From the NCBI RefSeq assembly GCF_040250305.1, contig NZ_CP158190.1, positions 103,501-167,500 of the forward strand: a stretch of DNA of 64,000 nt, given 5' to 3'. Of the stretch, positions 1 to 64,000 are shown in pieces. The notes under the pieces were generated by a model. That model was given only the letters and a program-made list of their open reading frames with translations. It had not been told where the DNA came from and did no database searches. Both the position numbers and the translations under genes were made by a program. Numbering within the stretch: position 1 is the stretch's first letter; each line of letters starts with the position of its first letter. Source of the DNA: Peribacillus frigoritolerans. Lineage in GTDB: Bacteria > Bacillota > Bacilli > Bacillales > DSM-1321.

Positions 1-776
1 ATTCAGCGAAAAGCGCATGTCTCCTTTCGGAAAATGAAGAAATAAGCATCATGATAAATGAAGAGGATCATCTCCGTATTCAATGTTTAATGTCGGGATT
101 GCAGCTGAAGGAAACCTTAAAGATTGCAAATGTTCTTGACGATTGGATTGAAGAATCCATAGACTATGCATATGATGAAGAAAGAGGATACCTAACTAGT
201 TGTCCGACTAATGTGGGAACAGGATTAAGGGCTTCAGTCATGATGCATCTTCCCGGCCTGGTCCTTACACAGCAGATGAATAATATCATACCGGCTATCA
301 ACCAATTGGGGTTGGTGGTTCGAGGGATTTATGGAGAGGGCAGTCAAGGTTTAGGGAATATTTTTCAAATCTCAAATCAAATTACTCTTGGAAAGTCGGA
401 AAGGGATATCGTTGAAGACCTAAAAAGTGTAGTGCAACAAATCATAGCCCAGGAACGGTCAGCGAGGGATGCATTAGCGAGGACTTCCCACATACAATTA
501 GAAGATAGAATTTTCCGCTCATATGGAATTTTGTCCAATGCTCGAATCATCGAGACCAAGGAGGCAGCTACCTGTATCTCCGACGTTAGGTTAGGGATAG
601 ATCTTGGGTATATAAAAAATATTTCCAAAAGCATTTTAAATGAGTTGATGATTTTGACGCAGTCGGGATTTTTACAAAAGTACGCAGGCGGCCCTTTAAG
701 AACCCATGAAAGGGATATTCGTAGAGCAGCACTCATCCGGGAACGCTTGAATTTCACGGAATCTTCCTCCACTTAG
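1..776 (+). CDS. mcsB: Protein-arginine kinase McsB, 3' part (start lies before the window)
   Basis: The reading frame is open from base 3, so this is the C-terminal 257 residues of a protein usually near 360 residues. McsB phosphorylates arginines on misfolded proteins and on the repressor CtsR, tagging them for ClpC-ClpP. Visible family signs are the guanido-kinase-like core (the segment with [14 protein letters not shown] and GIYGEGSQ) and, close to the C-terminus, RDIRRA, which fits the RDxxRA phosphoarginine-binding motif. The first ATG at 51 is internal, because the residues before it (NEEISI) continue the family sequence. clpC follows after 130 bases without a clear terminator, as in the ctsR-mcsA-mcsB-clpC operon. 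Confidence 0.95.
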
Positions 777-906
777 AGGTCATTGACCTCTTTAGGGAGT
801 ATCAAATTTCATGTAATAGATATGGAGCAAGAATAAGCTTCTGCCATTACTTAGAGAATTGCCAGCAACTTTATTCAAAACGAAAATTCTTAAGGAGGAA
901 TTCCCT

Positions 907-3348
907 ATGATGTTTGGTCGTTTTACTGAAAGAGCCCAGAAAGTATTAGCATTAGCCCAAGAAGAGGCAATCCGTTTAGGTCATAATAATATTGGCACGG
1001 AACATATTTTACTGGGTCTTGTCCGAGAAGGTGATGGTATTGCAGCCAAAGCGTTATATGCTCTTGGATTGGGTCCGGAAAAGATTCAGAAAGAAGTGGA
1101 AAATTTAATTGGCCGTGGACAGGATACGGCTCAAACGATACATTATACCCCGAGAGCCAAGAAAGTCATTGAACTTTCCATGGATGAGGCAAGAAAATTA
1201 GGTCACTCATATGTTGGGACAGAGCATGTTCTTCTAGGTCTTATACGAGAAGGGGAAGGTGTAGCTGCCCGCGTATTGAATAATCTCGGTGTAAGTTTAA
1301 ATAAAGCCAGGCAACAAGTATTACAGCTTTTGGGCAGCAATGAATCAGGTGGTCATCAAGGTTCTGCCGCTTCAAATGCGAGCACACCGACACTGGATGG
1401 CTTAGCCCGTGATTTAACGGCGATTGCCAGGGAGGGAAGCCTGGATCCCGTTATCGGAAGAAGTAAGGAAATACAGCGTGTCATTGAGGTATTAAGCCGT
1501 CGTACAAAAAATAACCCAGTATTGATCGGTGAACCTGGGGTAGGTAAAACAGCCATTGCTGAAGGGCTTGCCCAACAGATCATCAATAATGAGGTACCTG
1601 AAATTTTACGCGATAAACGCGTAATGACACTTGATATGGGTACTGTTGTGGCTGGTACTAAATACCGTGGTGAATTTGAGGACCGGTTGAAGAAAGTCAT
1701 GGATGAAATACGTCAGGCGGGTAATATCATCCTATTCATCGATGAATTGCATACATTGATTGGTGCAGGTGGTGCAGAAGGTGCCATTGATGCCTCCAAT
1801 ATCCTAAAACCATCATTGGCCCGTGGTGAATTACAATGTATCGGTGCTACAACATTGGATGAATACCGTAAGTATATTGAAAAGGATGCTGCGCTTGAAC
1901 GTCGCTTCCAGCCAATCCAAGTCGATGAGCCGACTATTTTGGAATCCATCCAAATTCTCAAGGGGCTGCGTGACCGTTATGAGGCACATCACCGCGTATC
2001 GATTACTGACGAAGCGATTGATGCCGCAGTCAAATTATCCGACCGTTATATTTCCGATCGCTTTTTACCGGATAAAGCAATTGACTTGATTGATGAAGCT
2101 GGCTCCAAGGTTAGACTGCGCTCATACACAACGCCACCTAACTTAAAGGAACTTGAAGTGAAGCTAGATGATGTTCGCAAGGAAAAGGATGCTTCCGTTC
2201 AGAGTCAGGAATTTGAAAAAGCTGCTTCGCTTCGCGATACGGAACAACGCTTAAGAGAACAATTGGAAGAAACGAAAAAAACTTGGAAAGAAAAACAAGG
2301 GCAGGAGAACAGTGAAGTCACTGTGGATGACATTGCACATGTCGTATCCAGCTGGACGGGAGTGCCAGTCACTAAATTGGCGCAAACAGAGTCAGATAAA
2401 CTGCTTAATATGGAGTCAATCCTCCATGATCGTGTAATTGGGCAGGAAGAGGCCGTCATTGCGGTTTCTAAAGCAGTACGACGTGCCAGGGCAGGTTTGA
2501 AAGATCCTAAACGTCCAATTGGTTCATTCATCTTCTTGGGACCTACAGGGGTCGGTAAAACCGAGCTTGCCCGTGCTTTGGCTGAATCCATATTTGGTGA
2601 TGAAGATGCCATGATTCGCATCGATATGTCTGAATATATGGAGAAACATTCGACTTCACGTCTTGTTGGATCCCCTCCAGGATATGTTGGATACGAAGAA
2701 GGCGGTCAGTTAACGGAAAAAGTGCGGAGGAAACCATACTCCGTCGTTCTGCTTGATGAAATAGAAAAGGCGCATCCGGATGTCTTCAATATCCTTCTTC
2801 AAGTATTGGAAGACGGAAGACTGACAGATTCCAAGGGGCGTACTGTCGATTTCAGGAATACCATTCTGATCATGACATCGAATGTAGGTGCGTCGGCCTT
2901 GAAAACCGATAAGTATGTCGGCTTTAACATCCAGGATACTGGCCAGGACTATAAAAATATGAAAGGGAAAGTGATGGAAGAACTCAAACGTGCATTCCGT
3001 CCGGAATTCCTGAATCGTATTGATGAAACCATCGTGTTCCACTCATTAGAGAAGGATCATTTGAAACAAATCGTTACATTAATGTCAAATCAGCTTACTA
3101 CCCGTTTGAAAGAACAGGAGATATACTTGGAGCTGACAGATGCGGCTAGAGAAAAAATTGCTACGGAAGGTTTTGATCCGGAATATGGGGCAAGGCCAAT
3201 CCGTAGGGCGCTTCAGAAGCATGTAGAAGATTATCTATCCGAAGAGTTGCTTAAGGGCAACGTGAAAAAAGGGCAAACGGTCGTAATGGATGTCGTTAAT
3301 AATGAGTTTGCAATCCGGCAAGGCGAGCCTGTTAATGTAAGTGAATAA
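907..3348 (+). CDS. clpC: ATP-dependent Clp protease ATP-binding subunit ClpC
   Basis: AAA+ unfoldase that feeds phosphoarginine-tagged and adaptor-bound proteins to ClpP in the cytoplasm. At 813 residues it has full family length. Two Clp_N repeats fill residues 1-145. The first ATPase domain has Walker A GEPGVGKT near 209 and Walker B LFIDELH near 276. A charged coiled-coil middle domain (UVR-like) lies at about 410-480. The second ATPase domain has GPTGVGKT near 545 and [12 protein letters not shown] near 615, and the ClpP-docking loop VGF lies near 671. The start at 907 is chosen because AAGGAGGAATT precedes it at good spacing and the protein then begins [10 protein letters not shown] like its relatives; an upstream in-frame start at 859 lacks this. 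Confidence 0.97.
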
Positions 3349-3364
3349 CCTGATCCTAAACTTC

Positions 3365-3405
3365 GAGGTACACGCAGATTCTTTTGCAGTGTACCTCTGT
3401 TTTTT
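3365..3405 (+). terminator. Rho-independent terminator after clpC
   Basis: GAGGTACAC (3365-3373) pairs with GTGTACCTC (3389-3397), followed by TGTTTTTT. It closes the mcsB-clpC transcription unit ahead of radA. Confidence 0.8.
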
Positions 3406-3546
3406 ATCTATAGGTAGATATGAGTATAAACGGGACAAGCAAAGTGAATATTTTTTTAAAAAAACTTAGCCTTAAGAAGGTTTAAATAAAACAGAGATAT
3501 AATATCCTTAATATAGATATTTTTTCCAAAGGAAGAGGAGTAATTT

Positions 3547-4935
3547 ATGGCTGTAAAAAAGAAAACAAAATTTATGTGTCAGTCTTGTGGATATGAGTCC
3601 GCGAAATGGATGGGGAAATGCCCAGGCTGCGGTGAATGGAACAAAATGGTCGAGGAAACCGAAATTGTTAAACCTGCTAGAAAGGGCGCTTTTACCCATT
3701 CGGAGGTTAGAGGTTCCGGGGAACGAGAGAAGGCAGCACCCATAACGACCATTCAATCAGAAAAAGAACCACGGATTAAGACGGATTTAATGGAATTGAA
3801 TCGTGCTCTTGGGGGCGGGATCGTACAGGGGTCACTTGTATTGATCGGAGGGGACCCGGGTATCGGTAAGTCCACCCTGCTTTTACAGGTATCATCCCAA
3901 TTGGCGCATAAACAGAAAAAAGTGCTATATATATCAGGTGAAGAATCAGTCAAGCAGACCAAATTGAGAGCGGACCGGCTTGGGACCATGTCGGAACATC
4001 TATTCGTTTATGCTGAAACCGATATGGACTATATCCAACAGGCCATTACAGAGGTAAAACCGGATTTGGTCATTATTGACTCCATTCAAACGGTATATCA
4101 TTCGGAGGTTACATCTGCCCCGGGAAGCGTTTCACAAGTGAGGGAATGCACAGCCTCACTCATGCGCATAGCTAAAACGAACGGGATCGCGATTTTTATC
4201 GTCGGTCACGTTACAAAGGAAGGGGCCATTGCAGGGCCGCGACTGCTTGAGCACATGGTTGACACCGTTTTATATTTTGAAGGAGAAAGACACCATACAT
4301 ATCGAATTATACGCGCGGTCAAAAATCGCTTTGGTTCGACGAATGAGATGGGTATTTTTGAAATGAAAGAACATGGATTGGAAGAGGTTGCGAATCCATC
4401 GGAAATTTTCCTTGAAGAACGGTCGCAAGGAGCTTCGGGTTCCACGGTCGTCGCATCCATGGAGGGCACAAGGCCGGTGCTTGTCGAAATTCAAGCATTG
4501 ATTTCACCTACGAGTTTTGGAAACCCAAGGCGAATGGCCACGGGAATTGACCACAATCGAGTTTCGCTTTTAATGGCTGTTCTGGAAAAGAGAGTGGGCT
4601 TGCTGCTCCAAAACCAGGATGCGTATTTAAAGGTTGCTGGTGGGGTCAAGCTTGATGAACCGGCGATTGACCTCGCTGTCGCAATAAGCATTGCATCAAG
4701 CTTCCGTGATAAACCAACAAACCCTGCCGATTGCATCATTGGTGAAGTGGGGCTGACTGGGGAAGTCAGAAGGGTGTCACGGATAGAACAAAGGGTGCAG
4801 GAAGCAGCGAAGTTAGGGTTTGAGCGGGTTATCATACCGGCTAATAATATAGGGGGATGGACCGCCCCGAAAGGTATTAAGATCGTTGGTGTTTCATCGG
4901 TTTCGGAGGCTCTTAAACAAACGTTAGGGGGTTAA
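3547..4935 (+). CDS. radA: DNA repair protein RadA (Sms)
   Basis: RecA-like ATPase and DnaB-type helicase that promotes branch migration during recombinational repair and natural transformation. The 462 residues match the family. A four-cysteine zinc finger sits at residues 11-28 (C-x2-C, C-x2-C), Walker [11 protein letters not shown] at about 101, the RadA-specific KNRFG motif at about 259, and a Lon-protease-like domain fills the C-terminal third. GGAAGAGGAG precedes the ATG. The gene ends two bases before disA, so the two are cotranscribed, as in B. subtilis, where DisA and RadA cooperate in DNA-damage checkpointing. Confidence 0.97.
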
Positions 4936-4937
4936 GT

Positions 4938-6011
4938 ATGACAGATAAAAAAGGGTATGAGAAAACAAAATTGGAAATTCTGCAAATTGTAGCACCGGGT
5001 ACCCCGCTTCGGGAGGGCATTGAAAATGTCCTGAGGGCAAATACAGGTGGTTTGATAGTTGTCGGATATAACGAGAAGGTGCGAACGATCGTGGATGGCG
5101 GCTTCGAAATCAACTGCAACTGTACCCCCAGCACATTATATGAGTTGGCGAAGATGGACGGGGCCATCATTTTAAATGAAACGGCCGATAAGATCATTTT
5201 TGCAAATGCCCAATTAGTGCCGGATAATAGCACACCTTCCACTGAAACGGGAATGCGGCATAGGACAGCGGAACGTGTGGCAAGGGAGACCAAGTCGTTG
5301 GTCGTCGCAATCTCACAACGCCGGAATGTCATCACTTTATATCAGGGCAATTTCCGGTATGCCCTTAAAGATATAGGTGTCATACTCGCCAAGGCTAATT
5401 TGGCCATCCAGACCCTGGAAAAATACAAGGTGGTCCTGCAGCAGAGCATATCGGTTTTAGGAGCGCTCGAGTTTGAGGAAATCGTGACCTATGCCGACCT
5501 TTTGCAGGTATTTCATCGTTATGTAATGGTGCTCAGAATCAAGGCCGAGCTACTAACGTACCTTAATGAGCTTGGTACGGAAGGAAGATTGATCCGTTTG
5601 CAAATGAATGAAATCCTGGCAGATATTGAAACGGAAGGAAAATGGCTTATCAAGGATTATACCTCCAGTAATGATGAAAATCCCGAGGAAATCATTTTTA
5701 GGCTTCAAGAGTTGGCCATGCAGGAAAAACTGGATGAAAGCATTCTTCTAAAGGTGCTGGGCTATCATGGATACATACATCTTGATGAGTCAGTACATCC
5801 CCGTGGTTACCGTATTCTTCATAAAATCCCACGCCTGCCGGGTTTGATCATCGAAAATTTAGTGAAACAGTTCGGAAGCTTTAGTGAAGTCAATAAAGCA
5901 ACGGTTGAAAACCTTGACGATGTGGAGGGTATAGGCGAAGTCCGCGCCAATAAAATCAAAGAAGGACTCCGCATTTTAAAAAATCAGCTGGTCACAAATA
6001 GAAGGATGTAA
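4938..6011 (+). CDS. disA: DNA integrity scanning protein DisA (diadenylate cyclase)
   Basis: Makes the second messenger c-di-AMP from two ATP and scans DNA for branched intermediates, delaying sporulation when they occur. It has 357 residues, the normal length. The N-terminal DAC domain carries the catalytic DGA motif (in KMDGAII, about residue 73) and RHRTA (about 108). A helical linker follows, and the C-terminus has a helix-hairpin-helix DNA-binding domain ([12 protein letters not shown] near 330). The gene starts two bases after radA. Confidence 0.97.
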
Positions 6012-6070
6012 GGAGCAGCTGGCCTTTTAACATTCACCTGAACCAGCTTGAAATTGATTGGTGTTTATTT

Positions 6071-6099
6071 TTGACACTCAAAACTCAGGGTGCTAGGCT
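6071..6099 (+). promoter_or_regulatory. Candidate sigma-A promoter for yacL
   Basis: TTGACA at 6071-6076 and TAGGCT at 6094-6099 with a 17-base spacer. The -35 box is perfect but the -10 box is weak, and no better -10 lies at normal spacing. Confidence 0.4.
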
Positions 6100-6238
6100 A
6101 ATATTACGAAAAAGAGAAGAAGTCGTATTTGTAAATCCACTAATTCCTTAAGTGAATTTAACGTATATAATGAAAACGAATTTTCGAAGGTTTCATTTTA
6201 TTTTATTGGTCAATAATGAGTAGAGGGAGGTGAAAGGG

Positions 6239-7336
6239 ATGTTAAAACGCATTATACAAGCATGCTTCTTAATAGTCGGCGGAACACTTGGTATGTTACT
6301 AATTCCTGAATTATTAATTGTTTTACATGCAGACGATATTGCTTTATTAAACAATCCTTATGTAAGTGTACTGTTGGGTGCCATTATCTTTTATCTTATA
6401 ACTTTTTGGGCAGTAGATCATGTGATCTATTTTATGAAGTGGCTGGAGGAACAGCTTGTTAAGATACCGATTACGGATATAATCTTTGGCAGCGTCGGCC
6501 TTTTAGTGGGACTGCTTGCGGCGTTCTTGGTTGGCTCCGCCTTCAGTGCCATCAAGGTTCCTATTTTAAATACAGTGGTACCTATCATCCTTACGCTTTT
6601 ATTTGGTTATCTTGGTTTTCAGGTGGGCTTTAAAAAACGTGATGAGCTATTGAGTTTATTCATGAAAAGCAATAAGAAAAAGAATACTGATGGTGAAGCG
6701 AGCGAAGAGGATGAAGAGGGGTATAGCAAGCGGCTGAAGATTCTCGATACTAGCGTCATCATTGATGGTAGAATTGCGGATATCTGTCAGACGGGCTTTC
6801 TGGAGGGTACCATAGTCATTCCTCAATTCGTATTAAACGAACTGCAGCACATTGCCGATTCATCTGATGCATTGAAAAGGAATCGCGGAAGACGCGGTTT
6901 GGATATCTTGAATCGAATTCAAAAAGACCTACCGATTAAAGTGGAGATGTACGAGGGGGATTTTGAAGACATTCAGGAAGTGGACAGTAAACTAGTGAAG
7001 CTTGCCAAAATATCGGGCGGAATGGTCGTTACCAATGATTTCAATTTAAACAAAGTATGCGAGTTTCAAAATGTGGCGGTCCTTAATATCAATGACCTGG
7101 CCAATGCCGTAAAACCTGTTGTACTTCCTGGGGAAGAGATGAATGTTCAAGTCATCAAGGACGGGAAAGAGCAGAACCAAGGCATCGCTTATTTGGATGA
7201 TGGCACCATGATTGTAGTCGAGGGTGGCCGTGATCATATCGGGAAACGGATCGATGTACTTGTCACAAGTGTATTGCAAACCTCTGCAGGCCGGATGATA
7301 TTCGCTAAACCGAAACTATTAGAAAAAGCATTATAA
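6239..7336 (+). CDS. yacL: PIN/TRAM-domain membrane protein YacL
   Basis: A conserved Firmicute protein of 365 residues with unproven biochemical role. Four hydrophobic segments occupy residues 1-130. A cytoplasmic PIN (nuclease-like) domain begins at [13 protein letters not shown], whose two aspartates fit the PIN metal site, and a TRAM-like RNA-binding domain forms the C-terminus. The ATG at 6239 is preferred over the in-frame GTG at 6230 because GGAGG at 6226-6230 is then eight bases upstream. It lies between disA and ispD, as in B. subtilis. Confidence 0.9.
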
Positions 7337-7357
7337 AGAAGAGTAGGAGAAACCGTT

Positions 7358-8047
7358 ATGTTTTATGAAGTAGTGATACCTGCAGCTGGACAAGGCAAAA
7401 GAATGAAGGCGGGCAAGAATAAACTTTTTATTGAACTATCGGGTATCCCGATCATTGTTTATACACTGCGTGTCTTCGAAGAAGATCCTGACTGTCGGGG
7501 GGTTATCCTTTCGATAAACCCGGCAGAAAAGGATTATTTCAATCAATTGATAGCAGCGTATGGGCTTAAAAAGGTCAAGAAACTGGTCATGGGCGGCAAG
7601 GAGCGCCAACAAAGCGTGTATAATGGACTGCAACATGCAGAAGAAGACATCATCCTGGTCCATGACGGTGCCCGCCCTTTTATCAATCTTGGGCAAATCA
7701 GTGAATTGACTACTTCCGCCTCCCTGCATGGAGGTGCCGTAATTGCAGTGCCCGTTAAGGATACGATTAAAAAAGCGGCAAACAAAGAGGTAGTGGAAAC
7801 AGTGGAACGATCAAGCTTGTGGGCGGTACAAACTCCACAAGCTTTTCGTTTATCCATATTAAAAAATGCGTATGAACAGGCAGAAGCTGAAGCATTTTTA
7901 GGGACGGATGATGCAAGTTTGCTAGAGCGGATCAATGAACAGGTAGTTATTATTGAGGGCAATTATGATAATATTAAAATTACGACTCAGGAAGACCTTT
8001 ATTTTGCAGAAGCGATTTTACATAAACAACAACATGGAAAAAGATGA
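7358..8047 (+). CDS. ispD: 2-C-methyl-D-erythritol 4-phosphate cytidylyltransferase IspD
   Basis: Third enzyme of the non-mevalonate isoprenoid pathway: joins MEP and CTP to give CDP-ME. The 229-residue protein has the nucleotidyltransferase signature near its N-terminus ([16 protein letters not shown]), the HDGARPF motif near residue 107, and the conserved WAVQTPQAF near 157. AGTAGGAG precedes the ATG. ispF follows with only 14 bases between stop and start, so both pathway steps are made together. Confidence 0.97.
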
Positions 8048-8061
8048 TTGGGGAGAATGAT

Positions 8062-8541
8062 ATGTTTAGAATAGGACAAGGATATGACGTTCATCAGCTT
8101 GTGGAAGGAAGACCTTTGATAATTGGCGGGATTACGATTCCGTATGAGAAAGGTCTGCTAGGTCATTCGGATGCGGATGTCCTTCTGCATACTGTTGCCG
8201 ATGCTTGCTTGGGGGCAATTGGTGCAGGGGATATCGGTAAGCATTTTCCGGATACCGACCCTGAATTTAAAGATGCCGATTCGGCAAAACTGCTGCAGCA
8301 TATTTGGGCGATCGTAAAAAAAGAAGGATATTCCCTAGGCAATGCGGACTGTACAATCATTGCACAAAGCCCAAAAATGGCACCGTATATCGAGGAAATG
8401 CGAGGCAGGATTGCTGAACTTTTAGATGCGTCGATAGACAGAATTAATGTAAAGGCGACCACTACCGAGAAACTTGGATTTACAGGCAGGAGCGAAGGAA
8501 TCGCGGCACAGGCTGTAGTCTTATTGGTTAAATCAAACTAA
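8062..8541 (+). CDS. ispF: 2-C-methyl-D-erythritol 2,4-cyclodiphosphate synthase IspF
   Basis: Cyclises CDP-ME-2-phosphate to MEcPP, releasing CMP, in the same pathway as ispD. The start at 8062 ([11 protein letters not shown]) is chosen over 8044 because GGGGAGAAT lies just upstream and the length becomes the usual 159 residues. The metal-binding DVH of the N-terminus, the [10 protein letters not shown] signature and the C-terminal [11 protein letters not shown] are all intact. Confidence 0.97.
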
Positions 8542-8631
8542 ATTCGTTTTTAGGGTGGATGCCTTTATCCCAATGTATTTAAATGATAATATATACAATA
8601 GAATTGAACGACTGGGAGGTCTATATATATC

Positions 8632-10089
8632 ATGAGCAGCGATATTCGAGTTCGCTATGCACCGAGTCCGACTGGACATTTACATATTGGTAATGCACGG
8701 ACTGCTTTATTTAATTATTTATACGCACGAAATAAAGGCGGGAAATTCATCATCCGTATTGAAGATACCGACCAAAAGAGAAATATTGAAGGCGGAGAGG
8801 AAAGTCAGCTTAAATATTTGAAATGGCTTGGCATGGATTGGGATGAAGGTGTTGATGTAGGCGGTGAATACGGGCCATATCGTCAATCCGAAAGGAACGA
8901 CCTTTATCAGGAATTGTATCAAGAGCTTTTGGATAAGGGTTTAGCATATAAATGCTATTGTACGGAAGAAGAGCTTGAAGCAGAGCGTGAAGGACAGGTC
9001 GAACGCAATGAAACGCCAAAATATTCTGGGAAGTGCAAGCATTTAACTGAGGAAGAGCAAGCGGAACTAGTGGCACAAGGAAGAAAACCGAGCATTCGCT
9101 TTGCCGTTCCAGCTGGGAAGGTCCTTACTTTCAAAGATATGGTCAAGGATGAGGTTTCATTTGAAACAGATGGCTTTGGTGATTTTGTTATCGTTAAAAA
9201 AGATGGCATTCCAACTTATAACTTTGCAGTGGCCGTCGATGATCATTTGATGAAGATTTCACATGTCCTTCGCGGTGATGATCATATCTCCAATACTCCA
9301 AAACAATTGATGATTTATGAAGCTTTCGGCTGGGAACCGCCGGTATTCGGACATATGACGCTGATTGTAAACGAAAGCAGGAAGAAACTGAGTAAACGTG
9401 ATGAGTCGATCATTCAATTCATTGAGCAATATGAAGAGCTAGGTTATGTTCCTGAAGCGTTATTCAATTTCATTACATTACTAGGATGGTCTCCGGTCGG
9501 GGAGGAAGAGATTTTCACGAAGGAAGAATTCATTAATAATTTCGATGCTGACCGGCTGTCTAAATCACCTGCACTTTTCGATAAACAAAAGCTTACATGG
9601 ATGAATAACCAATATGTGAAGCAATTGGACGTCAATCGTGCAGTGGACTTGTCAATGCCTCACTTAATTAAAGCGGGGAAGGTTTCAGAGACACTGACCG
9701 CCGAAGAAGAAGAGTGGGTACATGGGCTAGTTTCCCTTTTTCAAGAGCAGATGAGTTATGGAGCGGAAATAGTCGAGCTATCTGAACTGTTTTTCAAGGA
9801 TGAGGTCGTGTTCGAGGAAGAAGCTAAGGAAGTGCTGGCTGAAGAACAGGTGCCGGAAGTCATGAAAGCTTTCCTTCAGGAGATTGAAGGGCTTGAAGAA
9901 TTTAACGCGGATGAAATCAAGAAGTCCATTAAAGCCGTACAAAAAGGCACAGGTCATAAAGGGAAAAAATTATTCATGCCTATAAGGGCTGCCGTCACGG
10001 GCCAAACACATGGTCCTGACTTGCCTAAGGCGATTTCATTACTGGGCAAGGAAAAAATTAAACAGCGTATTCAGAGTATTTTATATTAA
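8632..10089 (+). CDS. gltX: Glutamyl-tRNA synthetase (GluRS, Glu/Gln type expected)
   Basis: Class I aminoacyl-tRNA synthetase of 485 residues that charges tRNA-Glu. In Bacilli without GlnRS the same enzyme also mischarges tRNA-Gln for later amidation. The HIGH motif appears as [10 protein letters not shown] (about residues 15-24) and the KMSKS motif as KLSKRD (about 253). GGGAGG lies ahead of the ATG. A T-box regulated cysteine cluster follows. Confidence 0.97.
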
Positions 10090-10125
10090 CAATTTGTCGA
10101 AAATGTAATATAGTATTTAATAATC

Positions 10126-10404
10126 TTACAAAAGAACGCGTAGATGGGGAGAAGTAAGTAAACGAAGCTTTTTAGAGAGAACCATAACCTGCTGAAAGTG
10201 GTTCAAGCCTCTCGTTTTCTGAAATGCACCCTTGAGTCCTTTGCTGAACTAACTTATAGTAGGCACAGGCGGAATTTCCTCCGTTACAGGGATTAAAGTT
10301 GGGGATGAAAAAAACAGGAAAAAGCTTTATCTGGTTTTTACATTCCAAACAGAGTGGAACCGCGCTTCAAGCGTCTCTGTCTATTTGGACAGAGACGCTT
10401 TTTT
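10126..10404 (+). promoter_or_regulatory. Cysteine-specific T-box riboswitch upstream of cysE-cysS
   Basis: The leader shows the T-box core AGAGTGGAACCGCG (10351-10364) just before a strong terminator. A specifier triplet TGC (Cys codon) followed by A lies at 10225-10227 in the expected stem I internal loop. The TGGA inside the T-box would pair with UCCA, the 3' end of a tRNA with U73, as tRNA-Cys has. Uncharged tRNA-Cys should favour the antiterminator and turn on the downstream genes. The 5' boundary is approximate. Confidence 0.92.
10371..10404 (+). terminator. T-box regulated intrinsic terminator
   Basis: GCGTCTCTGTC (10371-10381) pairs perfectly with GACAGAGACGC (10388-10398) over a six-base loop, followed by six T. 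It overlaps the region that would otherwise form the antiterminator. Confidence 0.93.
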
Positions 10405-10466
10405 ATATGCTTTAAAAGCTTCAAAAGGGGATGTTGGAAAAGGACGGCACATAGGGGGGAATCATT

Positions 10467-11117
10467 TTGTTAAAGATGTTTAAAGAGGATATCGAAGTGG
10501 TTTTTGATCAAGATCCTGCTGCGCGCAGCTATTTGGAAGTCATATTGACGTACGCGGGTTTACATGCGATTTGGAGTCATAGGATGGCTCACGCACTATT
10601 CAAGAAGAAATTCTTTTTCCTGGCAAGAAGTATATCTCAAATCAGTCGGTTTTTTACCGGAATTGAAATTCATCCAGGGGCTACGATTGGCCGTCGTTTC
10701 TTCATTGACCATGGAATGGGGATCGTCATTGGCGAAACTTGTGAAATTGGCGACAATGTATCCGTCTTTCAAGGTGTAACCCTCGGGGGGACAGGAAAGG
10801 AAAAGGGAAAACGTCATCCTACGATAAAGGATAATGTCCTGATTGCTACAGGAGCAAAAGTGCTGGGTTCCATCACTGTTGGGGAAAACTCAAAAATCGG
10901 TGCAGGATCGGTTGTTTTAAAAGAGGTGCCGCCTAATTCTACAGTGGTTGGCATTCCAGGTAAAGTGGTCATTCAAGATGGTATCAAAATCAACAAAGAC
11001 CTAAATCATTGTGATCTTCCTGATCCAATCGCTGATCGCTTTAAGGAATTGGATAGTGAACTCAGGGCCTTAAGAGAGAAGTTGGCTGAACAGAAGCAGG
11101 AAGAAAGGAGTCTATAA
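10467..11117 (+). CDS. cysE: Serine O-acetyltransferase CysE
   Basis: Transfers acetyl from acetyl-CoA to serine, giving O-acetylserine for cysteine synthesis. The 216-residue protein has the helical N-terminal SATase domain and a left-handed beta-helix of hexapeptide repeats, with the active-site segment [19 protein letters not shown]. The TTG at 10467 is favoured because GGGGGGA ends six bases upstream; an ATG nine bases later has poor spacing. Expression is under the cysteine T-box. cysS starts one base after its stop. Confidence 0.95.
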
Positions 11118-11118
11118 T

Positions 11119-12516
11119 ATGGCGATTAAAATATATAACACAGCAACAAGAAAAAAGGAAACCTTCGTCCCGATTGAAGAGGGAAAGGTGAAGATGTATG
11201 TATGCGGGCCCACTGTCTATAATTACATTCATATAGGTAATGCAAGACCGGCAATCGTATTCGATACCGTTCGTAGGTATTTGGATTACCGTGGATATGA
11301 TGTGCAATTCGTTTCGAACTTTACGGATGTGGATGATAAGCTGATTCGCGCGGCAAAAGAATTGGGTGAAGATGTACCGACCATCTCAGAGCGTTTCATC
11401 AAGGCTTATTTTGAAGACGTGTCGGCATTGGGCTGCAAAAAAGCGGATGCTCACCCAACCGTAATGGAGAACATGGATGCAATCATTGAATTCATCTCGG
11501 CATTAATTGAAAAAGGATTCGCTTATGAATCTGAAGGGGATGTGTATTACCGCACTCGTAAGTTTGAAGGATATGGAAAGCTTTCACATCAGTCCATCGA
11601 TGAGCTGCGAGTGGGGGCCCGTATTGAAATAGGGGAGAAAAAACAAGATGCCCTTGATTTTGCCCTTTGGAAAACGGCCAAGGATGATGAAATATCTTGG
11701 GAGAGCCCATGGGGTAAGGGGCGTCCTGGCTGGCATATAGAATGCTCCGCAATGGTCAAAAAGTATTTGGGCGATACGATCGATATTCATGCAGGGGGTC
11801 AAGATCTGGCTTTTCCGCATCATGAAAATGAAATTGCACAATCCGAGGCATTGACGGGTAAGACCTTTGCGAATTATTGGATGCATAACGGGTATATAAA
11901 TATTGAGAATGAAAAAATGTCTAAGTCCTTAGGCAATTTCGTCCTTGTGCATGACATCATTCAGAAGCATGATCCACAAGTGTTACGCTTCTTCATGTTA
12001 TCTGTACATTACCGTCATCCCATCAATTATAGCGAAGAAGTGCTTGAAAATGTAAAAGCGTCCCTTGAACGCTTAAGGACATCTTATCAAAACTTAAAGC
12101 ATCGTCTTCAAGTAAGTGACGGATTGACTGAGAATAATGATGTTTGGTTGGAGAAGCTTAATGAATTACAGGAACAATTCATTAAGGAAATGGACGATGA
12201 TTTCAACACAGCTAATGCAATATCCATGCTCTTTGAACTTTCCAAACAGGCGAATTATTACTTGATGGAGAAAAACACAGACAAGGAAGTAATTAATGCT
12301 TTCCTTGATAAATTCAACATCTTATTTTCTGTCCTGGGGTTATCCCTTGAAGAAGAGGGGCTTTTGGATGAAGAAATTGAAGGGTTGATACAGCAGAGAA
12401 TTCAAGCGCGGAAAGACCGCAATTTTGGGTTATCTGATGAAATTCGTGATCGCTTGAAAAACATGAATATCATATTAGAGGATACCCCTCAAGGTACAAG
12501 ATGGAAAAGAGGGTAA
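11119..12516 (+). CDS. cysS: Cysteinyl-tRNA synthetase
   Basis: Class I synthetase that charges tRNA-Cys, 465 residues. The HIGH motif is in [10 protein letters not shown] (about residue 36), KMSKS in [10 protein letters not shown] (about 266), and the zinc ligands include Cys28 (MYVCGPT) and the GWHIECSAM segment. Placed between cysE and mrnC with spacings of one and three bases, it belongs to one T-box controlled unit. Confidence 0.97.
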
Positions 12517-12519
12517 TTA

Positions 12520-12942
12520 ATGCTTCATTACGATAGTAAGGTAGATGCAAAAATGCTGAACAGTCTTGCTTTAGCATATATAGGTGATGCCGTATTCGAA
12601 ACATATATACGGCATCACCTCATTCAAAAAGGATCGGTCAAGCCTAATCTACTTCATAAAAAAGCTACATCTTTTGTAGCGGCTAAGGCGCAAAATAAAG
12701 TCATCCACTTTTTCCTGGAGTCAGATTGTTTATCGGAAGAGGAATCCGCAGTCGTTAGGCGCGGGCGAAATGCAAAATCCGGTACGGTACCGAAGAATAC
12801 AGATGTGCAAACGTATCGCTACAGTACAGCCTTCGAGGCACTTATGGGATTTTTGTATTTATCCGGCCGAATAGAAAGAATGGAAGAACTCATCAAAAAA
12901 TCCATTGAATACATTGAAGAAGAAAAGGGGAGTAACCCATGA
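12520..12942 (+). CDS. mrnC: Mini-ribonuclease III (MrnC), 23S rRNA maturation
   Basis: A dimeric RNase III-type enzyme that trims the ends of 23S precursor rRNA. The 140 residues contain only the catalytic domain ([12 protein letters not shown] with its acidic residues, and the second acidic cluster [10 protein letters not shown]) and no double-stranded-RNA-binding domain, as is typical of Mini-III. The stop overlaps the start of rlmB by four bases. Confidence 0.93.
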
Positions 12943-13682
12943 GCGAAGAATATATCATTGGCAGAAACCCCGTATTGGAAGCTCTTCGCTCCGAACGGGA
13001 TATTAACAAAATTTGGATAGCCGAAGGCTCGCAAAAAGGCTCGATGCAACCACTCATCGGTCTGGCGAAGGAAAAGAAGGTATTCGTGCAAATCGTACCG
13101 AAGAAAAAAATTGACCAAATGGCAGAAGGCATCCATCAAGGCGTTGTCGCACAAGTTGCTGCATATGAATATGTGGAGCTGGATGATTTATTCGCAAAAG
13201 CGGCTGAACGGGACGAAGCACCTTTTTTCATGATTCTTGATGAAGTTGAAGATCCGCATAATTTAGGGTCGATCATGAGGACGGCTGATGCAGTCGGTGC
13301 CCATGGAATCATCATTCCAAAAAGGAGAGCGGTGGGCTTGACTGCAACAGTGGCAAAAGCCTCGACGGGTGCAATCGAGTATATTCCGGTAGCTCGCGTT
13401 ACAAATTTGGCAAGAGCGGTTGAAGAGTTGAAAGAGCGTGGGGTATGGATAGTCGGTACCGATGCGAAAGGCAGCGATGATTACCGTAACATGGATGGAA
13501 AGATGCCTATCGGACTTGTTATCGGCAGCGAAGGAAAAGGCATGGCCCGGTTAATGAAGGATAAATGTGATTTTCTCGTCCGTCTCCCTATGGCAGGTCA
13601 AGTAACTTCGTTAAATGCATCGGTAGCAGCCGGTTTATTGATGTATGAGGTTTATAGAAAAAGAAATCCTCTAGGGCAATGA
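12939..13682 (+). CDS. rlmB: 23S rRNA (guanosine-2'-O-)-methyltransferase RlmB (YacO)
   Basis: SpoU/TrmH-family methyltransferase that adds a 2'-O-methyl to a guanosine of 23S rRNA (G2251 in E. coli numbering). The 247 residues comprise an N-terminal L30e-like substrate domain and a SPOUT knot domain with the motifs [21 protein letters not shown] and [13 protein letters not shown]. It overlaps mrnC by four bases, linking two rRNA maturation genes, and rae1 follows after four bases. Confidence 0.95.
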
Positions 13683-13686
13683 TGAA

Positions 13687-14196
13687 ATGAATATTCTGTT
13701 GGTGGACGGTTATAACATTATTGGAGCTTGGCCGGAACTGAGAGAATTAAAGGAACGGGATCTTGCTGCTGCAAGGGACCGGTTGATAGAAATGATGGCG
13801 GAATATCAAGCATTTACCGGATACCGTGTAATTGTCGTATTTGACGCTCAATATGTTCAGGGAATTGCCCGCATATTCAAAAATCACAAAGTTGACGTAA
13901 TTTTTACAAAAGAAAATGAAACTGCGGATGAAAGAATTGAAAAGATGGCCATTGAACTGAATAATGTCAAAACGCAAATTCAAGTGGCAACCTCTGACTT
14001 CACGGAACAGTGGGTGATCTTCGGCCAAGGGGCCCTAAGGAAATCCGCTCGTGAACTGCTTATTGAAATGGAAGAAATTCAAGGCGAAATCAAGAAAGAT
14101 GTAAGAAAAACAACGACGATAAGACCCGTGGCTAAAATTCCTTTAAGTGAAGAAGTGGCAGAAATTTTCGAAAAATGGCGCCGGGGTAAAATATGA
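13687..14196 (+). CDS. rae1: Ribosome-dependent mRNA endonuclease Rae1 (YacP)
   Basis: NYN/PIN-like nuclease of 169 residues that enters the ribosomal A site and cuts mRNA within translated reading frames in B. subtilis. The N-terminal LLVDGYNIIGAWPE carries the first acidic residue; VVFDAQ (about 54) and TADERIE (about 79) supply further acidic residues of the fold. It is the last gene before the sigH promoter. Confidence 0.9.
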   Translation: MNILLVDGYNIIGAWPELRELKERDLAAARDRLIEMMAEYQAFTGYRVIVVFDAQYVQGIARIFKNHKVDVIFTKENETADERIEKMAIELNNVKTQIQVATSDFTEQWVIFGQGALRKSARELLIEMEEIQGEIKKDVRKTTTIRPVAKIPLSEEVAEIFEKWRRGKI

Positions 14197-14200
14197 ACCA

Positions 14201-14230
14201 TTGACGGGTAAAATTTACCTGCTGTATAAT
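14201..14230 (+). promoter_or_regulatory. sigH promoter with a palindrome in its spacer
   Basis: TTGACG (14201-14206) and TATAAT (14225-14230) with an 18-base spacer. The spacer contains GGTAAAATTTACC (14207-14219), a perfect dyad around a central A, well placed for a repressor. The sigH gene of B. subtilis is repressed by AbrB, but whether this dyad is such a site is inference. Confidence 0.65.
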
Positions 14231-14263
14231 ATTTCTATCTGAGTCAGGTCAGGGGGATATAAT

Positions 14264-14914
14264 GTGGGTCTCAAATTCGGAATGAAGCTTAACGAAAAGT
14301 ATCTGCAGTTTGAGGATGATGAATTGATAGGGTTGGTGCACACTGGAGACAGTGAAGCGCTGGATTATTTGATCCAAAAGTATCGTAATTTTGTAAGAGC
14401 GAAGGCAAGGACTTATTTCTTGATTGGTGCCGATAAGGAAGACATCGTGCAAGAAGGTATGATTGGTTTATATAAGGCCGTCCGTGATTTTAAAGGGGAT
14501 AAATTATCTTCTTTTAAAGCATTTGCAGAACTATGCATTACGAGGCAGATCATTACAGCTATCAAAACAGCAACACGTCAAAAACATATTCCGCTCAATT
14601 CCTATGTTTCCCTGGACAAGCCCATTTACGATGAGGAATCGGATCGAACTCTAATGGATATTATATCGGGTACGAAAGTTTTGGACCCGGAAGAACTGAT
14701 CATCAACCAAGAAGAGTTTGACGATATCGAATTAAAGATGGCCGAGCTCCTGAGTGATCTTGAGAGAAAAGTGTTAGCTCTTTACCTGGATGGACAAACC
14801 TACCAAGAAATTTCGGAAGAGTTGAACCGGCATGTTAAGTCAATCGACAACGCCCTTCAGCGGGTGAAAAGAAAGCTCGAGCGCTATCTGGAAGTAAGGG
14901 AAATCAGTTTATAA
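14264..14914 (+). CDS. sigH: RNA polymerase sigma factor SigH (sigma-30)
   Basis: Alternative sigma factor for the transition state, competence and sporulation onset. The 216-residue protein has region 2 (ALDYLIQKYRNFVRAKA, EDIVQEGMIGLYKAV, region 2.4 AFAELCITRQII) and region 4 with its helix-turn-helix near the C-terminus (YQEISEELNRHVKSIDNAL). The GTG at 14264 is used because AGGGGGAT lies five bases upstream; the nearby ATG at 14262 is out of frame. Confidence 0.96.
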   Translation: MGLKFGMKLNEKYLQFEDDELIGLVHTGDSEALDYLIQKYRNFVRAKARTYFLIGADKEDIVQEGMIGLYKAVRDFKGDKLSSFKAFAELCITRQIITAIKTATRQKHIPLNSYVSLDKPIYDEESDRTLMDIISGTKVLDPEELIINQEEFDDIELKMAELLSDLERKVLALYLDGQTYQEISEELNRHVKSIDNALQRVKRKLERYLEVREISL

Positions 14915-15052
14915 TCCCTCCGCTTTTTCCGCTTAATTTCATCTGTCCCTTCTCCACATGGAAGTTTATTATTCACAAAGATTTTTAATGGATGTCAAGT
15001 AAACCGATATTCTGATTTCCGGTGCCCATAATCGTCGAAACCCGCTTTGATA

Positions 15053-15081
15053 TTGACAATAAAAAACAGCCGTGATAAGGT
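15053..15081 (+). promoter_or_regulatory. Sigma-A promoter for rpmG-secE
   Basis: TTGACA (15053-15058) and TAAGGT (15076-15081) with a 17-base spacer, plus an extended -10 element TGA directly upstream of the -10 box. Confidence 0.6.
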
Positions 15082-15115
15082 TTTATGGATATAGTAGATA
15101 GGATAGGTGTATCTA

Positions 15116-15265
15116 ATGCGAAAAAAAATAGTTCTTGCCTGCACTGATTGCGGTACAAGGAATTATAGTTATGAGAGCAAACAATCGACAAGCGGCGAAC
15201 GACTGGAAATCAAGAAATTTTGCAGTACGTGCAACTCACACTCGATTCATAAGGAAACGAAATAA
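15116..15265 (+). CDS. rpmG: 50S ribosomal protein L33 (zinc-binding, C+ form)
   Basis: A 49-residue protein starting [17 protein letters not shown]. It has two CxxC pairs (ACTDC and CSTC), so this is the zinc-containing paralogue; Bacilli usually keep a second, zinc-free copy elsewhere. The ribosome-binding site GATAGGATAGGTG is moderate. It precedes secE and nusG as in B. subtilis. Confidence 0.93.
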
Positions 15266-15315
15266 CCGTTCTATAAATAGATTGACAGAAGCTTCTAATG
15301 CTTGGAGGTACATTC

Positions 15316-15498
15316 ATGAAACGTTTTACCGAATTTTTCAGCGGAGTCGCCCGCGAAATGCAAAAAGTAAGCTGGCCGAAACGCAAGGAGCTTACCAAAT
15401 ATACAATCGTGGTGGTAACGACTGTAGTATTTATGGCTTTATTCTTTACAGTGGTGGATTTGGGCATTTCCGAATTAATTCGCTTAGTTATTGAATAA
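15316..15498 (+). CDS. secE: Preprotein translocase subunit SecE
   Basis: Small essential partner of SecY in the membrane channel. The 60-residue form is the short, single-membrane-span type of Firmicutes: an amphipathic helix (FFSGVAREMQKVSWPKRKEL) followed by one hydrophobic segment (VVVTTVVFMALFFTVVDLG). ATG at 15316 follows TTGGAGGTAC at good spacing; the in-frame upstream start at 15298 would overlap that site. Confidence 0.95.
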   Translation: MKRFTEFFSGVAREMQKVSWPKRKELTKYTIVVVTTVVFMALFFTVVDLGISELIRLVIE

Positions 15499-15521
15499 GA
15501 GATTCGAAAATAAGGTATAAT
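15491..15521 (+). promoter_or_regulatory. Candidate promoter overlapping the end of secE, before nusG
   Basis: TTGAAT (15491-15496) and a perfect TATAAT (15516-15521), but with a long 19-base spacer. A terminator-like hairpin lies only about 20-45 bases past the expected start point. Confidence 0.4.
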
Positions 15522-15547
15522 AGTGATAGAATAATATGTGTCAGCAG

Positions 15548-15570
15548 AAAAGCCCGGAAACGGGTTTTTT
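15548..15570 (+). terminator. Terminator-like hairpin between secE and nusG
   Basis: AAGCCCG and CGGGTTT pair around a GAAA tetraloop, followed by more T. It may end the rpmG-secE transcript or attenuate reading into nusG. Confidence 0.65.
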
Positions 15571-15753
15571 AATTTGTCTTTTTTAATAAGTGAAGAAGTT
15601 CAAAATCGAGCACTGCTGTAATATGTTCACCACAATATATTCTAGTTAAGTCGGGATGACGCCGTATGGTTTTTTGGCTAAAACGTTCAAAGATAAAGAT
15701 TAATAAAGAAAATGATTGATTGCAGGGAGGGAAGGACGTTAAAGTCCTAACAC

Positions 15754-16287
15754 ATGGAAAAGAATTGGTATGTAGTTCACACCTATTCAGGTTATGAGAA
15801 CAAAGTTAAGGCTAACTTGGAAAAACGTGTTGAAACTATGGGGATGGAAGACAAGATCTTTCGCGTTGTAGTTCCAGAAGAAGAAGAAACAGAAGTGAAA
15901 GATGGCAAAAAGAAAGTGACCAAAAAGAAAGTATTTCCAGGATATGTGTTGGTTGAGATCATCATGACTGATGATTCATGGTATGTTGTCCGGAATACGC
16001 CTGGAGTAACAGGTTTCGTAGGTTCATCTGGAGCTGGTTCAAAACCGACTGCATTGCTGCCGGAAGAAATTGAAGTCGTTCTTAAACGAATGGGCGTAGA
16101 TGAAAGCAAAATCGAGGTTGATTTTGAAATCGGTGATACGGTTCAAGTTAAGGAAGGACCATTTGCAACATTTGCCGGCCCTATTGAAGAACTTGATAAA
16201 GACAAAGGTAAAGTAAGGGTTCTAGTCAATATGTTCGGCCGTGATACACCGGTTGAACTTGATTTTAATCAAGTGGAAAAATTATAA
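15754..16287 (+). CDS. nusG: Transcription termination/antitermination factor NusG
   Basis: Binds RNA polymerase through its NGN domain and modulates pausing and termination. The 177 residues show the NGN domain (KNWYVVHTYSGYENKVK at the start, PGYVLVEI near residue 66, VRNTPGVTGFVG near 81) and the C-terminal KOW domain (GDTVQVKEGPFATFAG near 127). GGGAGGGAAGGACG precedes the ATG at rather long spacing. Located before rplK as in most bacteria. Confidence 0.97.
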   Translation: MEKNWYVVHTYSGYENKVKANLEKRVETMGMEDKIFRVVVPEEEETEVKDGKKKVTKKKVFPGYVLVEIIMTDDSWYVVRNTPGVTGFVGSSGAGSKPTALLPEEIEVVLKRMGVDESKIEVDFEIGDTVQVKEGPFATFAGPIEELDKDKGKVRVLVNMFGRDTPVELDFNQVEKL

Positions 16288-16299
16288 ACGGAAAAAAAC

Positions 16300-16328
16300 T
16301 TGAAATTGCCTTTTGAAAGTGGTAAAAT
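16300..16328 (+). promoter_or_regulatory. Sigma-A promoter for rplK-rplA
   Basis: TTGAAA (16300-16305) and TAAAAT (16323-16328) with a 17-base spacer, leaving a leader of about 125 bases before rplK. Confidence 0.7.
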
Positions 16329-16407
16329 TTCAAAGGTCAGTATGTTTCAATTTTTAGGCCTCAACGATACAAGCATTCTTTATTAATATATAAAGAATTC
16401 AAGATGA

Positions 16408-16433
16408 GTGGGAGGGTATTACCCTATTACCAC
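16408..16433 (+). promoter_or_regulatory. Hairpin motif in the rplK leader, similar to one before rplA
   Basis: The 26-base element begins GTGGGAGGGT and ends ACCAC: outer GTGG pairs with CCAC and inner GGGT with ACCC. A sister element sits before rplA at 16946-16971. Both stand just upstream of a ribosome-binding site, so a protein-binding autoregulatory role (L1 or L11) is a fair guess. Confidence 0.5.
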
Positions 16434-16461
16434 ATCACGGACTTATAAGGAGGTGTGTCTC

Positions 16462-16887
16462 GTGGCTAAAAAAGTAATTAAAATGGTTAAATTGCAAATT
16501 CCTGCTGGTAAAGCGAATCCGGCACCGCCAGTCGGTCCTGCATTAGGTCAAGCTGGTGTAAACATCATGGGATTCTGTAAGGAGTTCAACGCTCGTACAG
16601 CAGATCAAGCTGGTCTAATTATTCCTGTTGAAATCACGGTATTTGAAGACCGTTCATTTACATTCATTACAAAAACTCCACCGGCTGCAGTATTGCTTAA
16701 GAAAGTAGCTGGTATCGAGTCTGGTTCTGGTGAACCTAACCGTAATAAAGTTGCTACAGTCAAGCGTGATCAAGTGCGCGAGATTGCTGAAACTAAAATG
16801 CCTGACCTAAACGCTGCAAGCGTTGAAGCTGCAATGCGTATGGTTGAAGGTACTGCTCGCAGCATGGGTATTGTCATCGAAGACTAA
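16462..16887 (+). CDS. rplK: 50S ribosomal protein L11
   Basis: Forms the GTPase-associated centre of the 50S subunit and, with stalled tRNA, activates RelA. The GTG start at 16462 is chosen because TAAGGAGGTGTG precedes it and the protein then has the standard 141 residues ([20 protein letters not shown]). The upstream in-frame start at 16408 lies inside the leader hairpin and is rejected. The proline-rich N-terminal domain and the C-terminal rRNA-binding domain ([13 protein letters not shown] onward) are intact. Confidence 0.97.
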
Positions 16888-16915
16888 TCCATGTAATTGC
16901 TATTTGTTTCTACGG

Positions 16916-16944
16916 GGTTGCGATTGATACTCGCAACCTTTATT
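16916..16944 (+). terminator. Weak terminator-like hairpin between rplK and rplA
   Basis: GGTTGCGA (16916-16923) pairs perfectly with TCGCAACC (16931-16938), followed only by TTTATT. It may be partial or an mRNA-stability element. Confidence 0.45.
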
Positions 16945-16945
16945 C

Positions 16946-16971
16946 GTGGGAGGTCATTCCGTTAAAACCAC
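16946..16971 (+). promoter_or_regulatory. Second copy of the GTGGGAGG...ACCAC motif, before rplA
   Basis: Same length (26 bases), same first eight bases and same last five as the element before rplK, and positioned just upstream of the rplA ribosome-binding site. Inner pairing differs (GGA with TCC), which argues for a shared protein target rather than chance. Confidence 0.5.
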
Positions 16972-16991
16972 AATTTAGGAGGATTTATATC

Positions 16992-17684
16992 ATGGCTAAA
17001 AAAGGTAAAAAGTATCTTGAAGCAGCTAAGCTTGTAGAAGTATCTAAGGCTTATGCTGTAACTGAAGCAATCGAAGTTGCTAAAAAAGCAAACTTCGCAA
17101 AATTCGATGCGACTGTTGAAGTTGCTTTCCGTTTAGGCGTAGACCCTAAGAAAGCCGACCAACAAATTCGTGGAGCTGTTGTTCTTCCGAATGGTACTGG
17201 TAAAACTCAACGCGTATTAGTATTCGCAAAAGGCGAAAAAGCAAAAGAAGCGGAAGCTGCTGGTGCTGACTACGTTGGCGAATCTGACTACATCAACAAA
17301 ATCCAACAAGGATGGTTCGAATTCGATGTAATCGTTGCGACTCCAGACATGATGGGTGAAGTTGGTAAACTTGGCCGTGTATTAGGACCTAAAGGTTTAA
17401 TGCCTAACCCTAAAACTGGCACAGTAACTTTCGATGTAACGAAAGCTGTTAATGAAATCAAAGCTGGTAAAGTTGAATACCGCGTAGATAAAGCTGGTAA
17501 CATCCACGCTCCAATCGGTAAAGTATCTTTCGAAGATGCTAAACTAGTGGAAAACTTCACTACTATCTATGATACATTATTGAAAGTTAAACCTGCGGCT
17601 GCTAAAGGAACTTACATGAAAAACGTTTCTGTAACAACTACAATGGGCCCTGGTGTGAAAGTTGATCCTTCTTCTTTCAAATAA
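16992..17684 (+). CDS. rplA: 50S ribosomal protein L1
   Basis: Binds the mobile stalk of 23S rRNA near the E site and in many bacteria represses its own operon. 230 residues, starting [16 protein letters not shown], with the conserved [19 protein letters not shown] signature at about residues 127-145. TTTAGGAGG precedes the ATG. Confidence 0.97.
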
Positions 17685-17688
17685 ATAA

Positions 17689-17718
17689 TTGACATACCAA
17701 AACTATTATTGTTATAAT
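17689..17718 (+). promoter_or_regulatory. Strong sigma-A promoter for rplJ-rplL
   Basis: Perfect TTGACA (17689-17694) and perfect TATAAT (17713-17718) with an 18-base spacer, directly after rplA. Confidence 0.82.
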
Positions 17719-17724
17719 AAGTTT

Positions 17725-17880
17725 TGTTGTGAATAAATGAATACTATTTGTACCGTAGACAGTAGGTGCTCATTACGAGCTTAATTCCCTGCCGAGGTAA
17801 TTCGATAATAATAGTCCTGGACTATGACTTTTGAAATTACTGCCTTCATGTCTGCAATAGAGATGAAGGCTTTTTCTTTG
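17725..17880 (+). promoter_or_regulatory. L10 ribosomal protein leader
   Basis: A structured leader between the promoter and rplJ ending in an intrinsic terminator. Its position and size match the autoregulatory L10 leader of Firmicutes, where L10(L12)4 binding promotes termination. The 5' end is set from the promoter and is approximate. Confidence 0.75.
17842..17876 (+). terminator. Attenuator terminator in the L10 leader
   Basis: GCCTTCAT (17842-17849) pairs with ATGAAGGC (17863-17870), extended by TCT/AGA inside, and followed by TTTTTC. Confidence 0.85.
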
Positions 17881-17924
17881 AAACGGTATAAATGTTTTCA
17901 AGCAAATCTACAGGAGGTGTAAGG

Positions 17925-18425
17925 ATGAACGCAATTATTGAACAAAAGCAAAAAATCGTTGCTGAGATTTCTGAAAAGTTAACTTCAAGCCAATCAACAG
18001 TAGTTGTTGACTACCGTGGATTGACTGTTGCTGAAGTAACAGAACTTCGTAAGCAACTTCGTGAAGCTGGCGTTGAGTTTAAAGTTTACAAAAACTCTAT
18101 GACTCGCCGTGCTGCTGAAAGTGCTGAACTTAGCGCTTTGAACGAATCATTAACAGGTCCAAACGCAATTGCATTCTCAACTGAAGATGTTATTGCGCCA
18201 GCAAAAATCCTTAACGATTTTGCGAAAAAACATGAAGCTTTAGAAATCAAAGCTGGAGTAATCGAAGGAAATGTTGCAACTGCTGAAGAAATTAAAGCTC
18301 TTGCAGAACTACCTTCACGCGAAGGCCTACTTTCAATGCTACTCAGCGTGCTACAAGCACCTATGCGCGGACTTGCTCTTGCTACAAAAGCTGTTGCAGA
18401 GCAAAAAGAAGAACAAGGCGCGTAA
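17925..18425 (+). CDS. rplJ: 50S ribosomal protein L10
   Basis: Anchors L7/L12 dimers to the ribosomal stalk. The ATG at 17925 follows AGGAGGTGTAAGG directly and gives 166 residues ([19 protein letters not shown]), the family length; the in-frame start at 17892 lies before that site. The C-terminal helix that carries L7/L12 dimers ([20 protein letters not shown] and beyond) is present. Under L10 leader control. Confidence 0.97.
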
Positions 18426-18488
18426 GCTGACCGCTTATTTAGCCTGCTGATTCAAAAAAAAACCAACCATTTCGAGGAGGAAATAAAA

Positions 18489-18848
18489 ATGACTAAAGAT
18501 CAAATCATTGAAGCAGTTAAAAATATGACTGTTTTAGAATTAAACGACCTTGTAAAAGCTATCGAAGAAGAATTCGGCGTAACTGCTGCTGCACCTGTAG
18601 CTGTAGCTGCTGCTGGTGGCGCTGCTGCTGAAGAAAAAACTGAGTTTGATGTAATCCTTACATCTGCTGGAGATCAAAAAATCAAAGTTATCAAAGCTGT
18701 ACGTGAAGTTACAGGTCTTGGACTTAAAGAAGCAAAAGAACTTGTTGACAACACTCCAAAAGCAATCAAAGAAGCTGCTTCTAAAGAAGAAGCTGAAGAA
18801 ATCAAAGCTAAACTTGAAGAAGTTGGAGCTGGCGTTGAAGTTAAGTAA
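18489..18848 (+). CDS. rplL: 50S ribosomal protein L7/L12
   Basis: Multi-copy stalk protein that recruits translational GTPases. 119 residues: N-terminal dimerisation helices, an alanine-rich flexible hinge (about residues 35-50, with [16 protein letters not shown]) and the C-terminal factor-binding domain ([20 protein letters not shown]). CGAGGAGG precedes the ATG; a terminator follows. Confidence 0.97.
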
Positions 18849-18861
18849 TCTTGCATAAACA

Positions 18862-18893
18862 AAAAGCTCGCTATCACTGGCGGGCTTTTTTTC
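18862..18893 (+). terminator. Terminator after rplL
   Basis: AAGCTCGC (18864-18871) pairs with GCGGGCTT (18880 onward, one G-T pair), followed by a run of T. Confidence 0.8.
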
Positions 18894-19037
18894 TTCATTT
18901 TTAAAGAAATGACGGAAATTAGCCGTTAATGGTTTGATAACGAGGATTTCGTTATTACGACATTCCGGCATGCAAGCATCCATTCTTCAATTCTCTTCTC
19001 TCATTAAATCTTCAATATTCCTTTCTGATAGGGGGAG

Positions 19038-19649
19038 ATGACTCTGACAGAGCATTACTACTCACAAAAACCGGATGTCGTAAGCAATCCGAAATTTTGG
19101 GATTTCACATTAAAGGGACGTACATTTCGCTTCAAAAGTGATAATGGTGTTTTTTCGAAAAAGGAAGTTGATTTCGGATCGCGTCTTTTGGTTGAGAGTT
19201 TTAACCTTAATGAGGCTGTGGAAGGAAATATTCTCGATGTTGGTTGCGGTTATGGACCAATTGGAATATCGATTGCGGCAGCTTATCCCAATAGAACGAT
19301 AGAAATGATTGATATAAATAGCCGGGCAGTTGAATTGTCAAGAGAGAACGCTGCATCTAATGGGATCGCAAACGTGAAGATTTACGAAAGTGATCGTTTT
19401 GACAAAGTTGCCTCCAATCAATTCGCAGCGATTCTTACGAACCCTCCCATTCGCGCAGGTAAAAGTGTAGTCCACGAAATTTTAGAAGAAAGCTATCGCA
19501 GTTTGGTAGCTGGTGGAGAATTATGGGTTGTCATTCAAAAAAAACAAGGAGCTCCATCCGCAATGGATAAAATGGAGCAATTATTTGGAAATGTTGAGGT
19601 GCCCGTTAAGAAAAAGGGTTACTATATACTATTATCCAAAAAGGTTTGA
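19038..19649 (+). CDS. ybxB: Class I SAM-dependent methyltransferase YbxB (RsmC-like)
   Basis: Probable rRNA guanine-N2 methyltransferase by family; substrate not proven here. 203 residues with the SAM-binding motif LDVGCGYGPIGI (about residues 69-80) and the catalytic NPPIRAG motif (about 135), where NPP is the N6/N2-amine signature. The ATG at 19038 sits almost on top of the GGGGGAG site; a CTG at 19044 would be better spaced and would make the protein start TEHYYSQKP like its relatives, so the true start is uncertain. Lies between rplL and rpoB as in B. subtilis. Confidence 0.88.
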   Translation: MTLTEHYYSQKPDVVSNPKFWDFTLKGRTFRFKSDNGVFSKKEVDFGSRLLVESFNLNEAVEGNILDVGCGYGPIGISIAAAYPNRTIEMIDINSRAVELSRENAASNGIANVKIYESDRFDKVASNQFAAILTNPPIRAGKSVVHEILEESYRSLVAGGELWVVIQKKQGAPSAMDKMEQLFGNVEVPVKKKGYYILLSKKV

Positions 19650-19674
19650 CTCTAAATTTTCGCTATGTTAGTAT
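19646..19674 (+). promoter_or_regulatory. Candidate promoter for rpoB-rpoC
   Basis: TTGACT (19646-19651) and TAGTAT (19669-19674) with a 17-base spacer, overlapping the end of ybxB. A second -10-like TATAAT at 19728-19733 lacks a good -35. Confidence 0.45.
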
Positions 19675-19787
19675 TATAAAATGCATATATATAATTCCGT
19701 AACTATGCAATTTTTATACCATTGGTGTATAATCAATGGATAATATGGGAAAAATATATAAATAATAGTTCGTTTTATGAGAAATAG

Positions 19788-19819
19788 TGGTTTTTAAAAT
19801 AAAAACCATTTTCTTTTTG
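19788..19819 (+). terminator. Terminator-like hairpin in the rpoB leader
   Basis: TGGTTTTT (19788-19795) pairs with AAAAACCA (19801-19808), followed by TTTTCTTTTT. It would act on any transcript from ybxB or the promoters just upstream, so it may partly attenuate entry into rpoB. Confidence 0.6.
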
Positions 19820-19887
19820 TCTATGGAAATGATTCCTTTTCCGAGGCAAATGGATCCTTATAACGCTTGATTTAAGGGGTGAATCAG

Positions 19888-22800
19888 TTGACAGGTCAAC
19901 TTGTTCAGTATGGACGACACCGCCAACGTAGAAGTTATGCAAGAATCAGTGAGGTTTTGGACCTTCCGAATCTGATTGAAATTCAAACAGCTTCTTATCA
20001 ATGGTTTCTAGATGTAGGTTTAAAGGAAATGTTCCAGGATATTTCTCCTATTGAGGATTTTACAGGTAATTTATCGTTAGAATTCATCGATTACAGCTTA
20101 GCTGAGCCGAAGTATTCTGTGGAAGAAACAAAGGAACGCGATGTTACGTATTCTGCACCACTTCGTGTGAAAGTGCGCCTTGTTAACAAAGAAACAGGGG
20201 AAGTGAAAGACCAGGATGTATTTATGGGTGACTTCCCGCTGATGACTGAAACAGGTACATTTGTCATCAATGGTGCTGAACGGGTAATTGTATCCCAATT
20301 AGTGCGCTCACCGAGTGTTTACTATAATGGGAAAATGGATAAAAACGGTAAGCTTGGATTCTCTGCGACCGTTATTCCTAATCGTGGCGCATGGCTCGAA
20401 TATGAAACAGACGCCAAGGATGTTGTGTATGTTCGAATCGACCGCACCAGGAAATTACCGATCACGGTATTAATGCGTGCTCTTGGATTCGGAACAGATC
20501 AAGAAATCATCGATTTGATCGGAGACAACGAATACCTTCGCAACACTCTTGAAAAGGATAACACCGAGAGTGTGGAAAAAGCATTACTGGAAATCTATGA
20601 GCGTCTACGCCCAGGTGAACCGCCTACTGTCGAAAACGCGAAAAGTCTTTTAGTATCACGCTTTTTTGATCCAAAACGTTATGATTTAGCTAATGTAGGC
20701 CGTTATAAAATAAACAAAAAACTGCATATCAAGAACCGTTTATTCGGACAACGTATTGCAGAGACTTTGATTGATCCTGAAACAGGTGAAATCATCGTTG
20801 AAAAAGGTACAATGCTTGATCGTCGGACTCTTGATAGGATCCTGCCTCATATCGAAGGTGGAATCGGATTCAAAACATTCCATCCATCAGGTGGTGTAGT
20901 GGAAGAAGAAACTCTTCTACAACCTATTAAAGTGTTTGCACCAAACGATGCCGAAGGCGAAAAAGTGATCAATATCATCGGTAATGCATATGTGACCGAC
21001 CAGGTCAAAAACATTACACCGGCTGATATCATTTCTTCCATCAGTTATTTCTTTAACTTATTGCATGGTGTGGGAATCACGGATGACATTGACCATTTAG
21101 GTAACCGTCGTCTGCGTTCCGTTGGTGAATTGCTGCAAAACCAATTTAGAATTGGTTTATCCCGTATGGAGCGTGTTGTTCGTGAAAGAATGTCCATTCA
21201 GGATACGAATACAATCACTCCGCAGCAACTAATCAACATTCGCCCGGTCATTGCATCAATTAAAGAGTTCTTTGGAAGCTCACAGCTTTCCCAGTTCATG
21301 GATCAAACGAATCCGCTTGCTGAATTGACGCATAAACGTCGTCTATCTGCATTGGGACCTGGTGGTCTGACACGTGAGCGTGCTGGCTTTGAAGTACGTG
21401 ACGTTCATTATTCCCACTATGGTCGCATGTGTCCGATTGAAACGCCTGAGGGACCGAATATTGGTTTGATTAACTCGTTATCCAGTTTTGCAAAGGTAAA
21501 CCCATATGGCTTCATTGAAACACCATATCGTCGTGTGGACCCTGAAACAGGTAGAATTACAAGCCAAATCGATTACTTAACAGCTGATGAGGAAGATAAT
21601 TATGTAGTTGCCCAAGCGAATGTACGACTGTCGGATGACGGCTCATTCCTTGATAATGATGTTGTTGCACGTTTCCGCGGTGAAAATACCGTTGTTCCGC
21701 GTGACCGCGTAGATTACATGGATGTATCTCCTAAACAAGTTGTATCTGCTGCGACTGCATGTATTCCTTTCTTGGAAAACGATGACTCCAACCGTGCCCT
21801 TATGGGAGCGAACATGCAACGTCAAGCAGTTCCTTTGCTTCAACCGGAAGCCCCTCGAGTCGGAACGGGTATGGAGTATGTTTCAGCGAAAGACTCCGGT
21901 GCTGCTGTAATCTGTAAACACCCTGGTATCGTAGAGCACGTTGAATCACGTGAAGTATGGGTACGTAGGGTAAGTGAAGTAGACGGACAGCAAGTAAAAG
22001 GAAATCTTGATAAATATCGTCTATTAAAATTCATTCGTTCCAACCAAGGAACGTGCTATAATCAACGCCCTATCGTCAGTGTTGGCGACAACGTCGTAAA
22101 AGGTGAAATTCTTGCTGATGGTCCTTCAATGGAAAAAGGTGAGTTGGCACTTGGACGTAACGTATTGGTTGCCTTCATGACATGGGATGGATATAACTAT
22201 GAAGATGCCATCATCATGAGTGAACGATTGGTTAAAGATGATGTGTACACTTCTATTCATATTGAAGAATATGAATCTGAATCACGCGATACAAAATTAG
22301 GGCCTGAAGAAATCACCCGTGATATCCCTAACGTAGGGGAAGATGCGCTTCGTAATCTTGATGAGCGCGGAATTATCCGTGTGGGTGCTGAAGTGAAAGA
22401 CGGAGACCTTCTCGTTGGTAAAGTAACGCCTAAAGGTGTAACGGAACTGACTGCCGAGGAACGTCTATTACATGCAATCTTCGGTGAAAAAGCACGTGAA
22501 GTAAGGGATACATCACTTCGTGTACCTCACGGCGGCGGAGGAATCGTTCTTGATGTTAAAGTATTCAACAGAGAAGACGGCGATGAACTGCCTCCTGGTG
22601 TAAACCAACTCGCACGTGTATATATCGTTCAAAAACGTAAAATCCATGAAGGCGATAAAATGGCTGGACGACATGGTAACAAAGGGGTAATCTCCAGGAT
22701 TCTTCCTGAAGAAGATATGCCTTATTTACCGGATGGCACTCCAGTCGACATCATGTTAAACCCATTGGGTGTACCTTCACGTATGAACATCGGTCAGGTG

Positions 22801-23457
22801 CTGGAGCTTCACTTAGGTATGGCTGCACGCGCACTTGGCATCCATGTAGCATCTCCTGTATTCGATGGTGCCACAGAGGAAGATGTTTGGGGTACGATTG
22901 AAGAAGCCGGGATGTCCCGTGATGCAAAAACTGTCCTTTATGATGGCCGTTCAGGTGAAGCTTTCGATAACCGTGTATCAGTTGGTGTCATGTATATGAT
23001 CAAACTGGCACATATGGTCGATGATAAACTTCATGCACGTTCAACTGGTCCTTACTCCCTTGTTACGCAGCAACCACTTGGTGGTAAAGCGCAATTTGGT
23101 GGACAGCGTTTCGGTGAGATGGAAGTATGGGCACTTGAAGCTTATGGTGCTGCTTATACATTACAAGAAATCCTAACCGTTAAATCAGATGATGTCGTAG
23201 GTCGTGTGAAAACGTACGAAGCGATTGTCAAAGGTGAAAATGTCCCTGAACCAGGCGTTCCTGAGTCATTCAAAGTATTGATTAAGGAGCTTCAAAGTTT
23301 AGGATTGGATGTTAAAATCCTCAATGCCGAAGATCGTGAAATCGAAATGCGTGATTTGGAAGATGAAGATGAAGCCAACCAAGCAGACAAATTAAGCCTT
23401 GATTCAGAAACTAAAGATATGGTTGCTTCCGAAGTAGGGGCACCTGTCAAAGAATAA
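19888..23457 (+). CDS. rpoB: DNA-directed RNA polymerase subunit beta
   Basis: Core RNA polymerase subunit of 1189 residues. The TTG at 19888 is chosen since AAGGGGTGA lies six bases upstream and the protein then begins [19 protein letters not shown] as in relatives; the in-frame GTG at 19879 falls inside the ribosome-binding site. The rifampicin region (about residues 462-545, with [20 protein letters not shown] and [10 protein letters not shown]) reads as the sensitive form. The active-site region [11 protein letters not shown] and the C-terminal [18 protein letters not shown], which contacts beta', are intact. Confidence 0.98.
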
Positions 23458-23492
23458 AATTAAATATAAACATATCTAGTTATATATTACCC

Positions 23493-23602
23493 GCTCTGAC
23501 TGGCAGCGAGATGTTCATTGGAAGATCATGCTGCCTTGTTAGAGCCTTATTGATTCAATCAACCATCATCCGGTGTAAGATTGCCTGATATTTGACGGCA
23601 AT
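23493..23602 (+). other. Structured spacer between rpoB and rpoC with two hairpins
   Basis: A long hairpin spans 23493-23545: GCTCTGAC with GTTAGAGC, then GGCAGC with GCTGCC, then GAT/ATC and TTC/GAA around an ATTG loop. A second pairs ATTGCC (23580-23585) with GGCAAT (23597-23602). Neither has a T-run, so processing or mRNA stability is more likely than termination. Confidence 0.7.
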
Positions 23603-23641
23603 CAAGGGTTAAACCTGGAGATTAAAAGGGAGGTAGGCCCC

Positions 23642-26600
23642 TTGTTAGACGTTAATAATTTTGAGTATATGAAAATTGGTCTTGCTTCACCAGACAAGAT
23701 TCGTTCTTGGTCCCATGGAGAAGTTAAAAAACCAGAAACAATCAACTATCGTACGCTAAAGCCAGAAAAAGACGGTTTATTCTGTGAGAGAATTTTTGGA
23801 CCTCAAAAGGACTGGGAATGTCATTGCGGAAAATATAAACGTGTTCGTTATAAAGGCGTAGTCTGTGACCGATGTGGCGTTGAAGTCACTCGTGCTAAGG
23901 TGCGTCGTGAGCGTATGGGTCATATTGAGCTGGCAGCTCCAGTTTCTCACATATGGTATTTTAAAGGAATTCCTAGCCGTATGGGACTTGTACTTGACAT
24001 GTCTCCACGGGCTTTGGAAGAAGTTATTTACTTTGCATCTTACGTCGTAACTGAAACGGGCGATACAACTTTAGAAAAGAAACAGCTTCTTTCTGAAAAA
24101 GAATATCGTACATACCGTGAAAAATACGGTAAGAAATTCCAAGCTGCCATGGGTGCGGAAGCTATTAAAAAACTTTTACAAGATATTGATACGGAAAAGG
24201 AAGTAGAGTCGTTGAAAGAGGAGCTTAAAACAGCTCAAGGACAACGCAGAACCCGTGCAATCAAACGCTTGGAAGTGCTTGAAGCATTCCGTAACTCCGG
24301 AAATGAGCCTTCATGGATGATCCTTGACGTGCTTCCGGTAATTCCACCGGAACTTCGTCCTATGGTTCAACTTGATGGAGGACGTTTTGCCACATCTGAT
24401 CTAAATGATTTATATCGCCGTGTTATCAACCGTAATAATCGTTTGAAAAGATTACTGGATCTTGGAGCACCAAGCATTATCGTTCAAAATGAGAAGCGTA
24501 TGCTGCAAGAAGCTGTCGATGCTCTTATCGATAATGGCCGTCGCGGCCGTCCGGTAACTGGACCTGGTAACCGTCCGTTAAAATCTTTATCTCACATGTT
24601 AAAAGGTAAACAAGGTCGTTTCCGTCAAAACCTTCTTGGTAAACGTGTTGATTACTCTGGCCGTTCCGTTATCGTAGTAGGACCAAACTTAAAGATGTAC
24701 CAATGTGGTCTTCCTAAAGAAATGGCGATTGAATTATTCAAACCATTCGTTATGAAGGAGCTTGTTCAAAGAGGTCTAGCGCATAACATCAAATCCGCTA
24801 AGCGTAAAATTGAACGTTTATCTCCTGAAATATGGGATGTGCTTGAAGAAGTTATTAGAGAACACCCAGTACTATTGAACCGTGCACCGACTCTTCATAG
24901 ACTTGGTATCCAAGCGTTTGAACCAACGTTGGTTGAAGGTCGCGCAATTCGTTTGCATCCGCTCGTATGTACAGCTTACAACGCTGACTTTGACGGTGAC
25001 CAAATGGCGGTCCACGTTCCTCTATCTTCTGAAGCCCAAGCCGAAGCACGTATGCTTATGCTTGCAGCACAGAACATTTTGAACCCTAAAGATGGTAAAC
25101 CTGTCGTTACACCTTCTCAAGATATGGTGTTAGGTAACTATTACTTAACGTTGGAAAGAGAAGGCGCTATCGGCGAAGGTATGATCTTTAAAGATACAAG
25201 TGAAGCATTGCTTGCATACCAAAACGGATATGTACACTTACATTCCCGTTGTGCCGTACATGCATCATCACTGAATAATGAAACATTCACTGAAGAACAA
25301 AACCGCCAACTGCTTATTACCACTGTCGGTAAATTGATCTTCAATGAAATTTTACCAAAATCATTCCCGTATATTAACGAGCCGACACGATATAATTTGG
25401 AAACCAAAACTCCAGAGAAATATTTTGTGGAAAAAGGCGCTAATATCCCTGAATTGATTAAGGCTCAACCTGCTATCGATCCTTTCAAGAAAAAAATTCT
25501 TGGAAATATCATCGCGGAAGTCTTTAAACGCTTTAAAATTACCGAAACATCCAAAATGCTTGACCGGATGAAAGATCTTGGATTCAAATATTCGACAAAA
25601 GCCGGTATTACCGTTGGTGTGGCTGATATTGTCGTTTTAAAAGAAAAACAAGAAATCATTACTGAGGCTCAAACCAAAGTGGATAACGTCTTGAAACAGT
25701 TCAGACGTGGTCTAATTACAGAGGATGAGCGTTATGATCGCGTCATTTCCATCTGGAGTGCTGCCAAGGATACCATCCAGTCCAAACTTATGGACTCACT
25801 GGACCGACGCAACCCGATCTTCATGATGAGTGACTCCGGTGCCCGTGGTAATGCTTCCAACTTTACGCAGCTTGCGGGTATGCGTGGTTTGATGGCCAAC
25901 CCGGCTGGACGTATCATTGAATTACCGATCAAATCAAGTTTCCGTGAAGGTTTAACAGTGTTGGAGTACTTCATCTCTACACATGGTGCGCGTAAAGGTC
26001 TTGCCGATACAGCCCTTAAAACAGCCGATTCCGGTTACCTTACCCGTCGACTTGTTGACGTTGCCCAAGATGTCATCATCCGTGATGACGATTGTGGAAC
26101 GGACCGCGGCTTGAAAATTTCAGCCTTAAGAGAGGGTACTGAAATAATCGAGCATCTTGAAGAGCGCCTAGTGGGCCGTTATGCAAGAAAAGCGATCAGA
26201 CATCCAGAAACAAATGAAGTAATCGTGGCTGAAAACGATCTTATTACTGAAGATCTTGCTAATTATATTGAATCACTTGGAATTGAAACAGCATGGATCC
26301 GTTCTGCCTTTACATGTAACACCAGCCATGGTGTATGTAAAAAATGTTATGGACGCAACTTGGCTACCGGTCAAGAAGTTGAAGTGGGTGAAGCAGTCGG
26401 TATTATTGCCGCTCAATCCATCGGAGAACCTGGTACACAGTTGACGATGCGTACATTCCATACAGGTGGGGTTGCCGGGGACGATATCACTCAAGGTCTT
26501 CCTCGTATCCAAGAAATATTTGAAGCGAGAAATCCTAAAGGTCAAGCTGTCATTTCTGAAATTGAAGGAACGATTGTTTCGATCAATGAAATTCGGGATA

Positions 26601-27241
26601 AACAACAGGAAATCGTCGTTCAGGGTGCTGTTGAATCACGCACGTATACTGCGCCGTACACAGCGCGTCTAAGAGTAACTGTTGATACACCTGTCCGTCG
26701 TGGTGAAGAGTTGACAGAGGGTTCCATCGATCCGAAAGAATTGCTGAAGGTTACAGACGTGCTTACTGTTCAGGAATACCTGCTTCATGAAGTTCAAAAA
26801 GTATACCGGATGCAAGGTGTTGAAATCGGTGATAAACATATCGAGGTAATGGTTAGACAAATGATGCGTAAAGTCCGTGTGCTTGATGCAGGTGAAACTG
26901 AAGTACTTCCAGGAACATTATTGGATGTTAACCAGTTCACTACTGCAAACACAGATGCATTGCTGACCAACAAATTACCAGCTACAGGCCGCCCTGTATT
27001 GCTAGGTATCACAAAAGCATCTCTAGAAACGGATTCCTTCTTGTCCGCAGCGTCATTCCAAGAAACGACTAGAGTCTTGACTGATGCAGCAATAAAAGGG
27101 AAACGTGATGAATTGCTTGGTCTTAAAGAAAATGTCATCATCGGTAAACTTGTCCCAGCAGGAACGGGAATGCTTAGATACAGAAAAGCAAACCCTGTCG
27201 TCGTTGGTGACGAAAGTGCCGATACAGTAACAGTGGATTAA
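23642..27241 (+). CDS. rpoC: DNA-directed RNA polymerase subunit beta'
   Basis: Catalytic subunit of RNA polymerase, 1199 residues. The TTG start at 23642 ([19 protein letters not shown]) follows GGGAGG at eight bases. The zinc-binding cysteines are at residues 60, 62, 75 and 78. The catalytic magnesium loop NADFDGD has aspartates 449, 451 and 453. The second zinc site ([13 protein letters not shown]), the trigger loop region ([18 protein letters not shown]) and the C-terminal segments are intact. Confidence 0.98.
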
Positions 27242-27250
27242 AGGAAAATG

Positions 27251-27336
27251 GACCAGCTCAATCATTTATACTGAAAACCGCGCTCCTGTTTACTATTGGA
27301 GCTGAAGGATCAGAATTTATTGAGCTGGTCTCTCTT
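27251..27336 (+). terminator. Large three-helix hairpin after rpoC, probable transcript end
   Basis: GACCAGCTCAAT (27251-27262) pairs perfectly with ATTGAGCTGGTC (27319-27330). Inside, CTGA pairs with TCAG and GCTCC (27282-27286) with GGAGC (27298-27302). A pyrimidine-rich TCTCTT follows. It is longer than a usual terminator and the T-tract is poor. Confidence 0.55.
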
Positions 27337-27457
27337 ATTACTCATGGCCGGCTGAAAAGCCTTATGAGGATTTGATATATTCCGTTTAGGCAAATTAATA
27401 ATCTTGATAGAATTATGTAAGGAAAACCTTTTGCTAGAATTATTTTTTTGAAAGAAG

Positions 27458-27487
27458 TTGACAGTATCCGACTAATAATGATACTAT
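27458..27487 (+). promoter_or_regulatory. Sigma-A promoter for ybxF and the str operon
   Basis: TTGACA (27458-27463) and TACTAT (27482-27487) with an 18-base spacer. Confidence 0.65.
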
Positions 27488-27534
27488 AGCAAAGGTGCTC
27501 CTATGTTACCCTGTAACTTTGGAGGATATGGACC

Positions 27535-27783
27535 ATGTCTTATGAAAAAGTAATACAGGCAAAGTCAGTGATTATAGGGACGAAGCAAGCAGTTAGAGCT
27601 CTTAAAAACAATTTAATTCAAGAAGTTATCATCGCTGATGATGCAGATATATACTTGACTGGGCGTGTCGTTGAGACTGCCAAAGAATTGGATGTTCCTA
27701 TCACATATGTTGATTCGATGAGAATGCTTGGCAAAGCATGTGGTATTGATGTCGGAGCAGCAACTGTTGCCATCAAAAAGTAA
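27535..27783 (+). CDS. ybxF: L7Ae-family RNA-binding protein YbxF
   Basis: Small 82-residue protein of the L7Ae/L30e family; B. subtilis YbxF binds kink-turn RNA. Seen here are the alpha-beta-alpha core with the conserved EVIIADDADI segment and the C-terminal LGKACGIDVGAATVAI, which corresponds to the RNA-contacting loop. Its ribosome-binding site is TTTGGAGG. It precedes rpsL, as in B. subtilis. Confidence 0.92.
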   Translation: MSYEKVIQAKSVIIGTKQAVRALKNNLIQEVIIADDADIYLTGRVVETAKELDVPITYVDSMRMLGKACGIDVGAATVAIKK

Positions 27784-27863
27784 AGATGTTTTTGCAATAA
27801 TATTTGCAAAGACTTTGTTTTTACCCATTTATGAACCACCTGGATGTGTGGTACTAGAAATGA

Positions 27864-28310
<447 letters not shown>

Positions 28311-28351
28311 TCTTAAACAAAAATTGAACTTTCTTGAAAGGAGGAAATACA

Positions 28352-28822
28352 ATGCCTCGTAAAGGACCTGTAACGAAAAGAGACGTATTACCAGATCCAA
28401 TATATAATTCAAAACTTGTGACTCGCTTAATCAACAAATTAATGGTTGATGGACAAAGAGGTAAATCACAAAAAATTCTTTACTCTGCATTTGATTTAAT
28501 CAAAGAACGTACTGGCAATGAGCCGATCGAAGTTTTCGATCAAGCACTTAAAAACATCATGCCTGTACTAGAAGTAAAAGCACGCCGTGTGGGTGGAGCT
28601 AACTACCAAGTACCAGTTGAGGTGCGTCCAGATCGCAAATCGACTCTAGGACTTCGTTGGTTAGTAAACTACTCTCGCCTTCGTGGAGAAAAAACGATGG
28701 AAGAACGTTTAGCTTATGAAATCATGGATGCTGCCAACAACACTGGAGCAGCAGTTAAGAAACGTGAAGATACACACAAAATGGCTGAAGCCAACAAAGC
28801 TTTCGCACATTATCGCTGGTAA
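28352..28822 (+). CDS. rpsG: 30S ribosomal protein S7
   Basis: Primary binder of the 3' major domain of 16S rRNA, near the mRNA exit. ATG at 28352 follows GAAAGGAGGAAATAC and gives 156 residues ([16 protein letters not shown]); the in-frame start at 28334 lies before the site. Contains the conserved signature [20 protein letters not shown] and ends in HYRW. Confidence 0.98.
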
Positions 28823-28866
28823 GATCAATCACTATAAAATCCTTATAGAAGGAAGGAGAAAGACAA

Positions 28867-30945
28867 ATGGCAAGAGAGTTCTCCTTAGCAAACACTCGTA
28901 ATATCGGTATCATGGCTCACATCGATGCCGGTAAAACGACAACAACAGAACGTGTTCTATATTACACTGGTAAAATCCACAAAATTGGTGAAACGCACGA
29001 AGGTGCATCTCAAATGGACTGGATGGAACAGGAACAAGAACGCGGAATCACGATCACTTCCGCTGCAACAACTGCACAGTGGAAAGGTCACCGTGTAAAC
29101 ATCATCGATACACCAGGACACGTAGACTTCACAGTTGAAGTTGAACGCTCTTTGCGCGTACTTGATGGAGCTGTAGCTGTACTTGATGCCCAATCAGGTG
29201 TTGAGCCTCAAACTGAAACAGTTTGGCGCCAAGCTACAACTTACGGTGTACCACGTGTTGTATTCGTAAATAAAATGGACAAAATCGGTGCAGATTTCTT
29301 GTATTCAGTTGGAACAATCCACGATCGTTTACAAGCTAACGCTCACCCAGTTCAGTTACCAATCGGAGCAGAGGATCAATTCTCTGCAATCATCGACCTT
29401 ATTGAAATGAAAACTCATTTCTATGGTAATGACCTAGGAACTGACATCACTGTCGGTGAAATTCCTGAAGAACACCGGGAATTAGCTGAAGAATACCGTG
29501 AAAAGTTAATTGAAGCAGTAGCGGAAGTAAATGAAGACTTAATGGAAAAATACCTTGGCGGCGAAGAAATCAGCATTGCTGAATTGAAAGCAGCTATTCG
29601 TACAGCAACCGTTAATGTTGAGTTCTTCCCTGTTATTTGTGGATCAGCTTTCAAAAACAAAGGTGTTCAATTAATGCTTGATAACGTTATCGACTTCCTT
29701 CCATCTCCATTGGATGTACCAGCTATCAAAGGTACATTACCGGATTCAGAAGAAGAAGTAGAACGTCATTCGGATGATTCTGAACCGTTCTCAGCTTTAG
29801 CGTTTAAAGTTATGACTGACCCTTACGTTGGTAAACTTACATTCTTCCGTGTGTACTCAGGTACATTAGAATCAGGATCTTATGTAATCAACTCAACTAA
29901 AGGAAAACGTGAACGTATTGGACGTATCCTTCAAATGCACGCTAACAGCCGTGAAGAAATCTCTACTGTATACGCAGGGGATATCGCAGCTGCAGTCGGA
30001 TTGAAAGATACTACAACTGGAGATACTCTATGTGATGACAAGAACCAAGTAATTCTTGAATCCATGGTGTTCCCAGAGCCAGTTATCTCACTATCAGTTG
30101 AACCGAAATCAAAAGCAGACCAAGACAAAATGTCTCAAGCTTTACAAAAGCTACAAGATGAAGATCCAACATTCCGTGCGCATACTGACCAAGAAACTGG
30201 TCAAACAATCATCGCTGGTATGGGTGAACTTCACTTGGACATCCTTGTTGACCGTATGCGTCGTGAATTCAAAGTGGAAGCAAACGTTGGTGCTCCTCAA
30301 GTAGCATACCGTGAAACTTTCCGTGGTTCAGCAAAAGTTGAAGGTAAATTCGTTCGCCAATCTGGTGGTCGTGGACAATTCGGACACGTATGGATCGAAT
30401 TTGGTCCAAACGAAGAAGGTAAAGGTTTCGAATTTGAAAATGCTATCGTCGGTGGTGTAGTACCACGTGAATACATCCCTGCTGTACAAGCTGGATTAGT
30501 TGATTCACTTGACCGTGGTGTACTTGCTGGTTACCCGCTAGTCGACATCAAAGCAAAATTATTCGACGGATCTTACCATGACGTTGACTCCAATGAAATG
30601 GCATTTAAAATCGCTGCATCAATGGCACTAAAAAATGCAGCATCTAAATGTAGTCCTGTCATCCTTGAACCTATCATGAAAGTGGAAGTAGTTATTCCAG
30701 AAGATTACCTAGGCGACATCATGGGAGATATCACATCTCGTCGTGGTCGTGTAGAAGGTATGGAAGCTCGCGGTAACACGCAAATGGTTAAAGCGATGGT
30801 TCCACTATCTGAAATGTTCGGATATGCTACATCTTTACGTTCTAACACTCAAGGACGCGGAACATTCTCTATGCACTTCGATCATTATGAAGAAGTACCT
30901 AAGAGCATTTCTGAAGAAATCATCAAAAAAAATAAAGGTGAATAA
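28867..30945 (+). CDS. fusA: Elongation factor G
   Basis: Translocation GTPase of 692 residues. G1 [10 protein letters not shown] lies at about residues 17-26, the switch I region contains [12 protein letters not shown]3 is DTPGHVDF, and G4 is NKMDK. Domain IV with its conserved [11 protein letters not shown] loop and domain V follow. GAAGGAAGGAGAAAG precedes the ATG. Confidence 0.98.
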
Positions 30946-30986
30946 TTGATTTTCATCTCTTATTAAAGTATAACTATCTTATGTAA

Positions 30987-31019
30987 GCTGTGATGGAAGA
31001 ATTAGTCTTCTTTCACAGC
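30987..31019 (+). other. Hairpin between fusA and tuf
   Basis: GCTGTGA (30987-30993) pairs with TCACAGC (31013-31019), and GAAGA (30996-31000) with TCTTC (31006-31010). There is no T-run, so it is more likely a processing or stability element that lets tuf mRNA level differ from fusA. Confidence 0.6.
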
Positions 31020-31066
31020 CCTTATATACTTAATCTTTTATTTATAATTTTAAGGAGGAATTCCTA

Positions 31067-32254
31067 ATGGGAAAAGCTAAATTTGATCGTTCAAAACCGC
31101 ACGTTAACGTTGGAACAATTGGTCACGTTGACCATGGTAAAACAACTCTAACTGCTGCAATCACAACTGTACTTGCTAAATCTGGTGGCGCAGAAGCTCG
31201 CGCTTATGACCAAATCGATGGTGCTCCAGAAGAAAGAGAACGTGGTATCACAATCTCTACTGCACACGTTGAGTACGAAACAGCTACTCGTCACTATGCA
31301 CACGTTGACTGCCCAGGACATGCTGACTATGTTAAAAACATGATCACTGGTGCTGCACAAATGGACGGCGGAATCTTAGTAGTATCTGCTGCTGATGGCC
31401 CAATGCCACAAACTCGTGAGCACATCCTTCTTTCTCGTCAAGTAGGTGTACCATACCTAGTAGTATTCATGAATAAATGCGACATGGTAGATGACGAAGA
31501 ACTTCTTGAATTAGTAGAAATGGAAATCCGTGATCTTCTATCTGAATACGAATTCCCTGGCGATGACATTCCAGTTATCAAAGGATCTGCACTAAAAGCT
31601 CTTCAAGGAGAAGCAGCATGGGAAGAAAAAATTCATGAATTAATGACAGCTGTTGACGAGTATATCCCAGAACCAACTCGTGACACTGACAAACCATTCA
31701 TGATGCCAGTTGAGGATGTATTCTCAATCACTGGTCGTGGAACAGTTGCTACTGGTCGTGTTGAGCGTGGACAAGTTAAAGTCGGTGACGTTGTTGACAT
31801 CATCGGATTCAACGAAGAGTCTAAACCAACAACAGTAACTGGTGTTGAAATGTTCCGTAAACTTCTTGACTATGCTGAAGCTGGTGACAACATCGGTGCA
31901 CTACTTCGTGGTGTATCCCGTGAAGATATCCAACGTGGACAAGTACTTGCTAAACCAAGCACTATCACTCCACACACAAAGTTCAAAGCTGAAGTTTATG
32001 TTCTTTCTAAAGAAGAAGGTGGACGTCACACTCCATTCTTTACAAACTACCGTCCTCAGTTCTACTTCCGTACAACTGACGTAACTGGTATTTGTAACCT
32101 TCCTGAAGGCGTAGAAATGGTTATGCCTGGAGACAACATTGAAATGACTGTAGAACTTATCGCTCCAATCGCTATCGAAGAAGGTACTAAATTCTCTATC
32201 CGTGAGGGTGGACGTACTGTAGGCGCTGGCGTAGTTGCTACAATCCAAGAATAA
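31067..32254 (+). CDS. tuf: Elongation factor Tu
   Basis: Brings aminoacyl-tRNA to the ribosome. 395 residues with G1 GHVDHGKTT (about 19-27), switch I RGITIS, G3 DCPGHADY, G4 NKCD, and domains II and III intact. AAGGAGGAATTCCT precedes the ATG. Only one tuf copy occurs here; Bacilli usually have just one. A strong terminator follows. Confidence 0.98.
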
Positions 32255-32293
32255 TTGATTCGTAAAACAATATTGGAAGGGACGCCTTCCGGG

Positions 32294-32331
32294 AGAAGCA
32301 GATGGGACGCCATCTGCTTCTTTTCTTTTTC
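32294..32331 (+). terminator. Terminator after tuf
   Basis: GAAGCAGATGG (32295-32305) pairs perfectly with CCATCTGCTTC (32310-32320) across a GACG loop, followed by TTTTCTTTTT. Confidence 0.93.
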
Positions 32332-32446
32332 TAAAGAATATTGAATCTTTCTTCTATAATACCTGTAAAAGTGAAGTGTATTTAATCGGTATCATGAGGA
32401 TTATCGAATTGAAGAAAATGGATATGAAAGACCATATAGAATGTAC

Positions 32447-32475
32447 TTGTAAATACTTGTGATAGTATGTATAAT
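32447..32475 (+). promoter_or_regulatory. Upstream promoter of the S10-spc-alpha array
   Basis: TTGTAA (32447-32452) and perfect TATAAT (32470-32475), spacer 17. The gap between tuf and rpsJ (about 420 bases) holds no gene: only the tuf terminator, this promoter, a second one and a folded leader. Confidence 0.55.
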
Positions 32476-32513
32476 AATAAAAGTGTGCTGCACAAGAAAA
32501 ATTCAAGTTTAAC

Positions 32514-32542
32514 TTGCGTTCTGCTTGTGTTTTATGTATAAT
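32514..32542 (+). promoter_or_regulatory. Downstream promoter of the S10-spc-alpha array
   Basis: TTGCGT (32514-32519) and perfect TATAAT (32537-32542), spacer 17. The leader from here to rpsJ would be about 125 bases. Confidence 0.65.
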
Positions 32543-32571
32543 AGACAATGTTGGTCTTTGACTGCGATGAT

Positions 32572-32631
32572 ATGGAAGGTTGCTGACACACCCGGCCGCT
32601 TTGCCATGGCGAGTGTGTGGGAAATTTCCAT
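32572..32631 (+). other. Folded leader element upstream of rpsJ
   Basis: Outer ATGGAA (32572-32577) pairs with TTCCAT (32626-32631); ACACAC (32586-32591) pairs with GTGTGT (32613-32618); GGC (32594-32596) can pair with GCC (32603-32605) at the tip. It sits in the untranslated leader of the S10 operon. Function not known to me. Confidence 0.6.
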
Positions 32632-32634
32632 TGA

Positions 32635-32982
<348 letters not shown>

Positions 32983-33022
32983 TTCATATAAATATGAACA
33001 ATTACTCTAGGAGGTGTGACTT

Positions 33023-33652
33023 ATGACCAAAGGAATCTTAGGAAGAAAAATCGGTATGACTCAAGTTTTTGCTGAAAACGGTGAACTTATTCCAGTAACA
33101 GTTATCGAAGCTGCTAATAACGTGGTTCTTCAAAAGAAAACTGTTGAAACTGATGGCTATGAAGCAGTTCAAGTTGGTTTTGAAAACAAACGTGAAAAGC
33201 TTTCTAACAAACCTGAAAAGGGCCATGTTGAAAAAGCAAATACTACTCCTAAGCGCTTCATTCGCGAATTCCGCGGAACGGATCTTACTGAATATGAGAT
33301 CGGTCAAGAAGTCAATGTAAGTATTTTCGCTGAAGGCGATTTAGTAGATGTATCAGGAATTTCAAAAGGTAAAGGATTCCAAGGCTCTATCAAGCGTCAT
33401 GGACAATCTCGCGGACCTATGTCTCATGGTTCTCGTTACCACCGTCGCCCAGGTTCAATGGGTCCTGTAGCTCCAAACCGCGTATTCAAAGGTAAACTTT
33501 TACCAGGACGTATGGGTGGAGAGCAAATCACTGTTCAAAACTTAGCTATCGTTAAAGTTGATGTTGAACGTAACCTACTATTGATCAAAGGTAATGTACC
33601 TGGTGCTAGAAAAGCATTGATCAAAGTTAAAACTGCTGTTAAAGCAAAGTAA
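33023..33652 (+). CDS. rplC: 50S ribosomal protein L3
   Basis: Binds early in 50S assembly and reaches the peptidyl-transferase centre with an extended loop. 209 residues; GGRMGGEQ-type motif appears as [15 protein letters not shown], and the loop segment [14 protein letters not shown] is intact. TAGGAGGTGTGA precedes the ATG. Confidence 0.98.
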
Positions 33653-33677
33653 TTTCTGAGAAAGGAGGAGCAATAGA

Positions 33678-34301
33678 ATGCCAAAAGTTACATTGTTCAA
33701 CCAAACAGGTTCACAAGTTGGCGACATCGAACTAAATGAATCCATCTTTGGTATCGAACCTAATAATCACGTATTATTTGAAGCAATCATCATGCAACGA
33801 GCTTCCTTACGTCAAGGAACTCATAAAGTTAAAAACCGTTCTGAAGTTGCAGGCGGTGGACGTAAACCTTGGAAACAAAAAGGAACTGGACGTGCGCGTC
33901 AAGGTTCTATCCGTTCTCCACAATGGCGTGGCGGTGGCGTTGTTTTTGGACCAACTCCAAGATCTTACGCTTACAAGCTACCTAAAAAGGTACGTCGTTT
34001 AGCTATTAAATCTGCATTGTCTGCAAAGGCATTGGAAGAGAACATTTTGGTACTTGAAAGCTTGTCTTTCGAAGCTCCAAAAACAAAAGAGTTTGTAGCT
34101 GTACTTAAAAACCTTTCTGTTGATACTAAAACGTTGGTAGTTACTGACGGTTTAGATGAGAAAGTTGCTCTTTCTGCACGTAACATCCCTGGTGTTACTG
34201 TAGTTGAAGCTGATGGTCTTAATGTTCTTGATGTTGTTTCACACAACAAATTGATCTTGACTAAATCAGCTGTCGAAAAAGTAGAGGAGGTGCTTGCATA
34301 A
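33678..34301 (+). CDS. rplD: 50S ribosomal protein L4
   Basis: Lines the nascent-peptide exit tunnel. 207 residues, with the tunnel loop ([19 protein letters not shown]). In E. coli L4 represses its operon; the B. subtilis S10 operon is thought not to use that mechanism. Its stop codon overlaps the ATG of rplW by one base. Confidence 0.98.
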
Positions 34302-34585
34302 TGGATGCACGCGATATCATTAAGCGCCCCGTAATCACTGAACGCTCTTCAGACATAATGGCTGAAAAGAAATATACTTTTGAAGTTGATGTTAGAGCTA
34401 ATAAAACTCAAGTTAAAGATGCTGTTCAAGAAATTTTCGGCGTTAAAGTTGAGAAAGTAAACATCATGAACTACAAAGGTAAATTCAAACGCATGGGCAA
34501 ACATGCAGGCTATACTAACAAGCGCCGTAAAGCTATTGTTAAATTAACTGCTGACAGCAAAGAAATCGAGCTATTCGAGGCTTAA
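34301..34585 (+). CDS. rplW: 50S ribosomal protein L23
   Basis: Surface protein at the tunnel exit and docking site for trigger factor and SRP. 94 residues, beginning [16 protein letters not shown]. The start overlaps the rplD stop (ATAATG), implying coupled translation; AGAGGAGGTG lies in the end of rplD. Confidence 0.98.
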
Positions 34586-34593
34586 TTCATTAG

Positions 34594-35442
<849 letters not shown>

Positions 35443-35469
35443 CGGGATTGAGCTACGGTTCATATATAG

Positions 35470-35781
<312 letters not shown>

Positions 35782-35798
35782 TGAGAGGAGGGCATCTC

Positions 35799-36140
35799 AT
35801 GCAAGCTAAAGCTGTCGCTAAAACAGTTCGTATTGCTCCTCGTAAAGTGCGTTTAGTCGCAGATTTAATTCGAGGAAAACAAGTAGGTGAAGCAGTAGCG
35901 ATTCTTCGCTTAACACCAAAATCTGCTTCTCCAGTCGTAGAAAAAATTCTGAAATCTGCTATCGCAAATGCAGAACACAACTACGAAATGGATATTAATA
36001 ACCTAGTCGTTTCAGAGGCATACGTTAACGAAGGACCAACATTAAAACGTTTCCGTCCTCGCGCTCAAGGTCGTGCGAGTGCAATTAACAAACGTACTAG
36101 TCATATTACAATCGTTGTATCAGAAAAGAAGGAGGGGTAA
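35799..36140 (+). CDS. rplV: 50S ribosomal protein L22
   Basis: Extended loop reaches the exit tunnel (macrolide and SecM-type arrest site). ATG at 35799 follows AGAGGAGGGCATCTC, giving 113 residues ([16 protein letters not shown]). The in-frame start at 35781 overlaps the rpsS stop and that site and is rejected. The tunnel loop ([18 protein letters not shown]) is intact. Confidence 0.97.
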
Positions 36141-36143
36141 TCT

Positions 36144-37429
<1,286 letters not shown>

Positions 37430-37447
37430 TGAATGGAGGTTTGCAGA

Positions 37448-37711
37448 ATGAGCGAACGCAACCAACGCAAAATCTACACTGGACGCGTAGTATCCGACAA
37501 AATGGATAAAACAGTTACAGTTGTTGTAGAAACCTATAAAAAGCATTCTTTATACGGTAAACGCGTGAAATACTCTAAAAAGTTTAAAGCTCATGACGAG
37601 CTAAACGAAGCTAAAGCAGGCGACGTAGTACGTATCATGGAAACTCGTCCACTTTCAGCTACAAAACGCTTCCGTCTTGTAGAAGTAGTAGAAAAAGCAG
37701 TAATCATTTAA
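37448..37711 (+). CDS. rpsQ: 30S ribosomal protein S17
   Basis: Primary 16S-binding protein of 87 residues ([20 protein letters not shown]), with the signature [21 protein letters not shown] at 37448 follows ATGGAGGTTTGCAG. Confidence 0.97.
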
Positions 37712-37731
37712 TATAGTTCGGATTAAGCTAA

Positions 37732-38121
<390 letters not shown>

Positions 38122-38164
38122 TATGTAAAATTTGTATAAAGCCTTTCAAGGAGGTGCCAAGCTA

Positions 38165-38476
38165 ATGCATGTTAAAAAAGGTGACAAAGTCGTAGTCATC
38201 TCTGGTAAGGACAAAGGCAAACAAGGAACAATTCTTTCTGCATATCCGAAACAAAATCGTGTGCTTGTTGAAGGAATTAACATCGTGAAAAAGCATTCCA
38301 AGCCATCTCAACTTAATCCACAAGGTGGAATTATAAGCAAAGAAGCTGCTATTCACGTATCCAATGTAATGCCACTTGATCCTAAATCAGGTAAACCGAC
38401 TCGTGTTGGATATAAGATCGAAAATGGTAAAAAAGTACGCGTAGCTAAAATATCAGGTGAATCTTTAGATAAATAA
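38165..38476 (+). CDS. rplX: 50S ribosomal protein L24
   Basis: Assembly initiator near the tunnel exit, with a KOW domain ([20 protein letters not shown]). ATG at 38165 follows AAGGAGGTGCCAAGCTA and gives 103 residues; an in-frame start at 38132 lies before this site. Confidence 0.97.
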
Positions 38477-38505
38477 GTCATAAATGAAGGGAGGTACACT
38501 AAGCA

Positions 38506-39045
38506 ATGAGCCGCCTTAAAGAAAAATTCAGAAGTGAAATTACACCGTCATTGATGGGTAAATTCAACTATCAATCAGTAATGCAAGTACCAAACATTGA
38601 GAAAATCGTTATTAACATGGGTGTGGGTGACGCAGTTTCTAACTCGAAAGCTTTAGATACAGCTGTTGAAGAACTTACATTGATCACTGGTCAAAAACCA
38701 GTTATAACAAAAGCAAAAAAATCAATCGCAGGTTTCCGTTTGCGTGAAGGTATGCCTATCGGAGCGAAAGTTACATTACGTGGAGAGCGTATGTATCAAT
38801 TCCTTGATAAGCTAGTATCTGTATCTTTACCGCGTGTACGTGATTTCCGCGGCGTTTCAAAGAAATCCTTTGACGGACGTGGGAACTATACATTAGGCGT
38901 TAAAGAACAACTTATCTTCCCTGAGATTGATTACGATAAAGTGAGCAAAGTTCGTGGTATGGACATCGTTATCGTAACGACTGCCAACACTGACGAAGAA
39001 GCTCGTGAACTACTTACTCAAGTTGGAATGCCGTTCCAAAAGTAA
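38506..39045 (+). CDS. rplE: 50S ribosomal protein L5
   Basis: Binds 5S rRNA and contacts P-site tRNA. 179 residues, [17 protein letters not shown] at the start and the signature LRVGMPIG-like [35 protein letters not shown] precedes the ATG. Confidence 0.98.
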
Positions 39046-39052
39046 TCTCTAA

Positions 39053-39256
<204 letters not shown>

Positions 39257-39286
39257 AACCCGAGTTTGGGAAGGAGGTAAAATATA

Positions 39287-39685
39287 ATGGTCATGACAGA
39301 TCCTATTGCAGATATGCTTACTCGCATCCGTAATGCGAATATGGTTCGTCACGAAAAACTGGAAGTTCCTGCTTCAAAGATCAAAAAGGAAATTGCTGAG
39401 ATCTTAAAAAGTGAAGGCTTCGTACGTGACTTTGAATTAATCGAAGACAACAAACAAGGTATCATCCGTATCTTCTTAAAATACGGTGCAAACAACGAAC
39501 GTGTTATCACTGGTCTAAAACGTATCAGCAAACCTGGTTTGCGTGTATATGCAAAAACTGGAGAGGTACCACGCGTTCTTAACGGTTTAGGTATCGCAAT
39601 TGTTTCTACTTCTCACGGAGTTTTAACAGACAAGGAAGCTCGCTCTAAACAAGTTGGCGGAGAAGTTTTAGCATACGTTTGGTAA
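39287..39685 (+). CDS. rpsH: 30S ribosomal protein S8
   Basis: Central-domain primary binder of 16S rRNA. 132 residues; the ATG at 39287 ([17 protein letters not shown]) follows AAGGAGGTAAAATATA; a second ATG six bases on is possible. The C-terminal [13 protein letters not shown] motif that grips RNA is intact. Confidence 0.97.
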
Positions 39686-39715
39686 TACATTTTCACAAGA
39701 ATGGAGGTGCACATT

Positions 39716-40252
39716 ATGTCTCGTATAGGTAAAAAACCTATTGAAATCCCTGCAGGCGTGACAGTTACTATTACTGGAAGTGAAGTAACTGTTAAAGGAC
39801 CTAAAGGTGAATTAACTAGATCATTCAATCCTGACCTTTCAATCGTTGTTGAAGAGAACGTGTTAACTGTTACACGTCCGTCTGACGAGAAGGCTCACCG
39901 TTCTTTACACGGTACTACTCGCGCACTTATCTCTAACATGGTTGAAGGTGTATCAACAGGTTTCGTAAAATCACTTGAACTTATTGGGGTTGGGTACCGT
40001 GCACAAAAGCAAGGTAACAAGCTTGTCCTTAACGTAGGATATTCCCACCCTGTAGAAATAGAGCCAGAAGCTGGCGTTGAAGTCGAAGTTCCTTCTAATA
40101 CAAAAGTAATCATCAAAGGTGCAAGCAAAGAACGTGTAGGAGCTCTAGCAGCTAATATCCGTGATGTTCGCCCGCCTGAGCCGTATAAAGGTAAAGGTAT
40201 CCGTTACGAAGGCGAATTCGTTCGTCGTAAAGAAGGTAAAACTGGTAAGTAA
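39716..40252 (+). CDS. rplF: 50S ribosomal protein L6
   Basis: Binds near the sarcin-ricin loop. 178 residues from the ATG at 39716 ([17 protein letters not shown]), which follows GGAGGTGCACATT. The C-terminal signature ([20 protein letters not shown]) is intact. Confidence 0.97.
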
Positions 40253-40284
40253 TGCCGCATAAGTAAACGAAAGGAGTGACGTAA

Positions 40285-40647
40285 ATGATTACGAAGCTTG
40301 ATAAAAATGCTACTCGTCAGAAAAGACATGCGCGTGTACGTGCTAAGCTTTCTGGAACAGAAGCTCGTCCTCGTTTAAATGTGTTTCGTTCAAACAAACA
40401 CATTTACGCACAATTAATTGACGATGCAAAAGGCGTAACATTGGCAAGTGCTTCAACTCTTGATAAAGAGATCAATATCGAAGCAGGTAGCAATGCTGAA
40501 GCAGCTCAAAAAGTTGGCGAACTTATTGCGAAACGTGCTGTTGAAAAAGGTTTCAAAGCTGTGGTGTTTGACCGCGGTGGTTACCTCTTCCATGGTCGTG
40601 TAAAAGCATTGGCTGACGCTGCTCGTGAAAACGGCTTAGAATTTTAA
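40285..40647 (+). CDS. rplR: 50S ribosomal protein L18
   Basis: 5S rRNA-binding protein of 120 residues ([19 protein letters not shown]), ending [41 protein letters not shown] precedes the ATG. Confidence 0.98.
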
Positions 40648-40669
40648 TGGATAAGGAGGGACATAACAG

Positions 40670-41170
40670 ATGCGTAGCATTGATCCTAATAAATTAGAAC
40701 TTGAAGAACGCGTAGTTACAGTTAATCGTGTAGCTAAAGTTGTTAAAGGCGGACGTCGTTTCCGTTTCACTGCACTAGTTGTTGTTGGTGATAAAAATGG
40801 TCATGTTGGATTTGGTACTGGTAAAGCTCAAGAAGTTCCGGATGCTATCCGTAAAGCTATTGAGGATGCTAAGAAAAATCTAATTACTGTACCGATGGTT
40901 GGTACTACTATTCCTCATCTTGTGAACGGTCGCTATGGCGCAGGTCACATTCTATTGAAACCAGCTTCTGAAGGTACAGGAGTAATTGCTGGTGGTCCTG
41001 TTCGTGCGGTACTTGAATTAGGCGGAGTTAGCGATATCTTGTCTAAATCACTAGGTACTAATACACCTATTAATATGGTTCGCGCAACAATTGAAGGATT
41101 GAAGCAATTGAAACGTGCTGAAGACGTAGCTAAGTTACGTGGAAAATCAGTACAAGAACTGTTAGGATAA
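40670..41170 (+). CDS. rpsE: 30S ribosomal protein S5
   Basis: Contributes to decoding accuracy and mRNA helicase activity at the entry pore. 166 residues; double-stranded-RNA-binding-like N-terminal domain ([20 protein letters not shown]) and the C-terminal [36 protein letters not shown] precedes the ATG. Confidence 0.98.
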
Positions 41171-41186
41171 GGAGGGAAATCGAATT

Positions 41187-41369
41187 ATGGCTAATAAATT
41201 AGAAATCACCCTCACTCGCAGCTTGATTGGTCGTCCTGAAGATCAACGTGTTACAGTTAACACTTTGGGTTTACGCAAAATGCATCAAACGGTTGTTCAA
41301 GAAGATAACCCTGCGATTCGCGGTATGATTACCAAAGTTGCTCATCTTGTTACTGTAAAAGAACAATAA
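41187..41369 (+). CDS. rpmD: 50S ribosomal protein L30
   Basis: Small 60-residue protein ([20 protein letters not shown]) with the conserved [15 protein letters not shown]. It starts 16 bases after rpsE with GGAGGGAAATCGAATT upstream. Confidence 0.97.
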
Positions 41370-41401
41370 AATAATTTTTAACTTAACAAGGAGGTGCCAA
41401 C

Positions 41402-41842
41402 ATGAAACTTCATGAGTTAAAAGCTGCAGAAGGTTCTCGTAAAGAACGTAAACGTAAAGGTCGCGGTATTGGATCTGGTAACGGTAAAACAGCAGGTAAA
41501 GGACACAAAGGACAAAACGCTCGCTCCGGCGGCGGTGTGCGTCTTGGATTTGAAGGGGGTCAAACTCCTCTATTCAGACGTTTACCTAAACGTGGATTTA
41601 CCAACATCAACCGTAAAGACTATGCTATCGTGAATCTTGATACGTTAAATCTTTTCGAAGACGGTACTGAAGTAACACCAGCTCTTTTACTTGAGACTGG
41701 GGTTGTAAGTAAAGAAAAAGCAGGAATCAAAATTCTTGCCAAAGGAAGCATTGAGAAAAAGCTTACTGTTAAAGCTCACAAATTCTCGTCTACTGCTAAA
41801 GAAGCTATCGAAGCTGCTGGCGGTAATACAGAGGTGATCTAA
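41402..41842 (+). CDS. rplO: 50S ribosomal protein L15
   Basis: Late-assembly 50S protein, 146 residues, with the glycine/lysine-rich N-terminal extension ([18 protein letters not shown]) and C-terminal globular domain. AAGGAGGTGCCAAC precedes the ATG. Its stop overlaps the secY start by one base. Confidence 0.98.
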
Positions 41843-43137
41843 TGTTTCGCACGATCTCCAATTTTATGCGCGTGGGTGAAATAAGGAATAAGATTATTTT
41901 TACCCTACTAATGTTAATCGTCTATCGCATCGGTACATTTATACCTGTACCGCATGTGAATGCCGATTTTCTCGCTGAACAGGACCAGCTGAGCGTCATC
42001 GGTCTTTTAAATACCTTTGGCGGCGGAGCACTGCAAAACTTTTCGATATTAGCGATGGGTATCATGCCTTACATCACGGCATCCATCATCGTTCAGCTGT
42101 TACAGATGGATGTTGTTCCTAAGTTCACTGAATGGTCTAAACAAGGGGAAGCAGGGCGCCGTAAATTAGCTCAATTCACTCGTTACTTCACTATTATCCT
42201 AGGATTTATCCAAGCTGTTGGTATGTCTTATGGGTTCAATAATATGTCAGGTGGACAGTTGATTGAAAATCCTGGAATTGCAACATACTTGCTTATTGCG
42301 ACTGTCTTAACGGCAGGAACAGCTTTTCTTTTGTGGTTAGGGGAGCTGATCACTGCTAAGGGTGTGGGTAATGGGATCTCCATCATCATCTTTGCTGGTA
42401 TCGTAGCTAGTTTGCCAACTACGGCAAATCAGATTTACGCCCAACAATTTGAAAATGCCGGTGATCAATTATTCTTACGAATCATAACGATTATCCTCAT
42501 TGTTTTAGCAGTATTAGCAATCGTGGTTGCTGTTATCTTCATTCAGCAGGCATTACGTAAAATTCCTATTCAGTATGCGAAACGTGCTGCGGTAGGTCGT
42601 ACACAAATGGGTGGCCAGTCTACTCATTTACCATTGAAAGTAAATGCTGCGGGGGTTATTCCGGTAATCTTTGCAATGGCATTTATCATTACTCCCACTA
42701 CAATCGCTTCTTTCTTTGGAAAGAACAGCGTGACTAGTTGGATATCAACAAATCTTGATTATACCAAGCCAATTGGTATGATCATATATGTTGCTCTTAT
42801 CATTGCTTTTGCGTATTTTTATGCATTCATTCAGGTTAACCCTGAACAAATGGCTGAGAATTTGAAAAAGCAAGGTGGCTATGTGCCTGGGATCCGTCCA
42901 GGTAAGAGTACACAAGAATATTTAACACGTGTTTTATACCGTCTGACGTTTGTAGGCTCTATATTTTTAGCCATCATTGCCGTTTTACCGGTATTTTTCA
43001 TTAAGCTTGCTGATCTGCCTCAATCTGCACAGATTGGTGGAACCAGTTTGCTGATCGTAGTGGGGGTTGCCCTTGATACGATGAAGCAGCTGGAATCACA
43101 ACTTGTGAAGAGACACTATAAAGGCTTTATAAAGTAA
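41842..43137 (+). CDS. secY: Preprotein translocase subunit SecY
   Basis: Pore-forming subunit of the Sec channel in the cytoplasmic membrane, 431 residues with ten hydrophobic spans. The first family signature is at about residue 71 (MGIMPYITASIIVQLLQMDV) and the cytoplasmic C5 loop with its ribosome/SecA-binding arginine is present (NPEQMAENLKKQGGYVPGIRPG). The start codon overlaps the stop of rplO, implying coupling. It partners with SecE at 15.3 kb. Confidence 0.98.
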   Translation: MFRTISNFMRVGEIRNKIIFTLLMLIVYRIGTFIPVPHVNADFLAEQDQLSVIGLLNTFGGGALQNFSILAMGIMPYITASIIVQLLQMDVVPKFTEWSKQGEAGRRKLAQFTRYFTIILGFIQAVGMSYGFNNMSGGQLIENPGIATYLLIATVLTAGTAFLLWLGELITAKGVGNGISIIIFAGIVASLPTTANQIYAQQFENAGDQLFLRIITIILIVLAVLAIVVAVIFIQQALRKIPIQYAKRAAVGRTQMGGQSTHLPLKVNAAGVIPVIFAMAFIITPTTIASFFGKNSVTSWISTNLDYTKPIGMIIYVALIIAFAYFYAFIQVNPEQMAENLKKQGGYVPGIRPGKSTQEYLTRVLYRLTFVGSIFLAIIAVLPVFFIKLADLPQSAQIGGTSLLIVVGVALDTMKQLESQLVKRHYKGFIK

Positions 43138-43183
43138 TGAGTTTTGGGAACGGCTTGTTCCCTTTACCCATTATAGAGTTTGA

Positions 43184-43849
<666 letters not shown>

Positions 43850-43896
43850 TCATTCGTATTGATTTATGAAATTCATACCATTTTTATAACTTACTA

Positions 43897-44391
43897 GTTA
43901 AACTTGGTGCATTCCTATATTACAAAGGGTATAATGGATTTCGCGAGAGCATTCGCACATTTATTAATCAGGTTCTTGTACTTGGTATTCCCTGAATTGG
44001 GCGATTACTTTTTAAGTGATCTTCATGGACATATCCGGTCGGCAAAATTGATGAAGAAATGCAGTGACTCTATTGGGATTCCTAAAGAGTCGTGATATAG
44101 AGGGTTGAAAGAAGCTATGTCAGGCGTGCGCCTTTCAAACATCTCCCATGCTATTCAAACCTATGTCGAGACTAATTGCTTCTCTATTTCGAGAGTATGT
44201 CGGTCACGGAATCGGTCAAGACTTACATGAGGGCCCATAAAATCCTCATTTCGGTCCAACTGATAAAGGTCCTCAGTTAAAGCCTGGTTCTACAAAATGG
44301 TGAATACTTGATGCAGAATTGTAAGACTTATGAGGATGATTGGACTGTAGTAATGTTGACGGAAAGATGTGTACCTTTAATAGGTTCACGC
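43897..44391 (+). pseudogene. map: Degenerate map gene (type I methionine aminopeptidase)
   Basis: No intact frame, but pieces of MetAP can be read in order across shifting frames: KGYNGFRESI and a segment ending LGIP then a stop (43924-43995), ESxYRGLKEA with TGA for Leu (about 44085-44118), RLSNISHAIQTYVET (about 44130-44174), REYVGHGIGQDLHE (about 44199-44240, containing a metal/active-site histidine), a GPTDKGPQLKPGS-like segment (about 44254-44292), and VDGKMCTF (about 44354-44377). The N-terminal 50 or so codons and the C-terminal tail are missing. In-frame stops, frameshifts and lost residues mean it cannot make enzyme. The gene lies exactly where map sits between adk and infA in Bacilli; the small ybzG gene is also missing. 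Another MetAP must exist elsewhere. Confidence 0.9.
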
Positions 44392-44414
44392 ATAGAGAAG
44401 GGAGAATCACTTTA

Positions 44415-44633
44415 ATGGCGAAAGATGATGTAATTGAAGTAGAAGGCACAGTACAAGAGACTTTGCCAAATGCAATGTTTAAGGTAGAATTAGAAAATGG
44501 TCATACTGTTTTAGCTCATGTATCCGGTAAAATTCGTATGCACTTTATTCGCATTTTGCCTGGAGATAAAGTTACGGTTGAGCTTTCCCCGTATGATCTA
44601 ACTCGCGGCAGAATCACATACCGGTTCAAATAA
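44415..44633 (+). CDS. infA: Translation initiation factor IF-1
   Basis: OB-fold protein that blocks the A site during initiation, 72 residues ([20 protein letters not shown]). The ATG at 44415 is used, with AAGGGAG upstream; an in-frame start at 44340 would read out of the map remnant and is rejected. Confidence 0.97.
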
Positions 44634-44667
44634 TCCGGTTTCGCTCCGATCTGTATAAGGAGGTTAG

Positions 44668-44787
<120 letters not shown>

Positions 44788-44809
44788 ATAGAAGGAGGTG
44801 CACTCAAGC

Positions 44810-45175
44810 ATGGCACGTATTGCTGGAGTAGATATTCCCCGTGACAAACGTATTGTTATCTCATTAACATATATATATGGTATTGGAAAACAAACAGCGA
44901 TCAAGATTCTTGCAGAAGCAGGCGTTTCTGAAGAAACTCGCGTTCGTGACTTAACGGAAGACGAATTGAACAAAATTCGTGATATCATTGACAAGCTTAA
45001 AGTAGAAGGCGACCTTCGTCGTGAAATCTCCCTAAACATCAAACGTTTAATGGAAATCGGTTCATACCGTGGTTTACGTCACCGTCGTGGTCTTCCTGTT
45101 CGCGGTCAAAATACAAAAAACAATGCTCGTACGCGTAAAGGACCTCGTCGTACTGTAGCTAACAAGAAAAAATAA
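44810..45175 (+). CDS. rpsM: 30S ribosomal protein S13
   Basis: Top-of-head protein contacting 50S and P-site tRNA. 121 residues from the ATG at 44810 ([18 protein letters not shown]), following AGGAGGTGCACTCAAGC. Helix-two-turn-helix and the C-terminal [19 protein letters not shown] are intact. Confidence 0.98.
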
Positions 45176-45182
45176 TTAGTAA

Positions 45183-45587
<405 letters not shown>

Positions 45588-45603
45588 TTTTTCTGTATAG
45601 ATT

Positions 45604-45632
45604 TTGTATTCCTGTCAATAATGGGATATAAT
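45604..45632 (+). promoter_or_regulatory. Internal promoter for rpoA-rplQ
   Basis: TTGTAT (45604-45609) and perfect TATAAT (45627-45632), spacer 17, in the spacer after rpsK. It could supply extra alpha subunit independent of the ribosomal array. Confidence 0.65.
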
Positions 45633-45765
45633 ACTGAGTTTGCGTTCTTACAGAGGATTAATTTTCAGTTGTTGCGCACAGCGGGAACGTATACATGGGG
45701 AATTTCGGTTTAAGTGAATTCGTTTTACTTGCCGGGGTTTTGACGTTTTGAAGGAGGGTTTATTG

Positions 45766-46710
45766 ATGATCGAAATAGAAAAACCAAAAATCGAAACGGT
45801 TGAAATCAACGACGATACCAAATACGGTAAATTCGTCGTAGAGCCACTAGAGCGTGGGTATGGTACTACATTGGGTAACTCCTTACGTCGTATCCTTTTA
45901 TCCTCACTCCCAGGTGCTGCTGTCACAGCTATACAAATTGATGGAGTGCTACATGAGTTCTCAACAATTGAAGGCGTCGTGGAAGATGTAACATCTATCA
46001 TTCTTAATGTGAAAAAACTAGCTCTTAAGATTTACTCTGATGAAGAGAAGACGCTGGAAATTGACGTTCAAGGTGACGGAGTCATCACGGCTGCTGATAT
46101 CACTCATGATAGTGATGTAGAAATTCTTAATCCGGATTTATATATTGCTACAATTGGTAAAAACGGTCATATGCGTATGCGTTTATCTGCACGTCGCGGC
46201 CGCGGCTACACTCCTGCTGTTCAAAACAAGAGAGAAGACCAGCCAATTGGTGTAATTCCAATCGATGCTCTTTACACTCCAGTTTCACGCGTATCTTTCC
46301 AAGTTGAAAATACACGTGTTGGACAGTTGTCTAACTTTGACAAGTTAACGTTCGATGTTTGGACTGATGGCAGTACTGGTCCGCAAGAAGCGGTAGCACT
46401 TGGAGCTAAGATTTTAACAGAGCATTTAAATATCTTTGTTGGTTTAACCGATGAAGCTCAAAATGCTGAAATCATGGTTGAAAAAGAAGAAGATCAAAAA
46501 GAAAAAGTTCTTGAGATGACGATCGAAGAATTAGACCTTTCTGTTCGTTCTTACAACTGCTTGAAACGTGCTGGAATCAATACCGTTCAAGAGCTAGCTC
46601 ATAAAACGGAAGAAGATATGATGAAAGTACGTAATCTAGGACGTAAATCACTTGAAGAAGTGAAAGCGAAACTAGAAGAATTAGGCTTAGGTCTTCGTAA
46701 AGACGACTGA
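45766..46710 (+). CDS. rpoA: DNA-directed RNA polymerase subunit alpha
   Basis: Alpha dimer nucleates RNA polymerase assembly. 314 residues from the ATG at 45766 ([19 protein letters not shown]), with GAAGGAGGG upstream. N-terminal assembly domain ([20 protein letters not shown]) is followed by an acidic linker and the C-terminal promoter-binding domain ([20 protein letters not shown], about residue 248). Confidence 0.98.
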
Positions 46711-46793
46711 TAACATGGCGGAATCAATCCATTATGTTGTGAGCCTTGTTATAGACACACAATATAGAACTTCAACAAAGGAGGGAATCTCTA

Positions 46794-47156
46794 ATGGGTT
46801 ACAGAAAGTTAGGACGCACTAGCGCACAACGTAAAGCATTACTTCGTGATTTAGCTACGGATCTTATTATCCATGAGCGCATTGAAACTACTGAAGCACG
46901 TGCAAAGGAATTACGTTCTGTAGTAGATAAAATGATCACTCTTGGTAAACGTGGTGACTTGCATGCACGCCGTCAAGCTGCATCTTTCATCCGTAACGAA
47001 ATCGCTGACGCTGAGAATGGCACAGATGCCCTTCAAAAACTATTCAGTGACGTGGCTCCACGTTATGAAGAACGTCAAGGTGGATACACTCGTATCATGA
47101 AAGTTGGTCCACGCCGCGGTGACGGTGCACCAGTCGTGGTTATTGAATTAGTTTAA
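46794..47156 (+). CDS. rplQ: 50S ribosomal protein L17
   Basis: Tunnel-exit protein, 120 residues ([20 protein letters not shown]), end of the S10-spc-alpha array. AAAGGAGGGAATCTCTA precedes the ATG, and a terminator follows the stop. Confidence 0.98.
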
Positions 47157-47167
47157 TAACAACGATG

Positions 47168-47224
47168 AAAAAGGGCGGGACAAATGAATATACTCACTTG
47201 TTCTATGCCCTTTTTCTTTTTTTA
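47168..47224 (+). terminator. Terminator after rplQ
   Basis: AAAAAGGGC (47168-47176) pairs with GCCC-TTTTT (47207-47215), with GGACAA/TTGTTC as inner stem, then more T. Confidence 0.75.
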
Positions 47225-47522
47225 AAATAGAAATTCTGTACTTTAGAAATTCGCATTGAGTGTTACGATGGCTGGCGGAACCTGTATCATGCAGGGAGCC
47301 TTCACGTCTAGCTCAAGCATCCCTTCCCGCTTTTGATAAGCGATTATAAGATAACCTGTTTTTCGTAACAGGCCCGCTGTTAGCTGCTCTTAATTTACCG
47401 AAAATTCTTTCGGTGGAAGGGGTGCAGCGTTTTTTTATATTTTCAGAAGGAAAAACTACTATATTTATATTGAGTGAGCAGAGTTAGTTTAGACGAGTGC
47501 AGTCGAGAATGAGGAGGGCCAC
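47225..47522 (+). other. Structured, gene-free leader region before ecfA1
   Basis: No coding frame of note. Three structures can be drawn: CCTGT/GCAGG near 47283, CCTGTT (47355-47360) with AACAGG (47367-47372), and a terminator-like element in which CGCTG (47375-47379) pairs with CAGCG (47425-47429), ACCGAAA (47397-47403) with TTTCGGT (47408-47414), followed by seven T. This layout is typical of an attenuated leader, but I recognise no known riboswitch class. Confidence 0.5.
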
Positions 47523-48362
47523 ATGGTGAAGAAGCTGGTTTCTTTAAATAATATTGTTTTTAAATATGAGGGTCAGTCTCGAAACGCCTTGGATGATGTT
47601 TCTTTTGATATTCATCAGGGGGAGTGGCTTGCGATTGTCGGACATAATGGCTCTGGCAAGTCGACATTAGCGAAGTTACTGAATGGTCTTCAGTTCGCTA
47701 ACTCAGGTACCATTACGATTAATGATCAACTTTTGACAGAAGAATCCGTTTGGGATGTACGCCAGAAAATTGGCATGGTTTTTCAAAACCCAGATAATCA
47801 ATTTGTAGGCACTACAGTTCAGGATGATGTGGCTTTTGGTTTAGAAAACGCCGGTGTTTCTCAGCAGGTTATGGTGGAGCGTGTTCATGGTGCGTTAAAT
47901 AAGGTTAAAATGAATGCCTTTCTTAATCAAGAGCCGCACCATCTATCCGGCGGTCAAAAGCAAAGAGTGGCCATAGCAGGTGTAATAGCCCTGCAGCCAG
48001 ACATAATCATCTTAGATGAAGCAACCTCCATGCTTGACCCAAGAGGCCGTGAAGAAGTGCTTGAAACAGTTAGGGAATTAAAGCAGGAAAACGATATTAC
48101 TGTCATATCAATCACCCATGATCTTGAGGAAGCTGCGAAAGCTGATCGAATGATAGTCATGAACCAAGGTCGGCTATATCGTGAAGGATCGCCTCAGGAT
48201 ATTTTTGAGTTAGAGGAAGAATTGATTGCTCTTGGTCTGGATATTCCCTTTTCAGTGAAACTAACCAAGGAGTTACAAAAAAATGGTGTTCGTGTAGTTG
48301 ATGGGCATTTGACAGAGGAAGAGTTGGTGAAGGATTTATGCGAATTACACTCGATGATGTAG
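47523..48362 (+). CDS. ecfA1: ECF transporter ATPase EcfA1
   Basis: One of two ATPases powering energy-coupling-factor vitamin and metal importers. 279 residues: Walker [10 protein letters not shown] (about 39-47), Q-loop VFQNPDNQ, signature [13 protein letters not shown], Walker [13 protein letters not shown], and switch histidine in SITHD. GAGGAGGGCCAC precedes the ATG. It overlaps ecfA2 by 25 bases. The module can be shared by many S subunits; one candidate lies at 54.4 kb. Confidence 0.96.
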
Positions 48363-49204
48363 AATACCGCTATCAGGTGAATACTCCTTTTGAACATCTA
48401 GCCCTTCATGATGTCAATATTTCAATGGAGCCGGGAACCTATACCGCAATCATCGGGCATACAGGGTCCGGGAAATCCACGCTACTGCAGCATTTGAATG
48501 CTCTTTTAAAACCGACGAAGGGTCGGGTTTTCATTGGGGATCGGACGATTGAAGCCGGAAGAAAAGAAAAGGCTTTGCGGCCAATAAGACAAAAGGTCGG
48601 AATTGTTTTTCAGTTTCCGGAACATCAGTTATTTGATGAAACGGTTGAAAAGGATATATGTTTCGGTCCGATGAACTTTGGCGTTTCTGAAATCGATGCT
48701 AAGAAACTGGCCAGGAAAGCCATAGCGCAAGTCGGACTGAATGAGGAAGTTCTAGAAAAATCTCCATTCGACTTATCCGGCGGACAAATGCGACGGGTGG
48801 CCATCGCTGGGGTACTTGCCATGGAGCCGGAAGTATTGGTGCTTGATGAGCCTACAGCGGGTCTGGATCCGCGAGGACGCAAAGAAATCATGGATATGTT
48901 TTATGATCTGCATAAAGCAAGAGGCATTTCAACGATTCTGGTGACTCATAGCATGGAGGATGCAGCCAAGTACGCGGATGACATCATTATCATGCATAAG
49001 GGTACGGTGTTCAAAAAAGGAACCCCGCAGGAAATTTTCTCGGAGCCGGAACAATTAATGGAGCTTGGCCTGGATGTTCCTGATACGGTCCGCTTTCAGC
49101 TAAAGCTCCAGAAGGAACTTGGTGTTCGATTTGATCATCCATGTCTTAATATCGGTGATTTAGCGATAGAAATAGATAAAGCCATGAAACGGGGGAACCG
49201 CTGA
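48338..49204 (+). CDS. ecfA2: ECF transporter ATPase EcfA2
   Basis: Second ATPase of the ECF module, forming a heterodimer with EcfA1. 288 residues with Walker [10 protein letters not shown], signature [13 protein letters not shown], Walker [14 protein letters not shown], and SILVTHS-type switch (ILVTHSMED). The ATG at 48338 lies inside ecfA1 behind GGTGAAGGAT. Its TGA overlaps the ATG of ecfT by one base. Confidence 0.96.
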
Positions 49205-50001
49205 TGCTGGATAAAATGATTATCGGGCGTTATGTCCCTGCAAATTCACTGATGCACAAGATGGATCCAAGGGCTAAATTGCTCCTCGTGTTCCTGTTTG
49301 TTTGTGTCGTCTTTTTGGCGAATAATGTCGTTTCTTACGGTTTGCTTGCTGTATTCACCATCCTTTTGATCATTCTTTCCAAAATACCGCTTCGTTATCT
49401 TTATAATGGGTTAAAACCGATCTTTTTCTTGATTGTATTTACATTCCTTCTCCATATATTTTTTACGAAAGAAGGGGATTTGCTTTTTGAATACGGTTGG
49501 TTTGAAATCTATGAAGGCGGTCTGATTCAAGGTTTTTTCATATCAGTAAGATTTACTTTATTAATCCTTGTTACGTCACTTTTAACTTTGACGACATCCC
49601 CGATATCCATTACAGATGGGATGGAAGAGCTGTTGGGGCCCTTGAAAAAGTGGAAGATGCCTGTACATGAACTGGCATTGATGATGTCCATTGCCCTTCG
49701 TTTCATTCCAACGCTAATGGAGGAAACGGAAAAAATCATGAAGGCTCAAACTGCAAGGGGCGTTGACTTTTCATCTGGCCCGATAAAGGACAGGGTTAAA
49801 TCGATTGTACCGCTGCTTGTTCCTTTATTTGTTAGTTCGTTCAAACGGGCTGAGGAATTGGCAACTGCCATGGAATCAAGAGGATACCGTGGCGGGGAAG
49901 GCCGCACGAAATATCGCCAATTGAACTGGAAGATGAGTGATAGTCTTTTGATGGTCTCAATCGGTGTTCTAACGGTCATGTTATTTTTATTACGTTCATA
50001 A
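49204..50001 (+). CDS. ecfT: ECF transporter transmembrane subunit EcfT
   Basis: Membrane coupling subunit joining S components to the ATPases. 265 residues with several hydrophobic spans and the two short coupling motifs typical of T proteins (TARGVDF and ESRGYRGGEG, each with Ala/Ser-Arg-Gly). Start overlaps the ecfA2 stop. truA follows by 14 bases. Confidence 0.95.
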   Translation: MLDKMIIGRYVPANSLMHKMDPRAKLLLVFLFVCVVFLANNVVSYGLLAVFTILLIILSKIPLRYLYNGLKPIFFLIVFTFLLHIFFTKEGDLLFEYGWFEIYEGGLIQGFFISVRFTLLILVTSLLTLTTSPISITDGMEELLGPLKKWKMPVHELALMMSIALRFIPTLMEETEKIMKAQTARGVDFSSGPIKDRVKSIVPLLVPLFVSSFKRAEELATAMESRGYRGGEGRTKYRQLNWKMSDSLLMVSIGVLTVMLFLLRS

Positions 50002-50015
50002 TAAGGAAGAGAACT

Positions 50016-50756
50016 ATGCCAAAATATAAATGTGTGATTGCTTATGACGGCACGGATTTTGCTGGTTATCAGGTGCAGCCTGAGAAGCGCACCATACAAA
50101 GTGAATTCGAGGCAGTCTTGGCCCAAATGCATAAAGGCACAATTATAAAAGTGACTGCTTCAGGCAGGACAGATTCAGGGGTCCATGCAAAGGGGCAGGT
50201 GCTTCACTTTGAATCGCCCCTTACATTCCCTACGGAAAATTGGGTAAAGGCGTTCAGCGCCCTCCTTCCGACCGATATCATCGTTCTGGAAGTCGACATC
50301 GTGCCTGACGATTTTCATGCAAGGTTCCATACGACTGGGAAAGAGTACCGGTATATCATAGCCCGCTCGAAACTGCGGGATCCGTTCCAGCGAAATTACT
50401 CTTATCATTATCCCTACCCATTAGATGGGGAGGCGATGAAGGAAGCAATCTCCTACTTGATCGGGACACATGACTTTACAAGTTTTTGTTCGGCTAAAAC
50501 GGAAGTGGTCGATAAAGTTCGAACGATACAAGTGATGGATTTTGAAGAGAGCGATGGTTTCATGATTTTCCGCTTCGTTGGCGAAGGTTTTTTGTATAAC
50601 ATGGTGCGTATCTTGGTTGGGACGCTCCTGGATGTCGGCAGCGGCAAGATGTCACCCCATGATATGAGCGGGATTTTGACCAAAAAGGACCGCAGTTTTG
50701 CAGGGAAAACAGCACCAGCCCAAGGCTTATATTTATGGAAAGTTTTTTACAAATAA
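50016..50756 (+). CDS. truA: tRNA pseudouridine synthase A
   Basis: Makes pseudouridine at positions 38-40 of tRNA anticodon arms. 246 residues with the catalytic aspartate in ASGRTDSGVHAKGQ (about residue 55). AAGGAAGAGAACT precedes the ATG. Order ecfT-truA-rplM is as in B. subtilis. Confidence 0.96.
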   Translation: MPKYKCVIAYDGTDFAGYQVQPEKRTIQSEFEAVLAQMHKGTIIKVTASGRTDSGVHAKGQVLHFESPLTFPTENWVKAFSALLPTDIIVLEVDIVPDDFHARFHTTGKEYRYIIARSKLRDPFQRNYSYHYPYPLDGEAMKEAISYLIGTHDFTSFCSAKTEVVDKVRTIQVMDFEESDGFMIFRFVGEGFLYNMVRILVGTLLDVGSGKMSPHDMSGILTKKDRSFAGKTAPAQGLYLWKVFYK

Positions 50757-50898
50757 AATTATTTTCGAAGTGATACCAGTTTTTTTACAACTGGGAAACG
50801 AGATGAACTCAGTAATGGAGCGGTTTGACGCTACACTGAACTTTTCATGGAGTTGCAGAGAGTGTTTTATAGACAACTTATCCTAGTGTAACATTCCC

Positions 50899-50927
50899 TT
50901 GACAATGAATCTGGGAGAAGTTAATAT
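50899..50927 (+). promoter_or_regulatory. Sigma-A promoter for rplM-rpsI
   Basis: Perfect TTGACA (50899-50904) and TAATAT (50922-50927), spacer 17. An alternative TATAAT at 50925-50930 would need a 20-base spacer. Confidence 0.65.
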
Positions 50928-50935
50928 AATATGGT

Positions 50936-51010
50936 ATGTATTTTAATCCCACGATAAGCCCCGGAAGTTTATTGTGATTGAAAATAAATATAAAAAATTA
51001 AAAAGTTTTT
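50936..51010 (+). promoter_or_regulatory. L13 ribosomal protein leader
   Basis: The leader contains a short hairpin in which CCACGATAA and TTTATTGTG pair around GCCCCGGAAG (about 50949-50975). Its position before rplM and this sequence fit the known L13 leader of Bacilli. Boundaries are approximate. Confidence 0.65.
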
Positions 51011-51023
51011 TAGGAGGTTAACC

Positions 51024-51461
51024 ATGCGTACGACATTTATGGCGAAAGCTAATGAAGTAGAACGTAAATGGTATGTGATTGACGCTGAAGGCAAAACTTT
51101 GGGTCGCCTTTCTACTGAAGTAGCATCCATCTTACGTGGTAAACATAAACCAACTTTTACACCGAACATTGACACTGGTGATCATGTAATTCTAATCAAT
51201 GTTGAAAAAATCCACTTGACTGGTAAAAAATTGACTGACAAAATTTATTACCGTCACACTATGCATCCAGGCGGTCTTAAAACTAGAACTGCTCTTGAAA
51301 TGCGTACAAACTACCCTGAGAGAATGCTTGAACTTGCTATCAAAGGTATGCTTCCAAAGAATTCTCTTGGTCGTCAAATCTACAAAAAATTACACGTATA
51401 CGCTGGAGCTGAGCACCCACACGCTGCTCAACAACCAGAAGTATACGAATTACGCGGATAA
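51024..51461 (+). CDS. rplM: 50S ribosomal protein L13
   Basis: Early-assembly 50S protein, 145 residues ([20 protein letters not shown]), with the signature around [34 protein letters not shown] precedes the ATG. Likely self-regulated through the leader upstream. Confidence 0.97.
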
Positions 51462-51481
51462 TTACTAAGGAGGTTACTATC

Positions 51482-51874
51482 TTGGCACAAGTTCAATATT
51501 ATGGTACTGGTCGCCGTAAGAGCTCAGTAGCTCGTGTACGTTTAGTACCAGGCGAAGGTCGCATCGTTATTAACGGTCGTGACATCAATGAATATATTCC
51601 TTTCGCAGCATTACGTGAAGTTGTAAACCAACCACTAGTTGCAACAGAAACTACTGGAAATTACGACGTTCTAGTAAACGTTAGCGGTGGTGGATACACT
51701 GGTCAAGCTGGAGCAATCCGTCACGGTATCGCTCGTGCATTGCTTCAAGTTGATCCAGAATACCGTCCATCTCTTAAAACTGCTGGTTTACTAACTCGTG
51801 ACCCACGTATGAAAGAGCGTAAAAAATACGGTCTTAAAGGCGCACGTCGTGCACCTCAGTTCTCAAAACGTTAA
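51482..51874 (+). CDS. rpsI: 30S ribosomal protein S9
   Basis: Its C-terminal tail touches P-site tRNA. 130 residues with a TTG start ([19 protein letters not shown]) behind AAGGAGGTTACTATC. The tail [11 protein letters not shown] is intact. Last gene before the accessory island. Confidence 0.97.
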
Positions 51875-51889
51875 TTCCATTACCGTTTC

Positions 51890-51926
51890 AAAGACTCTCA
51901 ACCATTTTGGTTGGGAGTCTTTTTTA
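51890..51926 (+). terminator. Terminator after rpsI
   Basis: AAGACTCTCAACC and GGTTGGGAGTCTT pair around ATTTT, followed by T. Confidence 0.92.
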
Positions 51927-51956
51927 TGCCCGGAAAATGTGTGTAACTGAAATATT

Positions 51957-51994
51957 AAAAAGCATATCCGGGATCTCCCGGATATGCTTTATTT
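51957..51994. terminator. Bidirectional terminator between rpsI and the MFS gene
   Basis: AGCATATCCGGG (51961-51972) pairs perfectly with CCCGGATATGCT (51977-51988); runs of A and T flank it, so on the minus strand it would end the transporter transcript. Confidence 0.88.
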
Positions 51995-52014
51995 TAAATA
52001 CTCATTTAATAATT

Positions 52015-53463
52015 TTAGTTATGAGATTCACCTTGGCTTTTTTTGATTGCGGCTTTTCCCGGCATGAAGCATGCAAAAATTAACGCCACAAAAGATAAGA
52101 CTAACATGAAAACATAGGCATCACTTGAGCCAAAAATGGAGGCTAATGCCTCTAGTTGTATAGCTGTAATGTTTTCATTTTGCATTGATAGCTCAGAAGC
52201 ATGTGAAGTTGCCTGCATTGTATATACTGTGATGACAACTGCTGTTCCGATGGCACCTGACAATTGGCGAATGGTATTATTTACAGCTGAACCATGGGAA
52301 CCCAATTCTCTTGGTAAAGCATTCAACCCTGCTGTATTTAATGGCATGGTAATGAAGCTCAAGCCAATTCGTAATATTATGGTACGAACCATTATATAGC
52401 TATAGGTTGTGGATTCGCTTATATCTATGACTCCCCACATCGACACAATGATAAATACCAAACCTGTAATAAAGAGTGGTTTAGCACCATATTTATCAAA
52501 CATTTTACCTGTGACAGGGGATAAGAAGGCATTAATCACAGCTCCGGGTAATAGCAGTAAACCTGCTTCAAATGCTGTAAAACCTCGTCCATTCTGCAAG
52601 TAGATTGGTAAAAGAATTAAATCCGCATACATGATCATCGTAATTAGTACATTGATGAAGGATGTAAGCGTGAAAACTTTATACTTGAATACAGATAAAT
52701 TTAATAGTGGATCGCTGGATTTCATTTGTCGTATACAGAATAGAGTCGACACGATCATTCCGACGAGTATTGCAGTGATGACAACGGGATCATTCCATCC
52801 CTTGCTTCCTGCGCTACTAAATCCAAATAATATACAGCCAAAACCAATCGTCGATAAAATGACACTTGTGATATCTAATTTTGCTTTTGTTGTCTCTGCA
52901 ACATTCATTAAATATTTGAACGCTAGAACGATGACGATTATTAAGAATGGGATTAACCCAATGAATAGCCATCTCCATGAAACATATTCAATGATAAAAC
53001 CAGATAATGTAGGGGCTATGGCCGGAGCAAAAATTATCGCAAAGCCGATTGTCCCCATAATGCTTCCACGCTTTTCGCTAGGATATAAATATAAAATAAC
53101 CGTCATCATTAGAGGTATAATAATCCCGGCACCAATTGCTTGTATCATTCTGCCCGTTAACAGCACGCCAAAATTCCCCGCCCATGCACAAAGTACAGAT
53201 CCGATTAACAAAAAGAACATCGAGCTAATAAAAAGCTGCCTTGTTGTAAACCGTTTCATTAAAAAGGCAGTGATGGGCACTAAAACACCGTTCACTAGCA
53301 TAAAACCTGTTGATAACCATTGTACAGTTGCAGCCGTTACATGAAATACGTCCATTAAACCACTCAATGCAACATTTAATAAAGTTTGATTTAATGTTGA
53401 TAAAAAACACCCGGCAATCAGTACAATTAATAAAACTTTTTTATTTCTTTCAGTTATGTCCAT
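52015..53463 (-). CDS. MFS multidrug exporter, DHA2 (EmrB/QacA-like) family
   Basis: 482 residues with about 14 hydrophobic spans, the count typical of drug:proton antiporters of the DHA2 family. Family marks are the first span with LNQTLLNVALSGLMD, the motif-A-like loop between spans 2 and 3 (MKRFTTRQLF), the GRMIQAIGAGIIIPL segment of motif C type, and the WRWLFIGLIP stretch in span 6. Substrate cannot be told from sequence. GAAGGGG lies eight bases before the ATG on the minus strand. It is transcribed away from a TetR gene with palindromes in the shared upstream region, so TetR repression with release by the substrate is likely. Confidence 0.88.
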   Translation of the reverse strand: MDITERNKKVLLIVLIAGCFLSTLNQTLLNVALSGLMDVFHVTAATVQWLSTGFMLVNGVLVPITAFLMKRFTTRQLFISSMFFLLIGSVLCAWAGNFGVLLTGRMIQAIGAGIIIPLMMTVILYLYPSEKRGSIMGTIGFAIIFAPAIAPTLSGFIIEYVSWRWLFIGLIPFLIIVIVLAFKYLMNVAETTKAKLDITSVILSTIGFGCILFGFSSAGSKGWNDPVVITAILVGMIVSTLFCIRQMKSSDPLLNLSVFKYKVFTLTSFINVLITMIMYADLILLPIYLQNGRGFTAFEAGLLLLPGAVINAFLSPVTGKMFDKYGAKPLFITGLVFIIVSMWGVIDISESTTYSYIMVRTIILRIGLSFITMPLNTAGLNALPRELGSHGSAVNNTIRQLSGAIGTAVVITVYTMQATSHASELSMQNENITAIQLEALASIFGSSDAYVFMLVLSFVALIFACFMPGKAAIKKSQGESHN

Positions 53464-53492
53464 TCGTAAACCCCTTCATTTTTGACTTGCTT

Positions 53493-53511
53493 TATCAACA
53501 CCGTGTCGATA
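53493..53511. promoter_or_regulatory. Palindrome, probable TetR operator for the exporter
   Basis: TATCAACAC (53493-53501), central C, GTGTCGATA (53503-53511): a 19-bp dyad with one mismatched pair, 30-48 bases upstream of the exporter start. Confidence 0.6.
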
Positions 53512-53520
53512 AAATCGATA

Positions 53521-53570
53521 GTAACAAAAATATATGTTACTTACCATGAACAGTTTTCTTGAAAATGTTC
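53521..53570. promoter_or_regulatory. Further inverted repeats in the exporter-tetR divergent region
   Basis: GTAACA (53521-53526) and TGTTAC (53535-53540) form a dyad with an eight-base centre. GAACAGTTTTC and GAAAATGTTC (53548-53570) form a second, with one bulged base. Several dyads in 80 bases suggest a control region serving both genes. Confidence 0.45.
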
Positions 53571-53633
53571 ACTAATCGACATAGAAATATATGCTGTTGA
53601 GAAAGTTAAAGAAAATCTATAAAGGAGATTAAA

Positions 53634-54182
53634 ATGTCTATACCTAAAAAAGAAGATCCTCGTACAATTCGGTCAAGGGAAATGTTTGAAAACGCTGTCA
53701 TTGCTCTCTTATGCGAGGACCCCATAATATCAAATTTAACAGTTCAGAAAATTGCAGCCAAAGCAGGGTTGAATCGGACAACATTTTACTTACATTATCA
53801 GGATATTCAAGATTTACTAACGCAAATCACCGATGAGATTTTAAATGAGCTTTCCAATAAAATTTTTGCCTTAATACATGCAAAAGATTTATCAGAAAAA
53901 CAACAGCTAACACAATTACTTGATTATTTATATATCCATCGGAACTATTTACTTATTTTATTTAAAACGAATCAGTTTGAGGACCAGTTGTTTTCATTAT
54001 TAAAGCAATTAGTAGAAATAAGAAGGAAGAATACCAAGGAGAATTTACCTGCTGATTATGTTGACATTGACATTAAAACAGCCTCATTGGTAGGCATTAT
54101 AATATGGTGGATAAGAAAGGGGCTTCATTTTAGTTCAGATTATATTGCCAATCAAATTTATTTAATGTACAGGGTGCAATGA
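53634..54182 (+). CDS. TetR/AcrR-family transcriptional regulator
   Basis: 182 residues. The N-terminal helix-turn-helix reads VQKIAAKAGLNRTTFYLHYQDIQDLL (about residues 38-63), clear for the family; the C-terminal ligand domain is variable, as usual. AAAGGAGATTAAA precedes the ATG. Divergent from the MFS exporter, which it probably represses, along with itself. Ligand unknown. Confidence 0.9.
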   Translation: MSIPKKEDPRTIRSREMFENAVIALLCEDPIISNLTVQKIAAKAGLNRTTFYLHYQDIQDLLTQITDEILNELSNKIFALIHAKDLSEKQQLTQLLDYLYIHRNYLLILFKTNQFEDQLFSLLKQLVEIRRKNTKENLPADYVDIDIKTASLVGIIIWWIRKGLHFSSDYIANQIYLMYRVQ

Positions 54183-54388
54183 TGTTGGGGTTGTTTTTTT
54201 AGGAAAAAGATTTGTCCCATTTTCAGCATCAGATCCAAGTGAAACGCCGCGGTGACGTTGGTGACAGGTGTGTTCCATTTGTTTACACATGAGTTTACTT
54301 ATGTAATACAGAATTTTTTGTAAAATCCATATTTATTAAGTTCCTGTTTAGGAGTATGATAATACTTAAAAAAGAAAGAGGACTTCAT
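54183..54388 (+). other. Spacer before the ECF S component, no riboswitch recognised
   Basis: About 200 bases without a convincing ORF. A possible weak promoter (TTTACA, 16 bases, TAATAC near 54290-54310) can be drawn. I looked for preQ1, TPP, FMN and cobalamin-type cores, which often precede ECF S genes, and saw none. Confidence 0.35.
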
Positions 54389-54919
54389 ATGAATTCAACA
54401 TACTCACCGATTGAAACAACTAAAACAAAAGCCTTGGTCATCAATGCGCTATTCATTGCATTAACCCTTGTAGCGACAATGTTCATCAACATCAAGCTCC
54501 CAATAATGGGTAACGGCGGCCTGATCCATCTGGGTAACGTTCCGCTTTTTATAGCAGCTTTGGTTTATGGCAAAAAAACAGGGGCGATAGCAGGCGCCTT
54601 CGGAATGGCCTTCTTCGATCTTTTTTCCGGTTGGGCAGCATGGGCACCGTTTACATTCATCATCGTAGGAGCAATGGGCTTTCTAGCCGGCCTTATATCC
54701 GAAAAGGTACCGGGTAAAAGGGAACTTGTTTACACTATGGCCGTTGCCGTTGCTTTGATTATTAAAATCGTCGGCTACTATTTTGTCGAAGTTATTCTTT
54801 ATGGTAACTGGATACAGCCATTTGGCTCCATCCCCGGAAACGTAATGCAGGTCGTAATAGCCGGTATAATTGTAGTGCCGCTTGCTGGCCGATTAAAGAA
54901 GAGAGCTGGACAGGTATAA
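54389..54919 (+). CDS. ECF transporter substrate-binding (S) subunit
   Basis: 176 residues with about five to six hydrophobic spans, starting MNSTYSPIETTKTKALVINA. The segment LPIMGNGGLIHLGNVPLFIAALVYG with following GAIAGAFGMAFFDLFSG fits the S-component family of ECF importers (Pfam family that includes riboflavin- and hydroxymethylpyrimidine-type members). It would be energised by the EcfA1-A2-T module at 47.5-50.0 kb. The ATG at 54389 follows AAGAGG; an in-frame start at 54356 is less likely. The substrate cannot be told from sequence alone. Confidence 0.85.
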   Translation: MNSTYSPIETTKTKALVINALFIALTLVATMFINIKLPIMGNGGLIHLGNVPLFIAALVYGKKTGAIAGAFGMAFFDLFSGWAAWAPFTFIIVGAMGFLAGLISEKVPGKRELVYTMAVAVALIIKIVGYYFVEVILYGNWIQPFGSIPGNVMQVVIAGIIVVPLAGRLKKRAGQV

Positions 54920-55064
54920 AGGGAACAAATTCAGGAAACCATTTCAAACATTGCGTTGGGCATGGAAAATTGAACTGCGCTCTTAATTTCGAACAGTTAA
55001 AAGAAATGTTGCCAAGTAAGCGGGTAATTAAATGACTATATTATAAAATCATATATAATGTGAG

Positions 55065-55096
55065 AAAAGGACATCCATGTAAATGGATGTCCTTTT
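55065..55096. terminator. Bidirectional terminator after the glycosyltransferase
   Basis: AAAAGGACATCCAT (55065-55078) pairs perfectly with ATGGATGTCCTTTT (55083-55096) around GTAA. It serves the minus-strand glycosyltransferase and possibly the S-component gene. Confidence 0.88.
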
Positions 55097-55100
55097 TATC

Positions 55101-56630
55101 TTAATTGATCTTAAAGCCAAGATTAGAGTTAATCGTTGAGTAAAAGTTAAATGTCCTTTTGTTAAAAACGACTTGTTCCTTTTTGGAAATGTACAGTTTT
55201 TGATAATCATTATACCGTACGAATACTTCATAGCTTGATGAGTTCAGCTGATTGAGTGACTCTAAATCAAATTTAGCTGTCGCCCGTCCGCTTTCATTGA
55301 CCTCCAAGGGGAAAATATACTCCTGCGTTATATTTTTACGGTCTCTAAGGACGATATGTTGTACCTCATGTACATAATCACCATATATATCGAGTGTTAA
55401 TGTATAACTATCTTGAATGAAAGATCCGCTATGGAAGATCGCCAGCATTGGTACACGGATATGTTTGTTTTTCTCACTTGAAAGTGGGCCACTCATATAT
55501 GGTAAATTATTGAGAATCACATAATTTTTTATCTTTTCTTTTTTGTCCCATTTATATAATTTCTTTATATCATCATAATGGCCCTTAAGGAAAAGATCAT
55601 AGGCAACCTTATTGATCGGATGGAAAAAGGATTCTGATATATCATAGTTCAAATCTTTGGTTGTATCGATGACCTCCTGGAATTTATTAAAGTATTCTTC
55701 ATTATTTTCGCTTTTTAAGAAATGATATCGATTGAATAACCTTGTAATTGAATCAAATTCATAAAGCCTGTTTAAGATCATTTTTTCCTTCTCTGTATCC
55801 AGCTTTTTACTCTTTACATATTTGATCACTTTAATATTAGTATCCATTTTTTCCATGACATCAGTCTGTTTTGTTAAAGAAGCGTCATTGTCATCCAATC
55901 GGTTTAAATAATAGATGACTTGGGTTGTTGTAGAAATCGACTTACAATGTATAAGTACGTCAATAAAGAACTGCTTGTCCTCTGCAAATTTCATCTCAGG
56001 GTACTCAATATTATATTCTTTAAGCAATTTGAGCTTCATCATCCTTGCCCTTGGACCCAAGTGGTGAAAAATATGTGGAATGGAGAAAGGAGATACATTT
56101 CTCCTTTCTAAGCATGATTCATATTCGCCGACTATTTTCTTGCCCTTTGATCCCACTTCTATTGTTTTTCCGACTATATAATCATCATTGCTGCGCTTTA
56201 TTATGGAATATAACGATTTCAAACCTTCCTTATCCAACCAATCATCGGCATCCAAAAAAGTTATATAATCGGATTTTGCCAACTTTATCCCAAGGTTGCG
56301 AGGCTGGGCTGGTGTCCCCGTATTATTTTTTAAAAAAACAACAATGATATTTTTATATGCTTCGGCGTATTCCAGCAAAATTTCACGGGAAGAATCAGTA
56401 GATCCGTCGTCGACGAGTATATATTCGATATTTTTAAAACCAATAGTTTGATTAATGACTGAATCTATGGTTTTTCTTAAAAACTTTTCTGCATTATATA
56501 CGGGAGAAACAACTGTTACTTTACTTTTTTTAAAGATAGAGCTTTTATTTTTTATATAATATCCTTCTTCGTTATAAGTAATATTATTTTCAATTTCAAA
56601 GGATATTCTCTTATCCAATTGATCAGACAT
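55101..56630 (-). CDS. Family 2 glycosyltransferase with C-terminal beta-rich domain
   Basis: 509 residues. Residues 1 to about 230 form a GT-A glycosyltransferase: VTVVSPVYNAEKFLRKTIDS, the nucleotide-binding VDDGSTDSS, the metal-binding DADDW and the later AEDKQFF catalytic segment. A helical linker follows, then a C-terminal part rich in beta-type sequence (about 400-509). This domain plan is like the teichoic-acid decorating enzymes TarS/GgaA, which is inference. The start at 56630 is chosen since GGAG lies eight bases upstream; an in-frame GTG at 56639 is less likely. The gene is visibly AT-rich and isolated, which fits acquisition by transfer. Confidence 0.8.
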   Translation of the reverse strand: MSDQLDKRISFEIENNITYNEEGYYIKNKSSIFKKSKVTVVSPVYNAEKFLRKTIDSVINQTIGFKNIEYILVDDGSTDSSREILLEYAEAYKNIIVVFLKNNTGTPAQPRNLGIKLAKSDYITFLDADDWLDKEGLKSLYSIIKRSNDDYIVGKTIEVGSKGKKIVGEYESCLERRNVSPFSIPHIFHHLGPRARMMKLKLLKEYNIEYPEMKFAEDKQFFIDVLIHCKSISTTTQVIYYLNRLDDNDASLTKQTDVMEKMDTNIKVIKYVKSKKLDTEKEKMILNRLYEFDSITRLFNRYHFLKSENNEEYFNKFQEVIDTTKDLNYDISESFFHPINKVAYDLFLKGHYDDIKKLYKWDKKEKIKNYVILNNLPYMSGPLSSEKNKHIRVPMLAIFHSGSFIQDSYTLTLDIYGDYVHEVQHIVLRDRKNITQEYIFPLEVNESGRATAKFDLESLNQLNSSSYEVFVRYNDYQKLYISKKEQVVFNKRTFNFYSTINSNLGFKIN

Positions 56631-56944
56631 GTAGTTCACTCCATTTATTTTATAAGTTAAAAGATAGGGAAAATGACAGATTGAAATGATGAATCAAGGT
56701 GCTATAATAATTGTACTACTAATTCGATATTGATTTACAATATTTTCAAAAATAAATTTATTAGTTAGTCATTTGCTGTCGATTTTTTAGAACCTTATAA
56801 TTAATAACATCTAGATTCAATCTGCTCCTGTTAGTAGTGGAGTTTCTTGTTTACCTAACTCTTCCGGAATTATAACAAATTTTAATTCGCATAATGAAAG
56901 AATTTTACTTCCTGATTAACGAAAACACATATGGAAATGAATCC

Positions 56945-57210
56945 TAAAAAAAATAAAAAAGGATGTACTCCCGTTTGTGATACCACTACTTATCAGTATT
57001 CGGCTTGTTTCTATCTGCCCTTCTAATCTGCTCTACCCCTTCGTGTCACCTGGACGAACAAATCTTAGAGCTTCCTCTAATCCTTTTCTTTTTTCTATTG
57101 CTACACATATTTTCAGTTAGTCCTTATTCAGAACCTTAAGCTTTTAATACGTCTATTTACAAGCCTGAATTCTGAAAATCAGTGGATACACTAGCATAAC
57201 ACACTTTCGT
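56945..57210 (-). pseudogene. Degenerate serine recombinase (resolvase/invertase family)
   Basis: Reading the minus strand, successive pieces match the N-terminal catalytic domain of a Tn3-resolvase-type recombinase: KVCYASVSTDFQN (like YARVSTDDQN, with the nucleophilic serine), IDVLKA then a stop, LTENMCSNRKKKR, then after a frameshift GLEEALRFVRPGDT, a broken stretch RLEGQIETS where RLGRQIE is expected, and SGITNGSTSFF resembling the later GINTSTPTGRFFF part. Several stops and at least one frameshift and an internal deletion make it non-functional; the C-terminal helix-turn-helix part is gone. Matches are by eye to the family consensus. Confidence 0.8.
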
Positions 57211-57579
57211 GGGCGACTCCTTATTTCTAATACTCTTCCAGAATAAATAATTGAAACATAACCATCATTTTCAAGGATTTAATGAGCATAGTTTTATTAA
57301 CTTAATTAATGAACTTAAATAGCATCAGCTTTAGCAAGCTTGGTGGGATGAATTGTGTAAGAAATAAGGAAATACATAACGATGTTCTTTATTAAGAATG
57401 ATAATTCCTACAGTCAATTGATAAATTCCTTACACGATTAGCATCCACTGTGTAAACGCGCCAAACGGAAAAGTAAGTCTAGAAAGAGTAATACAGCTTG
57501 GCTTAAAATTCAGGTTCAACAGGTCGAAAAACACGACATGGATAATCAGTGTAAGATTAAAGGCCAAAAGAGACATGTG

Positions 57580-57625
57580 CAGGCCGCTACCCGAGTCGGA
57601 AAGATCAGTCTCGGGTAGCGGCCTG
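57580..57625. repeat. 16-bp GC-rich inverted repeat
   Basis: CAGGCCGCTACCCGAG (57580-57595) and CTCGGGTAGCGGCCTG (57610-57625) are perfect complements around a 14-base loop. There is no T-run right after it on either strand. Its GC content stands out against the AT-rich surroundings. Confidence 0.85.
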
Positions 57626-57921
57626 AGTGGCAAGTTACGGGGGATAATTCCAATTTTCCCAGACCATTAACTCATTATCATCCGAGATGGGCAGGATGCA
57701 TTTTAGCAGGTTTCTTATAGAAGATACCATATCGTATTTCGATATGCCTTTTTCAATTAACTCCGTTCACCCATAAACCAAATCATCATCCTTCCCTGCC
57801 GAACCTATCCTCATTATTTTTTGCCAATGGAATAAATGAATGGTTCAAAATAGAACGCTAAAACTAAATTATGTCTTGGGAAATAATTTTGGGAAATGGG
57901 GAATTGCCCCGGAGGTGAATT

Positions 57922-58347
57922 ATGGCTGTGATATTAGGTTTACAGGAGCTGCAAAGGGAAAGGCAATTGAAGTTCGAACGCAGGCTGCTCAGGGAACTTT
58001 CCATTGAGGATATGAAGGGAAGGATTCAGCGTTACTTCGGACAGGATTTGATGGATGTTTTGGAGGAAGGCTATTTCGATGTTGCCATCGAGGCTTATTT
58101 ATTAGGAGCGAACTATAGTAAGTTTGGCTATTATGGTGAGTCGGAAGAAGATGTAAGGTCCAGGTGCTGGAAGGAAGAGAAGTTTTTGGTCGATACTCTT
58201 TTTAACTTCATTTTGTATTGGCGGGAAGTTACAGCGAATAACGCTTTCGATGAAGGTTTGTTTTATTGCTGTGAAGGATTTGTGGGGGATTGGTGGCTGG
58301 ACGGCTTTAAGACTGGTGAAAAACGATATAAAATGAAACTGCATTAG
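57922..58347 (+). CDS. ybaK: Conserved hypothetical protein YbaK (DUF2521)
   Basis: 141-residue soluble protein of unknown function, found in Bacilli just before cwlD. It has a basic coiled-coil-like N-terminus (LQELQRERQLKFERRLLREL) and a tryptophan/aromatic-rich C-terminal half (FVGDWWLDGFKTGEKR). CCGGAGGTGAATT precedes the ATG. The same gene order in B. subtilis supports the call. Confidence 0.88.
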   Translation: MAVILGLQELQRERQLKFERRLLRELSIEDMKGRIQRYFGQDLMDVLEEGYFDVAIEAYLLGANYSKFGYYGESEEDVRSRCWKEEKFLVDTLFNFILYWREVTANNAFDEGLFYCCEGFVGDWWLDGFKTGEKRYKMKLH

Positions 58348-58429
58348 GAAGGTAAATTCCCATTCCTTGTTCTAATTCCATGGTTTGTCCCATACTTTTT
58401 AGTAGAGAGATCATGGAAGGGGAACGGTC

Positions 58430-59146
58430 ATGCGCAGAAAGCTAAAATATACAGGAATCGCAATGGGATTGTTTGTCCTTTTTTTAATTGTGACTTTTAA
58501 ATTTGTTGAAGATGATTCTTGGGACTCCTGGAACCTTCCGTTGGCAGGTAAGGTCATCATTCTGGATGCAGGTCACGGAGGAATGGACGGCGGGGCAAAT
58601 GTACAAGAGATTATGGAAAAGGAAATTGCCCTTTCCGTTTCATTAAAGGTCAGGGACTATTTACAGGAACAAGGTGCCCTTGTCATCATGACCCGTGAGA
58701 AGGATGAGGATTTGGCACAGGGAAATACAAAGGGGATTCGCCAGCGAAAACAGGAGGACTTACGGAATCGGGTTAAAATGATCAATGATTCGGAAGCGGA
58801 CTTATTCTTAAGCATTCATTTGAACTCTTTTCCATCAGCGTCATCGAAAGGTGCCCAGACCTTTTATACAAGCAGATTTGAGGAAAATGAACAGGTGGCA
58901 AAATTCATTCAGACTGAAATCATTAGAAACCTTGAAAATACAAAGCGTGATGCAAAAACGATTAATAATGTGTATTTGATGAATTATGCTAAGAAGCCAG
59001 GAGCGCTTGTGGAAATTGGCTTTCTTTCCAATTCTGAGGAAAGGGAACGCCTTATCAGTGATAAGTATCAAGAAAAGGTTGCCAGTTCGATTTATATGGG
59101 GATTTTACGGTACTTTACAGAGGAAAAGCTATCGGATGAAGAGTGA
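58430..59146 (+). CDS. cwlD: N-acetylmuramoyl-L-alanine amidase CwlD (germination)
   Basis: Needed with PdaA to make muramic delta-lactam in the spore cortex, the mark recognised by germination enzymes. 238 residues: a membrane/signal segment at about 8-25, then an Amidase_3 domain with zinc ligands in LDAGHGGMDGG (His), the catalytic glutamate in KEIALSVSLKVRD, and the SIHLNSFPS histidine; the terminal GALVEIGFLSN carries the last glutamate. GGGGAACGGTC precedes the ATG. Confidence 0.95.
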   Translation: MRRKLKYTGIAMGLFVLFLIVTFKFVEDDSWDSWNLPLAGKVIILDAGHGGMDGGANVQEIMEKEIALSVSLKVRDYLQEQGALVIMTREKDEDLAQGNTKGIRQRKQEDLRNRVKMINDSEADLFLSIHLNSFPSASSKGAQTFYTSRFEENEQVAKFIQTEIIRNLENTKRDAKTINNVYLMNYAKKPGALVEIGFLSNSEERERLISDKYQEKVASSIYMGILRYFTEEKLSDEE

Positions 59147-59152
59147 TGTCTG

Positions 59153-59178
59153 GGTCTTGTAAGGTACAAGGCCTTTTT
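59153..59178 (+). terminator. Terminator after cwlD
   Basis: GGTCTTGT (59153-59160) pairs with ACAAGGCC (59166-59173, one G-T pair), followed by five T. Confidence 0.75.
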
Positions 59179-59285
59179 ATTATGGGAAAATAATCTGGAT
59201 TCGCATGCAAGGTAGATAATAAGTTTTCTTTCCGTAATATGTTATACTGAAAAATGGGAAAATAAAATTCAAAGGGGTGCTCGGC

Positions 59286-60344
59286 TTGTTAACAGAAGAG
59301 AAAGTACTGAATTTATTAAAGGATCTTAAAGACCCTTTTCTACATAAAAACCTTGAAGAGACAAATGGAATTATAGAAATCAAAATAAAACCTGAAAAGA
59401 ATCATGTAAGCGTTAAACTTGCGATTGCGAAAACGGGGACTGCCGAACAAATGCAAATGCAATCGGAAGTTGTGGACTTGCTGAAAACGAACGGAGCGGA
59501 ATCGGTAGGCATCCGTTTCACGGAGCTTTCAGAAGAGGAATTAGCCAAGCATCGTGAAAGCATTCCTCAGGGTGAAGCGGACCAAGGCTTGCTTGGACCT
59601 AACAGCAAGACACAATTCATCGCGATCGCCAGCGGTAAAGGCGGAGTGGGAAAATCTACGATTTCAGTGAATTTTGCCACTTCACTTGCTCGTTTAGGTA
59701 AAAAGGTCGGACTGGTTGATGCCGATATTTATGGATTCAGCGTACCTGATATGATGGGGATAACAAAAAGACCGGTTGTTCGCGGGGAGAAAATCATTCC
59801 TGTAGAACGGTTTGGCGTTCAAGTTATCTCAATGGGCTTTTTTGTAGAGGATAACGCGCCGATCATATGGAGAGGGCCGATGCTGGGGAAAATGCTCAAT
59901 AGTTTCTTTAATGAAGTGGAATGGGGAGATTTGGACTATTTGGTCCTTGACTTACCGCCGGGTACAGGCGATGTTGCTTTGGACGTTCATACGATGCTCC
60001 CATCATGTAAAGAAATCATCGTTACGACACCGCATCCGACTGCAGCCTTCGTTGCTGCAAGAGCTGGTGCCATGGCCATCAAGACAGAACACGAAGTGAT
60101 TGGTGTCATAGAGAACATGTCATTCTTCGAAAGTAAAACGACGGGTGAAAAAGAATATGTCTTCGGAAAAGGCGGCGGAGGGAAGCTTGCAGAAGAGCTT
60201 CGTACAGAAGTTTTAGGTCAACTTCCCCTGCAACAGCCGGATTGGAATGAAGAGGACTTTGCTCCATCCATTTACGCCGCGGACCATAGGCTCGGCAGGA
60301 TTTACGAAGATATTGCTAAAAAGGTCATTGAAAAACTACAATAA
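59286..60344 (+). CDS. salA: Mrp/NBP35-type P-loop ATPase SalA
   Basis: In B. subtilis SalA binds DNA to repress scoC, indirectly raising exoprotease and competence gene expression; related Mrp proteins carry Fe-S clusters. 352 residues: an N-terminal MIP18/DUF59 domain (about 1-80) and a ParA-like ATPase with deviant Walker A SGKGGVGKST (about 116-125) and DLPPGTGD. A TTG at 59286 is used, with AAAGGGG eight bases upstream; an in-frame GTG at 59277 lies in that site. Confidence 0.92.
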   Translation: MLTEEKVLNLLKDLKDPFLHKNLEETNGIIEIKIKPEKNHVSVKLAIAKTGTAEQMQMQSEVVDLLKTNGAESVGIRFTELSEEELAKHRESIPQGEADQGLLGPNSKTQFIAIASGKGGVGKSTISVNFATSLARLGKKVGLVDADIYGFSVPDMMGITKRPVVRGEKIIPVERFGVQVISMGFFVEDNAPIIWRGPMLGKMLNSFFNEVEWGDLDYLVLDLPPGTGDVALDVHTMLPSCKEIIVTTPHPTAAFVAARAGAMAIKTEHEVIGVIENMSFFESKTTGEKEYVFGKGGGGKLAEELRTEVLGQLPLQQPDWNEEDFAPSIYAADHRLGRIYEDIAKKVIEKLQ

Positions 60345-60345
60345 T

Positions 60346-60382
60346 AAAGAAGGCTGATTCCGATTGGGAATCAGCCTTCTTT
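60346..60382. terminator. Bidirectional terminator between salA and gerD
   Basis: AGAAGGCTGATTCC and GGAATCAGCCTTCT pair around a five-base loop; A and T runs flank both sides, so it can end both converging genes. Confidence 0.9.
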
Positions 60383-60390
60383 CATTCTTT

Positions 60391-60951
60391 TTACTTTTTC
60401 TCCTTCTCGGCCGCTTTAGTGGCTGCTTTATCCAATTTCTCTTGCATTTTAGCTTGGACGAGAGGACTCTCCATGGTTTCGATGATCAGCTCTTTATAGA
60501 CCGACCGCATCTCCTTGGTTTTTAATAACTTATTCATTTCTTTTTCCATATCCGGTTCTTTCATTATTTCCATGAGCATTCCACGATACTGAGGATCAGC
60601 AGTTAAGTCCTTCAATACCTTTTTATGTTCGTCTTCTAAGGCTTTAGCATATGCGGAAGCGAATTCGGGATCATTGAATGTCTTTTTCCAAAATTCCTTC
60701 CCTTTATCTGAAGTGACCATATCTTCAATGGATTTCTTAATGTCATCCGAATCCATAATAAGTTCAGCTTTCGTTTTATCATCAGTAATGATATCCTGGA
60801 TGGCTTTTTTTCCATCATCTGTCTTCAAGATATCGACGACCATTTTCTTTGTCTCTTCATATTCCATTTTTTCTGCGCCTGCTCCATTTTGAGCACAACC
60901 GGAACAAACGAGTAAGAATGACGTGAAAAGCAAAGCAACTCCCACTCTCAT
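60391..60951 (-). CDS. gerD: Spore germination lipoprotein GerD
   Basis: Inner-membrane lipoprotein that clusters germinant receptors in the spore germinosome. 186 residues from the ATG at 60951, chosen because AAAGGGG lies eight bases upstream. A short signal peptide ends in the lipobox VCSGC with the lipidated cysteine at residue 19. The rest is charged and helical (repeated KEx/KxxL patterns), fitting GerD's superhelical rope. An ORF extending further upstream has no ribosome-binding site. Divergent from kbaA. Confidence 0.93.
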   Translation of the reverse strand: MRVGVALLFTSFLLVCSGCAQNGAGAEKMEYEETKKMVVDILKTDDGKKAIQDIITDDKTKAELIMDSDDIKKSIEDMVTSDKGKEFWKKTFNDPEFASAYAKALEDEHKKVLKDLTADPQYRGMLMEIMKEPDMEKEMNKLLKTKEMRSVYKELIIETMESPLVQAKMQEKLDKAATKAAEKEKK

Positions 60952-61088
60952 ACGCAGGGCCCCTTTCATCCTTCTTACTGTTAATATGGTTCCAATCGGC
61001 GATATTATTCCTTGGTGGAATAAGTGGATTTTTCCAAATTTGGTTGGTACAATTAAGGAAATGAAATAGAAATGTATGGAGGAAAACA

Positions 61089-61769
61089 ATGAACAGCCGT
61101 AACTTAGTTAAATTGTTTTTAACAACATTGCTTATAGGTGGTGTAACGGGCGGAGTGGTAGGTTTCTTGGCCCGGTGGAGTGAATTTAAGCCGTATTTCT
61201 CTTCTTTTGATGTCAGTGCCATCCTATCAACTTTTATTTGGTTATTCGGTGTTGGATTAATTTTCAGTGTCATAAGCCAAGCCGGCTTTTTTGCCTATTT
61301 AACGATACATCGTTTTGGTCTGGGAATATTTAAAAGCGCTTCCTTATGGAATGCCGTTCAACTTGTACTCATTCTTTTTGTTGTTTTCGATCTTGTTTAC
61401 CTGCGATATCTTAGCTTTGGTTCAGGCGAGGGAATCAGCTCCTACATCGTGTTAGCATTGGTTGTATTGGCCTCAGGGCTTGTTACAGCTTATTTCAAAA
61501 TGAAACAAACGAATAAACAGTCGTTCATACCGGCCTTGTTTTTCATGGTCGTATTCACGGTTTTGGAGTGGATACCTGTCCTGAGTGCCAATGATGAAAG
61601 CTGGCTTTACTTCATGCTGTTTCCGTTGCTAGTCTGCAATGCTTATCAACTATTGGTCCTTAGTAAATTGATTGAAATTTCACAAAAGGAATTGGCCAGT
61701 AAAAGAGGGATGAAGCAACCTCCTGCAAAGGGAAAGATGAAAGCCGGTCAATTAGGTAAAGGCAGCTAA
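61089..61769 (+). CDS. kbaA: KinB-signalling pathway activation protein KbaA
   Basis: Membrane protein needed for signalling through the sporulation kinase KinB in B. subtilis. 226 residues with about six hydrophobic spans (for example LFLTTLLIGGVTGGVVGFLA and LVLILFVVFDLVYL) and a basic C-terminal tail. TGGAGGAAAAC precedes the ATG. Divergent from gerD with about 137 bases between starts. Confidence 0.93.
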   Translation: MNSRNLVKLFLTTLLIGGVTGGVVGFLARWSEFKPYFSSFDVSAILSTFIWLFGVGLIFSVISQAGFFAYLTIHRFGLGIFKSASLWNAVQLVLILFVVFDLVYLRYLSFGSGEGISSYIVLALVVLASGLVTAYFKMKQTNKQSFIPALFFMVVFTVLEWIPVLSANDESWLYFMLFPLLVCNAYQLLVLSKLIEISQKELASKRGMKQPPAKGKMKAGQLGKGS

Positions 61770-61809
61770 CCTGTAGGTCAGCCGGGCCATACATAATGAT
61801 GTCAAAACA

Positions 61810-61860
61810 AAAAAACTGCGTACTAAAGGTTCAATGAGACCATTAGTACGCAGTTTTTTC
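61810..61860. terminator. Bidirectional terminator between kbaA and pdaB
   Basis: AAAAACTGCGTACTA and TAGTACGCAGTTTTT are perfect complements around a loop of about 17 bases. Confidence 0.9.
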
Positions 61861-61862
61861 TG

Positions 61863-62615
61863 TCAGCGGACTTCCTCACTGCTTGCCGAGGAATTGGAAA
61901 TCATCTCTGAAACGTTAACGAAGTTTAAATTTTTTGATCGAAGTTCACTTATTAACTCCGGTAAAGCCTTATTGGTTTGTTTTGCTGAGTCTGAAGCATG
62001 TAATAAGATGATATCACCCTTTTGAGCCTTGGTGATGTTCTGTACAATCCGATCCACACCCGGATTGGTCCAATCCTTTGAATCGATGCTCCAATGGACA
62101 ACGGTATATCCGAATTTCTCGCTGATCTTTAAGAGGCGTTTATCAAAGTGACCGGTGGGAGCGCGTAAAAGTTCTATATTCTTTATATTAAGTTTTTTAA
62201 ATGCTTCCTGGGCTTTAGAAATATCCCGGATGATTTCCTGATCTTCCATTTCGGAATAATCCTTATAATCGTAACCAAGGATGCCGATTTCATATCCTTC
62301 TTTCACTATTTCCGCTACTATGTCCGGATGACGTTCAGCCCAGGATCCCGAGAGGAAAAATGTGGCGGATTTAATCTTTTCCCTTTTTAATGTCTCTATT
62401 ATCGGAGCGGCTTTCTCATCACCCCAGCCGATATTGAACGTGATCGCAACATTCTTTTCCCCTTTATAAACCGCTTTCGGCCCATTTTCTGTAGAAAAAA
62501 CGGGGGCATGAAGAATGTTTTGTACAAAAAGGAACCAAGCGGTAAAAAGTGCCGTAAGTAATATTAACGAATAATATTTGATCTTCTTGGCTTGAAGCAC
62601 CATGAAAAATTTCAT
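61863..62615 (-). CDS. pdaB: Polysaccharide deacetylase-family sporulation protein PdaB
   Basis: Needed to keep the spore stable after its formation in B. subtilis. 250 residues with an N-terminal membrane anchor (about 13-32) and a NodB-homology domain from about 50. The first motif reads TFNIGWGDE where active deacetylases have TFDD, and the usual HxxxH metal site is replaced in GYEIGILGYDYKDYSE. VHWSIDSKDW and LLHASDS are conserved. The metal site may thus be incomplete. An alternative start at residue 5 is possible. Confidence 0.93.
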   Translation of the reverse strand: MKFFMVLQAKKIKYYSLILLTALFTAWFLFVQNILHAPVFSTENGPKAVYKGEKNVAITFNIGWGDEKAAPIIETLKREKIKSATFFLSGSWAERHPDIVAEIVKEGYEIGILGYDYKDYSEMEDQEIIRDISKAQEAFKKLNIKNIELLRAPTGHFDKRLLKISEKFGYTVVHWSIDSKDWTNPGVDRIVQNITKAQKGDIILLHASDSAKQTNKALPELISELRSKNLNFVNVSEMISNSSASSEEVR

Positions 62616-62747
62616 TAATCCATCCCCTTGTCCAAAGTACTCTTGTCTTCAAATTTATGCGCAAGGATTTTTGTTATGCAAAAAAATCAGTTTAAAATTC
62701 ATAAAAATGCTTGCGATGGGGAATGCTGTCTGGTGGAGGTGTGAACC

Positions 62748-62984
62748 ATGCTCGGTTTATTGATTAATGACAAGGAAAAGATGGAATTGGAGTACCTTTT
62801 AAAAAGAGAGATGGATGAAATACTATTCGATCTGCAGGATGACAGAATCGATCACTTAGTCAAAAGGGCAATAAATGAGAAATATAACATCCTTTTCAGA
62901 CTGTTTAAAAGGGTGAGCACCGAGGAGGAATGCCTAATGTATATGAGGGGAAAAAAGAATTTGACCAAGTGGAATCAGTCATGA
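62748..62984 (+). CDS. Small conserved-looking hypothetical protein
   Basis: 78 residues, starting MLGLLINDKEKMELEYLLKR and highly charged and helical throughout; no membrane segment and no motif I can name. It has a strong ribosome-binding site (GTGGAGGTGTGAACC) and lies alone between pdaB and the rRNA promoters. I believe similar short genes stand before an rRNA operon in other Bacilli, but assign no function. Confidence 0.7.
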   Translation: MLGLLINDKEKMELEYLLKREMDEILFDLQDDRIDHLVKRAINEKYNILFRLFKRVSTEEECLMYMRGKKNLTKWNQS

Positions 62985-63016
62985 GATTCAAAAGTGAATT
63001 ATATTAAAAAAATCTA

Positions 63017-63045
63017 TTGACTATTGATTTATACGCTGGTATATT
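63017..63045 (+). promoter_or_regulatory. rRNA operon promoter P1
   Basis: TTGACT (63017-63022) and TATATT (63040-63045), spacer 17, upstream of a second promoter as in most Bacillus rrn operons. Confidence 0.75.
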
Positions 63046-63109
63046 ATAAAAGTTGCTGCAACGTAAAAGCTTTTGAAAAAGAATGAAAAAACTTTTTTGA
63101 AAAAAGTTA

Positions 63110-63138
63110 TTGACGAAGTAGTAATAAGGTGTTAAGAT
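63110..63138 (+). promoter_or_regulatory. rRNA operon promoter P2
   Basis: TTGACG (63110-63115) and TAAGAT (63133-63138), spacer 17, preceded by a long A/T-rich tract (about 63079-63107) that could act as an UP element. Confidence 0.8.
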
Positions 63139-63169
63139 ATTAAAGTCGCTAAGAGATGCGGCAAAAAAA

Positions 63170-63184
63170 TTGCTCTTTGAAAAC
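63170..63184 (+). promoter_or_regulatory. BoxA-like antitermination signal of the rrn leader
   Basis: TGCTCTTTGAAAAC matches the usual boxA-type element (TGCTCTTTGA) bound by NusB-S10 in rRNA leaders. Confidence 0.75.
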
Positions 63185-63259
63185 TGAACAAAACAAAGCG
63201 CCAACGTTAAATTTTAAGTGAGCACACACTATTAAAAAAGCAAATGAGCAAGTCAAACA

Positions 63260-64000
<741 letters not shown>

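Follow-up and report, generated by a model that had tools for sequence, protein, structure and literature searches.

A decayed map gene retained between adk and infA in Peribacillus may hold an RNA element that pairs with the infA translation start

Translational coupling by sequestration has classical cases in E. coli, and unitary pseudogenes whose role is covered by a redundant paralogue are a general notion. In such coupling (reviewed in PMC12548453), the mRNA of an upstream gene sequesters the ribosome-binding site of the next one: the upstream coding sequence is complementary to the Shine-Dalgarno sequence and start codon of that gene, within a cluster of translation genes. The r-leaders, of which PMC7247131 presents 20 candidates, are candidate structured RNAs located 5' of translation genes in Firmicutes; its main text contains neither infA nor IF1 as a term. 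FRESCo (PMC4376164) uses reduced synonymous change to mark elements embedded in the genes of viruses. The gene map, together with adk and infA, is ancestral in the operon cluster, according to PMC8046335.

The map locus described here shares features with each of these systems. Like the coupled genes of PMC12548453, it has an upstream coding sequence complementary to a downstream Shine-Dalgarno sequence and start codon in a translation-gene cluster; unlike them, the upstream gene is dead and the partner stretch persists. Like the r-leaders of PMC7247131, it would be a structured RNA in front of a translation gene, but it derives from protein-coding DNA and has no Rfam family match at the gathering score between 43000 and 45000. 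As in unitary pseudogenes, the ancestral locus was lost and paralogues exist elsewhere, but the map relic is under strong constraint and is not drifting. Reduced synonymous change marks it as it marks the viral elements treated in PMC4376164, with the differences that this case is bacterial and that it was also tested by gene death. Neither a map-infA contact nor this map relic was described in the literature searched, which takes in few subscription papers.

The window, a stretch of 64,000 nucleotides of Peribacillus frigoritolerans DNA, carries on its plus strand an intact adk (43196..43849), the map relic (43850..44414), infA encoding IF1 (44415..44633) and, in the same cluster, rpmJ, rpsM, rpsK, rpoA and rplQ (44674..47156). 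The first-pass annotation had proposed that the sequence between adk and infA is a decayed methionine aminopeptidase (MetAP) gene of the spc operon, with several stops, frameshifts, missing ends and too many lesions for one sequencing error. The five peptide pieces it named can all be read in order, and over the 565 bases of the interval pieces of MapA, a type I MetAP, follow one another in broken frames. In one alignment against the intact map of the relative G033, the relic differed by 11 indels, nine of them frame-breaking; the 11 include deletions of 92 nt close to the start, 47 nt around codon 85 and 81 nt where the gene ends. Since 347 relic bases (query 831-1177) match the G033 map at 82% and at the same operon position, chance similarity can be excluded. 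The adk-relic-infA DNA was found in one place only in its own genome, a single 5.6 Mb contig. A relic of 562-568 nt is common to 21 of the 36 genomes of the genus (own genome included), which makes a sequencing error most unlikely. With map similarity at the adk-infA position and a broken frame common to assemblies, the spc-operon map is a pseudogene shared among genomes.

The supposition that the cell has other MetAP genes also held. Three further type I MetAPs are encoded in the same genome at C1:2680262, 628819 and 882364 (L003, L004 and L005), with 50%, 48% and 38% identity to the G033 MapA. All three keep, at the places aligned with MapA, the six residues H-D-D-H-E-E, which we take to be the MetAP active site; the loss of map was thus affordable. 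In another relic-bearing genome (G008, 87% complete), a second MetAP copy that is 47% identical to MapA (C1:3553576-3554106) is apparently interrupted by TGA.

Besides the 21 genomes with the same relic, seven of the 36 have an intact 248-amino-acid map and eight have other relics (G012, G002, G003, G032, G005, G010, G011 and G023). Intact genes occur in named relatives, among them Peribacillus saganii, P. glennii, P. acanthi and Bacillus sp. OV322, and in 7/7 genomes from three further genera in the family. The loss in G005 was a separate one, because G005 is placed among genomes with intact map. The position of G033 differs between two trees, and whether the remaining relics reflect one loss or more depends on it. 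A search for horizontal copies, outside phages and E. coli, gave one plasmid record, which carries an annotated map gene. Among 397 genomes of the wider order, some matched MapA only distantly, with a best E of about 1e-76 to 1e-97.

The relic evolves about ten times slower than neighboring four-fold sites. Across 21 genomes, positions 43910-44414 have a mean pairwise divergence of 0.016, compared with 0.165 at the four-fold sites of secY, adk, ecfA1 and ecfT, and the relic has thus not evolved neutrally since map was lost. Relic distance was proportional to four-fold distance (r=0.84, slope 0.10, intercept near zero, Mantel 0/2000); since the two scale together, we read this as vertical descent at a lower rate and not as a recent sweep. 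The first 60 bases of the relic are looser (0.074). Farther along the chromosome, six spacers downstream of the ribosomal operon diverged by 0.073-0.198 (12-20 syntenic genomes; two of the 14 features in this comparison gave too few genomes), the rplQ-ecfA1 spacer by 0.050, and the four-fold sites of cwlD and mrp by 0.26-0.28.

When relics of several lineages were aligned, near-identical islands stood between stretches that can no longer be aligned. Four plus-strand stretches are followed here: block A (43906..43945; map codons about 52-64), which contains TATAAT at 43930-43935, a candidate -10 element of an internal promoter; block b (44126..44166; codons 142-152), with CGCC at 44129-44132 and TCTCCC at 44142-44147; block c (44191..44232; codons 163-176), reading GAGAGTATG...CACGGAATCGGTCAAGACTTACATGAGG; and a 3' stretch (44340..44372; GGACTG...GTTGACGGAAAGATGTG) that is kept in most aligned Peribacillus relics and lost in G005. 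We scored each 10-codon window of an intact relative for retention in 11 relics, four of them from two other families (f41 and f47). Mean retention was best at codons 55-67, 124-151 and 163-181, and windows 142-151 and 163-172 scored >=0.30 in 11/11 relics. Codons 106-118, 178-190 and 211-225 were likewise kept in several Peribacillus relics. Among windows with about the same conservation in intact genes, those in the blocks scored 0.24 (n=5) versus 0.15 (n=28) outside, 0.39 (n=8) versus 0.10 (n=20), and 0.60 (n=6) versus 0.21 (n=4), a comparison that is by itself partly circular because the block limits were drawn from the relics.

Candidate map-less genomes of other families (24) were picked by hand, partly for an existing DNA match; one had no infA match (G421) and one had a full-length map (G229), so that 22 were scored. 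Blocks b and c were kept in 4/22 (G082, G251 and G177 of f41, G376 of f47), block A alone in 3/22 (G055, G290 and G331), and a short b-like match alone in one (G101). The other 14 keep none of blocks A, b and c, and two of them (G213 and G182) have a different map-like piece (codons 211-241 and 208-229).

Much the same stretches that survive best in relics have low synonymous change in intact maps. We compared 13 diverged intact maps of the family with 138 overlapping sets of 13 near neighbors from other Bacillaceae (mean change 0.18-0.53; family 0.39). For codon limits that were chosen with some prior knowledge of the data, relative synonymous change was 0.66 at codons 121-152 and 0.10 at codons 169-176, with none of the 138 sets as low in either case, 0.29 at codons 57-64 (four sets as low) and 0.42 at codons 164-176 (nine sets as low). 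The same 13 maps had no suppression at codons 177-240 (117/138 sets as low) or 65-112 (138/138). Among 152 intact Bacillaceae maps, the top windows of synonymous constraint lay in codons 48-66 (0.221, permutation 95% limit 0.208); the adk control was also slightly above its own limit (0.183 vs 0.176). The description of the leftover DNA as a mere spacer with a weak infA promoter does not agree with these results: the relic is slow compared with four-fold sites, particular stretches were kept in separate losses, and synonymous change is suppressed in intact maps.

Block b is complementary to the translation start region of infA (44400..44420, plus strand), which has GGGAGA at 44400-44405, ATG at 44415-44417 and GGCG at 44417-44420. 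The GGGAGA of the ribosome-binding site has its complement in TCTCCC of block b, and the GGCG at the start codon has its complement in CGCC. The duplex energy is predicted at -16.7 kcal/mol for the 21 genomes with the same relic; 14 further genomes range from -14.0 to -18.9, and G005 has -10.8. When 16 genus sequences were folded at greater length, GGGAGA:TCTCCC came out above 0.75 in 10 (0.84 in the window), at 0.30-0.47 in G034, G002, G010 and G033, and at 0.00 in G023 and G005. Three of the four other-family relics are predicted to fold into the infA contact (G376, 0.00). In other Bacillaceae, UCGAAC:GUUCGA spanning the start codon can lengthen the match, with energies as low as -25.9 kcal/mol. 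More than three pairs were expected at 18/20 family loci versus 53/132 loci of other Bacillaceae (duplicates included), with 79/132 of the latter at three or fewer.

Block b also pairs better with the infA start of its own genome than with those of other genomes: matched duplexes averaged -13.43 and permuted ones -12.62 (z -5.2, n=111), and the signal was z -4.6 in 98 non-family sequences and z -3.5 after thinning to 68. The family alone gave no matched-versus-permuted signal (n=13, p 0.18). Of 81 map windows, codons 142-149 ranked first in both energy and matched signal (z -5.21). The permutation does not keep relatedness, and the value of -5.2 is to be read against the spread of the windows (mean -0.24, sd 1.52, block b window counted twice), among which a next best of -3.75 and a maximum of +4.06 show that relatedness alone can give large scores. 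An initial test whose infA region stopped two bases short of the start codon gave no significant result (z -1.28), and the region was lengthened after the duplexes had been seen. We thus regard the contact between block b and infA as a strong but post hoc hypothesis. For block c, a partner search gave as best windows those around map codons 179-191; none from infA outranked them. In intact Bacillaceae, map codons 49-56 (in block A) come second in the stability of pairing with the infA start (-12.6 kcal/mol), without a matched signal (z -1.2). The infA ribosome-binding site also contains GAGAAGGG (44395-44402), presumably the B. subtilis SpoIIIE recognition sequence, and this likeness is probably a coincidence.

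A local RNA fold is predicted as well. On the plus strand, hairpin P1 (44066..44091; GACTCT/AGAGTC) keeps its stem and has a variable loop, and hairpin P2 (44100..44145; TTGAAAG/CTTTCAA and flanks) includes some bases that the infA pairing would also use. The consensus fold of 14 relics over 44040-44389 had z -4.8 (0/100) under a dinucleotide null that keeps the conservation pattern, with -3.7 for 44050-44140, -3.6 for 44205-44365 and only -2.0 for 44120-44235; the upstream control, 43950-44050, had z +0.7. Column-shuffle z-scores break up conserved blocks, were judged inflated and were replaced by this null, and reversed alignments are no null because reversal keeps pairs. Two-sided covariation was nearly absent from the fold (1/29 pairs in A2, 0/29 in A3) because conservation is so high, and 10 single leader sequences, including two intact maps, had ordinary stability (z -1.90 to +0.95). 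Extending the whole relic fold to Bacillaceae was rejected: over 156 maps, most helices had no synonymous covariation (P1 z 2.95, P2b 3.32, P3a -2.68). A covariance model of the core (R1) matched the adk-infA site in 43/43 family genomes at 114-172 bits, and its matches elsewhere reached at most 43 bits, most of them at places of MetAP genes.

Together, the constraint, the stretch-specific retention in separate losses, the synonymous suppression in intact genes and the complementarity with its matched-change signal suggest an RNA element embedded in map that could act on infA by translational coupling or sequestration and was kept past the death of map. While map died as a protein gene, we put at about even the chance that its embedded non-coding elements were kept by selection, and that block b pairs with the infA start and controls infA translation. 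Block b (codons 142-149) would be read in the mRNA and would pair at long range with its presumed target, infA, at the ribosome-binding site and start codon, so that infA translation would depend on the fate of this stretch. We infer both that the pairing forms and that it represses infA. Translational coupling is the simplest account: where map is intact, ribosomes translating it would open the contact and infA would be coupled to map; in map-less Peribacillus, P2, with its overlapping bases, could be a competing state that opens the contact, giving a two-state leader. More tentatively, map in Bacillaceae could be two things in one, an enzyme and a long-range RNA latch on the infA start. In Peribacillus the latch would then be a stand-alone switch, with P2 set against the infA contact and block c perhaps binding a ligand, and would have outlasted the gene; at least two further families would have kept the same latch bases after their own map losses.

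Gene death acts as a natural knockout of coding constraint, and what survives reveals the bases that had a further function; in this case they point to a candidate control of IF1 synthesis within the core ribosomal cluster. The approach offers a general route to regulatory elements hidden in bacterial coding sequences, and a warning that a pseudogene annotated in an operon may be a functional leader.

The constraint could instead act on DNA, through one or more internal promoters and protein sites within map that serve the infA-rplQ operon without any RNA pairing. The first-pass annotation had pointed to a weak infA promoter, and its hexamers are present (TTGACG 44356-44361, TAATAG 44378-44383, 16-nt spacer); we rejected it because deeper relics do not retain the second hexamer, and the site is absent from our promoter scan. 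The perfect TATAAT of block A is better conserved, lies inside the strongest synonymous-constraint window of the 152 intact Bacillaceae maps, and is kept in the main clade and in G012, G002, G003 and G032; judged by its letters, it may start a transcript. However, it is missing in G010, G011, G023 and G005, has no clear -35 element by eye and is not listed by the promoter scan, which placed no promoter within the kept blocks; moreover, about 500 slow bases are more than a promoter. We consider an explanation at the DNA level unlikely. The scan also gave a single terminator-like site (43943-43956), which lies 5' of blocks b and c, and such sites occur in the region at chance frequency.

A small or antisense RNA on the minus strand, running across blocks c, b, P2 and P1, would make the complementarity to infA incidental. 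The core (44060-44236) indeed folds as well or better on that strand (minus versus plus, z -5.7 vs -4.2 in relics, -2.8 vs -1.6 in intact maps and -3.4 vs -3.1 in all 23), and a minus-strand TTGACC/TACTCT pair with 16-nt spacing can be read by eye in block c. The promoter scan did not report this pair, however, no conserved terminator-like tract was seen by eye beyond P1 in the alignment, and the larger domain 44205-44365 favors the plus strand (plus -52.6, minus -43.2). Nor would such an RNA lead one to expect the matched signal at the infA start, and we think this reading distinctly unlikely.

Ordinary decay, in which recent losses or homogenizing recombination make the relic look conserved, would draw on the slowness of the ribosomal operon as a whole. 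Spacers inside the operon diverge by 0.000-0.024 (rpsK-rpoA, 0.013), ribosomal genes are low at four-fold sites (rplQ 0.015, infA 0.003), and infA third positions hardly vary (0.004). These values make the contrast less sharp, while the comparison with secY, adk, ecfA1 and ecfT stands. Motifs conserved in the protein would also stay recognizable longest, in line with a correlation of 0.52 between relic and intact window scores, and many map-less genomes have no block at all. On the other hand, the proportionality of relic and four-fold distances is unlike a sweep, windows outside the blocks survive less although they are about equally conserved in intact genes, and the synonymous suppression seen in intact genes owes nothing to decay. 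These points leave ordinary decay a slim chance.

That the relic codes for short peptides is hardly credible and was set aside: a 63-amino-acid frame (43904-44095) forms all or part of the longest open stretch in 18/21 genomes, but G030 has a 2-nt deletion inside it and indels make the frames differ between relic lineages.

Some minor features of the region were seen along the way. Of the 22 aligned genus sequences, only G015 and G025 apparently have a second small gene between map and infA in complete form (L048, L049), which presumably encodes a KOW-domain RNA-binding protein. What is left of it in the window is apparently just its ends (44390-44414), the former 3' end seeming to form the infA ribosome-binding site. 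Farther downstream, the rpmJ-rpsM junction has a weak Alpha_RBS match (44736-44842; 19.3 bits, E 0.12, gathering score 38), and the 178-base rpsK-rpoA spacer (45588-45765), whose divergence was taken over 21 genomes, could be an unrecognized leader.
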